DNA of 64,000 bases from Flavobacteriales bacterium. Its GTDB lineage: Bacteria; Bacteroidota; Bacteroidia; Flavobacteriales_D; Sanyastnellaceae. Location: assembly GCA_002863125.1 (NCBI GenBank), contig PKEB01000004.1, positions 124,001 to 188,000 on the forward strand, written 5' to 3'. This document shows, piece after piece, positions 1 to 64,000 of this stretch (its first letter is position 1; each line of letters starts with the position of its first letter). Below the pieces are notes generated by a model. The model made no database searches. It saw nothing but the letters and a program-made list of their open reading frames with translations, and was not told the origin of the DNA. The position numbers were made by a program, and so were the translations under genes.

Positions 1-132
1 GGCTTGGAGCAGGGAGCGCTCATCAATTTTGTGTCCATTGGCAACCGCATTCGGTACGAGATCAATGCGGCCGATGCCGCGAAAAAGGGGGTGTTGATTG
101 GAAATAAAATCATGACTTGGGCCGTAAAATGA
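1..132 (+). CDS. YfiR/DUF4154-like protein, C-terminal end only
   Basis: Only the last 43 codons lie in the window; the start is upstream. The visible tail has the form of the C-terminus of the YfiR/DUF4154 family: a small residue, then INF, a G-N-x-I-R-Y-E-I-N core, a run of Ala and Lys, and a short hydrophobic end. YfiR-type proteins are periplasmic and, in characterised cases, act with membrane signalling enzymes. The stop codon overlaps the start of the TPR gene in an ATGA (129-132), so the two are probably translationally coupled, and a SpoIIE-type phosphatase follows. The family call rests on a short fragment and is tentative. Confidence 0.6.
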   Translation, partial: GLEQGALINFVSIGNRIRYEINAADAAKKGVLIGNKIMTWAVK

Positions 133-1064
133 GAACCATGCACACGCCATCATTCCCTCGATTCACTTTTGCATTAACGGCCGTGCTCATCGTGCTGAGT
201 ACCTGGACGGCAGCCGCTCAGCGCTCGCTTGAACGAGCCGAGGCCTTTGTGCGTGCAGGCGATTGGGATGCGGCGCACGCGGTGCTGGCTCCGGAGATGG
301 ACCAAGCCGCCTATGCTTCGAATGCGCGTGCGTGGTTTGTGCTGGGGTTCGTGCAGAAGGAACAGTTCAAAGCGAGCGGTGCATCAGGATTGGATGCAGC
401 GGAGCGGAGCCGCGCAGTGGGGAGCCTTCAACGTGCATTGGCCATGGGAACGCTGTCCATCCGCGACGAGCAGACTGCGCGGGATGCCTTGGATTTTTTG
501 GGGCGTTCGTACTTCCGCGAGGCCATCGAACGCGTGGAAGGATTTACCCTTGGGGCGGAACCCGAGATTTTGGGGTTGATGGGTCGCTACGAATCGGTTC
601 TTCAGTCGCTCAATCCAGCGTATGATGTGACCGAGCAGCGAGCGGATTTGCACCGGTACCTCGGCCAGGCACATGCCAACCTCCTCGAAACAGAGCGGTA
701 TGCAGGTACTTCGGAAGAACAAATGCTCTTCGACGGTGCCATCGCCCATTACGAGGCATCTCTCACGCATGCTCCAGCGCATTACGCCACCTTGTACAAC
801 CTTGCCATCACGCTTTACAACCACGGGGTGCGCCAGCTCAAGCGCATCAACCACGAAACGTCCATGTTTGAACTGATGGAAATTCAAGACGTCTGCGTGG
901 GGCTGTTTGAGCAAGCCCTGCTGCCCATGGAACAGGCGCACCAGCGCCGGCCGGGTCGCCTGGAAACGCTGAAGGGCCTGATGACGGTGCATTACGCCCT
1001 CTCGCAACCGGAGGCTTCGGATGCATACAAACGCCAGATTGAGGCGGTTCTTCAGAAAAAGTAG
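129..1064 (+). CDS. Exported TPR-like repeat protein
   Basis: A 311-residue protein. An ATG at 129 that overlaps the preceding stop codon is preferred over an in-frame TTG at 117. Residues 1-31 look like a Sec signal peptide: basic start, a hydrophobic stretch rich in L, V and I, then an AAAQ cleavage site. The mature part is helical and Ala/Leu/Tyr-rich with TPR-like spacing, for example around residues 35-110 and 195-235 (an ATLYNLA segment). It is probably a periplasmic scaffold that links the YfiR-like protein to the SpoIIE phosphatase encoded next. That role is inferred from gene order only, and no enzymatic motif is visible. Confidence 0.75.
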   Translation: MRTMHTPSFPRFTFALTAVLIVLSTWTAAAQRSLERAEAFVRAGDWDAAHAVLAPEMDQAAYASNARAWFVLGFVQKEQFKASGASGLDAAERSRAVGSLQRALAMGTLSIRDEQTARDALDFLGRSYFREAIERVEGFTLGAEPEILGLMGRYESVLQSLNPAYDVTEQRADLHRYLGQAHANLLETERYAGTSEEQMLFDGAIAHYEASLTHAPAHYATLYNLAITLYNHGVRQLKRINHETSMFELMEIQDVCVGLFEQALLPMEQAHQRRPGRLETLKGLMTVHYALSQPEASDAYKRQIEAVLQKK

Positions 1065-1092
1065 CCGACGCGAAAAGCTGCCCTTCCCGCGT

Positions 1093-1100
1093 TAAATTGC
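1093..1100 (+). promoter_or_regulatory. Candidate -7 element of a near-leaderless promoter (SpoIIE phosphatase)
   Basis: TAAATTGC ends four bases before the ATG at 1105. It matches the TAnnTTTG consensus except in its last two bases. It shares its spacing with a series of genes in this window. Confidence 0.4.
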
Positions 1101-1104
1101 CGAC

Positions 1105-2901
1105 ATGATTCACACGTCGGCACCCCGCAAAATCCAATGGGGCATCGGATGGCGCATATCCGTTGGCTTCGGCGTGTTTGGGTTGGCCGTAGGGGCGTTG
1201 TTCTTGATGACGCGCAGTACCCTCGAAGAAAGCCAACAACTCAGCCGGCACATCGATGGCGTGTTGACGCCGAGCATTCAGCAACTGGAGGCCTTGGACC
1301 GATCGGTGAGCGAGACGCGCATCTTGATCCGGCACTGGCTCTCTGTGCAATCCGGGCCACTCGATCCCGAGAAGGTCCAGCTGCAGCGGCTGATGGACGA
1401 GGACATTCCCCAGCAAGTGCAGGCCCTGCTTCCCTTGGTAGCCAACTGGTCAGACCCTGCGCTCCAAGCACAATTCGATTCGTTGAGCAGGGACATTGAG
1501 CACGTGTTCTTGGTGTACCGCGAAATCATGCGGCTGCTGCCGACGTTTCAGGCATACGAAGATCCCATCGCCATGATGGACGCGGAGTATTATGCGCTGG
1601 ACGGTTCGAGCATCCCGGCCTTTTCGGAGTCGATCCGCCGCCACATGGATGCCATGTCGGAAGCCCAGACCAACGCGCTTCGGGCGTCGACGGCGCAGAT
1701 GGACGCGCTGGGCACCCAGTTGCAGCTCTACGCCGGAAACGTAGCATTGGGGATTTTGATCCTCGGTTTGATCATCGCTTGGTGGGTGACACGTTCCATC
1801 GTCCGGCCCATCGGGGAACTCAAGCGGGCCTTGATTTACATGGGTCGAGGGGCTCCACTCGAGAAAAAAGTCGAAGCCACGGGGGACGAGATTGGCGATA
1901 TGGCCGTTGCAGTGAACCGCCTGGCAGACGGCTTGAGCCGGACCCGGGAATTCAGTTTGCAAGTGGGTCAAGGCCAATTCGAAGCGGAATACACCCCCCT
2001 GAGTGAGGACGATGCGCTGGGACAGGCCATCCTCAAAATGCGCGATGACCTCGCCAACAATGAACGGGAGATGGAAGCCAAAGTCGATCAACGCACGGCC
2101 GAAGTCAAAGAACAAAAAGCCGTGGTCGAATCGCTTTACGGCGATCTGCGGGATAGCATCGATTACGCGAAACGCATCCAACAAGCCATCTTGCCTTCGG
2201 AAAATGACCGGGCGAAGGTCTTCGATTCGTCCGCGGTCTTTTACCAACCCCGCGACGGGGTGTCCGGGGATTTTTATTGGTTTCACTCCGTGGGCCGCGT
2301 GCGCATATTTTCCGCCATCGACTGCACCGGCCACGGTGTGCCAGGGGCTTTTATGAGCCTGATTGGACACCACGCATTGGAGCGCATCACCAAGGTCTAC
2401 ACCCAGCCGGACCGCGTACTGGAGCAACTCAATCGCTCCGCTTGTGCGCTGCTCCGCCCGGGCGGGTTTGGGGAGGAAGGCAATGACGCGGTCAACGACG
2501 GCATGGACCTCGCTTTCGTAAGCATCGACATGGAGCGCATGGAATTGGAGTACAGTGGTGCCAACTGTCCGCTTTACTTGGTGCGCAAGGGGATGCTGCA
2601 GGAGCTGAAGCCCGACAAGATGGCCATTGCATCATTCGAGCCGGGCACGCGTCAGTACCAAATGCAGACGTTGCCACTGGTCAGCGGAGATGTCATTTTT
2701 GCCGCAACCGATGGTTTCCCCGATCAATTCGGAGGCCCCAAAGGCAAGAAGTTCATGCGAAAGCGGTTCCGCGAGCTGTTGGTGCATGTTGCCACGCTCG
2801 AAAGCCACGAGATGGAGGCCGCGTTGGCCCAGGCCTTTCACGATTGGAAAGGCGAAGAAGAACAGGTAGACGACGTTTTGGTCGTCGGCGTTCGGGTTTG
2901 A
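1105..2901 (+). CDS. HAMP-domain SpoIIE-type protein serine/threonine phosphatase
   Basis: A 598-residue membrane signalling phosphatase. The N-terminus has a transmembrane helix near residues 17-35, an extracytoplasmic helical sensor region to about residue 205, and a second membrane helix near 210-228. A HAMP domain follows (VRPIGEL near 235) and then a coiled coil around 315-360. The C-terminal PP2C/SpoIIE domain, roughly 370-598, carries the metal-site signatures GVSGDFYW and DCTGHGVPGAF. Such proteins usually dephosphorylate anti-sigma-antagonist or other regulatory proteins in response to the sensor. No partner-switch kinase is adjacent. The gene follows the YfiR-like and TPR genes by 40 bases, which suggests one sensory unit. 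Confidence 0.85.
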   Translation: MIHTSAPRKIQWGIGWRISVGFGVFGLAVGALFLMTRSTLEESQQLSRHIDGVLTPSIQQLEALDRSVSETRILIRHWLSVQSGPLDPEKVQLQRLMDEDIPQQVQALLPLVANWSDPALQAQFDSLSRDIEHVFLVYREIMRLLPTFQAYEDPIAMMDAEYYALDGSSIPAFSESIRRHMDAMSEAQTNALRASTAQMDALGTQLQLYAGNVALGILILGLIIAWWVTRSIVRPIGELKRALIYMGRGAPLEKKVEATGDEIGDMAVAVNRLADGLSRTREFSLQVGQGQFEAEYTPLSEDDALGQAILKMRDDLANNEREMEAKVDQRTAEVKEQKAVVESLYGDLRDSIDYAKRIQQAILPSENDRAKVFDSSAVFYQPRDGVSGDFYWFHSVGRVRIFSAIDCTGHGVPGAFMSLIGHHALERITKVYTQPDRVLEQLNRSACALLRPGGFGEEGNDAVNDGMDLAFVSIDMERMELEYSGANCPLYLVRKGMLQELKPDKMAIASFEPGTRQYQMQTLPLVSGDVIFAATDGFPDQFGGPKGKKFMRKRFRELLVHVATLESHEMEAALAQAFHDWKGEEEQVDDVLVVGVRV

Positions 2902-2905
2902 CCCC

Positions 2906-3739
2906 TTACTGTGCGAAAACGGAACCGCGGATGACGCGGGTCTCAATTGGATTGATGATGAGCACCGGCAGTTGTGCTTCGTTGGTGATGATCTGCTGCT
3001 CGTAGGTCTGACCGAGGATGCCCATGAGGCTCTTCTCGTGCAGGTTCATGATGCTGATCAAATCCGCTTCGATGGAGGCGGCATACCGCACCACGTCTTT
3101 CACGAATGAGCCAGAGCTATGTTCAGAGATCTTGACGGTGTATTCGATGCCGCGTTCGGTGAAGTACTCTTTGGCAAATTCGATGTTGCGCTTGAGCTGA
3201 TTTTGCAGGAATTCGTCTGTCTCCGCGGGGCTGATGATGTGAACGCGGCCGTTGAAGTACGTGGCCATCTCTGCGACCGTCGACAGCTTTTGCTTCGTGT
3301 CTTGGTGCAGGTCGAGCGGGACCACGATGTCATCGTATCCGGTATCCTTGATGCCACGCTCTTGGGTTATGATGAACGGCGTGGAACAGTTGGTGACAAT
3401 GCGCAAAGCTCGACCGCCGGTCAAGAACTGCATGCCCTTGAGTCCATGAGTGCCCATGATGACGAGGTTGGCGTCTTGCTCCACCGCGACGTCGTCAATG
3501 TCCTCAAAGATCGAGCCGATTCGGACCGCTGTGCGCACCGTGTGCGGGTACGCAGCCGCGGCTTTTTCATTCCAGGCTTCCATGCGCAAACGGGCATCGG
3601 TCATCTCCTTTTTGGAGCCGATGATGTGGAGCAACATGATTTCACTTTCAAACGCCTTTCCGACGACAATGGCGTGTTCGAGGGCAATGTCACTCACAGG
3701 AGTGAAGTCCATTGGGACGAGGATGCGGTGTTGTGCCAT
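2906..3739 (-). CDS. Tandem-domain universal stress protein
   Basis: A 277-residue protein with two UspA folds (about residues 3-140 and 145-277). The first begins with the typical HRILVPMDF strand and contains an MGTHGLKG segment. The usual G-x2-G-x9-G-S/T nucleotide-binding motif is present but ends in G-R, so ATP binding may be altered. The second copy is more divergent. The ATG at 3739 is chosen over an in-frame TTG at 3754 because the UspA strand starts directly after it. It converges with the SpoIIE gene, with four bases between the stops, and diverges from the ClC gene. Its role is probably stress adaptation; the exact ligand is unknown. Confidence 0.85.
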   Translation of the reverse strand: MAQHRILVPMDFTPVSDIALEHAIVVGKAFESEIMLLHIIGSKKEMTDARLRMEAWNEKAAAAYPHTVRTAVRIGSIFEDIDDVAVEQDANLVIMGTHGLKGMQFLTGGRALRIVTNCSTPFIITQERGIKDTGYDDIVVPLDLHQDTKQKLSTVAEMATYFNGRVHIISPAETDEFLQNQLKRNIEFAKEYFTERGIEYTVKISEHSSGSFVKDVVRYAASIEADLISIMNLHEKSLMGILGQTYEQQIITNEAQLPVLIINPIETRVIRGSVFAQ

Positions 3740-3792
3740 TTCGGTGTTGATCAATTTCTTAGCGAAGGTAGTTCTTTACCGATGATTCTGAT

Positions 3793-3800
3793 GAAATTTG
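3793..3800 (+). promoter_or_regulatory. Candidate -7 element of a near-leaderless promoter (ClC)
   Basis: GAAATTTG ends four bases before the ATG at 3805. It differs from TAnnTTTG only in the first base. Confidence 0.35.
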
Positions 3801-3804
3801 TCGC

Positions 3805-5586
3805 ATGGAGAGGCGCCTACGCAAGTGGATTGTGAGTGCGGTGGATTCGGATTGGAAATCCTCCGATCGGGCGCTTTTGGGTTGGGCGGTTCTCACCGGT
3901 TTGGCCGCCGGATTGTTTGCAGTTTTGTTGAAACGCGTCGTAGGCGGATTGCACGATGGCATGTCGGGTTTTGCGGCGTGGTCGGCGTGGAGTTGGTGGC
4001 TGGGAATTGGTCCTTTGATCGGTCTGTTGGCCACGCGGTGGGTGGTGCGGAATTGGCTGCGTGGGGAGCACCCGGGTCCGGGCGTTCCGAGCATCTTGCA
4101 CGCCTTATCCCAACGCCACGGCCGCATCAAACGCACTTGGATGTTCGCCCCGTTGATTACCAGCTCGCTCTCCGTCGGATTGGGGGGATCGGGTGGTTTG
4201 GAAGGACCTTCGCTGCAGTCGGCCGCAGCCATTGGTTCCGAAATAGGAAGGCAGACCAAACGCACATTCAACCGGCGCTTGCTGTTGATCGGCTGTGCGG
4301 CTTCTGCATCGCTCGCAGCGCTCTTCAAAGCACCGGTCGCAGCCATCATTTTTGCGGTTGAGGTCATCATGATTGACCTGACCGCTTCTTCGCTCGTTCC
4401 GCTCTTGCTCGCTTCGCTGACAGCGCTCATCACGGCTACCGCGCTGATGGGGGATGGCAACATCTTGACCCCGCCGGATCTGGATTCATTCCGCATGGCC
4501 AATCTTCCCTTGTACGTGTTGTTGGGGACGCTGTGCGGCGCCGGTTCCGTGGTTTTTTCAAGGTTGTACCTCGGGGCGAGTGCCGCGGTGAGTTGGCTCC
4601 CTTCGAGCAAACTTCGGATTTGGGCAGGAGGCGCTGTAATTGGTGGGGCCATCCTGCTTTTTCCCTCGCTGTACGGGGAGGGATACGAGGTGGTAAACGC
4701 CTTGTTCAAGGGGCATGTGCAGGTGCTGGCTTCCGACATGTCCATGCGGCGCATTGATCCGGAAGGGTGGACCCTGGTTGGATTTCTCATGCTGGCATGG
4801 GCACTCAAACCCTTGCTCACCGGGGTGACGTTGGGTGCCGGTGGGGTGGCAGGGGTGTTCGCCCCAGCGATTTTTTGTGGGGGGTTGCTCGGGTACCAGT
4901 TTGCCGTGGTTTCCGGGTGGATGGGCCCCATGTGGTCGATGCCCATTGGCAATGCGGTGCTCGCGGGAATAGCGGGGTTGCTGGCCGGGGTGCTGCACGC
5001 CCCCTTGACGGCCATTTTGCTCGCGGCCGAGGTCAGCGGTGGTTACGCCTTGTTCGTGCCGGTCATGCTGACTTCTGGCATCAGTTTTCAGTTGTCAAAA
5101 TGGTGGATGCGCAACAGCGTCTACACCCGAGAGTTGGCGGAACGCGGGGAGCTCTTGACACACGACAAGGACCAATCGGTCCTCACCTTGATGAAACTGG
5201 ACGAGATGGTGGTGTCCGACTTTGAAATCTTGAACCCGCATTGGACGTTGGGTCAGCTCATTCCCATCATCGAGCGGAGCTCACGCAACCTGTTCCCTGT
5301 GTTGGACCGCCATCGCCACCTGCTCGGTGTAGTGGATTTGCAAGATGTGCGTGAGGTGATGTTTGACCAGGCCTTGTACAACAAACTCAAGGTGCACGAG
5401 CTCATGGTTTTGCCAGAAGCAACGATTGAGGCGACCGGCAAAATGGAACACGTGATGCGGGCGTTTGAACGAACCAACGCGGTGTTTCTCCCGGTCGTGG
5501 ACCAAGAACGGTATATCGGATTTGTGGCGCAGACCACCTTGTTCGATGCCTACCGCAAATGGCTCAAAGACACCAGCATTCAGTAG
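3805..5586 (+). CDS. ClC-family chloride channel/antiporter with C-terminal CBS pair
   Basis: A 593-residue integral membrane protein. ClC anion-path motifs are in order: GPGVP at residues 91-95, GLEGP at 131-135 with the gating glutamate at 133, and GVFAPAIF around residue 350. Retention of the glutamate is compatible with either an H+/Cl- antiporter or a fast-gated channel. About ten hydrophobic helices span residues 25-435. The last ~150 residues are cytoplasmic and form two CBS domains, which commonly bind adenine nucleotides to modulate ClC gating. It is a monocistronic gene, divergent from the stress-protein gene and convergent with the hydrolase gene, with three bases between the stops. 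Confidence 0.93.
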   Translation: MERRLRKWIVSAVDSDWKSSDRALLGWAVLTGLAAGLFAVLLKRVVGGLHDGMSGFAAWSAWSWWLGIGPLIGLLATRWVVRNWLRGEHPGPGVPSILHALSQRHGRIKRTWMFAPLITSSLSVGLGGSGGLEGPSLQSAAAIGSEIGRQTKRTFNRRLLLIGCAASASLAALFKAPVAAIIFAVEVIMIDLTASSLVPLLLASLTALITATALMGDGNILTPPDLDSFRMANLPLYVLLGTLCGAGSVVFSRLYLGASAAVSWLPSSKLRIWAGGAVIGGAILLFPSLYGEGYEVVNALFKGHVQVLASDMSMRRIDPEGWTLVGFLMLAWALKPLLTGVTLGAGGVAGVFAPAIFCGGLLGYQFAVVSGWMGPMWSMPIGNAVLAGIAGLLAGVLHAPLTAILLAAEVSGGYALFVPVMLTSGISFQLSKWWMRNSVYTRELAERGELLTHDKDQSVLTLMKLDEMVVSDFEILNPHWTLGQLIPIIERSSRNLFPVLDRHRHLLGVVDLQDVREVMFDQALYNKLKVHELMVLPEATIEATGKMEHVMRAFERTNAVFLPVVDQERYIGFVAQTTLFDAYRKWLKDTSIQ

Positions 5587-5589
5587 CGG

Positions 5590-6372
5590 TCAAGCACCGA
5601 GGAAATCCGCTACCTCTTCGAAGAATTCTTCCGGATGGCTGGCGTGAAGCCAATGGCCGGCGTCCTCGATTTCATGGGACTGAAACTGCATGCACGCAGA
5701 TTGGAATTGGTCGAGGTCACTTGCATTGACATAGTTCGACTGGCCACCGTAGATCGCAAGTATTGGCAGGGTGTTCATGCTCAGCGGGACTTCGTTCACC
5801 ACGGCGCCGATGGCCGGTGCGAGTGCGGCGATGTTGGGACGCCACGTGAATCTCCCCGATTTTTCGCGCCGCAGGTTTTTCATCAAAAAGGCCACCACCC
5901 CTGCGTCATCCAGTCGGTTTGTCAAGTGGGTCTCCACGACCGACCGGCTTTCCGCTGAATCGATCGGGGCGGACAGCAGGGCGTCGAAGATGGACCCGTG
6001 GTGTGGGGCGTAGGCGCGCGCGGCCATGTCCGCGACCACGAGTTTGTGCACGCGGTCGGGATGCCGATGGGCAAATACCAAGGCCGTTTTCCCGCCCATG
6101 CTGTGGCCGATGATGCTCGCGCGCTGGATGTGGCGTTCATCGAGGTAGTGAAGCAGGTCTTTTGCCATCGCTTCATAGCTGTGCACGGGGTGGTGCGGGC
6201 TTCGACCGTGGTTGCGCTGATCGATGAGGTGCACGCGGTGGGTTTCGGCAAATCGCTTGCCCAAGGTCTGCCAATTGTCCGAGGTGCCGAGCAAGCCGTG
6301 CAAGATGACGAGGTCTGGCGCGTTGTCCTCGCCCAGTTCGCGGCTGAAGAGTTCGAGTCGATCGGACGTCAT
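5590..6372 (-). CDS. Alpha/beta-fold hydrolase (YbfF-like esterase)
   Basis: A 260-residue hydrolase. The oxyanion strand LHGLLGTSDNW near residue 22 and the nucleophile elbow GHSMGG near residue 90 are clear. A catalytic His is expected in the C-terminal DAGHWLH segment. Size and motifs match the small YbfF/acyl-CoA-thioesterase-like esterases. The open frame extends upstream antisense to nothing meaningful; the ATG at 6372 overlaps the pdxJ stop as ATGA, so the gene is coupled to pdxJ. The substrate cannot be read from the sequence. Confidence 0.88.
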   Translation of the reverse strand: MTSDRLELFSRELGEDNAPDLVILHGLLGTSDNWQTLGKRFAETHRVHLIDQRNHGRSPHHPVHSYEAMAKDLLHYLDERHIQRASIIGHSMGGKTALVFAHRHPDRVHKLVVADMAARAYAPHHGSIFDALLSAPIDSAESRSVVETHLTNRLDDAGVVAFLMKNLRREKSGRFTWRPNIAALAPAIGAVVNEVPLSMNTLPILAIYGGQSNYVNASDLDQFQSACMQFQSHEIEDAGHWLHASHPEEFFEEVADFLGA

Positions 6373-7094
6373 GGGCTGGGGATGTCCAAGCAGTCCAAGT
6401 AGGTCTTCACCGTTTGTTCCAAACCGGCATACAGGGCTTCGGAAATGAGCGCGTGTCCGATGCTGACCTCTTGCAAATAGGGCACGTTGGCCGCAAAATG
6501 CCGGAGGTTGTTCGCGTCGAGGTCGTGGCCCGCATTGACCCCCAATCCGCAGGCGTGGGCAAAGGTGGCCGCCCGGGCGAAGGGCACCGCAGCTTCTGGC
6601 CGACCCAGGGCGTATTCCCGCGCATAGGGCTCGGTGTACAGCTCGATGCGGTCCGTGCCAATGGCCGCCGCGGCCTCGATGTCGGCTTCTTCCGTCCCGG
6701 TGAACAGGCTCACCCGTATCCCTGCCGATTGGAGTGCATGAATGGATTCTTTGAGCAGTTCGCGGTGCTGGGCGACATCCCATCCATGATCCGAAGTGAG
6801 TGCACCTGGAGGGTCGGGTACGAGCGTGACCTGCTCCGGCCGGGCCTCCAAAACCAACTCCAAAAACGACGCAGATGGATAGCCTTCCACATTGAATTCC
6901 GTGGTGACCACCTCCCGTAGTTCCCGCACATCCGCATACGTAATGTGGCGTTCATCGGGCCGAGGGTGGACTGTAATTCCCTGAGCACCAAGCTGTTGGA
7001 TGCGGGCGGCGGCTTTTGCCACGTTGGGAACACTTCCCCCACGTGCATTGCGCAGGGTCGCAATTTTATTGACGTTGACGCTGAGTCGAGTCAT
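6369..7094 (-). CDS. pdxJ: Pyridoxine 5'-phosphate synthase
   Basis: A 241-residue protein of the usual PdxJ length. It condenses 1-deoxy-D-xylulose 5-phosphate with 3-amino-2-oxopropyl phosphate to give pyridoxine 5'-phosphate. The start MTRLSVNVNK holds the N-terminal substrate-binding Asn. ITVHPRPDERHI supplies the two histidines (43 and 50) and arginines of the active site, E70 follows, and NAGHDL lies in the last quarter. The ATG at 7094 is chosen because the family begins there; the open frame upstream is not conserved-looking. The gene is divergent from the CBS gene and transcribed with the hydrolase. Confidence 0.95.
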   Translation of the reverse strand: MTRLSVNVNKIATLRNARGGSVPNVAKAAARIQQLGAQGITVHPRPDERHITYADVRELREVVTTEFNVEGYPSASFLELVLEARPEQVTLVPDPPGALTSDHGWDVAQHRELLKESIHALQSAGIRVSLFTGTEEADIEAAAAIGTDRIELYTEPYAREYALGRPEAAVPFARAATFAHACGLGVNAGHDLDANNLRHFAANVPYLQEVSIGHALISEALYAGLEQTVKTYLDCLDIPSP

Positions 7095-7144
7095 CCGTAC
7101 CTTTCGATTCCAACACCTCCGGTACATTCCATCGGTGGATTGAC

Positions 7145-7152
7145 GCAAAATT
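7145..7152 (-). promoter_or_regulatory. Candidate -7 promoter element for pdxJ
   Basis: On the minus strand TAATTTTG (7152 to 7145) is a perfect TAnnTTTG match 50 bases upstream of the pdxJ ATG. No clear -33 TTG was found. Confidence 0.4.
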
Positions 7153-7157
7153 ACGCC

Positions 7158-7808
7158 ATGTACGCAGAGCGCATAATGAATTCTGACCTCCCGGCCGTGA
7201 AACCCGAAGATTCGGCGGGTCGGGTGCTGCATTTGATGGATGAATACAAGGTTCGCCACCTGCCATTGGTCAATGGCGACGAGTTTTCAGGGCTCATTTA
7301 CGAGGACGACCTGATGGATTTGGATGAGGAAACTCCGATGGCGGCGTTTCAAGCGCGCGCCGTATTCACGAGGCCGCAAAGCCACTTGTACGATGTGGTG
7401 GGCCAACTGGTCGCCGCGGAAGTGGATGCCTTGCCCGTGGTGGACGAGGGGGTGTACAAAGGGTGCGTGAATGCCGCTTCGGTGGTGCATTTCTTGGCCG
7501 AGCAGTCCCACTGGGCGACGCGTGGTGGTGTGGTGATTTTGGAGGTGCCCGAGGGCGACTTGTCCATTTCGGAAGTGGCACGGCTGGCCGAAGGTGCCGG
7601 TACGCGTGTCATCGCCTGCACGACCTCGCAGCCGGAGAATTCGAGCAATGTGGAGGTGACGTTGAAGGTGGCTACGGAGGACATTGAGCCCGTCATCCAG
7701 ACCTTTCAGCGGTTTGGGTATTCGATTCAATCCTTCTTGCATGCACCGCAATTGGAGGAGGAAATGCGCGAACGATACGATGCGTTCATGCGTTATTTAC
7801 GACAATAG
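7158..7808 (+). CDS. CBS-domain pair protein with ACT-like C-terminus
   Basis: A 216-residue cytoplasmic protein resembling AcuB-type regulators. Two CBS motifs cover about residues 1-125; signature pieces are IMNSDLPAV, VRHLPLV and VDALPVVDE. The remaining ~75 residues have an ACT-like beta-alpha-beta pattern (VVILEVPEGD... and VEVTLKV...). The ATG at 7158 is preferred because the protein then begins directly at the CBS fold. It is first in the envelope operon ahead of nadK, an arrangement common in Flavobacteriia. The ligand is probably an adenine nucleotide, but the physiological role is unknown. Confidence 0.85.
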   Translation: MYAERIMNSDLPAVKPEDSAGRVLHLMDEYKVRHLPLVNGDEFSGLIYEDDLMDLDEETPMAAFQARAVFTRPQSHLYDVVGQLVAAEVDALPVVDEGVYKGCVNAASVVHFLAEQSHWATRGGVVILEVPEGDLSISEVARLAEGAGTRVIACTTSQPENSSNVEVTLKVATEDIEPVIQTFQRFGYSIQSFLHAPQLEEEMRERYDAFMRYLRQ

Positions 7809-7823
7809 CCGTTCCTTAGCAGT

Positions 7824-8702
7824 ATGAAAATCGCCATCCACGGAAAGACGTTTGCGCCGGAGTACGATGATGCCATCAAGCACATCTTGGCGCGCATCCG
7901 CGAACTGGATCCGGCTCCGATTGTGGAATCGAATTTCAAGCGAATCTTGGATGAACGCATGGGCCGCGCCAAGGACTGGGAGGCGTTCGACGAGCCTTCC
8001 GCCTTGAATGGATACGATCTGCTCGTGGCCATCGGTGGTGATGGTACGGTGCTCGAAGCAGCCATTTGGGTTCGGGACACCGAAATCCCTGTTTTGGGCG
8101 TGAACACCGGTCGGCTCGGGTTTTTATCCAACGTCGGGATTGATGAAATCGACCTCGCGATGGACGCAGTCGCTGCGGGCAAAGTCTGGTACGAGGAGCG
8201 CTTGATGTTGCAGGTGGAGGTCGATGGCATGGAGTTGGGGGACTTCCCCTACGCGTTGAACGAAGTGGCCATTATGAAACGCGATACCTCGAGCATGGTG
8301 ACGGTGGAAGTCCTGCGGGACGACGCCTTCGTGAACAATTACTGGGCAGACGGACTGATCGTCTCAACGCCAACCGGTTCGACGGCGTATTCCCTCAGTG
8401 CGGGCGGCCCCATCGTGATGCCCGGGTCGGAGGTGCTGTGCATCAACCCTGTTGCCCCGCACAACCTCAACAATCGCCCGCTCGTCATCCCGGCAGAAGG
8501 CACGTTGCAATTGGTCGCGGATGGCCGGGAGAACCAGTTTTTGCTGAGCCTCGATTCGCGCATGTTCATCCTCGATGGAGGGCGAAAAGTCAAGGTGACG
8601 ACGGCCCCGTTTCGGTTGTTTTTGATGAACCTTGAACACCAAGAATTCTTCAGCACCGTGCGCGCCAAAATGCACTGGGGGGTGGACCCGCGCGACCGCT
8701 GA
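7824..8702 (+). CDS. nadK: NAD kinase
   Basis: A 292-residue enzyme phosphorylating NAD to NADP. The diagnostic GGDGT loop is at residues 71-75, followed by GVNTGRLGFL near 92 and the C-terminal half with the PTGSTAYSLSAGGP substrate-binding block near 180. Length and motifs match bacterial PpnK/NadK. It starts 15 bases after the CBS gene and is the second gene of the operon. Confidence 0.96.
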   Translation: MKIAIHGKTFAPEYDDAIKHILARIRELDPAPIVESNFKRILDERMGRAKDWEAFDEPSALNGYDLLVAIGGDGTVLEAAIWVRDTEIPVLGVNTGRLGFLSNVGIDEIDLAMDAVAAGKVWYEERLMLQVEVDGMELGDFPYALNEVAIMKRDTSSMVTVEVLRDDAFVNNYWADGLIVSTPTGSTAYSLSAGGPIVMPGSEVLCINPVAPHNLNNRPLVIPAEGTLQLVADGRENQFLLSLDSRMFILDGGRKVKVTTAPFRLFLMNLEHQEFFSTVRAKMHWGVDPRDR

Positions 8703-8746
8703 TTTGTCGTGGATAAAGTCCTGGTTTTGTTGGGTGTTTTTTTCAA

Positions 8747-9694
8747 TTGCGAGGCACAATTCCACGTATTTTCGTGCGTTATAGACTCGTTCGTTCGAAA
8801 GCCTTAGAACCGTTGGAAAAAGCCCACTCCACCGCCACTGCATGGATCTGTCTCTTCGCTCTCTTTTTGGGTGCTTCGTCTGTGGTGCCTGCGTGGGGCC
8901 AACGAAAGTTTGAGCAATCCAAAGAAATTGGCATCGCACTGGGAACGGCCTACTACAAAGGCGATATCAATCCCAATGCGCACCTTGGAGGCCGCTTGAC
9001 GGTTGGGTATGGTGGATTTTACCGGCACAACTTCTCTACCCGACTGGGGTTGCGCATCAACTACTTCCAGGGACGCATAGAGGCGTGGGATGAGGACAGC
9101 CCCGATCCTTGGCAGCAGAACCGCAATCTCCATTTCCGCAACGACGTCGGAGAATTGAGCGCTTTGTTCGAAATCAACTACCTCGACCATCAAATTGGCA
9201 ACCCAAGCCACCGCCTCACCGCATTTTTGTACGCGGGATTGGGTGTATACACGCACATGCCTGAAGCCGAATTGGACGGCCGCTGGACCCCGCTGCAACC
9301 GCTTGGAACGGAAGGCCAAGGAACCACATGGGGCGAAGCGAACAGCGTAGATGCCTATGGAACCACGGGGATTTCCATGCCGATCGGTTTCGGTTTCAAA
9401 TCGAACATCGGGCCGTTCACCACGCTGAACATTGACTGGGGTGTTCGCAAAACATGGACGGACTACCTCGATGATGTGAGCGGGATTTACGCCGACCGCG
9501 CGGTGCTGTTGCAAGAGCGCGGGGAGGTAACAGCCGCCTTGGCCGATCGCTCGCTGCAGCCAGAAGGGGGCGTCAACAACCAGGGAGGGTTGCAGCGTGG
9601 GGACCCATCCCGCACGGACATGTACGCGTACATCACAGCTTCGTTGAGCTTCCGAATCAGCAAAAAACCCACCACGTGTTGGTCTGAGATATGA
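8747..9694 (+). CDS. DUF6089-family outer membrane beta-barrel protein
   Basis: A Bacteroidota-specific protein with a hydrophobic signal segment ending in PAWGQ, then alternating beta strands. It contains the family hallmark of a strand leading to Y-x-G-D-I-N-P and an L-G-L-R-I strand. The position between nadK and uppS is typical for DUF6089 genes. The start is uncertain: TTG at 8747 gives the longest form, GTG at 8774 keeps the basic pre-hydrophobic region, and TTG at 8813 gives a short signal peptide. A TATTTTCG sequence at 8767-8774 could be an internal promoter, which would favour 8813. Its molecular function is unknown; it is probably an envelope component since bamA and ompH follow. 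Confidence 0.85.
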   Translation: MRGTIPRIFVRYRLVRSKALEPLEKAHSTATAWICLFALFLGASSVVPAWGQRKFEQSKEIGIALGTAYYKGDINPNAHLGGRLTVGYGGFYRHNFSTRLGLRINYFQGRIEAWDEDSPDPWQQNRNLHFRNDVGELSALFEINYLDHQIGNPSHRLTAFLYAGLGVYTHMPEAELDGRWTPLQPLGTEGQGTTWGEANSVDAYGTTGISMPIGFGFKSNIGPFTTLNIDWGVRKTWTDYLDDVSGIYADRAVLLQERGEVTAALADRSLQPEGGVNNQGGLQRGDPSRTDMYAYITASLSFRISKKPTTCWSEI

Positions 9695-10464
9695 AGGCGG
9701 TGCAGAACGAACAATCGGAACGATGTGCTGCGTGGGGGTTGGATCCTCACCGCATTCCCAAGCACGTGGCCATCATCATGGATGGGAACGGACGTTGGGC
9801 GAAGGAGCGCGGAGAATCTCGGGTGTTTGGGCACATGAACGGCATCGATTCCGTCCGCGCCTCCGTTGAAGCGGCTTTGGAACTCGGGGTAAAGCACTTG
9901 ACGTTGTACGCGTTCAGCACCGAGAACTGGAGCCGGCCCGTGGAAGAGGTGAATGCCCTCATGGACCTGTTGGTGGAGACGTTGGTCAAAGAAGTCGAGT
10001 CACTTGCGGACAAGGGCGTACGCTTGCGAACCATCGGCGACACCGGCGCCCTTCCGGCTTCCTGCCAAGCACAGCTTAAGCTGGCGGCGGAACAAACTGC
10101 TCATCAGCAAAACCTCGAATTAATCCTGGCCCTCAGCTACAGTTCAAAATGGGAAATGGTCGAGGCAGTCAAGACTTTGATGACCAGCGGAATCCAACCG
10201 GAAGAGGTCGATGCTCAAGTCATTTCCGACCATTTGACCACTCGGGATTTACCCGATCCGGAGTTGATGATTCGAACGAGCGGCGAACACCGCATTTCGA
10301 ATTTCCTTCTGTGGCAAATGGCTTACACGGAGTTTTATTTTTCGCCGGTACTCTGGCCGGACTTTGGCAAGGAAGAGTTCGTGGGCGCTATCCACGATTT
10401 CCAAAACAGGAAACGTCGATTTGGTGGCCTGTTGGATACCAACCACAACGTTGAATCGAAATGA
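9691..10464 (+). CDS. uppS: Isoprenyl transferase (undecaprenyl diphosphate synthase type)
   Basis: A 257-residue cis-prenyltransferase that builds the lipid carrier for peptidoglycan and O-antigen. The catalytic Asp31 sits in IIMDGNGRWAKERG; YAFSTENWSRP near residue 73 and the C-terminal IRTSGE...LLWQMAYTEFYF block complete the family signature. It overlaps both neighbours in ATGA junctions (9691-9694 and 10461-10464), so translation is coupled to DUF6089 upstream and bamA downstream. Confidence 0.96.
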   Translation: MKAVQNEQSERCAAWGLDPHRIPKHVAIIMDGNGRWAKERGESRVFGHMNGIDSVRASVEAALELGVKHLTLYAFSTENWSRPVEEVNALMDLLVETLVKEVESLADKGVRLRTIGDTGALPASCQAQLKLAAEQTAHQQNLELILALSYSSKWEMVEAVKTLMTSGIQPEEVDAQVISDHLTTRDLPDPELMIRTSGEHRISNFLLWQMAYTEFYFSPVLWPDFGKEEFVGAIHDFQNRKRRFGGLLDTNHNVESK

Positions 10465-13046
10465 AGAAGACCGGAGAAGCAGCAATTAGAGCCCTGATAC
10501 TTGGCTACACCCTGCTTGTGGTGTCTGCGGCGCAGGTGGCGTTGGCTCAAGTGCCGAATGCTGCGGATTACGACAAGAAATACACCCTTGCTGGATTGAC
10601 AGTATTAGGGGCGGATTACACTGATGCTCAAGCGGTCAAGCTGTTCAGCGCGTTGCAAATTGGGCAGGAGTTGACCATCCCTGGAGAGGAGATCACCCGG
10701 GCCATTCGCAACCTCTGGGCCCAAAATCTCTTCGAAGACATTTCCGTCGATTTGGCCGAGGTTCGCGACAATGAGGCGTACCTGGTTATTCGGGTGGACG
10801 AACTGCCCCGACTGACGAGGTACACGTTTGAAGGGGTCAATCGGTCCGAGCAGGAAACCCTTCGGGGCAAAATCGACCTGCTCACTGGACGAGTGGTGAA
10901 CGAGAATGTCATGGTGACGGCGCGAAAGCGGTTGCGGGACCACTACCGCGATAAAGGCTTCTGGGATGCGGACATTTCCATCACCCAATCCGCTGATACA
11001 TCATTTGAAAACGGCGCCAAACTCAAGATCGCCATCGACAAGGGTGAAAAGATCAAGGTCGGCGAAATTGTTGTTGACGGCGTTGCGAACCTAGAGACCA
11101 AGCAGGTGCTTCGGGCTATGAAGGACTTGAAGGAAAAGAAATGGCACCGCATCTTCAAGTCAAGCAAATTCGTTGAGGCCAACCTCGACCAAGCGCGCAG
11201 CGAAATTATCGCACTCTACAACAAAGAAGGTTACCGTAACGCGCGGGTGTTAGGCGATTCCATTTACCGATTGCCCGAGGGCTTGGTGGGGATTAAAATC
11301 GAAATCAGCGAAGGCAACCAATTCCGGTTTGGGGAAATTTCTTTCACTGGCAACACCAAATACCGCAGCACGCAGCTTGATTCCATTATGGGCATCAACC
11401 GCGGAGACATCTATGACTTGGAACGCCTCGAAACCCGCGTCTTCATGGATCCGAAAGGGCTTGATTTGAGTTCGTTGTACCAAGACGACGGCTACCTCAC
11501 CTTCCAAGCGATGCCGATTGAGACGCGCATCGAAAATGACACCATCGACATCGAAATACGTATGATGGAGGGGAAGCAATTCCGCATTGGCAAGGTCATG
11601 GTACAGGGCAACACCAAGACCAATGACCACGTCATCTACCGCGAAATTCGGACCCGGCCTGGGGACTTGTTCAGCCGAACCGACATCATCCGAACGCAAC
11701 GTGAATTGGCCCAGCTGAATTACTTCAACCAAGAGGCTTTTGGCATCAACCCCATTCAGCACCCAGAGGATGGTACCGTTGACATTGAGTACACTGTGGA
11801 GGAAAAGCCATCTGATCAGATTGAATTATCCGGCGGATGGGGAGGTGGACGTGTGGTGGGAACCCTCGGGGTCAGCTTCACCAACTTCAGCGCGAGAAAC
11901 ATGTTCAAGAAAGGAGCATGGAAGCCCATTCCTACTGGAGACGGTCAACGCCTTTCTGTCCGAGCCCAATCGAACGGGGCCTTCTTCCAGAGCTACAACT
12001 TGAGCTTCATGGAGCCCTGGTTGGGCGGTAAGAAAGCCAACGCATTGAGCTTTTCAGCGTGGCGTTCAGTCCAGTCGAACGGCATACCCAAGCGCTACAG
12101 AGAAGATGTGTTTGATGCCAATGGTGACCTCCAACACCAAGAAGGCGATTTGAACGAAGCACGTCAATCCCTTGAAATCACGGGGGTACAGGTCGGCTTT
12201 GGACAGCGCTGGAAGAAGCCGGATGACTGGTTCACCATGAACGTCGCGCTCAGCTACCAGCATTTCAATCTTGATAACTACGGGGTGTTTTTCAGTTTTT
12301 CCGATGGCGTAGCGAACAACCTCGCTGTCAACTTTGCGCTGGCGCGAAACTCCATTTCGGATCCGATCTACCCGGTCTGGGGCTCGAATATTTCGCTTTC
12401 GATCAAGGCCACGCCACCGTATAGCATGTTCCGCCCGGATGGAACTTACTACGAAGGGATGAGCGACCAAGACCGCTTCCGATGGGTGGAATACCATAAG
12501 TGGAAAGTCAAGGCTGAGTGGTACACGCCGCTGACCCAGTCGGCTGGAGAGAACCCCCGAACCCTTGTGTTACGCACCCACGCTGGAGTGGGGCTCATTG
12601 GGCAATACAATCGAACGGTTGGCCTGTCGCCATTTGAGCGCTTCTACCTCGGTGGGGTCTTCTTAAGCGGCTTCGTTTTGGATGGAAGGGAAATCATCAA
12701 CCTTCGCGGGTTTGACGACTTGTCGCTCACCATGCCCAACCAAAACACCGGCGCACCAGTCATCGCCAAGTATGGAGCGGAATTGCGTTACCCATTGAGC
12801 ACAAATCCGAGCGCCACGATTTACACGTTGGCCTTCATTGACGCGGGCAAGACGTGGGCCGATGCGCGGGAATTCAATCCGTTCGAAGTGTACCGTTCAG
12901 CGGGTGTGGGCATGCGGATTTTCCTGCCCATGTTCGGACTCTTGGGCTTGGATTACGGATGGCGTTTGGACGATGTACCGACCCTCCCGAATATGTCGCG
13001 CGGACAGTTCCATTTCAGCATGGGCATGAACATGGGAGATTTGTAA
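10461..13046 (+). CDS. bamA: Outer membrane protein assembly factor BamA
   Basis: An 861-residue protein. A signal peptide ends near residue 30 (VALAQVP). A series of POTRA domains follows to about residue 450, recognisable by repeated GEIVVDG, ITFTGN-like and MVQGNTKT strands, and then a C-terminal 16-strand barrel of the Omp85 type. It inserts beta-barrel proteins into the outer membrane. The last barrel strand FHFSMGMNM is followed by GDL, so the aromatic C-terminal residue usual in BamA is missing from the very end. The gene is coupled to uppS and precedes two OmpH/Skp chaperone genes, matching its assembly role. Confidence 0.96.
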   Translation: MKKTGEAAIRALILGYTLLVVSAAQVALAQVPNAADYDKKYTLAGLTVLGADYTDAQAVKLFSALQIGQELTIPGEEITRAIRNLWAQNLFEDISVDLAEVRDNEAYLVIRVDELPRLTRYTFEGVNRSEQETLRGKIDLLTGRVVNENVMVTARKRLRDHYRDKGFWDADISITQSADTSFENGAKLKIAIDKGEKIKVGEIVVDGVANLETKQVLRAMKDLKEKKWHRIFKSSKFVEANLDQARSEIIALYNKEGYRNARVLGDSIYRLPEGLVGIKIEISEGNQFRFGEISFTGNTKYRSTQLDSIMGINRGDIYDLERLETRVFMDPKGLDLSSLYQDDGYLTFQAMPIETRIENDTIDIEIRMMEGKQFRIGKVMVQGNTKTNDHVIYREIRTRPGDLFSRTDIIRTQRELAQLNYFNQEAFGINPIQHPEDGTVDIEYTVEEKPSDQIELSGGWGGGRVVGTLGVSFTNFSARNMFKKGAWKPIPTGDGQRLSVRAQSNGAFFQSYNLSFMEPWLGGKKANALSFSAWRSVQSNGIPKRYREDVFDANGDLQHQEGDLNEARQSLEITGVQVGFGQRWKKPDDWFTMNVALSYQHFNLDNYGVFFSFSDGVANNLAVNFALARNSISDPIYPVWGSNISLSIKATPPYSMFRPDGTYYEGMSDQDRFRWVEYHKWKVKAEWYTPLTQSAGENPRTLVLRTHAGVGLIGQYNRTVGLSPFERFYLGGVFLSGFVLDGREIINLRGFDDLSLTMPNQNTGAPVIAKYGAELRYPLSTNPSATIYTLAFIDAGKTWADAREFNPFEVYRSAGVGMRIFLPMFGLLGLDYGWRLDDVPTLPNMSRGQFHFSMGMNMGDL

Positions 13047-13057
13047 TTGAAAATTAG

Positions 13058-13747
13058 ATGAAGATGAGAGGAATATCTTGGATAGTGTTGGGCCTGGCCT
13101 TGGTGGTGGGGCACCATGCGAATGCGCAGAAATTCGCATACATCGACACCGACTACGTTTTACTGCATTTGCCGGAGTACTCGGATGCCCAGGGACAATT
13201 GAACCAAATGGCCGTGGATTGGCAAGTGGAAATTGAGATGAAATTGGATGCGGTCGAGCGCTTGGAGATGGCCTACCGTGCGGAGCGGGTATTGTTGACG
13301 CAAGAAATGCGCGGCAAACGCGAGGAGGAAATTGACACCAAGCGACGCGAGGCGCGGGATCTGCAGAAAGCCAAATTCGGCGTGGAAGGCGAGCTTTTTC
13401 AAAAGCGCCAAGAGCTCATCCAACCCATTCAGGACATGGTGTTTGAAGAGTTGAAAGACATAGCCAGTGGCAGCGGCTACATGGTCATTTTTGACAAGAG
13501 CAACCAGAGCAACATGCTCTACACCAACCCCAAGTACGACATTTCAGATCGCCTCATCAAAGCCCTCGGATTCGTTCCGGGCGAGACCATTGAACCCGAA
13601 GCTGGCGAAGGGGAAGAGAACAAGTCCATTCAGGACCGGGCCAGAGATGCCGTGAACAAGGGCAAGGATGCAGCAACGGGCCGAATGCAAGGCGCTGCAG
13701 CGGGCGCGCGTGGCGGTGGAAATACCATCGGCCGCGGCAAAAATTGA
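13058..13747 (+). CDS. OmpH/Skp-family periplasmic chaperone (first copy)
   Basis: A 229-residue exported protein. The signal peptide ends at HANAQK, followed by the family start KFAYIDTDYVL and a long charged coiled coil (residues 45-120) that forms the Skp tentacles. The C-terminal strand region reads YMVIFDKS. After about residue 180 there is an unusual hydrophilic, Gly/Ala/Lys-rich tail that the second copy lacks. Skp proteins hold unfolded outer-membrane proteins for delivery to BamA, encoded 11 bases upstream. Confidence 0.92.
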   Translation: MKMRGISWIVLGLALVVGHHANAQKFAYIDTDYVLLHLPEYSDAQGQLNQMAVDWQVEIEMKLDAVERLEMAYRAERVLLTQEMRGKREEEIDTKRREARDLQKAKFGVEGELFQKRQELIQPIQDMVFEELKDIASGSGYMVIFDKSNQSNMLYTNPKYDISDRLIKALGFVPGETIEPEAGEGEENKSIQDRARDAVNKGKDAATGRMQGAAAGARGGGNTIGRGKN

Positions 13748-13759
13748 GGTGTTTAAACG

Positions 13760-13767
13760 TACCTTTA
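13760..13767 (+). promoter_or_regulatory. Possible internal promoter before second ompH
   Basis: TACCTTTA lies 32 bases before the ATG at 13800 in the only AT-rich gap of the operon (13748-13799). It differs from TAnnTTTG in the last base. Moderate to weak evidence. Confidence 0.3.
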
Positions 13768-13799
13768 CACGAATTAAAACGATCACAACTTAAGATCAC

Positions 13800-14297
13800 A
13801 TGATGAAGCAGATTTCATTGGCCGTCGTTTTGATGGCAGCATGCACACTGACCAGTTTCGCTCAAAAATTTGGGCACATCGATACACAGGATGTTTTGTT
13901 GAACCTTCCAGAGCGAAGCGAGGCGCAAGCGACCATCGAGGCGCGTGCTGCAGAGTACGAGACCGAGTTGGCCCGCATGCAGCAGGAATTTCAGACGAAA
14001 TACGCCGAATACCAGAGCAAGGGCTCTACGTGGCCAGCCGCCATTCTCGAGCAAAAGGAACGGGAACTGCAGGCGCTGGATCAGGGCATGCAGGAATTCG
14101 GATCAACCGTTCAGAACGAGTTGGTTTCACTCGAGCAGGAATTGTTAATGCCCATGGTGGAGCGCGTGCAAGAGGCCATCAATCAAGTGGGTGCCGAAAA
14201 CGGATTCACCTACATCTTCGACACGAGCTCAGGCGCCACGGTCTACACCGGTGGTGAGGACGTGGGGGCCCTGGTTCGGGCCAAGCTGGGCATGTAA
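13800..14297 (+). CDS. OmpH/Skp-family periplasmic chaperone (second copy)
   Basis: A 165-residue protein with a signal peptide ending at TSFAQK and the start KFGHIDTQDVLLNLPE, closely parallel to the first copy. A coiled coil covers about residues 45-110 and a YIFDTSSG strand lies near the end. It has the compact length normal for Skp. Tandem ompH genes behind bamA are standard in Bacteroidota. A 52-base AT-rich gap before it may hold its own promoter. Confidence 0.93.
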   Translation: MMKQISLAVVLMAACTLTSFAQKFGHIDTQDVLLNLPERSEAQATIEARAAEYETELARMQQEFQTKYAEYQSKGSTWPAAILEQKERELQALDQGMQEFGSTVQNELVSLEQELLMPMVERVQEAINQVGAENGFTYIFDTSSGATVYTGGEDVGALVRAKLGM

Positions 14298-14314
14298 AAC
14301 GCCTTGGCGCACGC

Positions 14315-15118
14315 ATGCGACCCATTGGGATTTTTGACTCGGGCATCGGAGGCCTGACCGTCGCACGGGCAGTGGCTGAAGCCTTGCCCGAACATCCCAT
14401 TTTCTACTTCGGTGATACCGCTCACCTGCCGTACGGGGAGAAGAGTCCTGCTCTCATCCGTCGTTATGCCACGCAAATCACCCGTGAGTTGGTGCGCTTG
14501 GGGTGTGGATCCATAGTCGTTGCGTGCAATTCTGCGTCGAGCAATGCGCTGGACGCCATTCGATCGGAGGCCGGCGAATCCATCCCTGTCATCGATGTCG
14601 TGCACCCGGTGGTCGATGCCGTAGCGGCCCGATTCTCTGGGGGTCAAATTGGCGTCATCGGCACACGGGCCACCATTGATTCCCACTGGTACCAGCGGCT
14701 CCTCGAGGCCCGAGGATTTGATGTGGTGACCAAACCGACGCCCCTGCTGGCTTCTGCGATTGAAGAAGGCTTCCATGGAGGCGAGGTGAGCGATGCCCTC
14801 ATAGCCGCCTACCTCGAGTCGGGGGAGTTCAACGATGTTCATGCCTTGATTTTGGGCTGCACCCATTATCCGCTCGTCGCTAATCAAATTGCCGCGGCGT
14901 TGCCCGATACAGTCGCGTTGGTGGACAGCGCCGAAGCGGCTGCCCAAGCGCTCAAACGTGCGCTGGATTCGCTTGCGGACAAACAAGCGGCCAAGGGCGG
15001 ACGAGGAGATCGCTTCATGGTTTCCGATTTAACGGAATCTTTTTCGCTGGGTGCGCAGCGGTTTTTCGGAAAGCCTGTAGACCTCGTCGAGCACAAGTTG
15101 CCGTCCGCTACCGGTTGA
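14315..15118 (+). CDS. murI: Glutamate racemase
   Basis: A 267-residue enzyme making D-glutamate for peptidoglycan. Motifs in order: DSGIGGLTVA near residue 7, GDTAHLPYGEKS near 35, the first catalytic cysteine in VACNSASS near 70, and the second in LGCTHYPL near 180. It is last in the operon. Its 3' end overlaps the convergent carbonic anhydrase gene by 11 bases. Confidence 0.96.
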   Translation: MRPIGIFDSGIGGLTVARAVAEALPEHPIFYFGDTAHLPYGEKSPALIRRYATQITRELVRLGCGSIVVACNSASSNALDAIRSEAGESIPVIDVVHPVVDAVAARFSGGQIGVIGTRATIDSHWYQRLLEARGFDVVTKPTPLLASAIEEGFHGGEVSDALIAAYLESGEFNDVHALILGCTHYPLVANQIAAALPDTVALVDSAEAAAQALKRALDSLADKQAAKGGRGDRFMVSDLTESFSLGAQRFFGKPVDLVEHKLPSATG

Positions 15119-15632
15119 ACCAGCCGGCGTATTCGACGTAGCGATCGGCGGTGGCGGCAAGGTGCTCCTGAAGCTCAGGGCGGACCTCCCCTCGTTGCTT
15201 TGCTGGCACGCCGGCCCACAGCGTTCGTGGCGGCACGACCGTTCCTTCAAGCACGACGGCTCCGGCTGCAATGACCGCGTGCGCGCCGATGACCGCACCA
15301 TCCAATACGACCGCATTCATGCCGATCAATGCACCGGCTTGCACGTGGGCGCCGTGGACCGTTGCGTTGTGGCCGATGCTGGCCCCTTCATCGATCTTGG
15401 TTTCGCTCTTGTTGAACGTGCCGTGGATTACGGCACCATCTTGGATGTTCACCCGCGGCCCGATGGTGATGGGTGCGACATCCCCACGGATGACGCAATT
15501 GAACCAGCACGATGCGTTCTCCCCGATATAGACTTCCCCGACCACGGTGGCATTCGGCGCAAGCCAGCAGGTCGGGTGGATGGACGGGGTAAGGTCACGG
15601 CATGGGAGGATGATGGGCTGATTCGGGTTCAT
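15108..15632 (-). CDS. Gamma-class carbonic anhydrase-like hexapeptide protein
   Basis: A 174-residue left-handed beta-helix protein of the YrdA/PaaY/gamma-carbonic anhydrase family. Hexapeptide repeats run through most of the chain. Likely zinc ligands are the histidines in AVIHGT, SIGHNATVHG. The ATG at 15632 overlaps the yifB stop as ATGA (15629-15632), so it is coupled to yifB. Many family members bind zinc or iron, but catalytic carbonic anhydrase activity is not certain from sequence. Confidence 0.88.
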   Translation of the reverse strand: MNPNQPIILPCRDLTPSIHPTCWLAPNATVVGEVYIGENASCWFNCVIRGDVAPITIGPRVNIQDGAVIHGTFNKSETKIDEGASIGHNATVHGAHVQAGALIGMNAVVLDGAVIGAHAVIAAGAVVLEGTVVPPRTLWAGVPAKQRGEVRPELQEHLAATADRYVEYAGWFNR

Positions 15633-17143
15633 GGTATTTCGGCTTTTTCCCACCAACGGGGTCGGTCAAAGATGCGCAATTGACTCGCAAATGCCGCATC
15701 CACTTCCCCAATTTCAAGGGTGTTTGTTCGTGTGTTTTGCTCCAAAGCAGCATGCAGGCGCGCTACGGCTTTCAGGTGCCCAATGCCACGCGCCGAAGTG
15801 CTGAAGGCGTTGGCGTGCTGCTGGAAGACGGCCTCGGCTGCAGGGGAGGTGTGAACGGCTGAATGCGCAATGAGCCACTTCCGGGTGGCGGCAACCTGCT
15901 TACGCACGGCGTGGAGCGGTGGGGCCGGTTGCGCAGCCGATGCTCCGGCGTTCATCGTTTCTACATGCAGGGCAAACCGTTCTGCGATGGGTCCGGAAAG
16001 GCGCTTCAAGTAGCGCTGGACATGCCCTGCGGTGCAGGTGCAATGCCGCGGCCCCTCGTTGAAGCGTCCACACGGACAGGGGTTGGACGTTGCAACAACC
16101 CAGCCCGATGGGGATTCAATTCGACTCAGGCGGGCCCGCGAAAGGAGGAATCCTTTGCCTTCCAGAGGCCCGCGAAGCGCTTCAATGCAATCCCTTGAAA
16201 ATTCGCACAGTTCATCAAGGCAGAGCAATCCGCGATGTGCCAAGCTCAATTCTCCAGGCGTCCAAGTTCCGTTCGGGTCAATGGTCCCCAGCAGCCCCGC
16301 TGCGGTGCACTGGTGGTGGGGGGCCCGCAGGGGTGGCTGTTCGGTCGCCGACAATGGGATTCCCTTGGCCCGGTAAATGCATTCGACCTCGTCGAATTGG
16401 TGGGCTGTCAACGGGGGTAAGAGTTCGTGCAGGGCACGTGCCATGTGGGATTTTCCTGTTCCTGCTGATCCAATGATGAGCAGCGGCAATTGACCGGCAG
16501 CAGCAATGGTTAGGGCTTTCACCTGAAGGGGAGTCAGGCGCAGGCTATTCCAGCTTTGCCCGTCCATTGGGTTCCAACGCTCGCGATGACCCCATGCCTG
16601 TTTCTGTGCGATGACAGGGAGGACTTGGCGGCCTTGCAAGTGCGCCACGGCTTGCTCGAGGTGATTGGTTCGCAACGCTTTGCCCGGTGGTCCCCAGGAA
16701 GCGAGTATTTGGCTCCATCCGTCCGGGAGCAAAAGGGCGTCCACGGAGAGGGGGGCGGGGGTGCTCCGCGGGGGTTCGTCGCGCTTGCTTGCGGGCGGTT
16801 GGAGGTGCCCGTCTAACCCCATTTCACCGGCGGAGAATAAGTGGGGCAACGCTTCAGCCGGGACAACCCCTGCGTGCCCCAACAGCGCCAACGCAATGGG
16901 CAAATCCAGTGCCGTGAGTTCTTTGAGTTGATCGGTGGGTCGGATGTGCAACGTGAACGCTCCCGCGACGCGGGGCAGGCCGCAGCATTCGAATGCGGCA
17001 TAAATGCGGGACAGGGCGCTCCGACCGGCGGTCCATGGAATGCCGCTGACGTGAAATCGCGCACCCCGTGTTCGGTGCAGCTGCACATGCGCCACCCGGG
17101 CGTTGGGCACGGTTGCTCCGTACCCGAGGGTCGTAACCAGCAT
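15629..17143 (-). CDS. YifB/ComM-family Mg-chelatase-like AAA ATPase
   Basis: A 504-residue protein. The N-terminal third is the Lon-protease-like ChlI domain (LPIALALLGHAG near residue 85; active-site residues of true proteases are not expected). Then the AAA+ core follows, with Walker A GSAGTGKS near residue 225 and Walker B LLCLDEL near 310, and the Mg-chelatase-like C-terminus. ComM, the best-studied relative, is a hexameric helicase that promotes branch migration during natural transformation. It lies 10 bases downstream of gmhA. The domain order and length are complete. Confidence 0.92.
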   Translation of the reverse strand: MLVTTLGYGATVPNARVAHVQLHRTRGARFHVSGIPWTAGRSALSRIYAAFECCGLPRVAGAFTLHIRPTDQLKELTALDLPIALALLGHAGVVPAEALPHLFSAGEMGLDGHLQPPASKRDEPPRSTPAPLSVDALLLPDGWSQILASWGPPGKALRTNHLEQAVAHLQGRQVLPVIAQKQAWGHRERWNPMDGQSWNSLRLTPLQVKALTIAAAGQLPLLIIGSAGTGKSHMARALHELLPPLTAHQFDEVECIYRAKGIPLSATEQPPLRAPHHQCTAAGLLGTIDPNGTWTPGELSLAHRGLLCLDELCEFSRDCIEALRGPLEGKGFLLSRARLSRIESPSGWVVATSNPCPCGRFNEGPRHCTCTAGHVQRYLKRLSGPIAERFALHVETMNAGASAAQPAPPLHAVRKQVAATRKWLIAHSAVHTSPAAEAVFQQHANAFSTSARGIGHLKAVARLHAALEQNTRTNTLEIGEVDAAFASQLRIFDRPRWWEKAEIP

Positions 17144-17153
17144 GGAAGGTGGT

Positions 17154-17729
17154 TTACTGGGCGCGTTCGATCAGGTCAATCCAGGCGTGGATGACTTTGA
17201 TGTGGACCTCTTGAACCCGATCAGCATAGCCGTCCCACGGTACATCGACCGCAGCATCGCACAGCGCTTTCAAGGCTCCGCCTCCGCGTCCGGTCAGTCC
17301 GATGACGGTCATTCCTTTTGCCTTTGCGGCTTTGGCTGCTTCGAGTACGTTGGCACTGTTGCCACTCGTGGAAATGGCGAGCAGGCAATCTCCGGATTGG
17401 CCAAGTGCTTGCACGAATCGGGCGAAGACCTGGTCAAATCCGTAGTCGTTTCCGACGCACGTGATGTGGCTTGGGTCGCTGCATGAAATGGCCGGTAATC
17501 CCGGGCGTTCGCCTCGGTAGCGGCCGCTCAGTTCTTCTGCGAAGTGCATGGCATCGCTCATGCTCCCTCCATTTCCACATGAAATGATTTTCCCCCCTTG
17601 GGCAATGGCTTGGCACATGGCAATGCCCGCCGCTTCAACCGCATCCATGAATGCAGCGTCGTTCCGAACCGTATCCAGTAGCCGGGCTGCTTCGGAAAAG
17701 TGTTCGTCGAGTCGGTTGCGTTGATTCAT
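17154..17729 (-). CDS. gmhA: Phosphoheptose isomerase-like SIS-domain protein
   Basis: A 191-residue SIS-domain protein. CGNGGSMSDAMHFAEELSGRY near residue 50 and LAISTSGNSANV near 115 match GmhA, which converts sedoheptulose 7-phosphate to heptose 7-phosphate for LPS core or S-layer sugars. No other heptose gene lies nearby, so the substrate assignment rests on these motifs. CACCTTGC four bases before the ATG is a one-mismatch version of the leaderless-type element. Confidence 0.88.
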   Translation of the reverse strand: MNQRNRLDEHFSEAARLLDTVRNDAAFMDAVEAAGIAMCQAIAQGGKIISCGNGGSMSDAMHFAEELSGRYRGERPGLPAISCSDPSHITCVGNDYGFDQVFARFVQALGQSGDCLLAISTSGNSANVLEAAKAAKAKGMTVIGLTGRGGGALKALCDAAVDVPWDGYADRVQEVHIKVIHAWIDLIERAQ

Positions 17730-17799
17730 GGGTGCAAGGTGGAGCGCAAGGTTGGACGTTCGCCGTTCAATTTATGCAAGGGGCCGCAGACTTCACGGG

Positions 17800-20274
17800 T
17801 CAACGGCGAAATGCCGCCAATCCCGATTCGAGGAATTCTACAAACTTGCTGGCATCGGGGTCATACCCTACGCCCTCCCCCAGTGGAGTTCCGTCGTGGT
17901 CGAGCATGACGTAAAACGGCTGGGAATTGGTGTTGAATTGCGATGCTTGCATGTACGACCACTTGTTTCCGACGGTCTTGATTTTAAAGGTCTTTCCACC
18001 GTAGGATTCTTCGCGGCGTTCCGATTCCGGCAAATCCTTGCGTTCATCGACGTAGAGGCTGACGAGCACCACATCATTGGTGAGTAGGTCGACCACTTGC
18101 GAATCGGGCCATACCTGCTCTTCCATTTTGCGGCAGTTGACGCAGGCCCAACCGGTAAAATCCAAAACAACTGGCTTGCCCTCGGATTTCGCCGCTTCCA
18201 ATCCACTTTGATAATCGGTGAAGCGCGCTTCAACGTGCCCACTGGATTCACCGGAACCGCCGTGTCCACTGCCATCGTTCCATTCGCTGTAGAAAAGCGG
18301 GGGCGGGAAGCCACTGATCAAATTCACGGGCGCGCCCCACATCCCTGGCAAAAGGTAGACGCCGAGGGTAAAGAAGACCATGCCCATGCTGAATCGGAAG
18401 ACTCCGATGCGCTCAGTTTTCGAGTCGTGGGGGAAGAGGATCCACCCGAACAGGTAGAAAGCAATGCACAAGGCAACCACCACCCAGATCGCGATGAACA
18501 GCTCGCGTTGCAGCAGTCCCAGCTGAAGCACTAGGTCGGCGTTGGAAAGGAACTTGAAGGCGAACCCAATTTCCAGGAGTCCGAGTACCACCTTGACGCT
18601 GTTGAGCCAACCGCCGGATTGCGGCAGGGAATTCAACCACCCGGGGAAAGCCGAGAAGAGCATGAAAGGCATGGCCAACGCTAGTGAGAAACCGAACATC
18701 ACGGCCGTGGGTGCGGCGAAGGAGCCCGTCGCGGCACCGGCCAATGCACTGCCGACCAATGGACCGGTGCACGAGAACGATACGATGGCCAATGTGGCCG
18801 CCATGAAGAAGATGCCGATGAGTCCTCCGCGGTCGGCGGCTTGGTCGGTTTTGTTGGCCCAACTCGTGGGCAATTGAATTTCAAAGGCTCCCAAGAAGCT
18901 CGCACCGAAGACAATCAGCAGGAGGAAGAGGAACACATTGAAAAACGGATCGGTCGAGATCACATTCAGGATATCCACCCCAAAGACGGCCGTCAGCAAC
19001 AAGCCGAGGCCGGTGTAGATGAAGATGATGAAGAACCCGTAGATGAGGGCGTTTCGGATGCCTTCGCTGCGCGTTTTGGATTGCTTCGTGAAGAAGCTCA
19101 CCGTCATGGGAATCATGGGGAATACGCAGGGCGTCAACAACGCAGCAAAGCCGAGGAGCATGCCCAAGAAGAAGACGCCCGCGAGCCCTTCCTCTTCTGT
19201 GCCGTCCGCTGCTTCTGTAATCGACCCTTCGTTCGTGCCGTGGTCGCAGAGTCCCTGCAGCGGTGGGCAGTATTCCGGTCGGTCAGCCGCTGTCTTGCGG
19301 TCGGCAAACGCAGCCTCGAAATCCAAATCCGGTGGGAAGATGCACTTCTCCTCATCGCACGCCATGAACGTGATGGCGCCGGTGATGACCTCGGTGCCGG
19401 CGTCCGGTCCGGTGAATGATTGAACGAAGTAGACCTCCTCTTCGAACATGTTGACGTCCATTTCAAACGTCGGGTCGAACTGGACGAGGGGATCGCATTC
19501 GGTCACCTCACCTTCGGCTTCAAACCCCTCGGGCCAATCGATTCGGAAGGCCGTCGGCATGGGGCCGTCGAAACTTTCCAGGTGCTGGCTGTACGTGTGC
19601 CAACACGGGTCCACAACGGCATGGAACACCAAGTCATACTCGTCGCCGTTTTCGTAGATGTTCACGTCCCACACAACGGGCTCCAAGAGGCCGCTTTCGG
19701 CTTCCATCGGTTCCCCGTGGTCGGCGGCATCGTGGTCTCCACAGAGGTGCTGCGACTCCGGGCAGTAAGTCGGCAACGCCGGCGAAACATTGTCCAAGGC
19801 GATGGAGAAATCGATGTCTTCGGGCGGGAGGCAACGCGATGCGTCGCACACCATGAAACTCAAGAAGCCGGTCACGTCTCCGCTTCGCGCGTCGGCGTCC
19901 AAGCGAACTTTTTGCACCCAGTACACCTCCTCTTCAAAGAATTTCAAATCCATCATGAAGTTGGGGTCGTATTCCACCAGCGGATCGCACTCGGTGACGT
20001 CACCGACCTTTTCGACTCCGTCGGGAACCGCTACCTCGAAGTAGGTGGGCAAGGGACCGTTGGGATCGTCGAGGAATTGGCTGTAGATGTGCCAGCATGC
20101 GTCGACGCTGGCATGGAATACCACGTCCAATTCGTTCTCACTATCTGTTTCGTGGACCGAGAATTCCCACTTGACCGGTTCCAAGATTTGTGCGAAAGCA
20201 GTCGTCCATCCCCAGGTGAGCAGAACGGTCAAGGCAGCGATTGCCTTTCCAATTCGAAGATTCGATTGTTTCAT
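17800..20274 (-). CDS. dsbD: DsbD-like thiol:disulfide interchange protein with duplicated periplasmic domain
   Basis: An 824-residue protein. Signal peptide to about residue 28, two tandem DsbD-alpha-like domains (31-160 and 197-323), a DsbD transmembrane core of about eight helices (365-655) with TPCVFPMIP and a second SCTGP cysteine, and a thioredoxin-like C-terminal domain with active site WACVNCR near residue 712. It should carry electrons from cytoplasmic thioredoxin to periplasmic proteins. Each N-terminal copy holds six cysteines at matching places (60, 96, 143, 148, 171, 178 and 224, 260, 306, 311, 336, 343). A single N-terminal copy is the usual arrangement. A TATCTTCG element lies upstream at 20282-20289. 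Confidence 0.92.
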   Translation of the reverse strand: MKQSNLRIGKAIAALTVLLTWGWTTAFAQILEPVKWEFSVHETDSENELDVVFHASVDACWHIYSQFLDDPNGPLPTYFEVAVPDGVEKVGDVTECDPLVEYDPNFMMDLKFFEEEVYWVQKVRLDADARSGDVTGFLSFMVCDASRCLPPEDIDFSIALDNVSPALPTYCPESQHLCGDHDAADHGEPMEAESGLLEPVVWDVNIYENGDEYDLVFHAVVDPCWHTYSQHLESFDGPMPTAFRIDWPEGFEAEGEVTECDPLVQFDPTFEMDVNMFEEEVYFVQSFTGPDAGTEVITGAITFMACDEEKCIFPPDLDFEAAFADRKTAADRPEYCPPLQGLCDHGTNEGSITEAADGTEEEGLAGVFFLGMLLGFAALLTPCVFPMIPMTVSFFTKQSKTRSEGIRNALIYGFFIIFIYTGLGLLLTAVFGVDILNVISTDPFFNVFLFLLLIVFGASFLGAFEIQLPTSWANKTDQAADRGGLIGIFFMAATLAIVSFSCTGPLVGSALAGAATGSFAAPTAVMFGFSLALAMPFMLFSAFPGWLNSLPQSGGWLNSVKVVLGLLEIGFAFKFLSNADLVLQLGLLQRELFIAIWVVVALCIAFYLFGWILFPHDSKTERIGVFRFSMGMVFFTLGVYLLPGMWGAPVNLISGFPPPLFYSEWNDGSGHGGSGESSGHVEARFTDYQSGLEAAKSEGKPVVLDFTGWACVNCRKMEEQVWPDSQVVDLLTNDVVLVSLYVDERKDLPESERREESYGGKTFKIKTVGNKWSYMQASQFNTNSQPFYVMLDHDGTPLGEGVGYDPDASKFVEFLESGLAAFRR
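19306..19686 (-). repeat. Second copy of the DsbD N-terminal domain (residues 197-323)
   Basis: This parallels 19795-20184 at protein level. Shared blocks include LEPV-x-W, VFHA-x-VD-x-CWH-x-YSQ, TECDPLV, FEEEVY-x-VQ and a C-x4-C motif followed by PP. The DNA is diverged, so this is an old duplication. Confidence 0.85.
19795..20184 (-). repeat. First copy of the DsbD N-terminal domain (residues 31-160)
   Basis: This is the counterpart of 19306-19686, with the same order of CWH, TECDPLV, FEEEVY and C-x4-C motifs. Both copies are followed by a short linker with a YCP-x4-LC motif. Confidence 0.85.
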
Positions 20275-20281
20275 AGCTCCG

Positions 20282-20289
20282 CGAAGATA
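20282..20289 (-). promoter_or_regulatory. Candidate -7 element for dsbD
   Basis: On the minus strand TATCTTCG (20289 to 20282) lies seven bases before the ATG at 20274, a one-mismatch TAnnTTTG. The transcript would have a leader of only a few bases. Confidence 0.35.
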
Positions 20290-20332
20290 CTACCTGCAGG
20301 GGCGCTTTCCGCCGGCCCGGTGCCAACGACTG

Positions 20333-21031
20333 TTAGAGCTCAATTTCCTCCCCGAGGGCGAGGCCAAATGGGCGGCGGATGAGCCAACTTCCCGCGTAAA
20401 CGAGTGGCGTATCGACCAGCGCTACGAGCACCTTGAAGACGAAGCCGTTGAGCAACAGGCTGGTGAAGAGGGCCCATTCGATTTGCCCCAGGCTGCACAT
20501 CAGAAACAGCACGGCAAACGTGTCGACAAACTGCGAGGGAATGGTGCTGAGGTTGTTGCGGAGCCAGAGTTTTTTGCCGTTGGTCAGGCGTTTCCAGAAA
20601 TGAAAAAGCCGCACGTCGAGGAATTGTGCTAGCAAATAGGCGGCCATCGAGGCGCTGACCGCGACGATGGTGGAACCGAAAACGTGGTCAAATTCGGCGT
20701 TGCTCACGGGCGACCAATCGGCTGCAGGCACGGACTGGCTGACCGTCACAATGACCAACGTGAAGGCGCTGGCGAACAATCCAGCAAGGACGACTTCGTT
20801 GGCCCGGCGCTTGCCAAAGCACTCCGAGATGAGGTCGGTGACCAAAAACGTAACGGGGTACGGGAGCAGGCCCACGCTTTGTTCGAAGGTCAATCCTTCA
20901 ATGGGACTCCAGTGAAAAAACTTTCGGAAGATCAAGTTGCACGCCACCAGGCTCGCGATGAACAGTGCAGCGAGAATGAGGTAGATGCGCAAGGCGCGTT
21001 GCCGCAGGTCGGCGGAGTGCTCAGAGGTCAT
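20333..21031 (-). CDS. Queuosine precursor transporter (YhhQ/VUT family)
   Basis: A 232-residue membrane protein with about six helices. The family segments are LLPYPVTFLVTDLISE near residue 55, with an acidic residue in a helix, and RNNLSTIPSQFVDTF near 165. YhhQ-type proteins import queuine or preQ0/preQ1 for tRNA modification. The ATG at 21031 is chosen over a TTG at 21040 that overlaps the tilS stop. The gene lies directly behind tilS, another tRNA-modification gene, which supports the role. Confidence 0.88.
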   Translation of the reverse strand: MTSEHSADLRQRALRIYLILAALFIASLVACNLIFRKFFHWSPIEGLTFEQSVGLLPYPVTFLVTDLISECFGKRRANEVVLAGLFASAFTLVIVTVSQSVPAADWSPVSNAEFDHVFGSTIVAVSASMAAYLLAQFLDVRLFHFWKRLTNGKKLWLRNNLSTIPSQFVDTFAVLFLMCSLGQIEWALFTSLLLNGFVFKVLVALVDTPLVYAGSWLIRRPFGLALGEEIEL

Positions 21032-21036
21032 GCGGC

Positions 21037-22008
21037 TCAAGTTAACGGTATCCAGTGCAATGCGTTGCCGCGGCGTTCAACCCGCGCCGTTGCGCACACG
21101 AAGTGCGCTCCGGATTCAACTTGAGCCTCGGTCAGGTGCAGCAATTCGGGCACCGCGCGTGCGGCGATGCCGTGCTGGTGCGCCAATCCGTGCAGGATTT
21201 CCGCCCGCAGCGGTTCCGCGCGCCAAGCCGACAGGTCCAGCTCGCCCTTTCCGTCGCTCACTTTCCAGCAGCGTGCAGTGGCAGCATCGCGTTCTGTCGT
21301 GAAGAAGGACCGCAGCGATTCAAACCGATCCGCCCAATGGGCCACGTGGGCCGTCGTGCCGGGCCGGAGTGAATCGAACAAAGGCAGCACCTCGTGCCGA
21401 ATTCGGTTTCGGAGGTAATCCGGTTTGGCGTTGGAAGCATCCTCGCGGTATGCCACGTTCCAGGCGCTGCACGCCTCGGCGAGCTCAGCTCGAGTCAGGG
21501 CGAGGAATGGGCGCAGGAGCCCACGTTCCGCATTTACAGCGGGCATGGCAGCGAGCGCGAGCGGATCGGCAGACCGCATGAGGTGGAGCAGCACGGTTTC
21601 TGCTTGGTCGTTGCCGTGGTGCGCCGTGACGATGTAGGCCTGGTGGCCCTGGCGGTCGCTGGCTTCGGTGCGCAACCGTTCGAAGTGGGCATATCGGATC
21701 TTCCGGGCTTCGGCTTGCACGCCGTGCTCGGTCGGATCCACTTGGGCGTTGAGCACGTGACAGGGGACGCCGCGTGCCTCACTCCACTCTTCGACCAGCG
21801 CTTGGTCTGCATCGGAGGCTTCGCCGCGCAGGTGGTAGTTCACGTGTGCGACGTGAAGGTTGATGCCCACGCGGTGAAGGGTTTCGGCCAAAACCATGGA
21901 GTCCAGGCCGCCGCTGACACCGGCGATGAGTGTGGCGTTGGCATCGATGCCCTGCCGCCCAAGCCACTGCCGCATGTGCTGCACCAATCTGTCGCGGTTA
22001 TTCGCCAT
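21037..22008 (-). CDS. tilS: tRNA(Ile)-lysidine synthase, short form
   Basis: A 323-residue N-type ATP pyrophosphatase that attaches lysine to C34 of tRNA-Ile(CAU). The PP-loop VSGGLDS is at residues 31-37, with HVNYHLRG near 75, TAHHGNDQAET near 130 and a YREDASN...RNRIRHEVLP block near 190. The protein is about 100 residues shorter than many bacterial TilS enzymes and appears to lack most of the C-terminal TilS domain, as in some short forms. The start overlaps pabB by 11 bases. Confidence 0.93.
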   Translation of the reverse strand: MANNRDRLVQHMRQWLGRQGIDANATLIAGVSGGLDSMVLAETLHRVGINLHVAHVNYHLRGEASDADQALVEEWSEARGVPCHVLNAQVDPTEHGVQAEARKIRYAHFERLRTEASDRQGHQAYIVTAHHGNDQAETVLLHLMRSADPLALAAMPAVNAERGLLRPFLALTRAELAEACSAWNVAYREDASNAKPDYLRNRIRHEVLPLFDSLRPGTTAHVAHWADRFESLRSFFTTERDAATARCWKVSDGKGELDLSAWRAEPLRAEILHGLAHQHGIAARAVPELLHLTEAQVESGAHFVCATARVERRGNALHWIPLT

Positions 22009-23284
22009 CGGCCGTCAAAGTTTGCATCATCGCTTCCGCCTTCAGCAGGCATTCGGCGTATTCACTCGCGGGATCGCTCAAGGAGGTGATGGCGCCGCCG
22101 ACGTGCATGCTAATTCGCGGGGTGGCGGCGTTGTACAGCAGGCTGCGGATGACCACGTTGAGGTCAAAATCGCCGTTGGGTTGAAAGAAGCCAACGCTGC
22201 CCGAGTAGACGCCCCGGCGGCTGGCTTCGAGTTCGTCGATGATTTGCATGGCCCGCACCTTGGGGGCGCCGGTCATGGACCCCATCGGGAAGGTGGCCCG
22301 CAAGATGGATTCGGTGGTCACATCGTCCCGCAGCGTGCACTGCACGGTCGAAATCATTTGATGGACCGATTCAAAGCGGTGGATGCCGAACAATTCAGGG
22401 ACGTGCACCGTGCCGGGGTTGGCAATGCGGCTCAAATCATTGCGCACCAAGTCGCAGATCATGACGTTTTCCCCGCGTTCCTTGGGGTCGTTTTGCAATT
22501 GATGAGCCAGCACGTCGTCTTCTTCCGGGGTGCTTCCGCGTCGAATGGTGCCTTTGATGGGAGAGGAAATCAACTGATCGCCTCGGCGCTTCAAGAACAG
22601 CTCGGGGGAGCCGCAAATCACGTGGAATTCGCCGGCTTTGACCAAGGCAGCGTAAGGCGGCTGGGTGAAGTGGTGCAAGCGCACGAAGGCGTCCCATGGG
22701 GATTCCAAATGCTCATCTGCACTCCACTCTTGGCAGAGGTTCATCTCGTAGATGTCTCCGCGTTGGATGTGCTTTTTGACGCGGTGGGCGCGCTGCAAAT
22801 ACGTACTCTCATCCCAGCGGGGTTTGAGCGTGATGCCCGGTCCTGGCGGCAGCGCCTCAACAGCGGCATCGCAAGCTGTTTGCACGAATTGTAGGGTGTC
22901 CACGGCATCGGGTTCGTTGTGACCAGAGGCGATTTCGCACCCCGTTTTGTCCCCGCCCCAAGCGATGACCAGACGCGGCTCGACCCAGTGCAGGGGTGGC
23001 AAACCGATGGCGTCGGGTCGTTGTGAATCGAGGCGTTCGATGCCGTTTTTCAGGTCGTACCCCAACCAGCCGAATGCCCAAGTCCGGGCTCCTTCAGGAT
23101 GCAGAAAGGCCTGGAGGGCGCTGAGGCTATCGGAATCGGTGCCGTCCCAGGTGAACGAGCGCCGTGCCCCAATGGCAAGGAAGCAGGTACCGCTCGCGTG
23201 CGCATCGAAGTACAGGCTTGCATGCGTTTCCCGTTCGAAGATGGCCTTCAAATTCGGGAGGATACGCAGTGCAGGTGCTGCCAT
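21998..23284 (-). CDS. pabB: Aminodeoxychorismate synthase component I
   Basis: A 428-residue chorismate-utilising enzyme. The PIKGTIRRG motif near residue 235 with a lysine is typical of PabB rather than TrpE. IYEMNLCQEW near 175, ENVMICDLVRNDLSR near 265, MGSMTGAPK near 340 and the C-terminal YSGSVGF/DLNVVIR complete the chorismate-binding fold. It makes 4-amino-4-deoxychorismate for folate; no glutaminase (pabA) or lyase gene (pabC) is adjacent. The gene follows lpdA by 14 bases and overlaps tilS. Confidence 0.9.
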   Translation of the reverse strand: MAAPALRILPNLKAIFERETHASLYFDAHASGTCFLAIGARRSFTWDGTDSDSLSALQAFLHPEGARTWAFGWLGYDLKNGIERLDSQRPDAIGLPPLHWVEPRLVIAWGGDKTGCEIASGHNEPDAVDTLQFVQTACDAAVEALPPGPGITLKPRWDESTYLQRAHRVKKHIQRGDIYEMNLCQEWSADEHLESPWDAFVRLHHFTQPPYAALVKAGEFHVICGSPELFLKRRGDQLISSPIKGTIRRGSTPEEDDVLAHQLQNDPKERGENVMICDLVRNDLSRIANPGTVHVPELFGIHRFESVHQMISTVQCTLRDDVTTESILRATFPMGSMTGAPKVRAMQIIDELEASRRGVYSGSVGFFQPNGDFDLNVVIRSLLYNAATPRISMHVGGAITSLSDPASEYAECLLKAEAMMQTLTADGE

Positions 23285-23298
23285 GGGAGATGCGGAAA

Positions 23299-24702
23299 TT
23301 AGACGTGCAACGCCCGGTCACCGGTTGCTGCGAGGGCGGCTTCCTTGATGGCTTCAGTGAACGTCGGGTGGGCATGCGACATGCGGCTGATGTCTTCGGC
23401 GGTGGCTCGGAATTCCATGGCCACGACCGCCTCGGCAATCATATCAGCAGCTCGGGGCCCACACATGTGGATGCCGAGAATTTCATCGGTCTCGGTGTGC
23501 GCCAACACCTTGATCGAACCGTCGGTGTCCATGGAGGCACGTGCACGGCCGCTTGCCTTGAAGGGGAACGAACCGGTTTTGTAGGGAACACCGTCGGCTT
23601 TCAGTTGCTCCTCGGTTTGTCCGACGCCAGCGACTTCTGGCCACGTGTACACCACGTTGGGAATCAGGTTGTAATCGATGTGAGGGTGCTGCCCGGCAAT
23701 GACCTCGGCGGCGACAACGCCTTCTTCTTCGGCTTTGTGGGCGAGCATCGCGCCGCGCACCACGTCACCGATGGCATAGATATGACCGACTGCGGTTTGC
23801 ATTTGGTCGTTCACCGCGATGCGTCCGCGGTCATCGGTTTGCAGTCCGGCGGCTTCGAGTTTGAGGCCTTCGGTGTAAGGCTTGCGCCCCACCGAAACGA
23901 GGCAGTAATCAGCTTTCCAAGTGACTTCTTTGCCCTTTTTGTCATCGGCTTTGACCGTGACCTGTTTGGCTGTGGCCTTGACTTCCTTTACGCCGTGCTG
24001 AAGGTGGAACTTGACCCCCAACTTTTTCATGCTGCGCATCAATTCCTTGCCCATCGCGCGGTCCATTGTTGGGATGATGGCGTCTTGGTATTCGACTACG
24101 TGAACTTCGGTTCCGAGTCGGGCATAGACACTCCCCATCTCCAATCCGATTACGCCGCCTCCGATGACTACCATGCTTTTGGGCAGGGCCCCCAGGCTCA
24201 GGGCCTCGGTGGAGGTGATGATGCGTTTTTTGTCAATGGTGATGAACGGCAGGGACGCGGGCTTCGAACCGGTCGCGATGATGATGTGTTCTCCTTTGAT
24301 GCTGTGTGCCTTGCCCTTGGCGGGCTTGACCTGGACAGTGTGCGGATCTTTGAAGCTGCCCAATCCGTGGTGCACCGTGATGCCGTTCTTTTTCATCAAG
24401 AAATCGATGCCGCCGACCGTTTGCTTGACCACCTCTCCTTTCCGGGCGATCATGCGCTTGAAATCCAATTTCAACCCTCCGGTTGTTATGCCGTGGGTCT
24501 CGAATTGATGTGCCGCCTGGTGGAAGTGCTCGGAGCTATCGAGCAATGCCTTGGATGGAATGCACCCCACATTCAAGCATGTACCTCCGAGGCAATTGTA
24601 CTTTTCAACCAACGCAGTCTTCTTGCCCAACTGCGCTGCGCGGATGGCTGCTACATAGCCTCCGGGGCCGCTGCCAATAACGATTACGTCATAAGATTCC
24701 AT
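23299..24702 (-). CDS. lpdA: Dihydrolipoyl dehydrogenase (E3)
   Basis: A 467-residue flavoprotein. The FAD loop GSGPGG is at residues 10-15, the redox disulfide in GGTCLNVGCIPSK is C42/C47, the NAD-binding segment is VVIGGGVIGLEMGS near 180, and the C-terminal catalytic His is in SHAHPTFTEA. It reoxidises lipoyl groups of the 2-oxoglutarate complex; sucA and sucB lie at 29714-33764 in this window. The open frame extends 300 bases upstream, but the ATG at 24702 begins exactly at the family N-terminus. A TACCTTTG promoter element ends four bases before it. Confidence 0.96.
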   Translation of the reverse strand: MESYDVIVIGSGPGGYVAAIRAAQLGKKTALVEKYNCLGGTCLNVGCIPSKALLDSSEHFHQAAHQFETHGITTGGLKLDFKRMIARKGEVVKQTVGGIDFLMKKNGITVHHGLGSFKDPHTVQVKPAKGKAHSIKGEHIIIATGSKPASLPFITIDKKRIITSTEALSLGALPKSMVVIGGGVIGLEMGSVYARLGTEVHVVEYQDAIIPTMDRAMGKELMRSMKKLGVKFHLQHGVKEVKATAKQVTVKADDKKGKEVTWKADYCLVSVGRKPYTEGLKLEAAGLQTDDRGRIAVNDQMQTAVGHIYAIGDVVRGAMLAHKAEEEGVVAAEVIAGQHPHIDYNLIPNVVYTWPEVAGVGQTEEQLKADGVPYKTGSFPFKASGRARASMDTDGSIKVLAHTETDEILGIHMCGPRAADMIAEAVVAMEFRATAEDISRMSHAHPTFTEAIKEAALAATGDRALHV

Positions 24703-24706
24703 GCCA

Positions 24707-24714
24707 CAAAGGTA
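24707..24714 (-). promoter_or_regulatory. -7 element of a near-leaderless promoter (lpdA)
   Basis: On the minus strand TACCTTTG is a perfect TAnnTTTG, separated from the lpdA ATG by TGGC only. The transcript would begin at or within a base or two of the start codon. Confidence 0.55.
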
Positions 24715-24742
24715 ACAGTTGCCGAGCACGCGGGCACCTGAA

Positions 24743-24769
24743 TTGACGAGGCTTTTATCCTTTACTTTG
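24743..24769 (+). promoter_or_regulatory. Candidate promoter for the MMPL-rfbA operon
   Basis: TTG at 24743-24745 and TTACTTTG at 24762-24769 are 16 bases apart, close to the Bacteroidota TTG/TAnnTTTG arrangement. This leaves a leader of about 70 bases before the ATG at 24843. Confidence 0.35.
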
Positions 24770-24842
24770 TAGGCTCGAAAATGCGGGCGTGAAACCGCTC
24801 GTGACCTCAACGTTTTGAACCAACACCTCAACCCCCATTTGG

Positions 24843-27374
24843 ATGTGGAATAAAGTCGCCGGAGTCTTGATTCGCCAGCGGCTTCTCTGGTTGCTGGTCT
24901 TGGGAATAGGCACCATGTACATTGGGTCGAACATCCCCAACATTCGGCTTCAGTACCAATTTGGCGGGCTGTTGCCAGCGACGGATTCCACCGCCATTGC
25001 ATACGAGGAGTTTAAATCGGTGTTTGGAACGGAGGGGAACGTCATGGTCATCGGGAGCGAATTGTCCCCCCTCCAATCCGCCAAGGCCCTGTCGGCTTGG
25101 GATGGGTTGGCGCACTCCATTCGGACCATGGAGGTGGTGCGGGACACCACCGATGACGGAAAGGACAATCCAGTTCTGGTGTCTTTGATCGACAGCGTAT
25201 TTTGCATGACGGCGGCGTTCGATGTTGTGCGAGATACGGCCGATCGTCGGTTTTTGCTTCGGCCGTTGTTGCCCGATTCAGTCTGGCATAATGGACTGAC
25301 AGATGAGGCCGCTTCGGCGTTTTTTGAACGGCTATTTGAATTGCCCTTTTACGAGGGATTGCTGTACAACGAAGAGCGAGATGCGACCTTGATGACGGTA
25401 TTTATGAACCCGGAGCTATTCGACTCAGAGCGCCGGGGAACCATCGTGGAGGATGTGACGGCCATTGCCGATGAGTGGAGCGAAGACCATGGGGTGCCGT
25501 TGTACTTGAGTGGTTTGCCTTTCATCCGGGTGGAGATGACGAATAAGGTTAAACAGGAAATTGGGTATTTCATCGGTGCAGCATTTGCCGTTACGGCGTT
25601 CTTGCTCTTTCTGTTTTTCCGGAACCTCATTGTCATGGGGGTGAGCATGATTGTGGTCGGAATTGGAGTGATTTGGGCTGTCGGAAGCACCGCACTGTTC
25701 GGCTATGAGTTGAACCTCATGACCAGCTTGATTCCTCCGCTGATGATTGTGATTGGGGTGCCTAATTGCATTTACCTGGTCAACAAATACCACGCGGAGT
25801 ACAAGCGGCACGGCAACAAGGCCATGGCCTTGCAGCGAATGATTGTCAAGGTTGGTAATGCCACGTTGCTGACCAACTTCACCACGGCCCTTGGATTTGC
25901 CACGTTTATTTTCACGCGCAGTGAGGTTCTCAAGCAGTTTGGGGTCATCACTACCTTGAACATCCTCGGTATGTTCGTGATTTCCATTATCGTCATTCCG
26001 GCCTTGATGGCGGGATTGCCGGCACCGAAGACCGCGCACACCCGGCACCTGGACCGGCGCTGGATGTTTACAGTCGTGAATAAATTGGTGCACTTCGTGG
26101 AAGGCCAGCGCACCAAAGTGTACGTAGGTGCGGCCCTGGTGCTACTATTCAGCTTTACGGGCATCGTCCAAATGCAGACCACCGGCAACATTGTGGACGA
26201 CATACCCGACCACGACCGGGTAATCCAAGATTTGCAGTGGGTGGAGGCTGAATTTGGCGGTTCCATACCGTTTGAAATCATGGTGGACACACGTCGCCCT
26301 GGGGGCGCCACCACCACCAACTCACTCAAGCACTTGGACCGCTTGCAAAACGTTTTGAAAGAATACCCCGAGTTCAGTCGTTCGGTGAGCGCGGCGGATG
26401 CAACGAAGTTTGCTTTCCAGGCGTTCAAAAACGGCCACCCCAGAAACTACAGGCTTCCGCGCACCGGGATGGAAAGGACCCAATTTGGTCCTTGGCTTCG
26501 GGGGTCTGCAACTGCAGCCGAAGGATCGAAAATGGCTGAAGGGGTGACCGGAAACTTTTTTGATTCAACGCGGGCAGTAACGCGCATAAGTGTGCAAATG
26601 GCCGACGTTGGCACCCTCGAAATGCGGGAATTGTTGAATGAGGTTCGTCCGCGGGTGGATTCCATTTTCCCTCCGGAGAAGTACGGCCTCACCATGACGG
26701 GCACTAGCGTGGCCTTCTTGGAAGGGACCACCTACATGGTCACCAACTTGGGCATTTCCATTGCCTTGGCCATCTGCGTCATTGCGTTGATTATGGCGAG
26801 CCTCTTCAAGTCCACTCGGATGGTGGCCATCGCCTTGGTGCCCAACTTGTTTCCGCTGCTTTTCACGGCAGGGGTCATGGGGTGGTTTGGTATTGCCATC
26901 AAACCTTCCACGGTGCTGGTGTTTAGCATTGCGTTTGGCATTTCGGTTGATGACACCATTCACTTCCTGGCCAAGTATCGTCAAGAACTCAACATGAAAA
27001 GTTGGAACATTAGGGAGGCGGTCCTCATGGCGCTCAAAGAGACGGGCGTGAGCATGATGTACACCTCCATCGTCTTGTTCTTTGGGTTCTTGATGTTTGC
27101 CATATCAAATTTTGAAGGGACGCGTTTTTTAGGCGTTTTGGTTTCCATTACCTTGGCTGTAGCGATGAGTACGAATTTGCTGCTGCTGCCCTCCCTGCTG
27201 CTGGAGTTCGAAAAAGCCCTGACGACTCGGTCGTTCTCAGAGCCGTTTTTCTCCCTGATGGATGAGGAAGAAGACATCGAATTGGAAGAGTTGGCAATTC
27301 AACAGGGGCTTTCCCCAGGCAAAGGAGATGAACAGCATGAAGCATTGAAGGGGCAGCGCGAACAAAACAACTAA
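24843..27374 (+). CDS. MMPL/RND-superfamily exporter
   Basis: An 843-residue membrane protein with the duplicated RND plan. A helix near residues 12-32 and a large extracytoplasmic loop to about 235 are followed by a cluster of five helices (238-390, with LMTSLIPPLMIVIGVPNCIY). A helix near 420 and a second loop precede a second cluster (625-800) with the FGISVDDTIHFLAKY motif, typical of MMPL/sterol-sensing-like exporters. The acidic DD pair probably lies in the proton path. It is not a classic AcrB pump: no membrane-fusion partner is nearby. The cargo is probably a lipid or isoprenoid. rfbA and a polyprenyl synthase gene follow. Confidence 0.85.
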   Translation: MWNKVAGVLIRQRLLWLLVLGIGTMYIGSNIPNIRLQYQFGGLLPATDSTAIAYEEFKSVFGTEGNVMVIGSELSPLQSAKALSAWDGLAHSIRTMEVVRDTTDDGKDNPVLVSLIDSVFCMTAAFDVVRDTADRRFLLRPLLPDSVWHNGLTDEAASAFFERLFELPFYEGLLYNEERDATLMTVFMNPELFDSERRGTIVEDVTAIADEWSEDHGVPLYLSGLPFIRVEMTNKVKQEIGYFIGAAFAVTAFLLFLFFRNLIVMGVSMIVVGIGVIWAVGSTALFGYELNLMTSLIPPLMIVIGVPNCIYLVNKYHAEYKRHGNKAMALQRMIVKVGNATLLTNFTTALGFATFIFTRSEVLKQFGVITTLNILGMFVISIIVIPALMAGLPAPKTAHTRHLDRRWMFTVVNKLVHFVEGQRTKVYVGAALVLLFSFTGIVQMQTTGNIVDDIPDHDRVIQDLQWVEAEFGGSIPFEIMVDTRRPGGATTTNSLKHLDRLQNVLKEYPEFSRSVSAADATKFAFQAFKNGHPRNYRLPRTGMERTQFGPWLRGSATAAEGSKMAEGVTGNFFDSTRAVTRISVQMADVGTLEMRELLNEVRPRVDSIFPPEKYGLTMTGTSVAFLEGTTYMVTNLGISIALAICVIALIMASLFKSTRMVAIALVPNLFPLLFTAGVMGWFGIAIKPSTVLVFSIAFGISVDDTIHFLAKYRQELNMKSWNIREAVLMALKETGVSMMYTSIVLFFGFLMFAISNFEGTRFLGVLVSITLAVAMSTNLLLLPSLLLEFEKALTTRSFSEPFFSLMDEEEDIELEELAIQQGLSPGKGDEQHEALKGQREQNN

Positions 27375-27386
27375 GTCAAAGACACC

Positions 27387-28271
27387 ATGAAAGGCATCAT
27401 TTTAGCAGGAGGATTGGGCTCCCGATTGTGGCCGCTGACCAAAGCTGTTTCGAAGCAGCTCATGCCGGTTTATGACAAGCCGATGATCTACTACCCGCTC
27501 TCTACCTTGATGCTAAGCGGCATTCGCGAGGTGTTGATTATCAGCACGCCGACGGACTTGCCGGGTTTTAAGCGCCTGCTGGCTGACGGTTCGGACATCG
27601 GGTGTCAGATTCAATACGCAGAGCAGCCGGAGCCCAACGGGCTGGCCCAAGCGTTCGTCATTGGTGCGGATTTCATCGGTGATGATAAGGTGGCGTTGGT
27701 GCTGGGGGACAACATCTTCTACGGTCCGAGTTTTGGCCGTCAGTTGCGCGCAAACACCAACCCGGATGGCGCCATTGTGTATGCCTATTACGTCAATGCC
27801 CCTGAGCGGTATGGCGTGGTGACGTTTAATGAGAGCGACAAGGCGGTGAACATTGTTGAGAAACCGGTCAAGCCGCCTTCCAATTACGCCGTACCGGGCC
27901 TTTATTTCTACGACAACGACGTTGTCGAGATCGCAGCAAACCTCGAGCCGAGTGCCCGTGGGGAATACGAAATCACCGACGTGAACAAGGCATACCTCGA
28001 AGCGGGCAAGCTCTTCGTATCGAAAATGGACCGTGGCATGGTATGGCTTGATACCGGCACGCACCATTCGCTGATGCAAGCTTCGCAATATGTCCAGGTC
28101 ATTGAAGAGCGGCAGGGATTGAAGATCGGCTGCATCGAAGAAATCGCCTGGCGCATGGGGTACATCGACGATGCCACCCTCGAAAAGGTCGCGCGCCCCC
28201 TGCAAAAATCCGGATACGGTGATTACTTGTTGGAACAATTGAAGCGCGGCCGCGGTAGTTCCAGAAAATGA
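27387..28271 (+). CDS. rfbA: Glucose-1-phosphate thymidylyltransferase
   Basis: A 294-residue nucleotidyltransferase making dTDP-glucose, the first step towards dTDP-L-rhamnose. The start [18 protein letters not shown] is the nucleotide-binding loop, followed by [26 protein letters not shown] near residue 105 and the [19 protein letters not shown] block near 150. The last enzyme of the same pathway (rfbD) lies at 42477; rfbB and rfbC are not in the window. The stop overlaps the polyprenyl synthase start in ATGA. Confidence 0.96.
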
Positions 28272-29251
28272 CGCATCCCAACCTCACCCGACTCAAGGAC
28301 CAGGCTGATGCGGCCATCGAAGCTTTTCTGAAGCAGTGGCCCGAATCTGCGGGCGACGGCTTGTATGCGCCGGTTCATTACCTCATGCAGTTGGGGGGCA
28401 AACGCCTGCGCGCGGTGCTGGCGCTGTCGGCAGCGGAAGCCGAAGGTGCCCCGTGTGAAGTGGCCTTTCCGGCCGCCATGGGCGTGGAGTTGTTCCACAA
28501 CTTCACCTTGATGCACGACGACATCATGGATGCGGCGCCGTTGCGCCGTGGGAAGGAAACCGTGCACATTAAGTGGGACGAGAACGCCGCCATCCTCTCG
28601 GGGGACGCGATGTACACCTTGGCGCATATTGCGTTGGCGCAATTGCCAGCGGAAGGGCTGCCCAAGGCGCTGCGGTTGTTCAACCAAACGGCGCTCGAAG
28701 TGTGCTTGGGCCAGCAAAGTGACATGGCGTTTGAAACGCGAAACGACGTCACGGTTGCGGAGTACATGGAAATGATTCGCCTCAAAACTTCGGTGTTGGT
28801 CGCTGCGTCCTTGGCGCTGGGGGCGATTGCCGCTGGTGCGTCGGAGGAGCGTGTGAAGTTGTGGTATGCGCTTGGCGAAGAATTGGGCCTCGCGTTCCAG
28901 ATGCAGGACGACCTGTTGGACGCGTTCGGCGATGAGCAAGTGGGGAAGCAACTCGGTGGCGACATCCTCGCTGATAAGAAGACCTTCTTGCGCCTGTACA
29001 CCCAGGAAAACGGAGGGGGAGCTGCCCAAGAGGTCCTTGCGAAATGGGATGGGCAACGGCACGACGCCCCGGCGAAAATTGAGGCCGTTCGCTCAGCGAT
29101 GACCGCTGCCGGTGCAGCCGATGCAGCGCGCGAGTTGATGCACGGCCACGTGGCCAAAGCGATGGCGAGTGCCGAAGCATTGGGGTTGGAAAGCAGCCAC
29201 CTGGAGTGGTTCCAGTACCTCGGTGGCATGGTGACCCAGCGAACGTCGTAA
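28268..29251 (+). CDS. Polyprenyl diphosphate synthase, predicted C20-type
   Basis: A 327-residue trans-prenyltransferase. The first aspartate motif is DDIMD at residues 84-88 and the second is DDLLD near 216; GGKRLR lies near 43. The residue five before the first Asp is Phe79 and the motif has no two-residue insertion. In characterised families this pattern goes with geranylgeranyl rather than farnesyl or long-chain products, so a C20 product is inferred. It is coupled by ATGA to rfbA. It may feed carotenoid or quinone synthesis. Confidence 0.88.
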
Positions 29252-29253
29252 AG

Positions 29254-29634
29254 GTGGAAAAAGAAACTGCGCTGACGCACTGGCTGGAAGGCCGCAACCT
29301 GCCTGAGGGCCGCTCCGTCGAAGCGTTCAAGCAAGCGGTACAGCACCAGCTCGTCAAGGATTTTCAATGGGATGCTGAGCGTGTGGGTGAAGTGCGCATC
29401 TCTTTATTGCAATTGTTGGAAGACGAAATCAACTGGGGTATGGAACGGAATCCGACCGGTTTGTTCGCGTGTTTCTACCGCTTGGATCTGGGGGAGGCGG
29501 TCATCCGCGAGGTGATGGATTGGAACGAGCGGCCTCAAGCCGCGGCCAAGTTGGCCGAGTTGTCCCTCGAGCGCGCGGCGCAGAAGGTGTGGCTGCGTTG
29601 GACCTTCGGCGCCGTAGACTCGGCAACAGGGTAG
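29254..29634 (+). CDS. Small conserved-looking protein of unknown function
   Basis: A 126-residue soluble acidic protein, read from a GTG two bases after the polyprenyl synthase stop. It is predicted mostly helical, with a GEVRISLLQLLEDEINW segment and FYRLDLGE in the middle, then an Ala/Leu-rich C-terminal helix ending at WLRWTF. The tight junction and uniform codon use argue that it is a real gene, cotranscribed with the synthase. I do not recognise a domain. A longer frame beginning at 29206 would overlap the synthase gene and is less likely. Confidence 0.7.
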   Translation: MEKETALTHWLEGRNLPEGRSVEAFKQAVQHQLVKDFQWDAERVGEVRISLLQLLEDEINWGMERNPTGLFACFYRLDLGEAVIREVMDWNERPQAAAKLAELSLERAAQKVWLRWTFGAVDSATG

Positions 29635-29680
29635 AGGGTAGCTTCCTTCGTTATTCCTTCTCCTTCTGATGGGCTCGGTG

Positions 29681-29688
29681 TATCTTTG
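29681..29688 (+). promoter_or_regulatory. -7 promoter element for sucA
   Basis: TATCTTTG is a perfect TAnnTTTG match in the intergenic gap, 25 bases before the ATG at 29714. The leader would be about 20 bases. No clear TTG at -33. Confidence 0.5.
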
Positions 29689-29713
29689 TTACACGAACCC
29701 ACGTATAGTCCGC

Positions 29714-32440
29714 ATGGACCCTTTAGATTTCATCAGCCAAGCTGAGCCGCAAGCGATTGAATCTCTGTACCAGCAGTACCGTTCAAACCCGAATTCCGTT
29801 GACGCGAGTTGGCGGCTTTTTTTTAAGGGCTTTGATTTGGCTACCGCCTCTTATGGCGAGGATGCAGCGTCCCCTCAGACCCTCAAGGAATTTCAAGTCA
29901 TCAACTTGATTCACGCGTACCGCGTCCGGGGTCACTTCTTCACCAAGACCAATCCGGTGCGTGCGCGTCGAGTATACAGCCCGGATTTGAGCTTGGAAAA
30001 TTTCGGCCTGTCAACGGCGGACCTTGATACGGTCTTTCAGGCGGGAACGGAGGTGGGCATCGGGCCTTCGACGCTGAAGGAGATTATCGACCACTTGGAG
30101 CTGACATATTGCCACGCCATTGGCATCGAGTACATGTCCATTCAGGACGTGGAGCGCCAGGCCTGGGTGCGCGAGCACATCGAGCTCGCCAACCGCCCGC
30201 GCATCGGCGTAGAAGACCGGGTTCAGATTTTGAAAAAACTCGCACAAGCGACCTTGTTTGAAGAGTTTCTCCAGAAAAAGTTCGTCGGCCAGAAGCGCTT
30301 TTCCCTCGAGGGCGGTGAGACCTTGATTGCGGCATTGGATGCCGTGGTGGAAGAGGGCACAAAGCACGGGGTGAAGGAAGTGTTCATCGGCATGGCCCAC
30401 CGCGGTCGTCTGTCGACATTGGCGCACATTCTCGGCAAGCCCTACGAGGAGATTTTCTGCGAATTCGAAGGGAAGGCATATGACGAAGAGGGCGAATTCG
30501 ATGGTGACGTCAAGTACCACCTCGGCTACTCGCGCGCCTTGAAGGCCGATACCGGTGAGGAAGTGACCATCTCCCTCGCACCCAACCCGTCTCACCTTGA
30601 GGCGGTCGGGCCGGTGGTGGAAGGGTTGTCGCGGGCACGCATCGATGCTTTGGGCGGCGAAGAATCGGCGGTCCTACCGATCCTCATTCACGGGGATGCG
30701 GCCATTTCTGGCCAAGGCGTCGTGTACGAGGTGGCGCAGATGGCCCAACTCGACGGCTACCGCACGGGCGGAACCGTCCATTTCGTGGTCAACAACCAAG
30801 TGGGCTTCACGACGAATTACTTGGACGGACGGAGTTCGATTTATTGCACGGATGTCGGCAAGGTGACCCAGTCACTCGTATTCCACGTCAATGCGGACGA
30901 GGCGGAAGCCGTGGTTCAGGTCATGCGCATCGCGCTGGCCTACCGCCAGCGGTGGAACCAGGACGTCTACATCGATTTGCTGGGGTACCGCAAATACGGC
31001 CACAACGAAGGCGACGAGCCCATGTTCACCCAGCCGCAGTTGTACAAGGCCATTGCCAAACACGACAATCCGTTCAAGCTGTACACCGACCGGCTCGTGG
31101 CAGACGGCAGCATGAAGCAAGAAGAAGTGGAGCGGGTGCGTACGGATTTGCAGTCCCGCATGGAAGAGGCGTTCGAAAAAGCGCAGAAACGCGAGATGGC
31201 GAGCGTCGAGGATTTCTTGGGTGACCTCTGGGCGTCATACAGTGCGGCTGACGAGGCGGCCTTGGCGAGCACGCCCAAAACCTCCGTAACCGAGAAGAAG
31301 CTCAAGTCGTTGGCTGTGGCCATGTCGACCTTGCCCGAAGGCAAAAAGTTTTACCGCAAGGTCCAGCGCCTCATGCGGGATCGGTTGAAGATGATCGAGG
31401 AGGACCGGTTGGATTGGGCACTGGGTGAATTGTTGGCTTACGCCACGCTGTTGGTGGAAGGCCACCCCGTGCGAATCAGCGGTCAAGATGTTGAGCGTGG
31501 GACGTTCTCGCACCGCCACGCGGTGGTGAAAACCGAGGACAGCGAAGAGGAAGTGATTCCACTGAACCTGCTGGATAAGAAACAAGCCAAGTTGACCATT
31601 TTCAACTCGCTGTTGAGTGAGTACGCGGTGTCTGGATTCGACTACGGATACGCCTTTGCAACGCCCAATGGCCTGACCATTTGGGAGGCGCAATTCGGCG
31701 ATTTCAATAACGGAGCGCAGATTCTGTTCGACCAGTTTTTGAGCGCAGCTGAAGACAAGTGGCGGACCATGAACGGCCTCACCCTCTTGTTGCCGCACGG
31801 TTACGAAGGCATGGGTTCGGAACACAGTTCGGGCCGCATGGAGCGGTTCTTGCAACTCGGCAGCGGAGACAACTTCTTCGTCTGCAACATCACGGAGCCC
31901 GCGAACTATTTCCACCTCTTGCGCCGACAAGTCAAGTTCGGATTCCGCAAGCCGCTGGTGGTCTTCACGCCCAAAAAATTGCTGCGTTACCCCAAGGCTG
32001 TGTCCGGTTTTGCCGCCATGGCCAAAGGAGGTTTCCAGAAGGTCATTGACGATCCGCGCATGGCCACCGCAGCGGCGCGAAAGCCCGTGAATACTGTGGT
32101 GTTGTGCTCGGGTAAAATTTACTACGACTTGATCGAGCGCTTGGAGGAACAGGCCGCCCCGAACATCGCATTTGTGCGCGTGGAACAATTGCATCCGCTA
32201 CCCCAAGCGGAATTGGACGCGGTTGTTCAGCAATACGGTGCGGATGCCAACTGCATTTGGGTTCAAGAGGAACCCCAAAATATGGGCGCCTGGTCGTTCA
32301 TACTGCAGCATTACACCGCGGTTCCGTTGAGCGTGATTTCGCGCAGCCTGAGTGCGAGCCCTGCTTCGGGCAGTTCGGCAGTCCATGCCAAGCGTCAATC
32401 GGCCATTGTCGACGAGGTTTTTTCGCATGCCAACGGTTAA
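29714..32440 (+). CDS. sucA: 2-oxoglutarate dehydrogenase E1 component
   Basis: A 908-residue thiamine-diphosphate enzyme. The N-terminal peptide (QAIESLYQQYRSNPNSVD) is followed by HAYRVRGHF near residue 75, MAHRGRLSTL near 225, the TPP region with HGDAAISGQGVVYE near 328, and the C-terminal transketolase domain with HGYEGMGSEHSS near 695. It decarboxylates 2-oxoglutarate and passes the succinyl group to SucB, encoded next. The ATG at 29714 is used because the family begins with a short D/F-rich peptide; the upstream frame from 29669 includes the promoter. Confidence 0.97.
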   Translation: MDPLDFISQAEPQAIESLYQQYRSNPNSVDASWRLFFKGFDLATASYGEDAASPQTLKEFQVINLIHAYRVRGHFFTKTNPVRARRVYSPDLSLENFGLSTADLDTVFQAGTEVGIGPSTLKEIIDHLELTYCHAIGIEYMSIQDVERQAWVREHIELANRPRIGVEDRVQILKKLAQATLFEEFLQKKFVGQKRFSLEGGETLIAALDAVVEEGTKHGVKEVFIGMAHRGRLSTLAHILGKPYEEIFCEFEGKAYDEEGEFDGDVKYHLGYSRALKADTGEEVTISLAPNPSHLEAVGPVVEGLSRARIDALGGEESAVLPILIHGDAAISGQGVVYEVAQMAQLDGYRTGGTVHFVVNNQVGFTTNYLDGRSSIYCTDVGKVTQSLVFHVNADEAEAVVQVMRIALAYRQRWNQDVYIDLLGYRKYGHNEGDEPMFTQPQLYKAIAKHDNPFKLYTDRLVADGSMKQEEVERVRTDLQSRMEEAFEKAQKREMASVEDFLGDLWASYSAADEAALASTPKTSVTEKKLKSLAVAMSTLPEGKKFYRKVQRLMRDRLKMIEEDRLDWALGELLAYATLLVEGHPVRISGQDVERGTFSHRHAVVKTEDSEEEVIPLNLLDKKQAKLTIFNSLLSEYAVSGFDYGYAFATPNGLTIWEAQFGDFNNGAQILFDQFLSAAEDKWRTMNGLTLLLPHGYEGMGSEHSSGRMERFLQLGSGDNFFVCNITEPANYFHLLRRQVKFGFRKPLVVFTPKKLLRYPKAVSGFAAMAKGGFQKVIDDPRMATAAARKPVNTVVLCSGKIYYDLIERLEEQAAPNIAFVRVEQLHPLPQAELDAVVQQYGADANCIWVQEEPQNMGAWSFILQHYTAVPLSVISRSLSASPASGSSAVHAKRQSAIVDEVFSHANG

Positions 32441-32522
32441 GAAAAGATTCAGCGTCGCCCCCAATCCGGTTGACTTCCGTTGTTAATTGCACGCTAACGT
32501 CCATTCCAATACACGACGAATC

Positions 32523-33764
32523 ATGTCCCAACTTGAAATGAAAGTCCCGAGTCCGGGAGAGTCCATCAGCGAAGTGGAAATCGCCACCTGGCTTGTTTCC
32601 GATGGCGATTACGTGGAGAAAGACCAAGCCATTGCGGAGGTGGATTCGGACAAGGCCACTCTTGAACTTCCCGCCGAAGCGGCCGGAATTATCACGCTCA
32701 AGGCAGAGGAGGGGGACACCATCGAAGTGGGCGCGGTGTGTTGCTTGATTGACACATCGGCTAAAGCGCCGGCCAAGAAAGCCGCACCTGCTCCAAAAGC
32801 GGAACCAGCACCAGCACCAACTCCGGCTCCTGCGCCGGCCCCCGCTCCAGCCGCGAAAGCCACCCACGCCGCCGGACATCCTTCGCCAGCTGCTAAGAAA
32901 ATGCTGGCCGAGAGCGGCTTGAAAGCCAGCCAAGTTCAAGGCACAGGACGGGACGGTCGCATTTTGAAACAAGATGTACTCGCTGCTTTGGCGGCAGGAT
33001 TTGACGGTTCTTCCGCAGCCCAGTGGGGCGGTACACGCGAGGTGCGACGTGAGAAAATGTCCATGCTGCGCCGCAAGGTTGCGGAGCGCTTAGTCGGGGT
33101 CAAAAACGAAACGGCCATGTTGACCACGTTTAACGAGGTAGACATGAAGCCGGTGATGGACCTGCGCGCGAAGTACAAGGATGCCTTCCGCGAAGCGCAT
33201 GGCGTCGGTTTGGGCTTCATGAGCTTTTTCACCAAGGCGGTTACGCATGCCATTGCGCAATTCCCTACGGTCAATGGCATGATCGATGGCAAGGAAGTCA
33301 TTTTGCCCGAATACGCTGACATTGGGATCGCTGTGAGCTCGCCAAAAGGCCTAATGGTTCCCGTTGTTCGCAATGCGGAGACGATGAGTTTGGCGCAGAT
33401 TGAAGCCGATATCAAACGCTTGGCCATCCGTGCACGAGACGGCGAATTGGGCATCGATGAAATGCAAGGTGGTACGTTCACTATCACCAACGGTGGTGTC
33501 TTCGGATCCATGTTGTCCACGCCCATCATCAACCCACCACAGAGCGCCATTCTGGGCATGCACAACATCGTGGAACGCCCCGTCGCAGTCAACGGAAAAG
33601 TTGAGGTGCGCCCGGTTATGTACGTGGCTTTGAGCTACGATCACCGCATCATTGACGGAAAAGAAAGCGTCGGATTCCTCTACGCGATCAAAGAAATGAT
33701 CGAGCAACCTGAGCGCCTGCTCTTCACGGGCAAGAGCCCAGAGGAAGTCCTGCTCGGCCTTTGA
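32523..33764 (+). CDS. sucB: Dihydrolipoyllysine succinyltransferase (E2 of OGDH)
   Basis: A 413-residue protein. The lipoyl domain covers residues 1-78, with the lipoylated Lys in [10 protein letters not shown] at 43. A Pro/Ala-rich swinging linker (about 80-120) and the E1/E3-binding domain ([10 protein letters not shown]...[10 protein letters not shown], 125-160) follow. The catalytic domain has the active-site His in [10 protein letters not shown] near residue 375. The ATG at 32523 begins directly at the lipoyl domain. It lies 82 bases behind sucA in the same direction, and lpdA supplies the E3 subunit. Confidence 0.97.
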
Positions 33765-33770
33765 ACAAAA

Positions 33771-33795
33771 AACCCCGTACACATGGCACGGGGTT
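33771..33795 (-). terminator. Intrinsic terminator hairpin between sucB and rodA
   Basis: AACCCCGT (33771-33778) pairs perfectly with ACGGGGTT (33788-33795) across a nine-base loop. Read on the minus strand, the stem is followed by a T run (complement of 33766-33772), so it fits termination of rodA transcription. It may also slow or stop sucB transcripts on the plus strand. Confidence 0.6.
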
Positions 33796-33816
33796 ATAGG
33801 TTTGAATGGTTTGCTC

Positions 33817-33898
33817 GCCTTGTTTGTTCCAAATGAGGAAACCCATTGCGGCAGGCTGGCTGCACACAATGGGTCTCTATTATCATTCCAAACAAAGC
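33817..33898. other. Long multi-stem hairpin in the sucB-rodA gap
   Basis: Nested pairing arms lie in an 82-base stretch: 33817-33826 with 33889-33898 (ten pairs, one mismatch), 33832-33836 with 33883-33887, ACCCATTG 33841-33848 with CAATGGGT 33867-33874, and GCAG 33851-33854 with CTGC 33860-33863. It lies between convergent genes. It could be a structured 3' UTR, an RNA element or a second terminator. The remaining sequence to 33977 is AT-rich, without an open frame I can support. Confidence 0.5.
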
Positions 33899-33977
33899 AC
33901 GCCCAAAGGTACAAATTTTCATCCTGTAAAACAAACTAAACGGATAAATTATTCGATTAAATATATATAAGTATCGA

Positions 33978-35300
33978 TTAATGAAGAATCGTGAAACGCT
34001 CGGCATCCAACCGTAACAGGACGAAAATCAATAAGGTAAATCCGACCAAGGACGAGCCACCTGCGCTGATAAAGGGCAACGGAATTCCGATGACCGGAGC
34101 GAGTCCGAGCACCATTCCCACGTTGATGGCGAAGTGCATGAACAGAATGCTGGCCACGGCGTATGCGTAAATCCTGGTGAAATCGCTGCGCTGCCGTTCA
34201 GCCAGTGCTAGAATGCGCAGCAGCAGGAGTGTGAACAACAACAACGTGGCTGACGTGCCCATCAATCCCCATTCCTCTCCTATGGTGCAGAAGATGAAAT
34301 CGGTCTCTTGTTCGGGGACAAATCCATAGGCGGTCATGGGGCCTTTCAAATAGCCTTTTCCCGTGAGCCCACCCGAACTGATGGCCGCTTTGGCGTGACG
34401 GATGTTGTAATCGGCATCGGGATTGCCCACATCGATGCCGAACAATACGTGGATTCTATCTTTCTGGTAGGGCCGGAGCACTTCCTCCAACCCGAATTGC
34501 AATCCAACGGACAGAACCAATGCCGCGGCAAAGCTGAAAAGGACTGCCCGACGGTTGCGTTTTCTCCGCCGCGGAACGGTCCACTGGGGCACCGTGGCCC
34601 AGAGAAAGCCACCGATGCTCAGCAGGATGCCCCAGAGGATCCAGGCTCCAGTGGCTTCGCCTGCACCCGGGTAATGCACCGTGCTTGCCCCACTCAGAAT
34701 GGTCGCGATGGTGACCAGTAGCGCACAGAGCACAGCGATTAACACATTGCCCGAAAGCCCTTCCCGGTAGAAGACCAAAATCAACCCGGTAAACACCAAC
34801 ACTGTTCCGGCATCGGGCTGAAGCAGGACCAAGGCTGCTGGCAAGGAGACGATGGCTACCGCCTTGATCAATGAGCCCCATTGGTTGAACCGGTCCTGGT
34901 TGCGGCTGAGCATCCAAGCGAGCATCAGCGAGGTGCCGGTCTTCGCAAACTCCGAGGGCTGGATGCCGATGCCCCCGAATGAGAACCACGATTTGGCCCC
35001 GCCAATGCGTTTTCCCACGGCCAATACTGCGAGGAGGAGCAGGACGTTCACGGCGTAGTGAATCACTGAGGTGCGAATGAAAAATTCCCCTTCGATGACC
35101 AGCAGCAGGAAGGCCAACACCAAGCTCGCCCCGACCCAAATGAATTGCTTCCCGAGCTTCCCGCTGAAATCGAACCACTCGACCGTGCTCGCACCGGCGG
35201 TGGCGCTGGCCACGTTGAACAGCCCGATGAGCATCAAGGCGAACACCAACCCGGCTGTGAGCCAATCAATGCGCTGTGATATGGGGGCTGTTCTCCTCAC
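33978..35300 (-). CDS. rodA: Rod-shape peptidoglycan polymerase RodA
   Basis: A 440-residue SEDS-family membrane protein with about ten helices. Family segments include LLVIEGEFF-adjacent helices, IGIQPSEFAKTGT near residue 130, LLQPDAGTVLVF near 160 and the C-terminal GIPLPFISAGGSSL near 410. RodA polymerises glycan strands together with PBP2, the upstream gene. The start is a GTG overlapping the mrdA stop as GTGA (35297-35300), giving direct coupling. It is the last gene of the mre operon. Confidence 0.95.
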   Translation of the reverse strand: MRRTAPISQRIDWLTAGLVFALMLIGLFNVASATAGASTVEWFDFSGKLGKQFIWVGASLVLAFLLLVIEGEFFIRTSVIHYAVNVLLLLAVLAVGKRIGGAKSWFSFGGIGIQPSEFAKTGTSLMLAWMLSRNQDRFNQWGSLIKAVAIVSLPAALVLLQPDAGTVLVFTGLILVFYREGLSGNVLIAVLCALLVTIATILSGASTVHYPGAGEATGAWILWGILLSIGGFLWATVPQWTVPRRRKRNRRAVLFSFAAALVLSVGLQFGLEEVLRPYQKDRIHVLFGIDVGNPDADYNIRHAKAAISSGGLTGKGYLKGPMTAYGFVPEQETDFIFCTIGEEWGLMGTSATLLLFTLLLLRILALAERQRSDFTRIYAYAVASILFMHFAINVGMVLGLAPVIGIPLPFISAGGSSLVGFTLLIFVLLRLDAERFTILH

Positions 35301-37099
35301 AACGGCAATTCTGGAAAGGGGTAAGTGGCTTCAAGGATGCGCTGTTCCTTGGCGCTTTGGGTCACGTCTTGATTCAGGTACTTTTCGATCATCAAGCTGG
35401 CGATGGGGGCGGCCCAGTCACCTCCGGCTCCGGCATTCTCCACGTAGACGCTGAGTGCGATTTGCGGGTTGTCGGCCGGCGCAAAGGCGATGAACACCGA
35501 GTGGTTGCCGTTGGGGTTTTGGACGGTTCCCGTTTTGCCGCACACCTCCACGCCCGGGGTGGCTGCCCGTCGTCCGGTACCATCGTTGGCAGTCACCACC
35601 GTCGACATCGCGCGGATTACGGCATCGAAGTGCCGGTCATCGACGCCGGATTCCATTCGTTCAATGCCTTTGCTTCCGCGGACCGCGTGTGGCGTGATGT
35701 AGTGCCCTCGGTTCGCCAACGTTGCTGCGAGGTTGGCCATGTGCATGGGGGTGGTGAGCAATTCTCCTTCCCCGATGGATATGGAGTAAATGGTGGAATA
35801 GGCCCACCGTTTGCGCCCGTACATCTGGTCGTAATTCGTGGTGTCCGGGACCGATCCAGATCGCAAGGCCGGAAAGTGCCCGCCCAAGTCCGTGCCCAGT
35901 CCGAAGGTCCGTACGGACTCCGACCACGTTGCCAAGTTATGGTGCGCGTCGCTGAAGATGCTCCCCGTTGAGCCATCTTGGATCATGCGCTTCATCACTT
36001 CGTGGAAATAGGGATTGCAGGAGTGAACGATGGCCTCCTCGAGGTTGTCAAACCTATGCGGTCCGTGGCAGCCGATGATGTTGCGATCGCAGACAATCCG
36101 GCTGGAAGGGCGCAGCACCCCTCGGTCCATGGCGATCAGTCCTTGGATCATTTTGAAGATGCTGCCAGGACGGTAGGTCGCACGCAAGGTTCGATTGAAG
36201 AGCGGCTTGTTTGGGTGGTTGATGAGGCTGTCGTAATTCGCACCGCGGTCCCGTCCCGTGAGCAAATCGGTTCCGTAACTCGGTGCGCTGACCATCGCAA
36301 GGACTTCCCCGGTGGCGGGCTCAATGGCAACGATGGCACCCCGCTTGTTGGCCATGATGTTTTCTCCGTAGGCCTGCAATTCCAGATCCAACGTCAGTTG
36401 AATGTCGTCACCGGGCACAGGCAGGGTGTCGAGCATACCGGCTTGGGCCGGTTCACGGAAGTCGTTTCGGATGTCGACGATGTGGTGCCGGGTACCGCGT
36501 CTTCCGCGTAGCGTGGATTCCCATTGAAGCTCCAAACCAGACTTCCCCTTGTAGTCGCCGAGCCGGTAGCCCTGGTTGGACGCCAGGTCGTTTTGATCCA
36601 CTTCACGGAATTCGCCCACCAAGTGGCTCGCGAGTCCGGAGGGATTGGTTCGAAGGGACCGCCGGCGCACCTCAACGCCTGGGAAGCGCCACATTTCGCC
36701 GGATATCCGGGCATAGCTCTCTGCCGTGAGTTGTTTTTGAATGCGCGAGGGCCGGTAGGTTGCGTAATTCTCGGCGCGGCGGAACGCGCGTGTGAGCCCG
36801 TCGGGTGTCATTTCAATCAACTCAGCCAAAGCCAGGGTGTCGAGCCCTCCTGCAGCCGAGCATTTGCGGGGTGTAAACCAAATGTCGTACCCGGCTTTGT
36901 TGTTGACGACAACCTTGCCGTGGCGGTCGCGGATGAGGCCGCGGGCCGGTTCGAGCGTTTCCGTTTCTTCGGTCAAGCGGGAGGCATACGCTTTCCACTC
37001 GTGAGCAAACACCTGCATCTGGATCAATCGTCCGAGGTAGATGACCGAGATGAGAAGGAAAATGCCTCCAATGATCCATTGGCGTTCGCGCAGCTTCAT
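35297..37099 (-). CDS. mrdA: Penicillin-binding protein 2 (transpeptidase)
   Basis: A 600-residue class B PBP. One membrane anchor is at residues 9-28, followed by the dimerisation region with LEPARGLIRDRHG near 50. The transpeptidase domain has the nucleophile Ser313 in GSIFK (313-316), the S-x-N motif SCN at 360-362 and a CGKTG motif near 515. The ATG at 37099 is preferred over a longer upstream frame because the anchor then starts at residue 9. It overlaps mreD and rodA in 4-base junctions and works with RodA in lateral wall synthesis. Confidence 0.96.
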   Translation of the reverse strand: MKLRERQWIIGGIFLLISVIYLGRLIQMQVFAHEWKAYASRLTEETETLEPARGLIRDRHGKVVVNNKAGYDIWFTPRKCSAAGGLDTLALAELIEMTPDGLTRAFRRAENYATYRPSRIQKQLTAESYARISGEMWRFPGVEVRRRSLRTNPSGLASHLVGEFREVDQNDLASNQGYRLGDYKGKSGLELQWESTLRGRRGTRHHIVDIRNDFREPAQAGMLDTLPVPGDDIQLTLDLELQAYGENIMANKRGAIVAIEPATGEVLAMVSAPSYGTDLLTGRDRGANYDSLINHPNKPLFNRTLRATYRPGSIFKMIQGLIAMDRGVLRPSSRIVCDRNIIGCHGPHRFDNLEEAIVHSCNPYFHEVMKRMIQDGSTGSIFSDAHHNLATWSESVRTFGLGTDLGGHFPALRSGSVPDTTNYDQMYGRKRWAYSTIYSISIGEGELLTTPMHMANLAATLANRGHYITPHAVRGSKGIERMESGVDDRHFDAVIRAMSTVVTANDGTGRRAATPGVEVCGKTGTVQNPNGNHSVFIAFAPADNPQIALSVYVENAGAGGDWAAPIASLMIEKYLNQDVTQSAKEQRILEATYPFPELPL

Positions 37100-37614
37100 C
37101 GGGCGGATCGTTGGCGACGGGTGAGCAGCAGAACGAGCACAAAGGCGCCTGTGGACAAGGTGGATGAGGTCAGCGCCTTGCCAATGGCCCGGGGGAACAA
37201 ATCCCACCGTCCGGCCTCCAATCCAAACATCCACAGGTGGTGAACTGTCAGCAAGAGCAGGCATCGGATGGCGAACCACTGAACGCCCATGGACGAAACA
37301 GTCGGTTGGTCGGTGACTTCATACCCCTCGCGAGGTGCCAACAACCGGTTTACGGCAGGGGTTGCCAGGGCCATCAGGACCGCACTTGACATGAACAGCC
37401 CACCTTCCAATGTGGCCGTGTCGACGATGCTGCCAAATCCTGCAGCGACCACCAACAGCAGCAGCGGTGAAGATTGCAAGGGCATCAGCATCAATCCGAG
37501 CAAGTGAAGGCCGACAAACCACCAACCCGACGCGAATGCAGCGTACTGAAAGAAAAGCACGTGCAGAACCAACGGAACGAACACCCTGCCGTATGTCAGC
37601 ACCTGGTTGTTCAT
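37096..37614 (-). CDS. mreD: Rod-shape protein MreD
   Basis: A 172-residue hydrophobic protein with about five helices and little sequence signature. The assignment relies on position between mreC and mrdA, on size and on topology. It overlaps mreC (37611-37614, ATGA) and mrdA (37096-37099, ATGA). MreD is a membrane partner of MreC in the elongasome. Confidence 0.88.
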   Translation of the reverse strand: MNNQVLTYGRVFVPLVLHVLFFQYAAFASGWWFVGLHLLGLMLMPLQSSPLLLLVVAAGFGSIVDTATLEGGLFMSSAVLMALATPAVNRLLAPREGYEVTDQPTVSSMGVQWFAIRCLLLLTVHHLWMFGLEAGRWDLFPRAIGKALTSSTLSTGAFVLVLLLTRRQRSAR

Positions 37615-38408
37615 GGCGATTGTTGGCTGTCGGAATGTGAGAGGCCGTTGATTTCGGATTCCCCTATCGGAGCCGCGATCTGCACATAGCGAATGGCCCT
37701 GAAGTCGGCTGCAAGGGTGATGGGGACGTTCAAAAATTGACCGTCAAACTCCGGGGCCTCATCAGCGATGCTGCCGACGAGTAACCCCGCGGGAAAGTAA
37801 CCTTGAAAACCGGAGGACAAGACGGAATCTCCCGGGCTGAATGGCGCGCTCCGCGGCACATCGTACACGGTTGCACGCGTCACATCACCCCCTTCCCAGA
37901 CCAGCCGTGCGACGGGTCCGGAGCTGCCGATTCGCACGCTCCACTCGATGGAGGAGTTGATCAGCGGCAAGGCCAAAGCGTAGTTTTCCGATGCTTCCAC
38001 CACGCGTCCCACGACGCGGTTGTTTTGCAAGAGGCCATTGCCGGGTTTGACGCCGTGGGTTGTTCCTTTATTCAGCACCATTTGATTGGAGGTGCTGTTC
38101 CAAGTGGAGCGAATGACTTCAGCGCCGTGGTAAGTGCTATGAATGGCATCCCCGCGGGCGCTGTGCAATTCGGCGCGGAGGGTGGCGTTTTCGGCGAGCA
38201 ATTCGCGGTTGAGGTCGTCCAATTCGGTCAAGCGGTTCCATTGGCTGATGCGTTGGTCCCATTTCCCCTGCCATTCCAACGAACGTTGCACCCACTTGCC
38301 GCGCGAGTACCCGTGGCTCCCGACAAACCACGTCAATGCGATGCCCTGGAAAATCACGAAGACCAAGGCGATGTGGTATTGGACGAGGAGGTTCCAGAGG
38401 TTTCGCAT
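37611..38408 (-). CDS. mreC: Rod-shape protein MreC
   Basis: A 265-residue bitopic protein. A transmembrane helix at residues 10-30 is followed by a coiled coil to about 90 (NRLTELDDLNRELLAEN) and a periplasmic beta-barrel pair with GLLQNNRVVGRV near 130 and SGFQGYFPAGLLVG near 200. It scaffolds PBP2 and RodA. The gene lies 16 bases downstream of mreB. Confidence 0.94.
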   Translation of the reverse strand: MRNLWNLLVQYHIALVFVIFQGIALTWFVGSHGYSRGKWVQRSLEWQGKWDQRISQWNRLTELDDLNRELLAENATLRAELHSARGDAIHSTYHGAEVIRSTWNSTSNQMVLNKGTTHGVKPGNGLLQNNRVVGRVVEASENYALALPLINSSIEWSVRIGSSGPVARLVWEGGDVTRATVYDVPRSAPFSPGDSVLSSGFQGYFPAGLLVGSIADEAPEFDGQFLNVPITLAADFRAIRYVQIAAPIGESEINGLSHSDSQQSP

Positions 38409-38424
38409 CCGCTACCTGCTGGAA

Positions 38425-39450
38425 TTAGTTGCGCATCAGGAACGTGAAGCGGTCGATGTTTTTGAGGGCAATCGCTGTGCCTTTGGCCACCGCGTGCAAG
38501 GGGTCGTCAGCGACGTGAACGGGCAGCTTGGTCTTGGCGGAAATGCGTTTGTCCAAGCCCCGGAGCAATGCACCCCCTCCAGCGAGGTAGATGCCCGTCT
38601 TGTAGATGTCCGCAGATAGCTCAGGCGGTGTCTGCTCCAATGCGCTGTGGATCGCTTCTTCGATTTTCGAAATGCTCTTATCCAACGCCTGCGCAATCTC
38701 TACATACGATACGAGGATCTCTTTGGGGATGCCGGTCATCAAGTCGCGCCCCCGCACCGGGTAATCCTCCGGGGGGTTGTCGAGGTCTGCCGTGGCGGCG
38801 CCGACTTCGATTTTGATTTGCTCGGCAGTGCGCTCTCCGATGAGGATGTTGTGCTGACGGCGCATGTATTCCTCGATGTCGGAGGTGAATTCGTCCCCTG
38901 CGACGCGGATGTTTTTGTCTGTGACAATGCCGCCCAACGCAATCACGGCAATTTCTGATGTACCCCCTCCGATGTCGATGATCATGTTGCCCATGGGTTC
39001 TTCGACGTCAATGCCGATTCCGATGGCTGCGGCCATGGGTTCATGGATGAGGTAAACGTCTTTTCCTCCGGCGTGCTCGGCGCTATCCCCAACGGCGCGC
39101 TTTTCCACTTCGGTGATGCCCGAAGGGATGCAGATGACCATGCGAAGCGAAGGGTTGAACCACGACTTGCGGCTGTTTATCATTTTGATCATGCCCTTGA
39201 TCATCTCTTCGGCCGCTTGGAAGTCGGCGATTACGCCGTCCTTCAAAGGGCGAATGGTCTCGATATTTTTGTGGGTCTTGCCGTGCATCTGCTGCGCCAA
39301 ACGCCCGATGGCGACGACGCGGTTGGTCCCGCGGTCCTTGGCCACAATGCTGGGTTCATCCACGACCACCTTGTCCTCAAAGTAGATGATGGTGTTGGCG
39401 GTACCGAGATCGATGGCGATCTCTTGCATGAAAAAATTGAACAAACCCAT
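38425..39450 (-). CDS. mreB: Actin-like cell-shape protein MreB
   Basis: A 341-residue ATPase. The phosphate-1 loop IDLGTANT is near residue 12, the phosphate-2 loop IDIGGGTSEIAV near 160, and AGGGALLRGLD near 290. The short N-terminal MGLFNFFMQ stretch may help membrane binding. The ATG at 39450 is used; the upstream frame to 39534 lies over the promoter. A TATATTTG element is 40 bases upstream. Confidence 0.97.
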   Translation of the reverse strand: MGLFNFFMQEIAIDLGTANTIIYFEDKVVVDEPSIVAKDRGTNRVVAIGRLAQQMHGKTHKNIETIRPLKDGVIADFQAAEEMIKGMIKMINSRKSWFNPSLRMVICIPSGITEVEKRAVGDSAEHAGGKDVYLIHEPMAAAIGIGIDVEEPMGNMIIDIGGGTSEIAVIALGGIVTDKNIRVAGDEFTSDIEEYMRRQHNILIGERTAEQIKIEVGAATADLDNPPEDYPVRGRDLMTGIPKEILVSYVEIAQALDKSISKIEEAIHSALEQTPPELSADIYKTGIYLAGGGALLRGLDKRISAKTKLPVHVADDPLHAVAKGTAIALKNIDRFTFLMRN

Positions 39451-39489
39451 GGGCTTCAAGTGTGTGGAGAACAAGACGAAGTGAACACT

Positions 39490-39497
39490 CAAATATA
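39490..39497 (-). promoter_or_regulatory. -7 promoter element of the mre operon
   Basis: On the minus strand TATATTTG (39497 to 39490) is a perfect TAnnTTTG match. A TTG lies 15 bases further upstream. The leader before mreB would be about 35 bases. Confidence 0.5.
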
Positions 39498-39544
39498 GCA
39501 AAGCGCCCTCCGCAAAACCCATTGAATTTTTCACAAATTCTCCG

Positions 39545-39567
39545 GCTTTCTGAGGCCCTCAGAAGGC
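39545..39567 (-). terminator. Hairpin downstream of purH
   Basis: GCTTTCTGAG (39545-39554) pairs with CTCAGAAGGC (39558-39567), ten pairs including one G-U, with a three-base loop. It begins 18 bases past the purH stop. No strong T run follows immediately, so termination efficiency is uncertain. Confidence 0.45.
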
Positions 39568-39584
39568 ACCAAAAACACCCAAGA

Positions 39585-41117
39585 TCAGTGACGGAAATGC
39601 CGCACGCCCGTCATGTACATGGCGAGGCCATGTTCGTCGCAGTAATCGATGCTCAGCTGGTCTTTGACCGACCCTCCTGGCTGGATCACCGCCTTGATTC
39701 CGGCGTCATCGGCCAGTTCCACGCAATCGGGGAAGGGGAAGAACGCATCGGAAGCCATGGCTGCACCGTTCAGGTCGAACCCGAAGCTTTTGGCCTTCAC
39801 CACGGCTTGCTTCAATGCATCGACGCGGCTCGTCTGTCCCGTCCCGCTGCCGCAGAGCTGCTTGTTTTTGGCGAAGACAATGGTGTTGGAGCGGGTGTGC
39901 TTCGCAATTTTCATGGCAAAAATGAGGTCTTCTTGCTCGCTCGCTGTCCCCGCAGTTTTGGTCACCAAGTTCAAGTCTGCTGTGCCTTCCATTTTGGCAT
40001 CAGGGGATTGAACCAAGTAGCCATTCAGCGCGCTCCGCACGGTCACATTCGGGGTGCTGCATGGCTTCTGCACCACTAGAATTCGGTTCTTCTTTTGCTT
40101 GAGGACTTCGAGTGCTTCTGCATGATAAGCCGGGGCAATGGCCACTTCGAAGAACAATTCATGCATGGCTTCGGCCGTGGCCTTGTCGATGGGGCTGTTG
40201 CAAATGAGGACGCCGCCAAATGCCGATACGGGATCGCCGGCCAAGGCATCCGTCCATGCTTCCAACACGGTTGGCCGCGTGGCAAGGCCACAAGCGTTGT
40301 TGTGCTTCAGCACGGCAAAGGTGGGGTCGTCGGATTGGAATTCGCGCATCAACTGCACCGCCGCGTCGACATCGAGCAAGTTGTTGTACGACAAGGCCTT
40401 CCCATTCAACTGATCGAACAGCGCGTCGAGGTCGCCGAAGAACCGGCCCGGCTGGTGCGGGTTTTCTCCATAGCGCAATGACTTCGAGGTCATTTCGGAG
40501 AGGTTCAATTGCTCCACATTGGCACCGCCTTGCATCCATTCGTGGATGCGGGTGTCGTAATGTGAGCTGATTCGGAAGGCGCGTGTAGCGAGGGCTTGGC
40601 GCTCTTCGCGTGTGGTGACGCCTCCTCCGTTTTCGAGCAAGTCCAACAACGTGCCGTAGTCGTCCTGGCTGGGGACAATGACCACATCTTCGAAGTTTTT
40701 CGCCGCAGCCCGGATCAGGGAAATCCCCCCGATGTCAATCTTCTCGATGATCTGCTGGTGCGTTCCGCCTTGCGCAACGGTGGCCTCAAAGGGATAGAGG
40801 TCAACAATGACGAGGTCGATATGCGGCAGCTGGTACTCCTCCATGTGGGCCACGTCTTCGGCCAAGTCGCGGCGGTTCAGGATCCCTCCAAACACCTTGG
40901 GGTGCAAGGTCTTCACCCGACCACCCAAAATGGAAGGGTAATCCGTGATCGATTCAACCGGAACGACCTCAGCTCCCATCGCCTCCACCGCTTTTTGCGT
41001 TCCACCGGTGGAGTAGATGGTCACGCCGAGGCGCTTGAGCTGCTCGACGATGGGCTCCAGACCTTCTTTGTGAAAGACGGAAATTAGGGCGGATTGAATG
41101 CGGCGTGGTGCGTTCAT
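39585..41117 (-). CDS. purH: Bifunctional purine biosynthesis protein PurH
   Basis: A 510-residue enzyme with an N-terminal IMP cyclohydrolase (MGS-like) domain (1-150; RIQSALISVFHK and IYSTGGTQKAVE) and a C-terminal AICAR transformylase domain (LRYGENPHQPGRFFG near 205, AVLKHNNACG near 270, GSGTGQTSRV near 440). It performs the last two steps of IMP synthesis. The ATG at 41117 is used. A TAGTTTTG promoter element is 32 bases upstream, and the gene diverges from the ABC permease. Confidence 0.97.
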   Translation of the reverse strand: MNAPRRIQSALISVFHKEGLEPIVEQLKRLGVTIYSTGGTQKAVEAMGAEVVPVESITDYPSILGGRVKTLHPKVFGGILNRRDLAEDVAHMEEYQLPHIDLVIVDLYPFEATVAQGGTHQQIIEKIDIGGISLIRAAAKNFEDVVIVPSQDDYGTLLDLLENGGGVTTREERQALATRAFRISSHYDTRIHEWMQGGANVEQLNLSEMTSKSLRYGENPHQPGRFFGDLDALFDQLNGKALSYNNLLDVDAAVQLMREFQSDDPTFAVLKHNNACGLATRPTVLEAWTDALAGDPVSAFGGVLICNSPIDKATAEAMHELFFEVAIAPAYHAEALEVLKQKKNRILVVQKPCSTPNVTVRSALNGYLVQSPDAKMEGTADLNLVTKTAGTASEQEDLIFAMKIAKHTRSNTIVFAKNKQLCGSGTGQTSRVDALKQAVVKAKSFGFDLNGAAMASDAFFPFPDCVELADDAGIKAVIQPGGSVKDQLSIDYCDEHGLAMYMTGVRHFRH

Positions 41118-41149
41118 TTCAAGTGATTTGGAAGTGCGAATCAAAGGCG

Positions 41150-41157
41150 CAAAACTA
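41150..41157 (-). promoter_or_regulatory. -7 promoter element for purH
   Basis: On the minus strand TAGTTTTG (41157 to 41150) is a perfect TAnnTTTG match, 32 bases before the purH ATG. Confidence 0.5.
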
Positions 41158-41199
41158 CAATTAAACCCCGACATATACGCGGACTTGGCGGGCAGGAAT

Positions 41200-41207
41200 T
41201 AGCTTTG
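41200..41207 (+). promoter_or_regulatory. -7 element of a near-leaderless promoter (ABC permease)
   Basis: TAGCTTTG is a perfect TAnnTTTG ending four bases (TTGC) before the ATG at 41212. Confidence 0.55.
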
Positions 41208-41211
41208 TTGC

Positions 41212-42453
41212 ATGCTCTGGCTTCGCCTGCTTTTTGAAAGCTTCGCCTTCGCTTGGTCCGCCATCGTGACCAACCGCCTCCGGACCTTCCTGTCCCTGCT
41301 CGGGGTCATGGTGGGCATCTTCATGATCACGGCTGTTTTTGCGGTGGTGGATTCCCTCGAAGACGGCCTGAAGAGTACGTTCAATATGCTCGACGATGAG
41401 GTGCTGTTCATCCAAAAATGGCCGTGGGCGTTTGACGAGGATTACCCGTGGTGGAAGTACGTGCAGCGCCGGGAGGTGAGCCTGAATGATGCCGCGCTCT
41501 TGGAGGAGCGATTGACCCAAGCCAAGGAGGTGGTCTTTCAAGCGAAGACGATGCTCGCCGTTGAGTCGAGCAACAGCCGCCTGGACGGGGTCGGCATTGT
41601 CGCGGTCTCTCAGGGATACGATGACGTGATTGCCCTGGACATTGCAACGGGACGCTATTTCTCGCCCATGGAGGTCGCATCGGGGCGAGCTGTTGCCATC
41701 ATCGGGCACGATGTTGCAGTGGAATTGACGGGCGATGCCGATGCGGTGGGGGAGGTCATCGAAACAAAGGGACAGCGGTTGGAGGTGGTCGGCGTATTCG
41801 CCAAACAAGGTGCTTCGGCCATCAACGATGGGTTTGATCGGGCAGCGCTGGTACCGGCCAAATTCGGGCACCGCATCATGGACTACGGCATGGGAACCAG
41901 CATCATGGTCAAGCCGGTTGAGGGCGTGACCACGGAAGTGTTGTCGGATGAGATTGTCCAGCAATTTCGGTCGGTGCGCCGGTTGCGGCCGCGTGAAGAA
42001 GACGACTTCTCGATTAACCAAATCGATATGCTTACGTCCATTTTGGATTCCATTTTTCAGCAAGTGGAATACGGCGGCTGGTTCATTGGCATCTTCGCCA
42101 TCCTGGTGGGCTGCTTTAGCATTGCCAACATCATGTTTGTAAGCGTCCGCGAACGCACCCGCATCATCGGTGTGCAGAAGGCCATTGGAGCAAAGTCCAA
42201 CTTCATCATGCTGCAGTTCCTGTTCGAGGCCGTTGCCCTCTGCGTCATCGGTGCGCTGTTTGCCTTGATTGCCATTGAGGCCATCGTGTTGGCGGTGAAT
42301 GCCGTGGATGTGGGATTCCTGCTGCAAGTGCGGCCTTCCCGCATCATCATCGCTTTGAGTGTAGCGGTGGCTTCGGGCTTGATCGCGGGGTTGGCCCCGG
42401 CGCGCCGGGCGGCAGAAATGGAACCCGTGGAGGCCATGCGCACTACCGGATGA
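41212..42453 (+). CDS. MacB-type ABC transporter permease
   Basis: A 413-residue membrane subunit. An N-terminal cytoplasmic amphipathic segment and first helix (residues 8-45, ending in LSLLGVMVGIFMIT) are followed by a MacB-like periplasmic domain (50-275). The FtsX-type three-helix block ends the protein (285-405; AIGAKSNFIMLQFLFEAVAL, LAPARRAAEMEPVEAMR). The matching ATPase and fusion-protein genes are not adjacent. The substrate is unknown; macrolide, peptide and lipoprotein roles are all known for the family. Confidence 0.9.
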   Translation: MLWLRLLFESFAFAWSAIVTNRLRTFLSLLGVMVGIFMITAVFAVVDSLEDGLKSTFNMLDDEVLFIQKWPWAFDEDYPWWKYVQRREVSLNDAALLEERLTQAKEVVFQAKTMLAVESSNSRLDGVGIVAVSQGYDDVIALDIATGRYFSPMEVASGRAVAIIGHDVAVELTGDADAVGEVIETKGQRLEVVGVFAKQGASAINDGFDRAALVPAKFGHRIMDYGMGTSIMVKPVEGVTTEVLSDEIVQQFRSVRRLRPREEDDFSINQIDMLTSILDSIFQQVEYGGWFIGIFAILVGCFSIANIMFVSVRERTRIIGVQKAIGAKSNFIMLQFLFEAVALCVIGALFALIAIEAIVLAVNAVDVGFLLQVRPSRIIIALSVAVASGLIAGLAPARRAAEMEPVEAMRTTG

Positions 42454-42464
42454 TGATCCGTACG

Positions 42465-42472
42465 TAAATTTC
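42465..42472 (+). promoter_or_regulatory. -7 element of a near-leaderless promoter (rfbD)
   Basis: TAAATTTC, one base off TAnnTTTG, ends four bases (GACC) before the ATG at 42477. Confidence 0.5.
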
Positions 42473-42476
42473 GACC

Positions 42477-43331
42477 ATGCGAACAGTTTTGGTGACAGGG
42501 GCGAATGGCCAGTTGGGTTCGCGATTGATGGAAAACCCCGGCCAAAGCGACCTCCGCATCGTCGGTTTTGACCGCGACGAGCTGGACATAACCGCTCCTC
42601 AGTCCATTGCGGATGCGCTGAGAACGCACCGCCCAGATGTTGTCATCAACGCGGCGGCGTACACGGCCGTCGATCGTGCGGAAGAAGAACCAGAACCGGC
42701 GCATGCCATCAATGCGTTGGGACCGCGGCTGTTGGCTGAAGCCTGTGCTGAGCACGGCATTGACCTGATTCACATCAGCACCGACTACGTGTTTGATGGC
42801 ACGCAAGACCGGCCGTATGTCCCATCCGATGGGCCCAATCCCAAGGGCGTATACGCCGATTCAAAACGCGCCGGCGAGTTGGCTGTAGCAGCGACACCGG
42901 GGTGCCGTTGGTGGGTGGTTCGGGTTGCTTGGCTGTGCGACACCCGCGGCCAGAATTTTATGCAAACCATGCTGCGCCTGGGAAAATCGGGCAAAGCCTT
43001 GCGTGTGGTGAATGACCAACACGGCGTTCCCACCTTTGCACGGCCGTTCGCCGAAGCACTGTTGAAGCTCGCGGCTCACCCGGACCTGGTCCCGGCAGGG
43101 ATTTGGCACTACGGCCTTGAGGGCCCGACCACGTGGTACGGGTTTGCGCAGGCCATTTTTGATGGGCATGGGATGGATGTGGAGCTTTCGCCGTGCACAA
43201 CGGCAGATTACCCAACACCTGCAGAACGACCCGCCTACTCTTACCTCGATGGAAAGGCATTTGCGGAGGCATTGCAACTGCCCTACGTCCATTGGAAAGA
43301 GGCCTTAAGGCATGAAATAGAACGTGGATAA
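42477..43331 (+). CDS. rfbD: dTDP-4-dehydrorhamnose reductase
   Basis: A 284-residue SDR of the RmlD type. The nucleotide loop VTGANGQLGSRL is at residues 5-16, NAAAYTAVDRAE near 62, STDYVFDG near 103 and the catalytic YADSKRAGE near 125. It gives dTDP-L-rhamnose, a building block of LPS O-chains or exopolysaccharide. It is followed 12 bases later by a phosphosugar mutase gene, which can supply glucose 1-phosphate; rfbA lies at 27387. Confidence 0.95.
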   Translation: MRTVLVTGANGQLGSRLMENPGQSDLRIVGFDRDELDITAPQSIADALRTHRPDVVINAAAYTAVDRAEEEPEPAHAINALGPRLLAEACAEHGIDLIHISTDYVFDGTQDRPYVPSDGPNPKGVYADSKRAGELAVAATPGCRWWVVRVAWLCDTRGQNFMQTMLRLGKSGKALRVVNDQHGVPTFARPFAEALLKLAAHPDLVPAGIWHYGLEGPTTWYGFAQAIFDGHGMDVELSPCTTADYPTPAERPAYSYLDGKAFAEALQLPYVHWKEALRHEIERG

Positions 43332-43343
43332 ACGCCTATTTGA

Positions 43344-45110
43344 ATGAGCATGGAAGGAAAAGAACTGACGGATTTTGCCGCACAACGTGCGCACAATTGG
43401 ACCCAAGCCCCCTACGACGAAGCCACCCAGAGTGAGGTGCGTGCGTTGCTGGAAGAAGGGGGTGAAGCACTGGTGGAAGCCTTTTACACCGACCTGGAGT
43501 TTGGCACGGGGGGACTGAGGGGCCTGATGGGGGCGGGCACCAACCGGATGAATGCCTACACGGTCGCCCAAGCGACCCAAGGCCTGGCCAACTACATACT
43601 TGAAGCCGTGCCGAGCGGTGCTTCCATTGCCATTGCGTACGATTCCCGCAACAACAGCCCGGCATTCGCTCGGGTAGCAGCCGAAGTCATGGCAGGCAAC
43701 GGCATTGAGGTGCACCTGTTTCCCGCTTTGCGTCCAACGCCTCAGCTTTCATTCACCGTCCGAGAGCTCGGTTGCACAGCGGGCATTGTCGTCACAGCGA
43801 GCCACAATCCGAAGGAGTACAACGGGTACAAAGTCTATTGGAGCGACGGCGGCCAAATCGTGCCTCCGCATGACAAAGGCATCATCGAGCGCGTGCGCTC
43901 GGTGTCAGGGCCTGCTGAAGTTCAGTGGGGCCGGGATGCGGCATCGCAAGCCCGCATTCACTTACTGGATAACCAAGCAGACCAAGCGTACTGGAAGACG
44001 GTCCTAGATTTGCGATTGAGTGAGGATTTGATTGCAAACGGCAGCGACCTCAGCATCGTGTACACACCGTTGCACGGCACAGGATCGGTCTCCGTTATCC
44101 CCGCTCTCGATGCCGCCGGATTCCGCAACGTGCACATCGTCGAAAGCCAGCGGCATCCCGACGGCAACTTTCCGACTGTTCACAGCCCCAACCCCGAAGA
44201 AGGTGCGGCGCTTTCCGAAGCCATCGAATTGGCCAAAACGGTCAATGCGCAGTTGGTTCTGGGCACCGATCCCGATTCGGACCGGGTGGGCATCGCCGTG
44301 CCCGATGCGCAATCCGATGGCGGGTGGCGGCTCCTGAACGGCAACGAGACCGGAGCGCTGCTCGTGGACTACGTGGTTTCCCAGCGCGCCCAAAAGGACT
44401 TGCTCGCGTCGGGCGATTTCGTTGCCAAAACCATTGTCACTTCGGAGCTGATGGCGGACATCGGACGCCACGCCGGTCTCGATGTGTACGAGACCTTGAC
44501 CGGATTCAAGTGGATTGCGGACGCCATTCGCCGGGAGGAAGGCAAAGGACGATTCGTCGCGGGTGGTGAGGAAAGCTATGGCTACATGATTGGCGATGAG
44601 GTTCGCGACAAAGACGCCGTAGCGGCGGCATGTGTGTTGTGCGAACTGGCGCACGTGGCGCACGCCGAGGGGTCGGATTTGCTCGGTCGACTGGAGGCCA
44701 TTCACCGCACCCACGGGGCGTACAAGGAGGCGCTGGTGTCGCAAACGAAACAAGGCCGCGCGGGCAAAGCGGAAATCGCGGCCCAAATGGAAGGATTCCG
44801 AACGTCACCACCGGCTGAATTGGCCGGAGAGCGCGTCATTGAAGTTCGGGATTACGCGGCCCAGCGTGCGACGGACGTACGGGACGATTCAACCCGAACG
44901 CTCGACCTGCCGGCATCGAACGTCGTGCAGTTGGTCACGGAGCAGAACGCCCTCGTCACGGCACGTCCCAGCGGAACAGAGCCGAAAATCAAATTCTATT
45001 TCTCAGTGCGCATGGCGGTGGACAACTGGCCGAACGGCGACTACAGCCAGGCCATGGACGCATTGGAAAGCCGCATCGCTCAACTCAAGCAAGAAATGGG
45101 CGTGGCCTAA
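43344..45110 (+). CDS. Phosphoglucomutase/phosphomannomutase
   Basis: A 588-residue alpha-D-phosphohexomutase of the long (about 580) PgcA/Pgm2-like type. The FGTGGLRG motif is near residue 53, the catalytic phosphoserine is S153 in VTASHNP, the metal loop DPDSDRVG is near 308, the sugar loop GGEESYGY near 407 and the phosphate-binding RPSGTEPKIK near 538. It likely interconverts glucose 6- and 1-phosphate. It is cotranscribed with rfbD and its 3' end faces cvpA with four bases between the stops. Confidence 0.94.
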   Translation: MSMEGKELTDFAAQRAHNWTQAPYDEATQSEVRALLEEGGEALVEAFYTDLEFGTGGLRGLMGAGTNRMNAYTVAQATQGLANYILEAVPSGASIAIAYDSRNNSPAFARVAAEVMAGNGIEVHLFPALRPTPQLSFTVRELGCTAGIVVTASHNPKEYNGYKVYWSDGGQIVPPHDKGIIERVRSVSGPAEVQWGRDAASQARIHLLDNQADQAYWKTVLDLRLSEDLIANGSDLSIVYTPLHGTGSVSVIPALDAAGFRNVHIVESQRHPDGNFPTVHSPNPEEGAALSEAIELAKTVNAQLVLGTDPDSDRVGIAVPDAQSDGGWRLLNGNETGALLVDYVVSQRAQKDLLASGDFVAKTIVTSELMADIGRHAGLDVYETLTGFKWIADAIRREEGKGRFVAGGEESYGYMIGDEVRDKDAVAAACVLCELAHVAHAEGSDLLGRLEAIHRTHGAYKEALVSQTKQGRAGKAEIAAQMEGFRTSPPAELAGERVIEVRDYAAQRATDVRDDSTRTLDLPASNVVQLVTEQNALVTARPSGTEPKIKFYFSVRMAVDNWPNGDYSQAMDALESRIAQLKQEMGVA

Positions 45111-45114
45111 CGGG

Positions 45115-45699
45115 CTAATCGCGGTCGCTGACCCGCTCGATGGCCGCTTCTTCCATGCGCTCCATGCCGTCTTCAAAGCGGTCGCGCAGCTGTTCCCACG
45201 GTGTGGTGCGTTCCATGTCCGGCACCACGTATTCGATGGCGTCCTCGACAAACGGGTACAGCACCGATTGTTCGACCTGCGCTTCCGGCAGCCATTGGCG
45301 CGGTCCGAAAACCCCGTCCAAAGCATAGGTCAATGCGCTTAAGAAAAACAGCGTTTGTACCAGTCCGAGTGCCAGGCCACCGAGTTTATTCAGCATGCTC
45401 AACGCGGTGATGTCAACGATTTTTTCCAAGAGCTTGGCAATGAAATGCACCCCCAGTACCACCCCGAGGAAGGTCAGACCAAAGGCACCCACTTCCGTCG
45501 TCCGGGTGGACCAGTCGAATTGTTGATTCAGCCATTCGGCAGCGAAACTGGAAAAGTGAAAGCCGGCGTAAATCCCCAATACCAAGGCCACGATGGAGGC
45601 GACCTTGATGATCAGGCCTTTGCGAAAGCCATTAAACATCGCCCACGCCAGCCAAATGCCCAACACGGCATCCACCGCCCCAATTTGATCCCATTGCAT
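45115..45699 (-). CDS. CvpA-family membrane protein
   Basis: A 194-residue protein with four predicted helices (about 8-25, 28-46, 62-90 and 102-125) and a charged C-terminal tail. The segments DAVLGIWLAWAMFNGFRKGL and LNKLGGLALGLVQT fit the CvpA fold. CvpA proteins are needed for colicin V export or envelope homeostasis in other bacteria; the biochemical role is unclear. The ATG at 45699 starts directly at the first helix. A TATTTTGC element lies just before it. Confidence 0.88.
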   Translation of the reverse strand: MQWDQIGAVDAVLGIWLAWAMFNGFRKGLIIKVASIVALVLGIYAGFHFSSFAAEWLNQQFDWSTRTTEVGAFGLTFLGVVLGVHFIAKLLEKIVDITALSMLNKLGGLALGLVQTLFFLSALTYALDGVFGPRQWLPEAQVEQSVLYPFVEDAIEYVVPDMERTTPWEQLRDRFEDGMERMEEAAIERVSDRD

Positions 45700-45702
45700 G
45701 CC

Positions 45703-45710
45703 GCAAAATA
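45703..45710 (-). promoter_or_regulatory. -7 element of a near-leaderless promoter (cvpA)
   Basis: On the minus strand TATTTTGC (45710 to 45703) ends three bases before the ATG at 45699. It lies back-to-back with the element of the divergent GNAT gene inside a 38-base gap. Confidence 0.4.
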
Positions 45711-45725
45711 GAAAGAAAGCAGCGC

Positions 45726-45733
45726 TAACTTTC
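45726..45733 (+). promoter_or_regulatory. -7 element of a near-leaderless promoter (GNAT)
   Basis: TAACTTTC, one base off TAnnTTTG, ends four bases (GGCC) before the ATG at 45738. Confidence 0.5.
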
Positions 45734-45737
45734 GGCC

Positions 45738-46232
45738 ATGGACCAATCACAAACGGCATTTACCATCCGCAAGGGGAGGCCAGAGGACGCCGCAGCCATT
45801 CACCGCCTCATCGTCGAGTTGGCGATTTATGAGCGAGCGGAAAACGAGGTGACCACGACGGTCGAACAGCTCGTAGAAGACGGCTTTGGAAGTGACGCCA
45901 TTTACCGGCTTTTCGTGGCCGAGGTGCAAGGCGCATTGGTCGGCATGGCCCTGTGGTACGAGAAGTACAGCACATGGAAGGGCCGGTGTGGCTTTTTGGA
46001 AGACCTCGTGGTGCGGGAGTCGCACCGGGGCCAAGGCATCGGTAAGGCGTTGTTTCTGGCAGTGGCAGAAGCGTGTGCCGCGGCAGATTACGGCCGGATG
46101 GAGTGGCAAGTGTTGGATTGGAACGAGCCGGCGATTGGATTTTACAAATCGCTGGGTGCCGGATTGGATCCGGAATGGCTCAACGGGAAGCTGACGCGCG
46201 AAGGACTGAGCGCCCTGGCGTCGGGTCGCTAA
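45738..46232 (+). CDS. GNAT-family N-acetyltransferase
   Basis: A 164-residue single-domain enzyme. The acetyl-CoA loop reads RGQGIGKALF near residue 100, preceded by the strand FLEDLVVRE, and the C-terminal WNEPAIGFYKSLGA is the usual end of the fold. The overall pattern resembles diamine/thialysine acetyltransferases (SSAT type). The substrate is therefore probably an amine, but this is a guess. It diverges from cvpA and its stop overlaps the convergent DUF2795 gene. Confidence 0.9.
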   Translation: MDQSQTAFTIRKGRPEDAAAIHRLIVELAIYERAENEVTTTVEQLVEDGFGSDAIYRLFVAEVQGALVGMALWYEKYSTWKGRCGFLEDLVVRESHRGQGIGKALFLAVAEACAAADYGRMEWQVLDWNEPAIGFYKSLGAGLDPEWLNGKLTREGLSALASGR

Positions 46233-46450
46233 TATTCGTCTTCGTTGAAAAAGAAGTCTTCCTTGCTGGGGTAATCGGGCCAGATGTCCTCGATGGTTTC
46301 GAATGCATCACCCTCGTCTTCCAATTGCTGCAAATTCTCGACGACTTCGAGCGGTGCGCCGGTGCGCATGGCGAAGTCAATCAGCTCGTCTTTGCTGGCG
46401 GGCCAAGGAGCGTCTTCGAGGTAGGAAGCCAATTCAAGTGTCCAATACAT
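46229..46450 (-). CDS. Small DUF2795-like protein
   Basis: A 73-residue acidic protein. It starts MYWTLELASYLED, with PWPASKDELIDFA and GAPLEVVENLQ in the middle and an acidic end ...NEDEY. This pattern is strongly conserved across Bacteroidota in my recollection of the family. It has a complete Bacteroidota-type promoter just upstream. The role is unknown; a nucleic-acid-related or small regulatory role has been guessed for DUF2795. The ATG at 46450 gives the conserved N-terminus. Confidence 0.88.
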   Translation of the reverse strand: MYWTLELASYLEDAPWPASKDELIDFAMRTGAPLEVVENLQQLEDEGDAFETIEDIWPDYPSKEDFFFNEDEY

Positions 46451-46469
46451 GGTAAGCGTCTTCAGCGCG

Positions 46470-46499
46470 CAAAAATAGAAGAATCGCAATCACATCCAA
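46470..46499 (-). promoter_or_regulatory. Full Bacteroidota-type promoter of the DUF2795 gene
   Basis: On the minus strand TTG (46499 to 46497), 19 bases, then TATTTTTG (46477 to 46470): both elements and spacing match the TTTG-N19-TAnnTTTG consensus. The leader is about 15 bases. Confidence 0.65.
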
Positions 46500-46552
46500 G
46501 AAAATCTTCAGAAACGGCGCTTTTTCGGCTGTTTTTGACGCTTATTGCCCGG

Positions 46553-47107
46553 TTAAGGCGCTGATTCCCATGGAATTTCCGGAGTGTCCGTAGCGGTGTG
46601 CAAGTGCCGACTCCACACAAAAAACAGGTCGCTCAGGCGGTTCAAGTAGGCGACCAACCCGTCGGGGATGGCTTCCTCGCGACCAAGGGCGATGACCCTT
46701 CGCTCGCCCCGCCTGCAAACCACGCGGCACGTGTGCGCAGCCACCACCGCAGGGTGCCCCGCGGGGAGGATGAACTGACTCAGTGGGGGCAGGGCATCGT
46801 TTTTGGCGTCCATCCAGGCCTCCATTTCGTCGATTCGGGTAGCCGGTACGGGCGGCAGGTGTTTGGCCATTTCGGGATCGACGGTGGCCAGGTGGCTTCC
46901 CCACGAGAAGACGTCCGATTGGATGGTCCGAAGGAATGCAGCGTCTTCAGATTCGGCAACAGCAGCGCAGCTGCCCAGCGCTCCAATGCATACATTGAGT
47001 TCATCCAGTGTGCCGTAGGCCTCGATGCGCAAGTCGTCCTTGCTCAACCGTTGGCCCCCAAACAACGATGTGGTGCCGTCATCCCCTGTTCGCGTGTAAA
47101 TCCGCAT
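46553..47107 (-). CDS. Cob(I)alamin adenosyltransferase (PduO type)
   Basis: A 184-residue ATP:corrinoid adenosyltransferase. The N-terminal ATP-binding strip RIYTRTGDDGTTSLFGG is at residues 2-18, with YGTLDELN near 31 and a VCRRGERRVIAL helix near 130 that carries the conserved Arg/Glu. It makes adenosylcobalamin, needed by methylmalonyl-CoA mutase; a methylmalonyl-CoA epimerase gene is present at 58441. It is probably monocistronic and divergent from the dCMP deaminase gene. Confidence 0.94.
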   Translation of the reverse strand: MRIYTRTGDDGTTSLFGGQRLSKDDLRIEAYGTLDELNVCIGALGSCAAVAESEDAAFLRTIQSDVFSWGSHLATVDPEMAKHLPPVPATRIDEMEAWMDAKNDALPPLSQFILPAGHPAVVAAHTCRVVCRRGERRVIALGREEAIPDGLVAYLNRLSDLFFVWSRHLHTATDTPEIPWESAP

Positions 47108-47154
47108 TTGGCATTCTTTCGAGCTAGCAAGCTACAACGCAACGGACAGACCCC

Positions 47155-47162
47155 TACCTTTA
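47155..47162 (+). promoter_or_regulatory. Candidate -7 element for the dCMP deaminase-ctpA operon
   Basis: TACCTTTA, one base off TAnnTTTG, lies 36 bases before the ATG at 47199. Confidence 0.35.
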
Positions 47163-47198
47163 GGGGCGTAAATCACGACGCACTTGGAACCGGAATCA

Positions 47199-47648
47199 AT
47201 GCAAACTCCCGAAGCGGTAAAGCAGCTGCGCTACGACGAAGCGTACATGCGCATGGCGGCCGAATGGGCGCAGTTGTCGCATTGTGTGCGCAAGCAAGTC
47301 GGTGCCTTGATCGTCAAGGACCGCATGATCATCGCCGACGGATTCAACGGCACACCGACGGGTTTTCCCAATGTGTGCGAGAACGACGAGGGGGAAACGA
47401 ACTGGTACGTGCTGCATGCGGAGGCCAATGCCATCACCAAATTGGCGCGCTCCAACAACTCGGCGGTGGGGGCCACGCTGTACATCACGATGTCCCCGTG
47501 TCGCGAGTGCGCGAAGTTGATTCACCAAGCCGGCATCAGCCGTGTGGTTTATCGCGATGAGTACAAAGATCCCCAAGGGCTCGAATTCTTGAAGCAGGCA
47601 GGCGTGGAGCTGGTTCACCTCGAACAACAGCGGAAGTTGAGGAGTTAA
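47199..47648 (+). CDS. dCMP/deoxycytidylate deaminase family protein
   Basis: A 149-residue zinc deaminase of the ComEB type. The zinc and proton-shuttle motif HAE is at residues 73-75, and the PCREC zinc ligands are C101 and C104. An FNGTPTGFPN loop near residue 49 and the tail AGVELVHLEQ fit dCMP deaminase. It would yield dUMP for thymidylate synthesis. The ATG at 47199 is preferred over a TTG at 47184. It lies seven bases upstream of ctpA. Confidence 0.92.
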   Translation: MQTPEAVKQLRYDEAYMRMAAEWAQLSHCVRKQVGALIVKDRMIIADGFNGTPTGFPNVCENDEGETNWYVLHAEANAITKLARSNNSAVGATLYITMSPCRECAKLIHQAGISRVVYRDEYKDPQGLEFLKQAGVELVHLEQQRKLRS

Positions 47649-47655
47649 TAGGGGG

Positions 47656-49284
47656 ATGAGCGAAAACGGGAAATCACCAACTCCGTCTTGGCAGCCACTG
47701 GCGTATGCTGTCATCTTGATCCTGGGGGTTTACATCGGGCTTCAAACCGGCGGCGGATCTTCGAATGGCTTGAACATGGTCGGTCCCCGCAGTGCGCTGA
47801 ATGGCGTGCTCGACCGCGTGGAACAGACCTACGTGGATCCTGTTGTGCGGGAGGAATTGGAGCAAGTCGCCCTTGATGCCGTATTGGAAAAATTGGATCC
47901 GCACAGCTTGTTCATCAGTGCCGAAGAATTGGCGGCCCTTGCCGAACCCATGGAGGGCAACTTTGAAGGCATCGGCGTTGAGTTCATCATCCAGCAGGAT
48001 ACGCTGATGGTGGTCGCCGCCATTCCCGGAGGGCCCTCGGAAAAGGCTGGAGTTCGCGCTGGCGACCGAATTCTGACGGTTGACTCCGTGGCCATATCCG
48101 GTTCGGACCTGACCAACCAACGCGTCATGGAATTGCTCAAGGGCCCGCGCAACACCACGGTGGTCGTCGGGTTGGACCGGGCGGACACGGTCAAGCACGT
48201 ACTGCTGCGCCGGGACCGCATTCCCATCCACAGCGTCGTGTGTGCAGCCAATTTGGACGGCCAACGCGGGTACATCAAGGTCATTCGCTTTGCGCAGAAC
48301 ACCGCCGAAGAATTTGAATTGGCGATGGAGACCTTGGCCGAGCAAGGATTGAGCGAAGTGATTGTCGATCTGCGCGGAAACGGCGGGGGGTACTTGAACG
48401 CTGTCGTACCCATGGTGGAATCATTTTTGGAAGCCGATGACCTGGTGGTTTACACGGAAGGCGAACACGTTCCGCGCCGCACGTACAAGGCACGCAATGA
48501 CGGCCGTTGGAAAGACTGGGACGTCGCCGTACTCGTCGACGAGTCGTCGGCTTCGGCTTCGGAGATTTTTGCGGGCGCCATCCAAGACCACGACCGGGGG
48601 CCTATCATCGGTCGCCGAACGTTCGGAAAGGGATTGGTCCAAGAAGAGTTTTCCATTGCCACGCTCGGGGCATTGCGGTTGACCGTGGCGCGGTTTTACA
48701 CCCCCACCGGCCGTGCCATCCAACGCCCGTACGGTGAAGGTGTGGACTACGGCGATGACTACTTCGCCCGGTATGAACGGGGCGAGTTGTTTCACCAAGA
48801 TAGTATCGCCACCATAGACTCGTTGACCTACGTGACGCCGGCGGGCAAAGTCGTGCACGGGGCAGGTGGCATTACACCGGATGTATTTGTCGCACTTGAC
48901 ACGGTTCGGTGGTCCGGATACCTATCGGATTTGAGCTGGACGGGGACGCTTCGCGATGCAGCTTTTGCCTACGTCGATGCCAACCGAGCAGAAGCAGAAC
49001 GCCAGGCACAAAGTGCAGGCGAGGGGTTGGAATCCGACGCTTTGCTCACCTTTCTCATCGAATACGCAGAAGGAGAAGGCATCTTACCACCGGCCGAGTG
49101 GACCGAAGCCGAACGCAGTGAATTGAGCGACCGCATGGCGGCTCAAGTCATCCGCAACTTGGCTGGGGAGCAGGCGTATTACACCTTCCTGACTCAAGGC
49201 GATGACGCCATTGAACGCGCGGCGTATTGGCTGGAAAACAAGTCGCGCATGGGCATCGTCGACGGTCGATTAACTTTGCAGTAA
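47656..49284 (+). CDS. C-terminal processing peptidase (S41 family)
   Basis: A 542-residue periplasmic protease with a membrane anchor at residues 14-30 and no cleavage site. The PDZ domain (about 100-185) includes the IGVEFIIQQD and AGDRIL strands. The catalytic core has DLRGNGGGYL near 238, the serine in DESSASASE (295-303) and Lys325 in FGKGLVQ. CtpA enzymes trim or degrade exported proteins from the C-terminus. It is cotranscribed with the dCMP deaminase gene, and its last codons contain a promoter-like TAACTTTG for sod. Confidence 0.94.
   Translation: MSENGKSPTPSWQPLAYAVILILGVYIGLQTGGGSSNGLNMVGPRSALNGVLDRVEQTYVDPVVREELEQVALDAVLEKLDPHSLFISAEELAALAEPMEGNFEGIGVEFIIQQDTLMVVAAIPGGPSEKAGVRAGDRILTVDSVAISGSDLTNQRVMELLKGPRNTTVVVGLDRADTVKHVLLRRDRIPIHSVVCAANLDGQRGYIKVIRFAQNTAEEFELAMETLAEQGLSEVIVDLRGNGGGYLNAVVPMVESFLEADDLVVYTEGEHVPRRTYKARNDGRWKDWDVAVLVDESSASASEIFAGAIQDHDRGPIIGRRTFGKGLVQEEFSIATLGALRLTVARFYTPTGRAIQRPYGEGVDYGDDYFARYERGELFHQDSIATIDSLTYVTPAGKVVHGAGGITPDVFVALDTVRWSGYLSDLSWTGTLRDAAFAYVDANRAEAERQAQSAGEGLESDALLTFLIEYAEGEGILPPAEWTEAERSELSDRMAAQVIRNLAGEQAYYTFLTQGDDAIERAAYWLENKSRMGIVDGRLTLQ
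49271..49278 (+). promoter_or_regulatory. -7 promoter element for sod
   Basis: TAACTTTG is a perfect TAnnTTTG match inside the last codons of ctpA, 40 bases before the sod ATG. The leader would be A-rich. Confidence 0.4.
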
Positions 49285-49318
49285 GAATCGCATTAACTCA
49301 TAAAATCAAAAACGGATC

Positions 49319-49924
49319 ATGGCTTTTGAACTCCCAACCCTTCCTTACGCCTACGATGCATTGGAACCCCACATCGATGCGCGCACCATGGAAATCCACC
49401 ACGGCAAGCACCACGCTGGCTACACATCCAAGTTAAACGCAGCCATTGAAGGCACGGAAATGGAAGGCAAGGACATCGAAGCCCTGTTGGCTGACCATTC
49501 GGACAACGGCGCCGTGCGCAACAACGGAGGCGGATACTACAACCACACGCTCTTCTGGAGCATCATGTCACCCAATGGCGGCGGAACGCCTACGGGTGAT
49601 TTGGCGGCCGCGATTGATGCCGACCTCGGTGGATGGGATGCATTCAAGCAATCCTTTGCCAATGCAGCGGCCACCCGATTCGGTTCAGGATGGGCGTGGG
49701 TCTGCGTGAAGGACGGCAAACTCGAAGTGTGCTCATCCGCTAACCAGGACAACCCGCTCATGCCCGGTGTAGGATGCGGTGGAACCCCCATCATGGGATT
49801 GGACGTGTGGGAACACGCTTACTATTTGAACTACCAGAACCGCCGCCCCGACTACATCGCGGCGTTCTTCAATGTCATTGACTGGGACGCAGTGGCCCAG
49901 CGATACGCAGCGACTCGCGCGTGA
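49319..49924 (+). CDS. Superoxide dismutase (Mn/Fe family)
   Basis: A 201-residue enzyme. Metal ligands are visible: H27 in [10 protein letters not shown]76 in GGYYNH, and Asp plus His in LDVWEHAYY near residue 163. The [11 protein letters not shown] and QDNPLM patterns suggest a manganese or cambialistic form, but metal choice cannot be read with certainty. There is no signal peptide, so it is cytoplasmic. It overlaps ispD in a GTGA junction (49921-49924). Confidence 0.95.
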
Positions 49925-50601
49925 AGCGTTACCTGATTGTTGTTGCAGGCGGTACGGGGACGCGCATGGCGCAGCCCGTGGCCAAGCAATTTCTCTTGTT
50001 GGAGGGTCTGCCACTGATGTGGTGGACCCTTCGGCGTTTTCGCGCGGCGCTGCCCGACCTGCATGTGGTATTGGTGCTGCACGAAAGCTTGTTCGACACC
50101 TTCCGTTCGTTGGAAGCCACGCACGGGCCGGCCGGGGTCGATCAGCTCGTGGCCGGAGGTGCCGAGCGGTGGCACTCGGTGGCCAATGGCCTTGCTGTGC
50201 TGCCAGAGGATGGCGTGGTTGGCGTTCACGATGCGGTGCGGCCGTTTGTTTCTGAGGCGACCATTTGCCGATGCTTCGAGGCAGCAGCTGACGCAGGCAG
50301 TGCCGTTCCTGTCGTGCCCGTAAAGGACAGCATCCGAGAAGTGAACGGAGCGGCTTCCCACGCGGTGATGCGCGATCGGCTGCGTGCGGTTCAGACGCCG
50401 CAGTGTTTCAGTTTAGCGGGCTTGAAGGCCGCTTACAGCAGCGGATTCCGTCCGGAATTCACGGATGATGCCAGTGTCTTTGAATTTGCTGGCCACCCCG
50501 TTCAGTTGGTGGACGGCGACCTCGAGAACATCAAAATCACCACGCCGGAAGATTTGTACGTGGCGCAAGCGTTCCTCAGGGAACAGCGCAAAGGTCAGTG
50601 A
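49921..50601 (+). CDS. ispD: 2-C-methyl-D-erythritol 4-phosphate cytidylyltransferase
   Basis: A 226-residue enzyme of the non-mevalonate pathway. The N-terminal AGGTGTRM...KQFL loop is near residue 9, with VHDAVRPFV near 101, [10 protein letters not shown] near 132, [13 protein letters not shown] near 150 and TDDASVFE near 180. It starts at a GTG overlapping the sod stop. The sequence links to the polyprenyl synthase at 28268 through common isoprenoid supply. Confidence 0.95.
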
Positions 50602-51521
50602 ACCGGGTGGTGCTTGGGCCAAGTGCCCGTTTTCCGCACCCACCGCACCAAATAAATGCCCACGAACAAGGAAACCGCGGCGATGCCGTAATCCGAAGCT
50701 GCCCATTCGGGCGCAGCATTCATCTCCTGTGCAACCCATTCCGGTCCGTAGATGGCTGCCATGAAGATGGCACCGGCGTTGTTGAAGAAGTGGGCTGCGA
50801 TGGCGGGCCACAGGCTGTTGCTGTAAATGACGAGGTAGCCGAGGCCGGCCCCGAGCACCATGCGCGGCAGGAATCCGTGGAACTGCAGGTGGATTGCACT
50901 GAACAAGAAGGCGGCCATCCAAACAGCGGCGTGGATGTTGTTGGTCCATTTGGCCACCAGCGGCTGGATGACCCCACGGAAGGCAAACTCTTCACATACT
51001 GCGGGAAGCAAGGCGACCGTCAGCAACGTCGCGGGAAACTGCCATGCTGAGTCGTACGTGAGCATCGACTGTGTCACCTCCGCTGCCAATTCCTCAAAGC
51101 GGTCCGCATTTGCTACCCAGCTTTCTGGCAAGGCTTGAAGCGCCAGTCCGTTCAAGCGAAAGGTCAAATCGATCAAGGGTTGGGCGGCCCATGCCAATCC
51201 CATTCCGACTGCAATCCAGGCGGCTTTGGGCCAGCGCAATGCGAGGAAGGTGCGACCCGCAAACAGTTTGCTCGCCAACCACGCCATCAGGCCGAAGGAC
51301 AGCACTTGGTTGACGCCGTTGATGATGAGGTTGTAGACCTTGCCCTCGCTGGAGGTGGCATCCGACGCAAAACCGATGGCCTGCTCGGTGGTGTGTCCGA
51401 ATGCCGTGGACAAAGCAGCCAGTCCCATCCCGGAGGCGAGGCCCATGCCCGTGAGTACCATGCAGAAAAAGAAGATCAGTTGCCCGAAAGGGTGCATGGT
51501 TTGAAAGGCGGTTCGAATCAT
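50595..51521 (-). CDS. CPBP-family intramembrane protease-like protein
   Basis: A 308-residue membrane protein with about eight helices. The CPBP motifs are present: EEFAFRG near residue 197 (Glu-Glu-x3-Arg), a His in FLFSAIHLQFHGF near 232 and HFFNN near 263. These form the putative zinc-protease site of the type II CAAX/bacteriocin-processing family. The substrate is unknown. The ATG at 51521 is preferred. It is convergent with ispD (7-base overlap) and divergent from dusB. Confidence 0.9.
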   Translation of the reverse strand: MIRTAFQTMHPFGQLIFFFCMVLTGMGLASGMGLAALSTAFGHTTEQAIGFASDATSSEGKVYNLIINGVNQVLSFGLMAWLASKLFAGRTFLALRWPKAAWIAVGMGLAWAAQPLIDLTFRLNGLALQALPESWVANADRFEELAAEVTQSMLTYDSAWQFPATLLTVALLPAVCEEFAFRGVIQPLVAKWTNNIHAAVWMAAFLFSAIHLQFHGFLPRMVLGAGLGYLVIYSNSLWPAIAAHFFNNAGAIFMAAIYGPEWVAQEMNAAPEWAASDYGIAAVSLFVGIYLVRWVRKTGTWPKHHPVH

Positions 51522-51525
51522 GGTG

Positions 51526-51533
51526 TAATTTTG
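51526..51533 (+). promoter_or_regulatory. -7 element of a near-leaderless promoter (dusB)
   Basis: TAATTTTG is a perfect TAnnTTTG ending four bases (TGCG) before an in-frame GTG at 51538 and 49 bases before the GTG at 51583. Confidence 0.5.
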
Positions 51534-51582
51534 TGCGGTGCTTTCGCGTGCAATTTCGCCGAAAAGACACAAACACAATCAC

Positions 51583-52572
51583 GTGGTACGCATAGGTGAC
51601 ATCGACATCGCGGAATTTCCCTTCTTGCTCGCTCCGATGGAGGACGTGAGCGATCCGCCGTTTCGCGCGCTGTGTAAGAAGTACGGCGCCGATGTCATGT
51701 ACACGGAGTTCATCAGCTCGGAGGGGTTGATTCGTGACGCTGCGAAGAGCCGGGCGAAACTGGATATATTCGAATACGAGCGCCCCATTGGCATCCAGAT
51801 TTTTGGAAGCGAGATCGATTCGATGCGCCAGGCGGCGGCCATCACGGAGGAAGCGCAACCGGATATCATCGACATCAACTACGGTTGCCCGGTGAAAAAG
51901 GTCGCCTGCCGTGGTGCCGGCGCGGGCATCTTGCAGGACATTCCGAAGATGGTCGCCATGACCAAGGAGATTGTTGACACGTGCACCTTGCCGGTCACGG
52001 TCAAGACCCGACTGGGCTGGGACGACAACAGCAAGTACATCGTGGAGGTCGCCGAACGCCTCCAGGACATTGGCATCCAAGCCATCAGCATCCACGGCCG
52101 TACCCGCGCGCAGATGTACAAAGGCCAGGCGGATTGGTCGTTGATTGCCGAGGTCAAAAACAACCCGCGGATGCACATTCCGGTCTTCGGCAATGGGGAC
52201 ATTGACTCCCCCCAAAAGGCGGTTGAATACCGCAACCGGTACGGCGTCGACGGCATCATGATCGGACGGGCCAGCATTGGCGCTCCGTGGGTCTTCCGTG
52301 AGATGAAGCACTACATGGCGACGGGTGAATTGCTGCCGCCGCCGGGCATGACCGAGCGGGTCGCCGCCGCCCGAGAGCATTTTGAGAAGGGAGTGGAATG
52401 GAAAGGCGAACGCCTGGGGGTTGTCGAAATGCGGCGGCACTATGCCAACTACTTCAAGGGCCTTCGGGATTTCAAGCAGCACCGCTTGCAGCTGGTCACG
52501 CTGGACGGCGTGGATGACATCCGGGCCAAGCTGGACGAGTTGGAGACCATACCGTTCGAGCCGGCGGTCTGA
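51583..52572 (+). CDS. dusB: tRNA-dihydrouridine synthase (DusB type)
   Basis: A flavoenzyme reducing uridines in tRNA. FMN-binding APMEDVSDPPFR is near residue 15, INYGCPVKKV near 105 with the catalytic Cys, TVKTRLGWDD near 140, SIHGRTRAQMYKG near 165 and GIMIGRASIGAPW near 225. The GTG at 51583 gives MVRIGDIDIAEFP, the usual Bacteroidota N-terminus (329 residues). A GTG at 51538 in the same frame would add 15 residues and stands exactly four bases after a TAATTTTG element, so the longer leaderless form is a real alternative. Confidence 0.92.
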   Translation: MVRIGDIDIAEFPFLLAPMEDVSDPPFRALCKKYGADVMYTEFISSEGLIRDAAKSRAKLDIFEYERPIGIQIFGSEIDSMRQAAAITEEAQPDIIDINYGCPVKKVACRGAGAGILQDIPKMVAMTKEIVDTCTLPVTVKTRLGWDDNSKYIVEVAERLQDIGIQAISIHGRTRAQMYKGQADWSLIAEVKNNPRMHIPVFGNGDIDSPQKAVEYRNRYGVDGIMIGRASIGAPWVFREMKHYMATGELLPPPGMTERVAAAREHFEKGVEWKGERLGVVEMRRHYANYFKGLRDFKQHRLQLVTLDGVDDIRAKLDELETIPFEPAV

Positions 52573-53823
52573 TTAGGCCGCTCCAAAGCGCCGCACCAAG
52601 TTGCGGACCATCCAACCCGAACCAATCCCACCGATCAATACCACGACGCCGAGGGTGCCCAATACGTCACCAGCGACGAGTTCGACCGGATAGGCAGGGA
52701 TGACGGAACCTTGAAGTTTTACCCAACCAAAGTGCTGCTGTCCCCAGACGAGTGCGATGCCGACGGCTGCTCCGACCAGTCCGCCTACCGCGTTGATCAT
52801 CACCCCTTGCCAAGCAAACACCTGCTCGAGTCGCCATCCGGTGAGGCCCATGGCATTGAGCACCTCGATGTCTTGGCGCTTTTCGAGCAGCAACATCGTC
52901 AACGATGCCATCACGTTGAAGGCAGCGACCACGAGGATGAAGCTCAAGATGACAAACGTCGCCCACTTTTCAGCCTGGTTGGTTTGGGTGATAAGGGCGT
53001 TCTTCTCTGCTCGGGTGCGTACCCGCCACGGTTCACCCGCGGCATCGATGGCGTCCTGGATCAACCGGGCAACTTCCGGTTCGTTTGCTTCCGCCGCCAG
53101 CCCCAACTCGAAGCGGGTCACGGATTCCGGGCGCTTGAACAAGGCGCGGGCTAGATTCAACGGCGCCAAGGTGTACTTGCGGTCGATTTCGGCATTGACA
53201 GAGAACACGTCACAAGCATAAGCCGACTCCGAGTGGAAGGCCCGTTCCTTGAACCGAGTGAGTTTTCTGCCTCGAATGGGCGCGCGAAACTGCAAGGCGG
53301 GCAGTCCTTTTTCGGCATCCAGGCTGCCAATACCGAGCATGTTGCGGACCCCTAGTCCCAGCGCGACGCACGCTGCGCCTTCGGTAAATTCGGGATTCCA
53401 CGTCTGGCTTCGCAGGGTGGATTCGATGGGGGCTGCTTGCAGCATGGTGCTGTCGAACCCCAGCACGGTGACGACGTGCGGTTGGCCGTCGCCCCAGGCT
53501 ACGACGGCTTCATCTTCAATCACCGCCGCGGCGCATTGCACGACGGGGTTGGTGCTCTCGGGACCAAAGCGGTCCATCACCCAGGTGCATACACCATTGG
53601 GCACCGAGGACCCTTCTGTGGGCACAACGGCGACCGGGGCATCGAGGCTGCGGAAGAGTTCGGTGACGACGGATTCAATGCCGTTGAATGCGCTTAGGAT
53701 GGCGATCATGGCGGCCGTGACGGCGGCGATGACGAACATGGAAATTCCCGAAATCAGGTGCGTCAAGCTCCGGTTTCTGCGTGTCCACGCGTAGCGCCAA
53801 GCGAGCCGAATCGGGAGTCGCAT
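52573..53823 (-). CDS. LolC/LolE-like lipoprotein-release ABC permease
   Basis: A 416-residue membrane protein. A first helix near residues 22-45 (LTHLISGISMFVIAAVTAAMIAIL in part) and a large periplasmic domain (about 50-270) are followed by three C-terminal FtsX helices (280-305, 330-360 and 380-405) with MLLLEKRQDIEVLNAMGLT. It should form the LolCDE complex that sends lipoproteins to the outer membrane. No lolD ATPase is adjacent. It follows rbfA by four bases, a common Bacteroidota pairing. Confidence 0.88.
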   Translation of the reverse strand: MRLPIRLAWRYAWTRRNRSLTHLISGISMFVIAAVTAAMIAILSAFNGIESVVTELFRSLDAPVAVVPTEGSSVPNGVCTWVMDRFGPESTNPVVQCAAAVIEDEAVVAWGDGQPHVVTVLGFDSTMLQAAPIESTLRSQTWNPEFTEGAACVALGLGVRNMLGIGSLDAEKGLPALQFRAPIRGRKLTRFKERAFHSESAYACDVFSVNAEIDRKYTLAPLNLARALFKRPESVTRFELGLAAEANEPEVARLIQDAIDAAGEPWRVRTRAEKNALITQTNQAEKWATFVILSFILVVAAFNVMASLTMLLLEKRQDIEVLNAMGLTGWRLEQVFAWQGVMINAVGGLVGAAVGIALVWGQQHFGWVKLQGSVIPAYPVELVAGDVLGTLGVVVLIGGIGSGWMVRNLVRRFGAA

Positions 53824-53827
53824 GCCC

Positions 53828-54166
53828 TTACTTTTTCAGGGCTTGGTCGATGGCTTCGTAATAGTCGAGGCTATCGTCGAGGTAAAAATTCAGCTCGGGC
53901 ACAATGCGGACTTGCTTCCCAATTTTGGCACCCAATTCTTTGCGCACCCGCCAGCCTTCTTGACGAACGGCGGCCAACGCTACTTGTTTGTCTGGCACGG
54001 CCATAAAACTCAAGTAGACCTTGGCCAGTCCCAGGTCGGGTGCCATGCGCACTTGCGTCACGGAGATGAACATGCCCCCAAACCACACACTGGCTTGGCG
54101 TTGAAAAATCACGCTCAAATCACGCCGAATGAGTTCGGCCATTTTCTCTTGACGAATGCCTGCCAT
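53828..54166 (-). CDS. rbfA: 30S ribosome-binding factor A
   Basis: A 112-residue KH-like protein. The IRQEKMAELIRRDLSVIF start helix and the strands VTQVRMAPDLGLAKVYLSF are diagnostic, and VPELNFYLDDSLDY is the C-terminal strand. It matures the 16S rRNA 5' end, especially in the cold. It sits between hflX and the Lol permease gene. Confidence 0.94.
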   Translation of the reverse strand: MAGIRQEKMAELIRRDLSVIFQRQASVWFGGMFISVTQVRMAPDLGLAKVYLSFMAVPDKQVALAAVRQEGWRVRKELGAKIGKQVRIVPELNFYLDDSLDYYEAIDQALKK

Positions 54167-54183
54167 GGTCTAAAGGTCGGAAA

Positions 54184-55362
54184 CTAATACAAGAAATTGT
54201 GGTAGGGGTACCGTTTGACGTGGATTGCCTTGACGGCTTCGAAGACCACGTTGCGGAGTTCTTCCATGCCCCATTTCTCCTTGGCGGAGATGAAAATGAC
54301 CTCGCGGTCACCCCGTTCGAAGCGTTCGCGGATGCCCGCCATGATGTCCTCACGGGTCGGCCCAAAGGGTTCCACCTCGATGCGGTCCACCTTGTTGAAG
54401 ACGATCATCGTGGGCTTGTCATCGCTGCCAATTTCGGCGAGCGTGGACTCGACAACCGCGAGGTGGTCTTCGAATTGCGGATGGCTCACGTCCACCACGT
54501 GCAGCAGCAGGTCGCTCTCGCGCGTCTCATCCAAGGTGGATTTGAAACTCTCGATGAGTTGGTGAGGCAGCTTGCGGATGAACCCTACGGTGTCGCTTAA
54601 CAGGAACGGGAGGTTTTGCAGCACCACCTTGCGAACGGTGGTGTCCAGGGTGGCGAACAGCTTGTTTTCAGCGAACACATCGCTCTTGGACATCAGGGTC
54701 ATCAAGGTGCTTTTGCCGGCGTTGGTGTAGCCGACCAACGCCACCCGAACGAGCGCCCCCCGGTTGCCGCGCTGGGTGGCCATTTGCTTGTCGATGGCTT
54801 TCAGTTCCTTTTTCAGGTGGGCAATGCGGTCGCGGATAATCCGGCGGTCGGTCTCGATTTCTTTTTCACCAGGCCCCTTCATGCCGATGCCGCCTTTTTG
54901 CTTCTGCAGGTGCGTCCACATGTTGGTCAGGCGGGGCAGGAGGTACTGGTACTGGGCCAGTTCAACTTGGGTCTTGGCGTGGGCCGTTCGGGCACGCTGC
55001 GCAAAAATGTCCAAGATCAAATTCGGGCGGTCAAGGATTTTGCGCTCGGGGATTTCACGTTCGATGTTCCGCAGTTGCGTCGGCGTCAATTCGTCGTCGA
55101 AGATGAGGATATCGATTTCATGCTCCTCCACGTATTCCTTCACCTCCTGCAACTTGCCGCTTCCCACAAATGTGCGGGTGTCCGGTCGGTCCAGGCTCTG
55201 CACAAAAGTGCGCTTGTTGATGGCGTCGGCGGTTGTGGCGAGGAAGGCGAGTTCCTCGAGGTGCTCGGCGACTTCTTCCCGGGTTTCCCGGCTTTGAACA
55301 AGTCCAATGAGCACGCACGTTTCCGGCTCGAGGGCAGTGGAGTGCAGCTTCTTTTCGAGCAT
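54184..55362 (-). CDS. hflX: GTPase HflX
   Basis: A 392-residue ribosome-associated GTPase. The N-terminal HflX domain has FDDELTPTQLRNIE near residue 90 and KGPGEKEIETDRR near 158. The G domain has G1 GYTNAGKS near 207, G3 DTVGFI near 250 and the NKVD motif near 325. It rescues or splits stalled ribosomes in other bacteria. The start overlaps the stop of the cytochrome c gene at 55362. Confidence 0.95.
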   Translation of the reverse strand: MLEKKLHSTALEPETCVLIGLVQSRETREEVAEHLEELAFLATTADAINKRTFVQSLDRPDTRTFVGSGKLQEVKEYVEEHEIDILIFDDELTPTQLRNIEREIPERKILDRPNLILDIFAQRARTAHAKTQVELAQYQYLLPRLTNMWTHLQKQKGGIGMKGPGEKEIETDRRIIRDRIAHLKKELKAIDKQMATQRGNRGALVRVALVGYTNAGKSTLMTLMSKSDVFAENKLFATLDTTVRKVVLQNLPFLLSDTVGFIRKLPHQLIESFKSTLDETRESDLLLHVVDVSHPQFEDHLAVVESTLAEIGSDDKPTMIVFNKVDRIEVEPFGPTREDIMAGIRERFERGDREVIFISAKEKWGMEELRNVVFEAVKAIHVKRYPYHNFLY

Positions 55363-55709
55363 TACTTGACGTCTCGGAAGGTCTCAATGTACTCCGCGAT
55401 GCCGCGAATGGTCGCCGCGTCGAGGATTCCTTTTTGTGGAGGCATGGTGCCTTTACCGTAGGTGATCAACGCAATGCGGCTTTCGAGGTCCATGGTGGAT
55501 TGGCTAAGGTCCGGGGCTTTGGAGGCCATGAGTTTGCCGTCTGAGCCATGACACAGGGAGCATTTCATGGTGTACGCGCGCTTGATGCTGGCCTCGGATG
55601 GACGCATCGAACCGCTGTTTTGGCTCGGGGCATCTGCCCCGCCACATCCGGCCATCGCCAGGACCACTGCAGCGGCCACCGCTACAATTCGCCGACCTCT
55701 GTTTATCAT
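55362..55709 (-). CDS. Lipoprotein c-type cytochrome
   Basis: A 115-residue protein. The signal ends in a lipobox with Cys22 (LAMAGC), and the single haem site is C50-x2-C53-H54 (CSLCH) with likely axial Met89 in GTMPPQ. It is a membrane-anchored periplasmic or outer-membrane electron carrier of the small cytochrome c class. The ATG at 55709 overlaps the stop of the upstream membrane protein in ATGA, so the two are made together. An upstream frame to 55751 is not needed. Confidence 0.88.
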   Translation of the reverse strand: MINRGRRIVAVAAAVVLAMAGCGGADAPSQNSGSMRPSEASIKRAYTMKCSLCHGSDGKLMASKAPDLSQSTMDLESRIALITYGKGTMPPQKGILDAATIRGIAEYIETFRDVK

Positions 55710-56155
55710 CAGAACCAACCGTAGGCCTCGAATCCAGGTCGGAAGGGCCAAGGAATGCTCGCGACGATGAGCAGCAAGGCGATGCCGAAGTACCGCAGTT
55801 GGCGCTTGTACTTCATATCATCCGATGCTGCCCGCTTGGAGAGGCTGTGCCCCAACGTCCCAAACAAGATCGCCAACAGCATGCCCACGAGGTGTTCCAC
55901 GGTAAAGAACCGCATGACGGTAGACTCCATCACGCCGGGTTGACCGAGCATGGATGCCCACCCTTTCATCATGTACAAAGCCAGTCCTAACAAGAGCTGG
56001 ATGTGCATGGAAATCATGGTGAAGAGGCCCAGTTTGGCCTGCCCTGCCGTGAAGGAAGATTGGCGGTTTTGCCACGCCTTGACAAGGGTCACGACGAGCA
56101 ACGCAAGAACGACCCAGCGCAACGCGCTGTGCATGTGTTGGAATCCTGTAATCAT
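55709..56155 (-). CDS. Four-helix membrane protein with conserved histidines, cytochrome b-like
   Basis: A 148-residue protein with four hydrophobic helices (about 8-25, 42-62, 82-102 and 122-138). Histidines lie at 7 and 9 (HMHSALRW), near 51 (SMHIQLLLG), near 87 (VEHLVGM) and near 102 (GHSLSK), positions suited to haem b ligation. Similar proteins in Bacteroidota are often called cytochrome B-like, but haem has not been shown for this one. It is coupled to a cytochrome c lipoprotein gene. TATCTTTG stands four bases before its ATG. Confidence 0.75.
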   Translation of the reverse strand: MITGFQHMHSALRWVVLALLVVTLVKAWQNRQSSFTAGQAKLGLFTMISMHIQLLLGLALYMMKGWASMLGQPGVMESTVMRFFTVEHLVGMLLAILFGTLGHSLSKRAASDDMKYKRQLRYFGIALLLIVASIPWPFRPGFEAYGWF

Positions 56156-56159
56156 GGCA

Positions 56160-56167
56160 CAAAGATA
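56160..56167 (-). promoter_or_regulatory. -7 element of a near-leaderless promoter (haem-protein/hflX operon)
   Basis: On the minus strand TATCTTTG (56167 to 56160), a perfect TAnnTTTG, is followed by TGCC and then the ATG at 56155. The arrangement is the same as at lpdA. Confidence 0.55.
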
Positions 56168-56182
56168 GCGCCACGTGTGGGG

Positions 56183-57538
56183 TTACACGACGCCTTGGTC
56201 AATCATCGCATCGGCGACCTTGACGAAGCCAGCGATGTTTGCGCCCTTGACGTAATCCACATAGCCCGAGGCATCTTTGCCGTAGGTGACACATTGCGTG
56301 TGGATGTCCTTCATGATGATCAGCAGGCGTTCGTCAACTTCCTCGCGGGTCCAGTTCATGCGCAAGCTGTTTTGGGACATCTCGAGGCCGCTTGTCGCCA
56401 CCCCTCCAGCATTGGACGCCTTGCCTGGAGCGAAGAGCACCTTGGCTGCTTGGAAGGCCTCGATGGCCTCCGGCGTCGACGGCATGTTCGCTCCTTCAGC
56501 CACCACTTGGCACCCGTTGGCGATGAGCTGCTTCGCTTCGGCTTCGTTCAATTCATTCTGGGTTGCGCACGGGAATGCCGCTTCGCAAGCCACTCCCCAC
56601 GGGCGCTCACCCGCGTGGAATGATGCCGTAGCGTGGGCATCTGCGAATTCAGAAACGCGGCCGCGGCGAACGTTCTTGAGGTCCTTGATCCAATCGAGCT
56701 GTTCCATGATCAGGCCATTGGGCTCGTGGATGTAGCCGGAAGAATCCGACATGGTCACCACTTTTCCGCCCATTTGAATCACCTTCTCTGCAGCGTTCTG
56801 GGCGACGTTGCCAGAGCCGGAAATCACTACGCGCTTGCCTTCGAAATTCTGGCCTTTGGTTTCGAGCATTTCGGTAGCAAAGTAGACCGCGCCGTAGCCA
56901 GTGGCTTCCGGACGGATCAACGACCCGCCCCAGTTCCGGCCTTTGCCGGTCAGCACGCCGGTAAACTCGTTCCGCAGGCGCTTGTACTGGCCAAACATGT
57001 AGCCGATCTCACGGCCACCCACGCCGATGTCACCCGCAGGCACGTCGGTGTTGGGACCAATGTGGCGGGCCAACTCGGTCATGAAGCTCTGGCAGAAGCG
57101 CATCACTTCATTGTCAGATTTCCCTTTGGGGTTGAAGTTGGAACCACCCTTTCCGCCGCCCATGGGCAACGTGGTCAAGCTGTTCTTGAAGACCTGCTCG
57201 AAGCCGAGGAACTTCAAGACGCTCAGGTTGACCGTTGGGTGGAAGCGCAAACCGCCTTTGTAAGGGCCGATGGCCGAATTGAACTCGATGCGGTAGCCCT
57301 TGTTGACCTGCACTTGTCCGCTGTCATCGGTCCAAGGCACACGGAACATGATGGTCCGTTCGGGTTCAACCATGCGTTCCAAGATGCGGTGCTCCGCATA
57401 CTTTGGGTGGTCAGCAATGAAAGGAATGACGGTCTCTGCAACTTCTTGCACCGCCTGAATGAACTCGGGTTCATTCGGATTCTGAGCAGTCACTTCGGCC
57501 ATGAAGGCCGCAATTTGCTCGTGGTGAGGGTCAGTCAT
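56183..57538 (-). CDS. gdhA: NADP-type glutamate dehydrogenase
   Basis: A 451-residue enzyme of the hexameric class I type. The substrate region RIEFNSAIGPYKGGLRFH is near residue 82, PMGGGKGGSNFNPKGKSD near 122 with catalytic Lys, and the Rossmann loop SGSGNVAQNA near 235. It converts ammonium and 2-oxoglutarate to glutamate, drawing on the same pool as SucA. The ATG at 57538 is used rather than a TTG one codon upstream. A TAGATTTG promoter lies 28 bases upstream. Confidence 0.96.
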   Translation of the reverse strand: MTDPHHEQIAAFMAEVTAQNPNEPEFIQAVQEVAETVIPFIADHPKYAEHRILERMVEPERTIMFRVPWTDDSGQVQVNKGYRIEFNSAIGPYKGGLRFHPTVNLSVLKFLGFEQVFKNSLTTLPMGGGKGGSNFNPKGKSDNEVMRFCQSFMTELARHIGPNTDVPAGDIGVGGREIGYMFGQYKRLRNEFTGVLTGKGRNWGGSLIRPEATGYGAVYFATEMLETKGQNFEGKRVVISGSGNVAQNAAEKVIQMGGKVVTMSDSSGYIHEPNGLIMEQLDWIKDLKNVRRGRVSEFADAHATASFHAGERPWGVACEAAFPCATQNELNEAEAKQLIANGCQVVAEGANMPSTPEAIEAFQAAKVLFAPGKASNAGGVATSGLEMSQNSLRMNWTREEVDERLLIIMKDIHTQCVTYGKDASGYVDYVKGANIAGFVKVADAMIDQGVV

Positions 57539-57566
57539 CAACGTACCTATTAACGTTTAAACAAGG

Positions 57567-57574
57567 CAAATCTA
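57567..57574 (-). promoter_or_regulatory. -7 promoter element for gdhA
   Basis: On the minus strand TAGATTTG (57574 to 57567) is a perfect TAnnTTTG match, 28 bases before the ATG. Confidence 0.5.
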
Positions 57575-57576
57575 AC

Positions 57577-58380
57577 TCACAGGGAAGAAGTTCGGCCTCC
57601 GTCGACCGGTAAATTGATTCCAGAAATGTAACTCGCTGATGGTGAGGCCAAAAACGCGATTGCGCGGCCCACTTCTTCCGGCTCTCCGGTGCGTTTCATG
57701 GGCACTGAATTGGCCATTTGTGCCCGAATTTCTGCGGTTGAGGCTCCAGTTTTGCTCGCTTTGTTCGAAACGATTTGTTCCAATCGGGCTGTGTTTGTGG
57801 CGCCGGGCAGCACGTTGTTGACGGTGATCCCATGCACGCCCACTTCGTTGGCCCAGGTTTTGGCCCAATTGGCCACCGCACCCCTGATCGTATTGCTGAC
57901 TCCCAGGTTGTTCAGCGGTTGTTTGACGCTGGTGCTGATGACATTGATGATGCGTCCGTATCCAGCTGCTTTCATGCCCGGCAGTACCGCTTGGGCGAGC
58001 AGATGATTGCAAACCAAATGCTGCTGGAAGGTGTTCATGAACGCTTCCACTTCGGCGTCGACGATGGGCCCACCTGCTGGCCCGCCTGTATTGTTCACCA
58101 GGATGTGCACCGGTTGAGCGTTGACCACAGACTCAATGGCGGCTTTGACCTCTTCGGGACGGCTGAAGTCGGCTTGAGCGGTTCCGTGTCGTTCCGGCTG
58201 GGACAGCGAGCGCCGCGCTTCTTCGAGCCGCTCGGCATTGCGCGCCATCAGGGTTACGCGCGCTCCGAGCCCGGCCAAGTGTTGGGCTGCCGCCAGTCCG
58301 ATGCCTTGGGTGGCTCCGCACACTACCGCGTGCTTTCCTTCGAGCCCTACGGGCATCCAGGGGTTGTTCGTATCGGTCAT
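57577..58380 (-). CDS. Short-chain dehydrogenase/reductase with altered catalytic site
   Basis: A 267-residue Rossmann protein. The TGxxxGIG-type loop reads CGATQGIG (21-28), NNTGG is at 96-100, and S149 is in place of the catalytic Ser. The usual YxxxK is replaced by S162 and R166 (SNTIR), while the PG turn after the sixth strand is kept (LPGATNT). The C-terminus ends with the usual VDGG. Related FabG-like proteins with this replacement are known to me only as uncharacterised SDRs. It may bind cofactor without classic SDR chemistry. TACCTTCG lies four bases before its ATG. Confidence 0.88.
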   Translation of the reverse strand: MTDTNNPWMPVGLEGKHAVVCGATQGIGLAAAQHLAGLGARVTLMARNAERLEEARRSLSQPERHGTAQADFSRPEEVKAAIESVVNAQPVHILVNNTGGPAGGPIVDAEVEAFMNTFQQHLVCNHLLAQAVLPGMKAAGYGRIINVISTSVKQPLNNLGVSNTIRGAVANWAKTWANEVGVHGITVNNVLPGATNTARLEQIVSNKASKTGASTAEIRAQMANSVPMKRTGEPEEVGRAIAFLASPSASYISGINLPVDGGRTSSL

Positions 58381-58384
58381 GCGA

Positions 58385-58392
58385 CGAAGGTA
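58385..58392 (-). promoter_or_regulatory. -7 element of a near-leaderless promoter (SDR)
   Basis: On the minus strand TACCTTCG, one base off TAnnTTTG, ends four bases (TCGC) before the ATG at 58380. Confidence 0.45.
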
Positions 58393-58440
58393 GCCACTCC
58401 CCCGTCAAATTGGCTGTATTTTTACGAGCAAACCCCGCCC

Positions 58441-58839
58441 ATGAAACGCATTGAACACATCGGAATCGCCGTCGCTGATTTGCAGGCGGCAGAACGGATT
58501 TTCTCAGACGTATTGGGCGAATCACCTTTCAAGCGAGAGCACGTGGCATCGGAAGGGGTGGATGTTAGTTTTTTCCAAACGGGCGAGAGCAAAGTGGAAC
58601 TGTTGGCCAGCACTTCGCCTGAGGGCCCCATCGGCCAGCACATCGCCAAGCGCGGCGAAGGCCTGCATCACCTGGCGTTTTTCGTGGATGACATTCGGGG
58701 GGAAATCGACCGGCTCACCGGATTGGGATACCGCGTCATCAGCGGCCCGAAAGAGGGTGCGGACAACAAAGAGATTGCGTTCTTGCATCCCGGGGATACG
58801 AACCGCGTGTTGGTGGAGCTCTGTGCAGAGCGGGGTTGA
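58441..58839 (+). CDS. mce: Methylmalonyl-CoA epimerase
   Basis: A 132-residue vicinal-oxygen-chelate protein. The start KRIEHIGIAVADL carries the first metal His, GLHHLAFFVDDI near residue 75 the second, and a Glu near the end (VLVELC) the third. It interconverts (2R)- and (2S)-methylmalonyl-CoA, the partner step of B12-dependent mutase. The mutase genes are not in the window, but a cobalamin adenosyltransferase is at 46553. The frame is open far upstream, and the ATG at 58441 is the family start. Confidence 0.93.
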   Translation: MKRIEHIGIAVADLQAAERIFSDVLGESPFKREHVASEGVDVSFFQTGESKVELLASTSPEGPIGQHIAKRGEGLHHLAFFVDDIRGEIDRLTGLGYRVISGPKEGADNKEIAFLHPGDTNRVLVELCAERG

Positions 58840-59757
58840 TTACCACCGGTTCTTCTTAGCCCGTCGCTTCTGCTTTTTCAATTGCTTTCGTCGGTCTTTC
58901 TGCATTTGATCACCAAATAGGACCTCGCCCGGGCGGTCTTGGGATGGCGGTTTGGCGCAATCCTCTACAGGCTTGGACCGCAACAGATCCCAATGAAGCG
59001 TGAGGTTCCACGGTTGGTAGTGGCCTTCGTACCACTGCACCCGGCCGTCCCCTTCCTCGGCCAAGGGAGCCAACTGCAATCCGTCGCACGTGGCGTGGAT
59101 GCGCAGGTACCGGCCAGAGCGCGTGCGTACGCCGAGCCCAGCACCCAATTCCAATGCAATGCGATCCGTCGCCGGTGCGGCTCGGGTGACAAATAGGCTG
59201 TCTGGGCCCGTTCGGCTGAACGTGCCGCCCCATTCCCGGTCCCACCCGATCCCGAGCTGGACTTCGAAGAAAAAGTCGGTTTTGATCTCGAATGCGCGCT
59301 GAAGTTTGAACGTCAGTTCAGTGGTCACCACCGAACGCCCGCTGTCGAGTAGGGTGTTGGGTTGCAAGATGCTGTCCGCATTGGCGACCAATCCCTCAAA
59401 GGTGGAGGTGGCCGCGTTCCGGGTTCCTTGGAGTTCGATGAACCAGCGGTCCCAGATGAGCGGCCGTCGGGCGATGCCCCAATAGCCGATGCCTAGGCGG
59501 AGGGCGTTGTTGCCCGCGTGGCCCCATGTGCCGGCGTGCAGGGTATCAATCGCACCAGATGGGCGCACCGTTTGGTAGACTGCGGGCACCGAATCGGGCC
59601 GAGCACTGAAGGCGTGGTACCCAATGGCATAGGTCCAGCCATGGTTGCGATGGGTTTGGCTTTCGGCATTGAAGGGCGTCGACTGCGCCGCCGTGCCATT
59701 GATTCCACCGACCAAGATCCCAATGAAGACGGCCGTCAGGCGCTTTGCGATTCCCAT
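58840..59757 (-). CDS. Unrecognised exported beta-rich protein with basic tail
   Basis: A 305-residue protein with a signal peptide (1-24, ending GTAAQS). Alternating strands rich in aromatics and glycine follow, such as LRLGIGYWGIA near residue 88, FFFEVQLGIGWD near 163 and LELGAGLGV near 203, which suggests an outer membrane beta barrel. The last ~20 residues are strongly basic (KKQKRRAKK), an unusual end for a barrel. It overlaps kmo by 22 bases. I do not recognise the family. Confidence 0.75.
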   Translation of the reverse strand: MGIAKRLTAVFIGILVGGINGTAAQSTPFNAESQTHRNHGWTYAIGYHAFSARPDSVPAVYQTVRPSGAIDTLHAGTWGHAGNNALRLGIGYWGIARRPLIWDRWFIELQGTRNAATSTFEGLVANADSILQPNTLLDSGRSVVTTELTFKLQRAFEIKTDFFFEVQLGIGWDREWGGTFSRTGPDSLFVTRAAPATDRIALELGAGLGVRTRSGRYLRIHATCDGLQLAPLAEEGDGRVQWYEGHYQPWNLTLHWDLLRSKPVEDCAKPPSQDRPGEVLFGDQMQKDRRKQLKKQKRRAKKNRW

Positions 59758-61142
59758 GCGTCGAGAATGGATTCAAAGGTTTCGGGCCGGTCCCAGTTGG
59801 CCTCGATGCCTTCTTGGGACAAGATTTTCTCCATAATACGATCTTGGCGCTGCCCGGCCTCCAGCGCCTCTTCGTACGGCGTGTGGCTGAACGTGACTTG
59901 GGAGTAGAGGGGAAGCCAACGTCCGGGGTAATTGGTGGCCAATTTGGCCTCGATTTTCTTGCGGAGGAGGAAAGCGGGATCGCCTGTTTTGTCGCGCATT
60001 TCGATGTAATTCCGCAAGGCCAACTCGAGGATGGCATCGCCGGAAGGCTTTCGCAATTCCGTATAGCGCTGCATGGTTTTTGCCCAATCTTGGGACGATT
60101 CCATGCTGTCGAGCAGTTCGCTCAACACCGAGCAATCCTCCATGCCGCTGTTCATGCCTTGACCGTAAAAAGGAACAATGGCGTGGGCGGCATCGCCCAT
60201 CAAGCAGATGGCATCGCCGTGGTGCCATGGATAGCATTGGGTCATGACCAATGAGCTCGTCGGGTTGGCCAACCATTGAGCTGCATAATCTGGAATCAAC
60301 GGGATGACGTCCGGAAAATGCGTGCTGAAATACGCCGTGACCGTGGCTTCGCTGTCGAGTCCGTTCAGTCCATTGGGGCCGTCGTAGGGAGCGAATACGG
60401 TGCACGTAAAGGTGCCGTCGGGATTGGGCAATCCCATCAACATGAACTCGCCGCGCGGCCAGATGTGCAAGGCGTCTGCCTCCATCTTGAACTGGCCGTC
60501 AGCCGTGGGACGCATCTCAATTTCCTTGTAGCCGTGGGTCAAATACCGCTGAGCAAAATCAAAACGGTCCGTGCGCATCAGCCGGTCCCGGACCGCACTG
60601 AACGCCCCGTCTGTCCCGAAGATCCGATCAAACGCTTGCGCGTGCGTCTGGTCCCCGCCGTTGTCTAACGTCAGTTCGTTGGCCTCCAAATCAATGTCGA
60701 CGCAGCGGTGGTCAAACCGGTAGGTGACTTGTGCGTGTTTCTCCGATTCTTCCACCAACAAGCGGTTGAGCAAGGCCCTAGATACCGAGTAAATGCACTG
60801 CGGATCGTCAAATTTCCCCTGCGCTTCTGGCAGGCCGTACGGTTGGCGTGTGAGGGTGCCGTCCGTTGCGTGCATGGTGCGGTGGGTGATGGGAAGGGCG
60901 ATTTCACGGACCGCGTCCGCGATGCCGGCTTTCTCGAGGGCGCGCCATCCCCGGTCGCTCAGGGCGAGGTTGATGCTGCGGCCTCCTTTGTACGCTCCGG
61001 TCCGTGGGTCAGGTCGGCGTTCGAACACGTCAACATGGTGCCCGCGCTGCGCGAGCATCAACGCCCAAAGGCTTCCCACCAAGCCGGCGCCGACTACGGC
61101 CATTTTCTCCGGCGCCAAAGCGTGTTTTTCGGGTGTGGACAT
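59736..61142 (-). CDS. kmo: Kynurenine 3-monooxygenase
   Basis: A 468-residue FAD monooxygenase. The FAD loop GAGLVG is at residues 18-23, GRSINLALSDRGW near 54, FGTDGAFSAVR near 165 and GDAAHAIVPFYGQGMNSGMED near 300. It hydroxylates kynurenine to 3-hydroxykynurenine in tryptophan catabolism or NAD synthesis. The usual partner genes (haaO, kynU) are absent here. The ATG at 61142 follows the cystathionine enzyme gene by seven bases. Confidence 0.93.
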   Translation of the reverse strand: MSTPEKHALAPEKMAVVGAGLVGSLWALMLAQRGHHVDVFERRPDPRTGAYKGGRSINLALSDRGWRALEKAGIADAVREIALPITHRTMHATDGTLTRQPYGLPEAQGKFDDPQCIYSVSRALLNRLLVEESEKHAQVTYRFDHRCVDIDLEANELTLDNGGDQTHAQAFDRIFGTDGAFSAVRDRLMRTDRFDFAQRYLTHGYKEIEMRPTADGQFKMEADALHIWPRGEFMLMGLPNPDGTFTCTVFAPYDGPNGLNGLDSEATVTAYFSTHFPDVIPLIPDYAAQWLANPTSSLVMTQCYPWHHGDAICLMGDAAHAIVPFYGQGMNSGMEDCSVLSELLDSMESSQDWAKTMQRYTELRKPSGDAILELALRNYIEMRDKTGDPAFLLRKKIEAKLATNYPGRWLPLYSQVTFSHTPYEEALEAGQRQDRIMEKILSQEGIEANWDRPETFESILDAWESQSA

Positions 61143-61149
61143 GCGGTGT

Positions 61150-62319
61150 TTAGTGGACGGTGGCTTCGATGGCTTGGTGCAAATCGGCAATGAGGTCGTC
61201 GGCATCTTCGACCCCGACGCTCAGTCGGACAAATCCATCGGAGATGCCCAGTTCAGCGCGGATTTCAGCCGGTACGCTGGCGTGCGTCATGGCCGCAGGA
61301 TGTTCGATGAGCGACTCCACACCGCCGAGGGATTCTGCGAGGGCAAAAATTTGCGTAGCCGCAACCAGGTTTTTCGCTTGGTCGAGGTTGTTCCCCTTGA
61401 TTTCGAAGGCAATCATTCCACCAAAATCATCCATTTGACGCGCTGCGACGTCGTGACCGGGGTGGTCTTCAAACCCGGGCCAGTAGACCTTTTCGATCTT
61501 GGGGTTGTCGCGCAACCAGTGCGCCACTTTCCGGCCATTCGCACAGCTGCGCTCCACGCGCAAGTGCAGCGTCTTCAGCCCGCGCAAGACCAAGAACGAA
61601 TCGAACGGTTGGGCGATGGCTCCGCAGTTGTTTTGCAACGTCCGCAGTGGGGCGTCGATGGCTTCGTCCTTCGTGACGAGCGCGCCCATCACCACATCGC
61701 TGTGGCCGCCGAGGTACTTGGTGACAGAGTGCATGACGATGTCCGCACCGTGCTCCAACGGGCGCTGCAGCATGGGTGAGGCGAACGTATTGTCCACGGC
61801 GAGCACGATGCCGCGGGGCTTTGTCAGGTCGGCAATGGCCCGGATGTCAGTGATCTGCATCAACGGGTTCGTTGGGCTCTCGAGCCACACCAATTTGGTC
61901 TTGTCCGAGATGGCCGCTTCCACGAGGCTCGGGTCTTGGGTGTCGACAAAATGGAACACGATGCCCATCGGCGCGTGGTTGGTCCGGAACAGCCGCGCAG
62001 TGCCGCCGTACAGGTCCTGACCTGCGATGACTTCGTCACCAGGCTTCAAGGTCTTAAGCACCGTATCAATCGCCGCGAGTCCCGAAGCAAAGGCCAAGCC
62101 GTGGGTTCCGCCTTCCAGCTCCGCAAACGCCGTTTCAAGCGCGGCCCGTGTCGGGTTGTGGCTGCGCGAGTACTCCCAGCCCTTGTGCACACCGACGGCC
62201 TCTTGCACATAGGTGGACGTCTGGAAAATGGGGGTCATGATGGCCCCCGTCGAAGGATCCGGCTCCACTCCGGCGTGCACCGCGCGCGTGCCTTTGCCCA
62301 ATTTTTTCAAGTCTTTCAT
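61150..62319 (-). CDS. Cystathionine gamma-synthase/lyase family PLP enzyme
   Basis: A 389-residue PLP enzyme. The phosphate loop segment YSRSHNPTR is near 50, ASGLAAID near 78, the aspartate in LAVDNTFASP near 176, and the PLP lysine is K201 in SVTKYLGGHSD. Family members work in methionine or cysteine synthesis (gamma-synthase) or in reverse transsulfuration (gamma-lyase); the sequence does not decide between them. It is coupled by ATGA with the upstream flippase-like gene. Confidence 0.9.
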   Translation of the reverse strand: MKDLKKLGKGTRAVHAGVEPDPSTGAIMTPIFQTSTYVQEAVGVHKGWEYSRSHNPTRAALETAFAELEGGTHGLAFASGLAAIDTVLKTLKPGDEVIAGQDLYGGTARLFRTNHAPMGIVFHFVDTQDPSLVEAAISDKTKLVWLESPTNPLMQITDIRAIADLTKPRGIVLAVDNTFASPMLQRPLEHGADIVMHSVTKYLGGHSDVVMGALVTKDEAIDAPLRTLQNNCGAIAQPFDSFLVLRGLKTLHLRVERSCANGRKVAHWLRDNPKIEKVYWPGFEDHPGHDVAARQMDDFGGMIAFEIKGNNLDQAKNLVAATQIFALAESLGGVESLIEHPAAMTHASVPAEIRAELGISDGFVRLSVGVEDADDLIADLHQAIEATVH

Positions 62320-63398
62320 GGTGTTCCAAAGTTACGTTCCTTTCTCCGGGTTCGCACCAGCCAACTGGGCAATACAAACGCCCCTGCGACGAGGTAGATG
62401 AAGTAGGTAAACGTCCGCCAAATCAGCACGACAGCAGCGATGTAGGCCAACCCCGTCAGCTCCCCAAGGAAAGCGGGCAAGCCGAGTTCAGCCGCACCGG
62501 AAGATCCCGGGGTAGGACTGATGGACAGCACCAACCAGAGCACCAACTGACGGGCCATAACGGCCGCGTGATCCAAGGAAGGGTAAAAAATCAGCAGCAC
62601 CATGTTCAACGTGGCAAACCGTGCCGTCCAGCTCGAACACGTTGCCGCGAACCCACCCACCCAGTACCTCCACGAGGCGGATCGGATGTTGCGGGATGCC
62701 TCCAACAGGTCGCTTGACCAGGCGTCGATGCGATCGCTCCAGCGACGAAGGAGCCAAGTGGTTCGGGCCCATTGCAGCCCGCGGTAAGTCCCCTGCGGCC
62801 GGATGACCAACCCGAGCAAAATGGTGGTCGTCAACGTCGCTATGAATGCGTAGGCCACCCAAAAAAGCGAGCCCCACGCGGCCGATTCGAGGCCCTCGGG
62901 AAATACGGATTGCCCACCGAAGCTGGCGAGCAAGAACACAAGGGGCACGGCAATCAAGTAAAACGCCTCATCCATCAAGGCCGTAGCAAACACTGTTGCC
63001 AAGCTTTTGCCCCATCGGAGGCCGTCGCGTTTCAGGATGACCACGGCCACCGCTGAACCACCGACCACACTCGGGGTGAGCGCAGAAGAAAGCTCCCACA
63101 GTAGGATGTTTTCGGTGGCTTGCCGCCACGAGAAGGATTGAAAGGAGAGGATGCGCAGGCGAACGATGTAGCCGATGTCCCGGACGAGCACACAGGCGAT
63201 GACGCCCAGCAAGGCCCACGTGGACCGCCGGGACCATTCAAACTGTTGGAGCAGGGCCCACGAGGTGGTGGCTTCTCCCGTCTGCGGGTCGGTCACTTCG
63301 TGATGCGCACCAAACCACGCCACAGCCCCAGCAGCGACCGTGCCGATGAGCAAGGGGGCAATCCATTGGGTCCACTTGAAAGGTGCGCCTTCCGCCAT
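62316..63398 (-). CDS. Lysylphosphatidylglycerol synthase-type flippase-like membrane protein
   Basis: A 360-residue polytopic protein with about eight helices. The segments SALTPSVVGGSAVAVVILKRDG near residue 110 and SPTPGSSGAAELG near 300 are characteristic of the UPF0104/AglD-like family, where they form a lipid cavity. The MprF synthase domain is absent. Its role may be lipid-linked sugar or phospholipid movement. The ATG at 63398 is chosen over a GTG two codons upstream. Confidence 0.85.
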   Translation of the reverse strand: MAEGAPFKWTQWIAPLLIGTVAAGAVAWFGAHHEVTDPQTGEATTSWALLQQFEWSRRSTWALLGVIACVLVRDIGYIVRLRILSFQSFSWRQATENILLWELSSALTPSVVGGSAVAVVILKRDGLRWGKSLATVFATALMDEAFYLIAVPLVFLLASFGGQSVFPEGLESAAWGSLFWVAYAFIATLTTTILLGLVIRPQGTYRGLQWARTTWLLRRWSDRIDAWSSDLLEASRNIRSASWRYWVGGFAATCSSWTARFATLNMVLLIFYPSLDHAAVMARQLVLWLVLSISPTPGSSGAAELGLPAFLGELTGLAYIAAVVLIWRTFTYFIYLVAGAFVLPSWLVRTRRKERNFGTP

Positions 63399-63402
63399 GC
63401 CC

Positions 63403-63410
63403 ACAAGTTA
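63403..63410 (-). promoter_or_regulatory. Weak near-leaderless -7 element (flippase-like gene)
   Basis: On the minus strand TAACTTGT ends four bases (GGGC) before the ATG at 63398, with the TA and TT positions of the consensus kept. Confidence 0.3.
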
Positions 63411-63418
63411 CCTCGAAC

Positions 63419-64000
63419 TCAAGCGTAGGCGTGGCTGCCTTCGGAACAATTTTGGCACATCTCCAGGGCGGATCGGTTGGAGAAAATTTGGGCGCGAAAT
63501 GCCTCGTATTCCGGACTGAACCAGATGTCCTTGAACGGCTGTTCCCCGACCGAACCCATGGTGTGGTGTGCGTCCTTGTCGAAGCAGCAGGGGACCACCT
63601 TGCCGTCCCAGGTCATCACGCAGCCGTGCCACATACGCCAGCATTCGTCCGCCAGCGGATTGCGTAAAAACCACTCGCCATTGGGGTTGCGGTCGTAGCG
63701 GCGCAGCTCGGGGGATTCGGTCAGCAGGGGGTGTCCGTCTTCCGGCTGATCGATTTGCGCGGTCTTGATGACCAGCTCATCCACACCGATGCGTTGCGCG
63801 TGCTGCTTGATGGTGTCGACTTCGTGCTCGTTGGGTCCCACCACCAAAAACTGCCACACCAGGTGAGGCCCGCGGCCGCCGTTGGCGCGGCGCGCTTCCA
63901 CCATGTTGCGGGTGCCTTCGAGCACCTTGTCCAGTTGCCCACCGACCCGGTAAGATGCATACGTGTCCTGGGTCATGCCGTCGATGCTGATGATCAGGCG
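63419..64000 (-). CDS. Radical SAM/SPASM protein, C-terminal part
   Basis: The last 193 codons of a gene that starts beyond the window edge. Near the edge, RLIISIDGM-type sequence is the late radical SAM barrel. The C-terminal SPASM region holds cysteines at CWRMWHGC, VVPCCFD and MCQNC that would bind one or two extra iron-sulfur clusters. SPASM enzymes modify peptides or proteins, or act in cofactor biosynthesis. The substrate is not visible. It stands 20 bases before the flippase-like gene. Confidence 0.88.
   Translation of the reverse strand, partial: RLIISIDGMTQDTYASYRVGGQLDKVLEGTRNMVEARRANGGRGPHLVWQFLVVGPNEHEVDTIKQHAQRIGVDELVIKTAQIDQPEDGHPLLTESPELRRYDRNPNGEWFLRNPLADECWRMWHGCVMTWDGKVVPCCFDKDAHHTMGSVGEQPFKDIWFSPEYEAFRAQIFSNRSALEMCQNCSEGSHAYA

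Follow-up and report, generated by a model that had tools for sequence, protein, structure and literature searches.

The stretch of DNA analysed here (hereafter the window; 64,000 nucleotides in full) comes from a marine Flavobacteriales bacterium and contains a dsbD gene whose product carries two alpha domains ahead of its membrane and gamma domains (Table 1). The gene lies in a conserved order of pabB, tilS, a YhhQ-like gene, dsbD, a SIS-domain gene and comM, which occupies positions 15629-23284 of the window and is also found in L031-L100, with names for the neighbouring genes (pabB, tilS, YhhQ-like, SIS and comM) assigned by reading the sequences. The order from pabB to comM is kept around dsbD in many single- and double-alpha orthologues. 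It should be noted that a metagenome record titled Chryseobacterium gleum (L060) has the dsbD and the gene order of the window clade, and this title may be wrong.

Table 1 Features of the dsbD gene, with positions numbered along the window.
Feature	Positions	Strand	Basis
dsbD gene, 824 aa, alpha-alpha-membrane-gamma	17800..20274	(-)	Pfam DsbD_N (2 stretches), DsbD_TM, Thioredoxin_7
Probable signal peptide, residues 1-28	20191..20274	(-)	Judged by eye from the sequence
Alpha copy 1, residues 29-160	19795..20190	(-)	AlphaFold2; VIA-align Z 12.4 (6c29), 11.3 (1jpe)
Predicted catalytic pair C143-x4-C148, copy 1	19831..19848	(-)	Aligned with E. coli C103/C109; pair in 135/135 homologous domains
C96, proposed staple partner of C171	19987..19989	(-)	Co-occurrence
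C60, proposed staple partner of C178	20095..20097	(-)	Co-occurrence
Tail and linker 1, residues 161-194, with C171 (19762-19764) and C178 (19741-19743)	19693..19794	(-)	AlphaFold2 confidence
Alpha copy 2, residues 195-323	19306..19692	(-)	VIA-align Z 11.5 (6dps_F); Pfam DsbD_N 32.9 bits alone
Predicted catalytic pair C306-x4-C311, copy 2	19342..19359	(-)	Motif, conserved in homologous domains
C224, proposed staple partner of C343	19603..19605	(-)	Both absent from L019 copy 2
C260, proposed staple partner of C336	19495..19497	(-)	Co-occurrence
Tail and linker 2, residues 324-364, with C336 (19267-19269) and C343 (19246-19248)	19183..19305	(-)	AlphaFold2 confidence
Membrane domain, residues 366-660, with C383 and C502	18295..19179	(-)	Pfam DsbD_TM 80.5 bits
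Gamma thioredoxin-like domain, residues 682-824, with CVNC 711-714	17803..18231	(-)	Pfam Thioredoxin_7; PDB 3f9u

The N-terminal part of the protein has cysteines at residues 60, 96, 143, 148, 171 and 178 and again at 224, 260, 306, 311, 336 and 343, and the remainder has them at 383, 502, 603, 711 and 714. Four motifs recur between the copies: CWH (residue 60 in copy 1 and 224 in copy 2), TECDPLV (94 and 258), C-x4-C (143 and 306) and YCP (170 and 335). The initial annotation, which had described two homologous N-terminal domains in this gene, was therefore borne out, its motifs and cysteine numbers being exact. The span it gave (19306-20184) covers residues 31-323 and leaves the trailing YCP...LC pair of the second copy (19246-19269) outside.

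Fold and family assignment

We compared the protein to Pfam and found DsbD_N in two stretches (47.5 bits for the whole protein, cut-off 25), DsbD_TM (PF02683; 80.5 bits, cut-off 27.1) and Thioredoxin_7 (40.6 bits, cut-off 27), the latter containing CVNC at residues 711-714. The membrane and gamma domains of a DsbD are thus both present, and the Ig-like N-terminal alpha domain with a catalytic-type cysteine pair is present twice over. The NCBIfam model of the DsbD subfamily, NF001419 (PRK00293), scored 134.9 bits, below its cut-off of 330. Judged by its domains, this protein is a member of the wider DsbD family which falls outside the NF001419 subfamily model. The gamma domain matched PDB entry 3f9u (E = 3.3e-44), described as a putative exported cytochrome c biogenesis-related protein.

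When scanned alone, copy 2 was recovered by DsbD_N (32.9 bits, above the cut-off of 25) and copy 1 had no Pfam match up to E = 1. An AlphaFold2 model of residues 27-351, built with 31 two-domain sequences, had a mean pLDDT of 91 and a pTM of 0.52; in this model the alpha domains are confident and their mutual placement is not. Foldseek against the PDB gave the N-terminal region of ScsB (6c29) as the top match for the N-terminal region. With VIA-align, copy 1 matched 6c29 over 132 residues (Z = 12.4, 3.1 Å) and the alpha domain of E. coli DsbD (1jpe) over 108 residues (Z = 11.3, 2.4 Å), and copy 2 matched the N-domain of Neisseria meningitidis DsbD (6dps_F) over 114 residues (Z = 11.5, 3.0 Å), while the best rows for other kinds of fold reached only about Z = 7. 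Structure comparison thus upheld the earlier assignment of the second segment to DsbD-alpha, and both copies have the alpha fold in the models.

Likeness to the E. coli alpha domain at the sequence level was weak (hhalign probability 8%, E = 0.004), with C143/C148 aligned to C103/C109, and profile A1 had no matches to PDB sequences up to E = 1. A search of the source genome with PF11412 found nothing, although the scan of the protein itself passes, so this search is insensitive here. Given the weak hhalign result and the lack of a Pfam match for copy 1 alone, it is fold, motif and context that tie the protein to E. coli alpha. The sequence sets for the two structure models and for the trees described below were picked by hand.

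Conservation of the cysteine pairs

Conservation was assessed in 135 alpha domains from 76 distinct homologous proteins. We started with the 99 core-bearing frames obtained from 102 loci and a few added sequences, and removed exact duplicates and frames with an incomplete alpha. All 135 domains have the active-site cysteine pair, which is spaced by four residues in 134 of them and by three in copy 2 of L097, and both copies keep it in all 59 two-domain proteins of the set.

Among the 16 distinct proteins nearest to ours, the 12 N-terminal cysteines are invariant save for C224 and C343, both of which are absent from L019; C383, C502, C711 and C714 are invariant. Within these 16 proteins the membrane domain is the most conserved part (mean pairwise identity 0.906), followed by gamma (0.754), copy 1 (0.737) and copy 2 (0.618). 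These figures suggest that the main task stays with copy 1. The cysteines of both copies are not there by chance, and only C143/C148 and C306/C311, among the 12 at the N-terminus, look catalytic.

The additional cysteines of each copy

The four remaining cysteines of each copy co-occur in pairs (copy 1 numbering is used for all domains). C60 and C178 are either both present or both absent in 134 of 135 domains; in the exception, L027, the last cysteine lies one residue further on. The same holds for C96 and C171 in 134/135, the exception being copy 2 of L099, where the end of the contig cuts the domain. C171 is present in 83 of the 84 domains which have C96, and C178 in 52 of the 53 which have C60; C60 itself occurs only where C96 is present (53/84 domains). 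The two copies of one protein share the same cysteine state in 57/59 proteins, and in the nearest group the second pair, C224 and C343, has been lost as a whole from copy 2 of L019.

This co-occurrence, with C60 never found without C96, fits two nested disulfides in each copy. These would be C96-C171 and C60-C178 in copy 1 and C260-C336 and C224-C343 in copy 2, and they would pin the tail behind each alpha domain onto that domain. We therefore read the four extra cysteines per copy as probable structural staples of each domain's tail and not as a relay. The initial annotation had treated the trailing YCP-x4-LC cysteines as a unit, which does not hold, since C60 tracks C178 and C96 tracks C171. 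A role for the trailing cysteines as an extra redox pair was rejected because C171 was scored without C178 in 31/83 domains (including L027, with its second cysteine one residue further on). A position of C60 in the cap loop was also rejected: in the weak alignment to E. coli it falls on G38, and C96 lies nearer to the cap loop.

It should be noted that the raw counts overstate the number of independent events. On the tree, four changes are needed for each of C60 and C178 and one for each of C96 and C171. Counting well-supported branches only, C60/C178 has two independent pairs (sign test: P = 0.5) and C96/C171 has one (P = 1). Independent support for the predicted cysteine pairing is thus thinner than the counts imply.

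The model was also examined for order in the tails. In ten-residue blocks around and after the last strand, mean pLDDT in the window protein was 97, 91 and 54 for copy 1 and 97, 96, 83 and 41 for copy 2. This corresponds to an ordered tail of about 17 residues past the last strand in copy 1 (pLDDT near 90) and about 24 in copy 2 (average above 80). The first tail is modelled with confidence to about residue 176, placing C178 at the edge of the ordered part (block mean 54). An unstapled relative (L070), modelled with the same 31 sequences as a control, fell below a pLDDT of 50 from 5 and 4 residues past the last strand of its two domains, respectively. The difference between the two models is consistent with a pinned tail.

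Distribution of the double alpha architecture

A search with the whole protein matched 38 of 40 genomes (the source genome included), some of them partly. A scan of the collection of named genomes yielded 72 loci. Most came from metagenome assemblies titled Flavobacteriales, and the others from the isolate Salibacter halophilus and a few records with different Bacteroidota titles. After removal of duplicates and incomplete frames, 59 of the 76 distinct proteins had two alpha domains and 17 had one. Of 150 genomes from the order (the source genome included), 143 matched a profile of single alpha domains (A2), and at least 41 have two adjacent alpha matches in one open frame, across eight family codes. 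Across the phylum, 85/118 genomes matched, and 7/118, from four family codes, had two matches in one frame.

The double architecture is ordinary in the order and sporadic beyond it. It is no peculiarity of this protein: the outcome that the initial annotation had named as counting against its reading, a double architecture already standard in the family, largely holds within the order (at least 41/150 genomes). Within a partial coverage of the literature, we recognised no title or abstract reporting a DsbD with two redox-competent alpha domains. Features that may be new are a catalytic-type pair in both copies, alpha domains that have been relocated repeatedly, and the staple cysteines.

Alpha domains outside the tandem

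We read 78 further loci and found alpha-membrane-gamma and alpha-alpha-membrane-gamma arrangements as well as others with a separate alpha gene. Such a gene (frames of 146-173 aa) stands beside a single-alpha DsbD in L171-L176 and L179 and adjoins a two-alpha DsbD in L178 and L170. In L170 the second copy within DsbD has lost its cysteines, the first copy is intact and the adjoining separate alpha is intact. In the wider set of 273 rows used for calling cysteine states, the same gene may appear twice with different ends, and cysteines were called by a simple pattern; L201, from a Spirosoma plasmid, was left out.

Several other arrangements were observed, and across these loci alpha behaves like a module that can change place. 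L161-L164 have alpha at both ends of DsbD (alpha-membrane-gamma-alpha), followed by a separate alpha gene. DsbD of G037 (L165) is split into two frames (525 and 256 aa), representing either a broken gene or an assembly error. The alpha of DsbD in L093 has no catalytic pair, and a separate intact alpha was not found in that locus.

In L109, L110 and L115, DsbD has 85-100 residues ahead of the membrane part and no detected alpha, and an alpha gene with a signal-like N-terminus and C-x4-C lies upstream on the same strand, at most 130 bases away. In L116, L117 and L119, the cysteine pair is missing from the alpha region of DsbD itself, and the alpha encoded upstream has C-x4-C. Since intact alphas are here encoded separately from a DsbD which itself has no alpha or has lost its cysteines, alpha probably works in trans.

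History of the duplication

After thinning by identity, a domain tree was built for 55 proteins (99 domains) with the four extra-cysteine columns masked. It placed 50 of the 52 stapled domains together (SH-aLRT 96) and all 52, including the single-domain L027 and L100, together at 89. In L090, one copy is the sister of the other (99). In a wider tree the sampled stapled domains again grouped (97), and the copies of L090, L108 and L178 were each joined (99), which indicates separate duplications in these proteins. Many forks were unresolved in these short-domain trees. A tree of the core, for which 52 of the 55 proteins could be used (three were too short), showed single- and double-alpha proteins intermixed.

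One ancestral duplication, with all first copies set against all second copies, was rejected under the model used (AU test: P = 0.0015). This test covered 66 domains of 37 proteins, hand-picked from the 135 domains of 76 proteins, with groups named after a tree had been seen, and the two copies exchanging sequence by gene conversion would lead to the same rejection. On the question of whether the duplication is lineage-wide, the doubling is common to the full-length proteins that were read from the genus, and beyond the genus it seems to have arisen more than once. Single- and double-alpha orthologues share the tilS-YhhQ-like-dsbD-SIS-comM neighbourhood (e.g. L061-L064 and L047-L056), mostly with pabB ahead of tilS where the locus extends that far, and alpha copies have therefore probably been gained or lost in place.

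Proposed electron route and clients

In E. coli, DsbD takes electrons from thioredoxin and relays them by way of its membrane domain and C-terminal domain to its single N-terminal alpha. This alpha is the hub serving the thioredoxin-fold proteins DsbC, CcmG and DsbG (PMC7347389). By homology to this protein, we infer that a cytoplasmic reductant would pass electrons to C383/C502 of the membrane domain and on to the CVNC of gamma (711-714), and that gamma would reduce the C143/C148 disulfide in alpha copy 1 or the C306/C311 disulfide in copy 2. Each alpha copy would in turn pass electrons to thioredoxin-fold envelope proteins, probably those of the TlpA/ResA type and of the cytochrome c pathway and not DsbC.

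The source genome contains a single match to the whole protein and no PF13462 (DsbA/DsbC-type) matches. Ten AhpC-TSA loci were read there, and seven of these have CxxC in a TlpA-like domain along with a signal or lipobox, as judged by eye. There are also two Cytochrom_C_asm matches, which we take to be of the CcsBA type. The absence of PF13462 matches, the seven TlpA-like CxxC proteins and the two Cytochrom_C_asm matches together make proteins of the TlpA/ResA type the likely clients.

Our main reading, to which we give a probability of roughly 0.6, is that the two alpha copies are fed in parallel by gamma. If alpha works in trans, two alphas in one chain need no relay series, and two parallel outlets from one gamma are favoured over an internal cascade. 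The initial annotation had proposed that two redox-competent copies serve either two clients or such a cascade; two clients or outlets is the best reading, and the cascade is both unnecessary and opposed by those loci in which the sole intact alpha is separately encoded. Parallel copies would raise the capacity of the outlet, divide the client list or do both, with copy 1 under the tighter constraint. Redundancy of the two copies without any specialisation would fit equally well.

The protein might instead have a single working outlet, the other alpha copy being mainly a spacer or docking domain, as seems to be so in ScsB. In Klebsiella aerogenes ScsB the N-terminal cysteines are 133/137, a pair in just one half of that region, the only other cysteine before the membrane part being C11 in the signal region. 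Lower conservation of copy 2 (mean identity 0.618 versus 0.737 for copy 1) and the loss of its cysteines in L170 point the same way. We nevertheless consider this unlikely because every copy 2 in the 59 two-domain proteins keeps its pair, which a mere spacer would not need.

It is more doubtful still that the extra cysteines form a metal (e.g. copper) site or a redox switch of the cap loop in place of static staples. C96 does align just ahead of the cap-loop region of E. coli (in a weak alignment), and copper(I) binding by S. Typhimurium ScsB and ScsC is reported in an excerpt of PMC8900818. However, these cysteines are gained and lost pairwise, as would be expected of disulfides, and there are no copper genes among the conserved neighbours pabB, tilS, YhhQ-like, SIS and comM. 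A series cascade, in which gamma reduces one copy and this copy reduces the other before clients are reached, was suggested by the two like cysteine pairs in one polypeptide and is very improbable, given that the E. coli alpha partners cDsbD, DsbC, CcmG and DsbG have the thioredoxin fold and alpha is Ig-like with a shielded site (excerpt of PMC7347389), that the same conserved locus holds single-alpha orthologues and that separately encoded alphas do exist.

Carrying the parallel outlets further, the outlet of Bacteroidota could be a plug-in system in which client-tuned alphas are duplicated, end-fused or free shuttles and gamma is their common socket. The staples of the window clade would then fix the tail by the cap loop and set the opening of each copy to its client. 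We put this forward as a conjecture that is more likely wrong than right. An outlet hub which has been copied, moved or freed offers a direct test of whether alpha dictates client choice and works in trans. There is also a warning here that extra cysteines in a redox protein are not always a relay, as most of those in this protein look like structural staples.

Comparison with known systems

The two-alpha DsbD of the window is a real feature and a variant common in its order. It resembles E. coli DsbD in its core, domain order and alpha fold (1jpe, Z = 11.3), with C143/C148 aligned to C103/C109. The E. coli protein differs in having one alpha domain with a C-x5-C pair, compared to two with C-x4-C here, and our protein has four extra cysteines per copy and is encoded in a genome without a PF13462 match.

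The initial statement that known DsbD proteins have one N-terminal alpha domain is true of E. coli, but it overlooked the tandem Ig-fold N-terminal region of ScsB, which is named in the title of Furlong 2018 (as cited in PMC9675693). ScsB is a DsbD relative, and its 6c29 structure was our top Foldseek and VIA-align match. In contrast to our protein, with its two pairs and putative staple cysteines, ScsB (one sequence, from K. aerogenes) has one periplasmic N-terminal cysteine pair (133/137), and its gene lies within an scsABCD cluster, whereas the neighbours of the window dsbD are different.

The single-alpha DsbD proteins of Bacteroidota share the membrane and gamma domains with the window protein and, in near relatives, the gene neighbourhood as well. 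They differ from it in having one alpha domain, to which some add a second alpha encoded next door.
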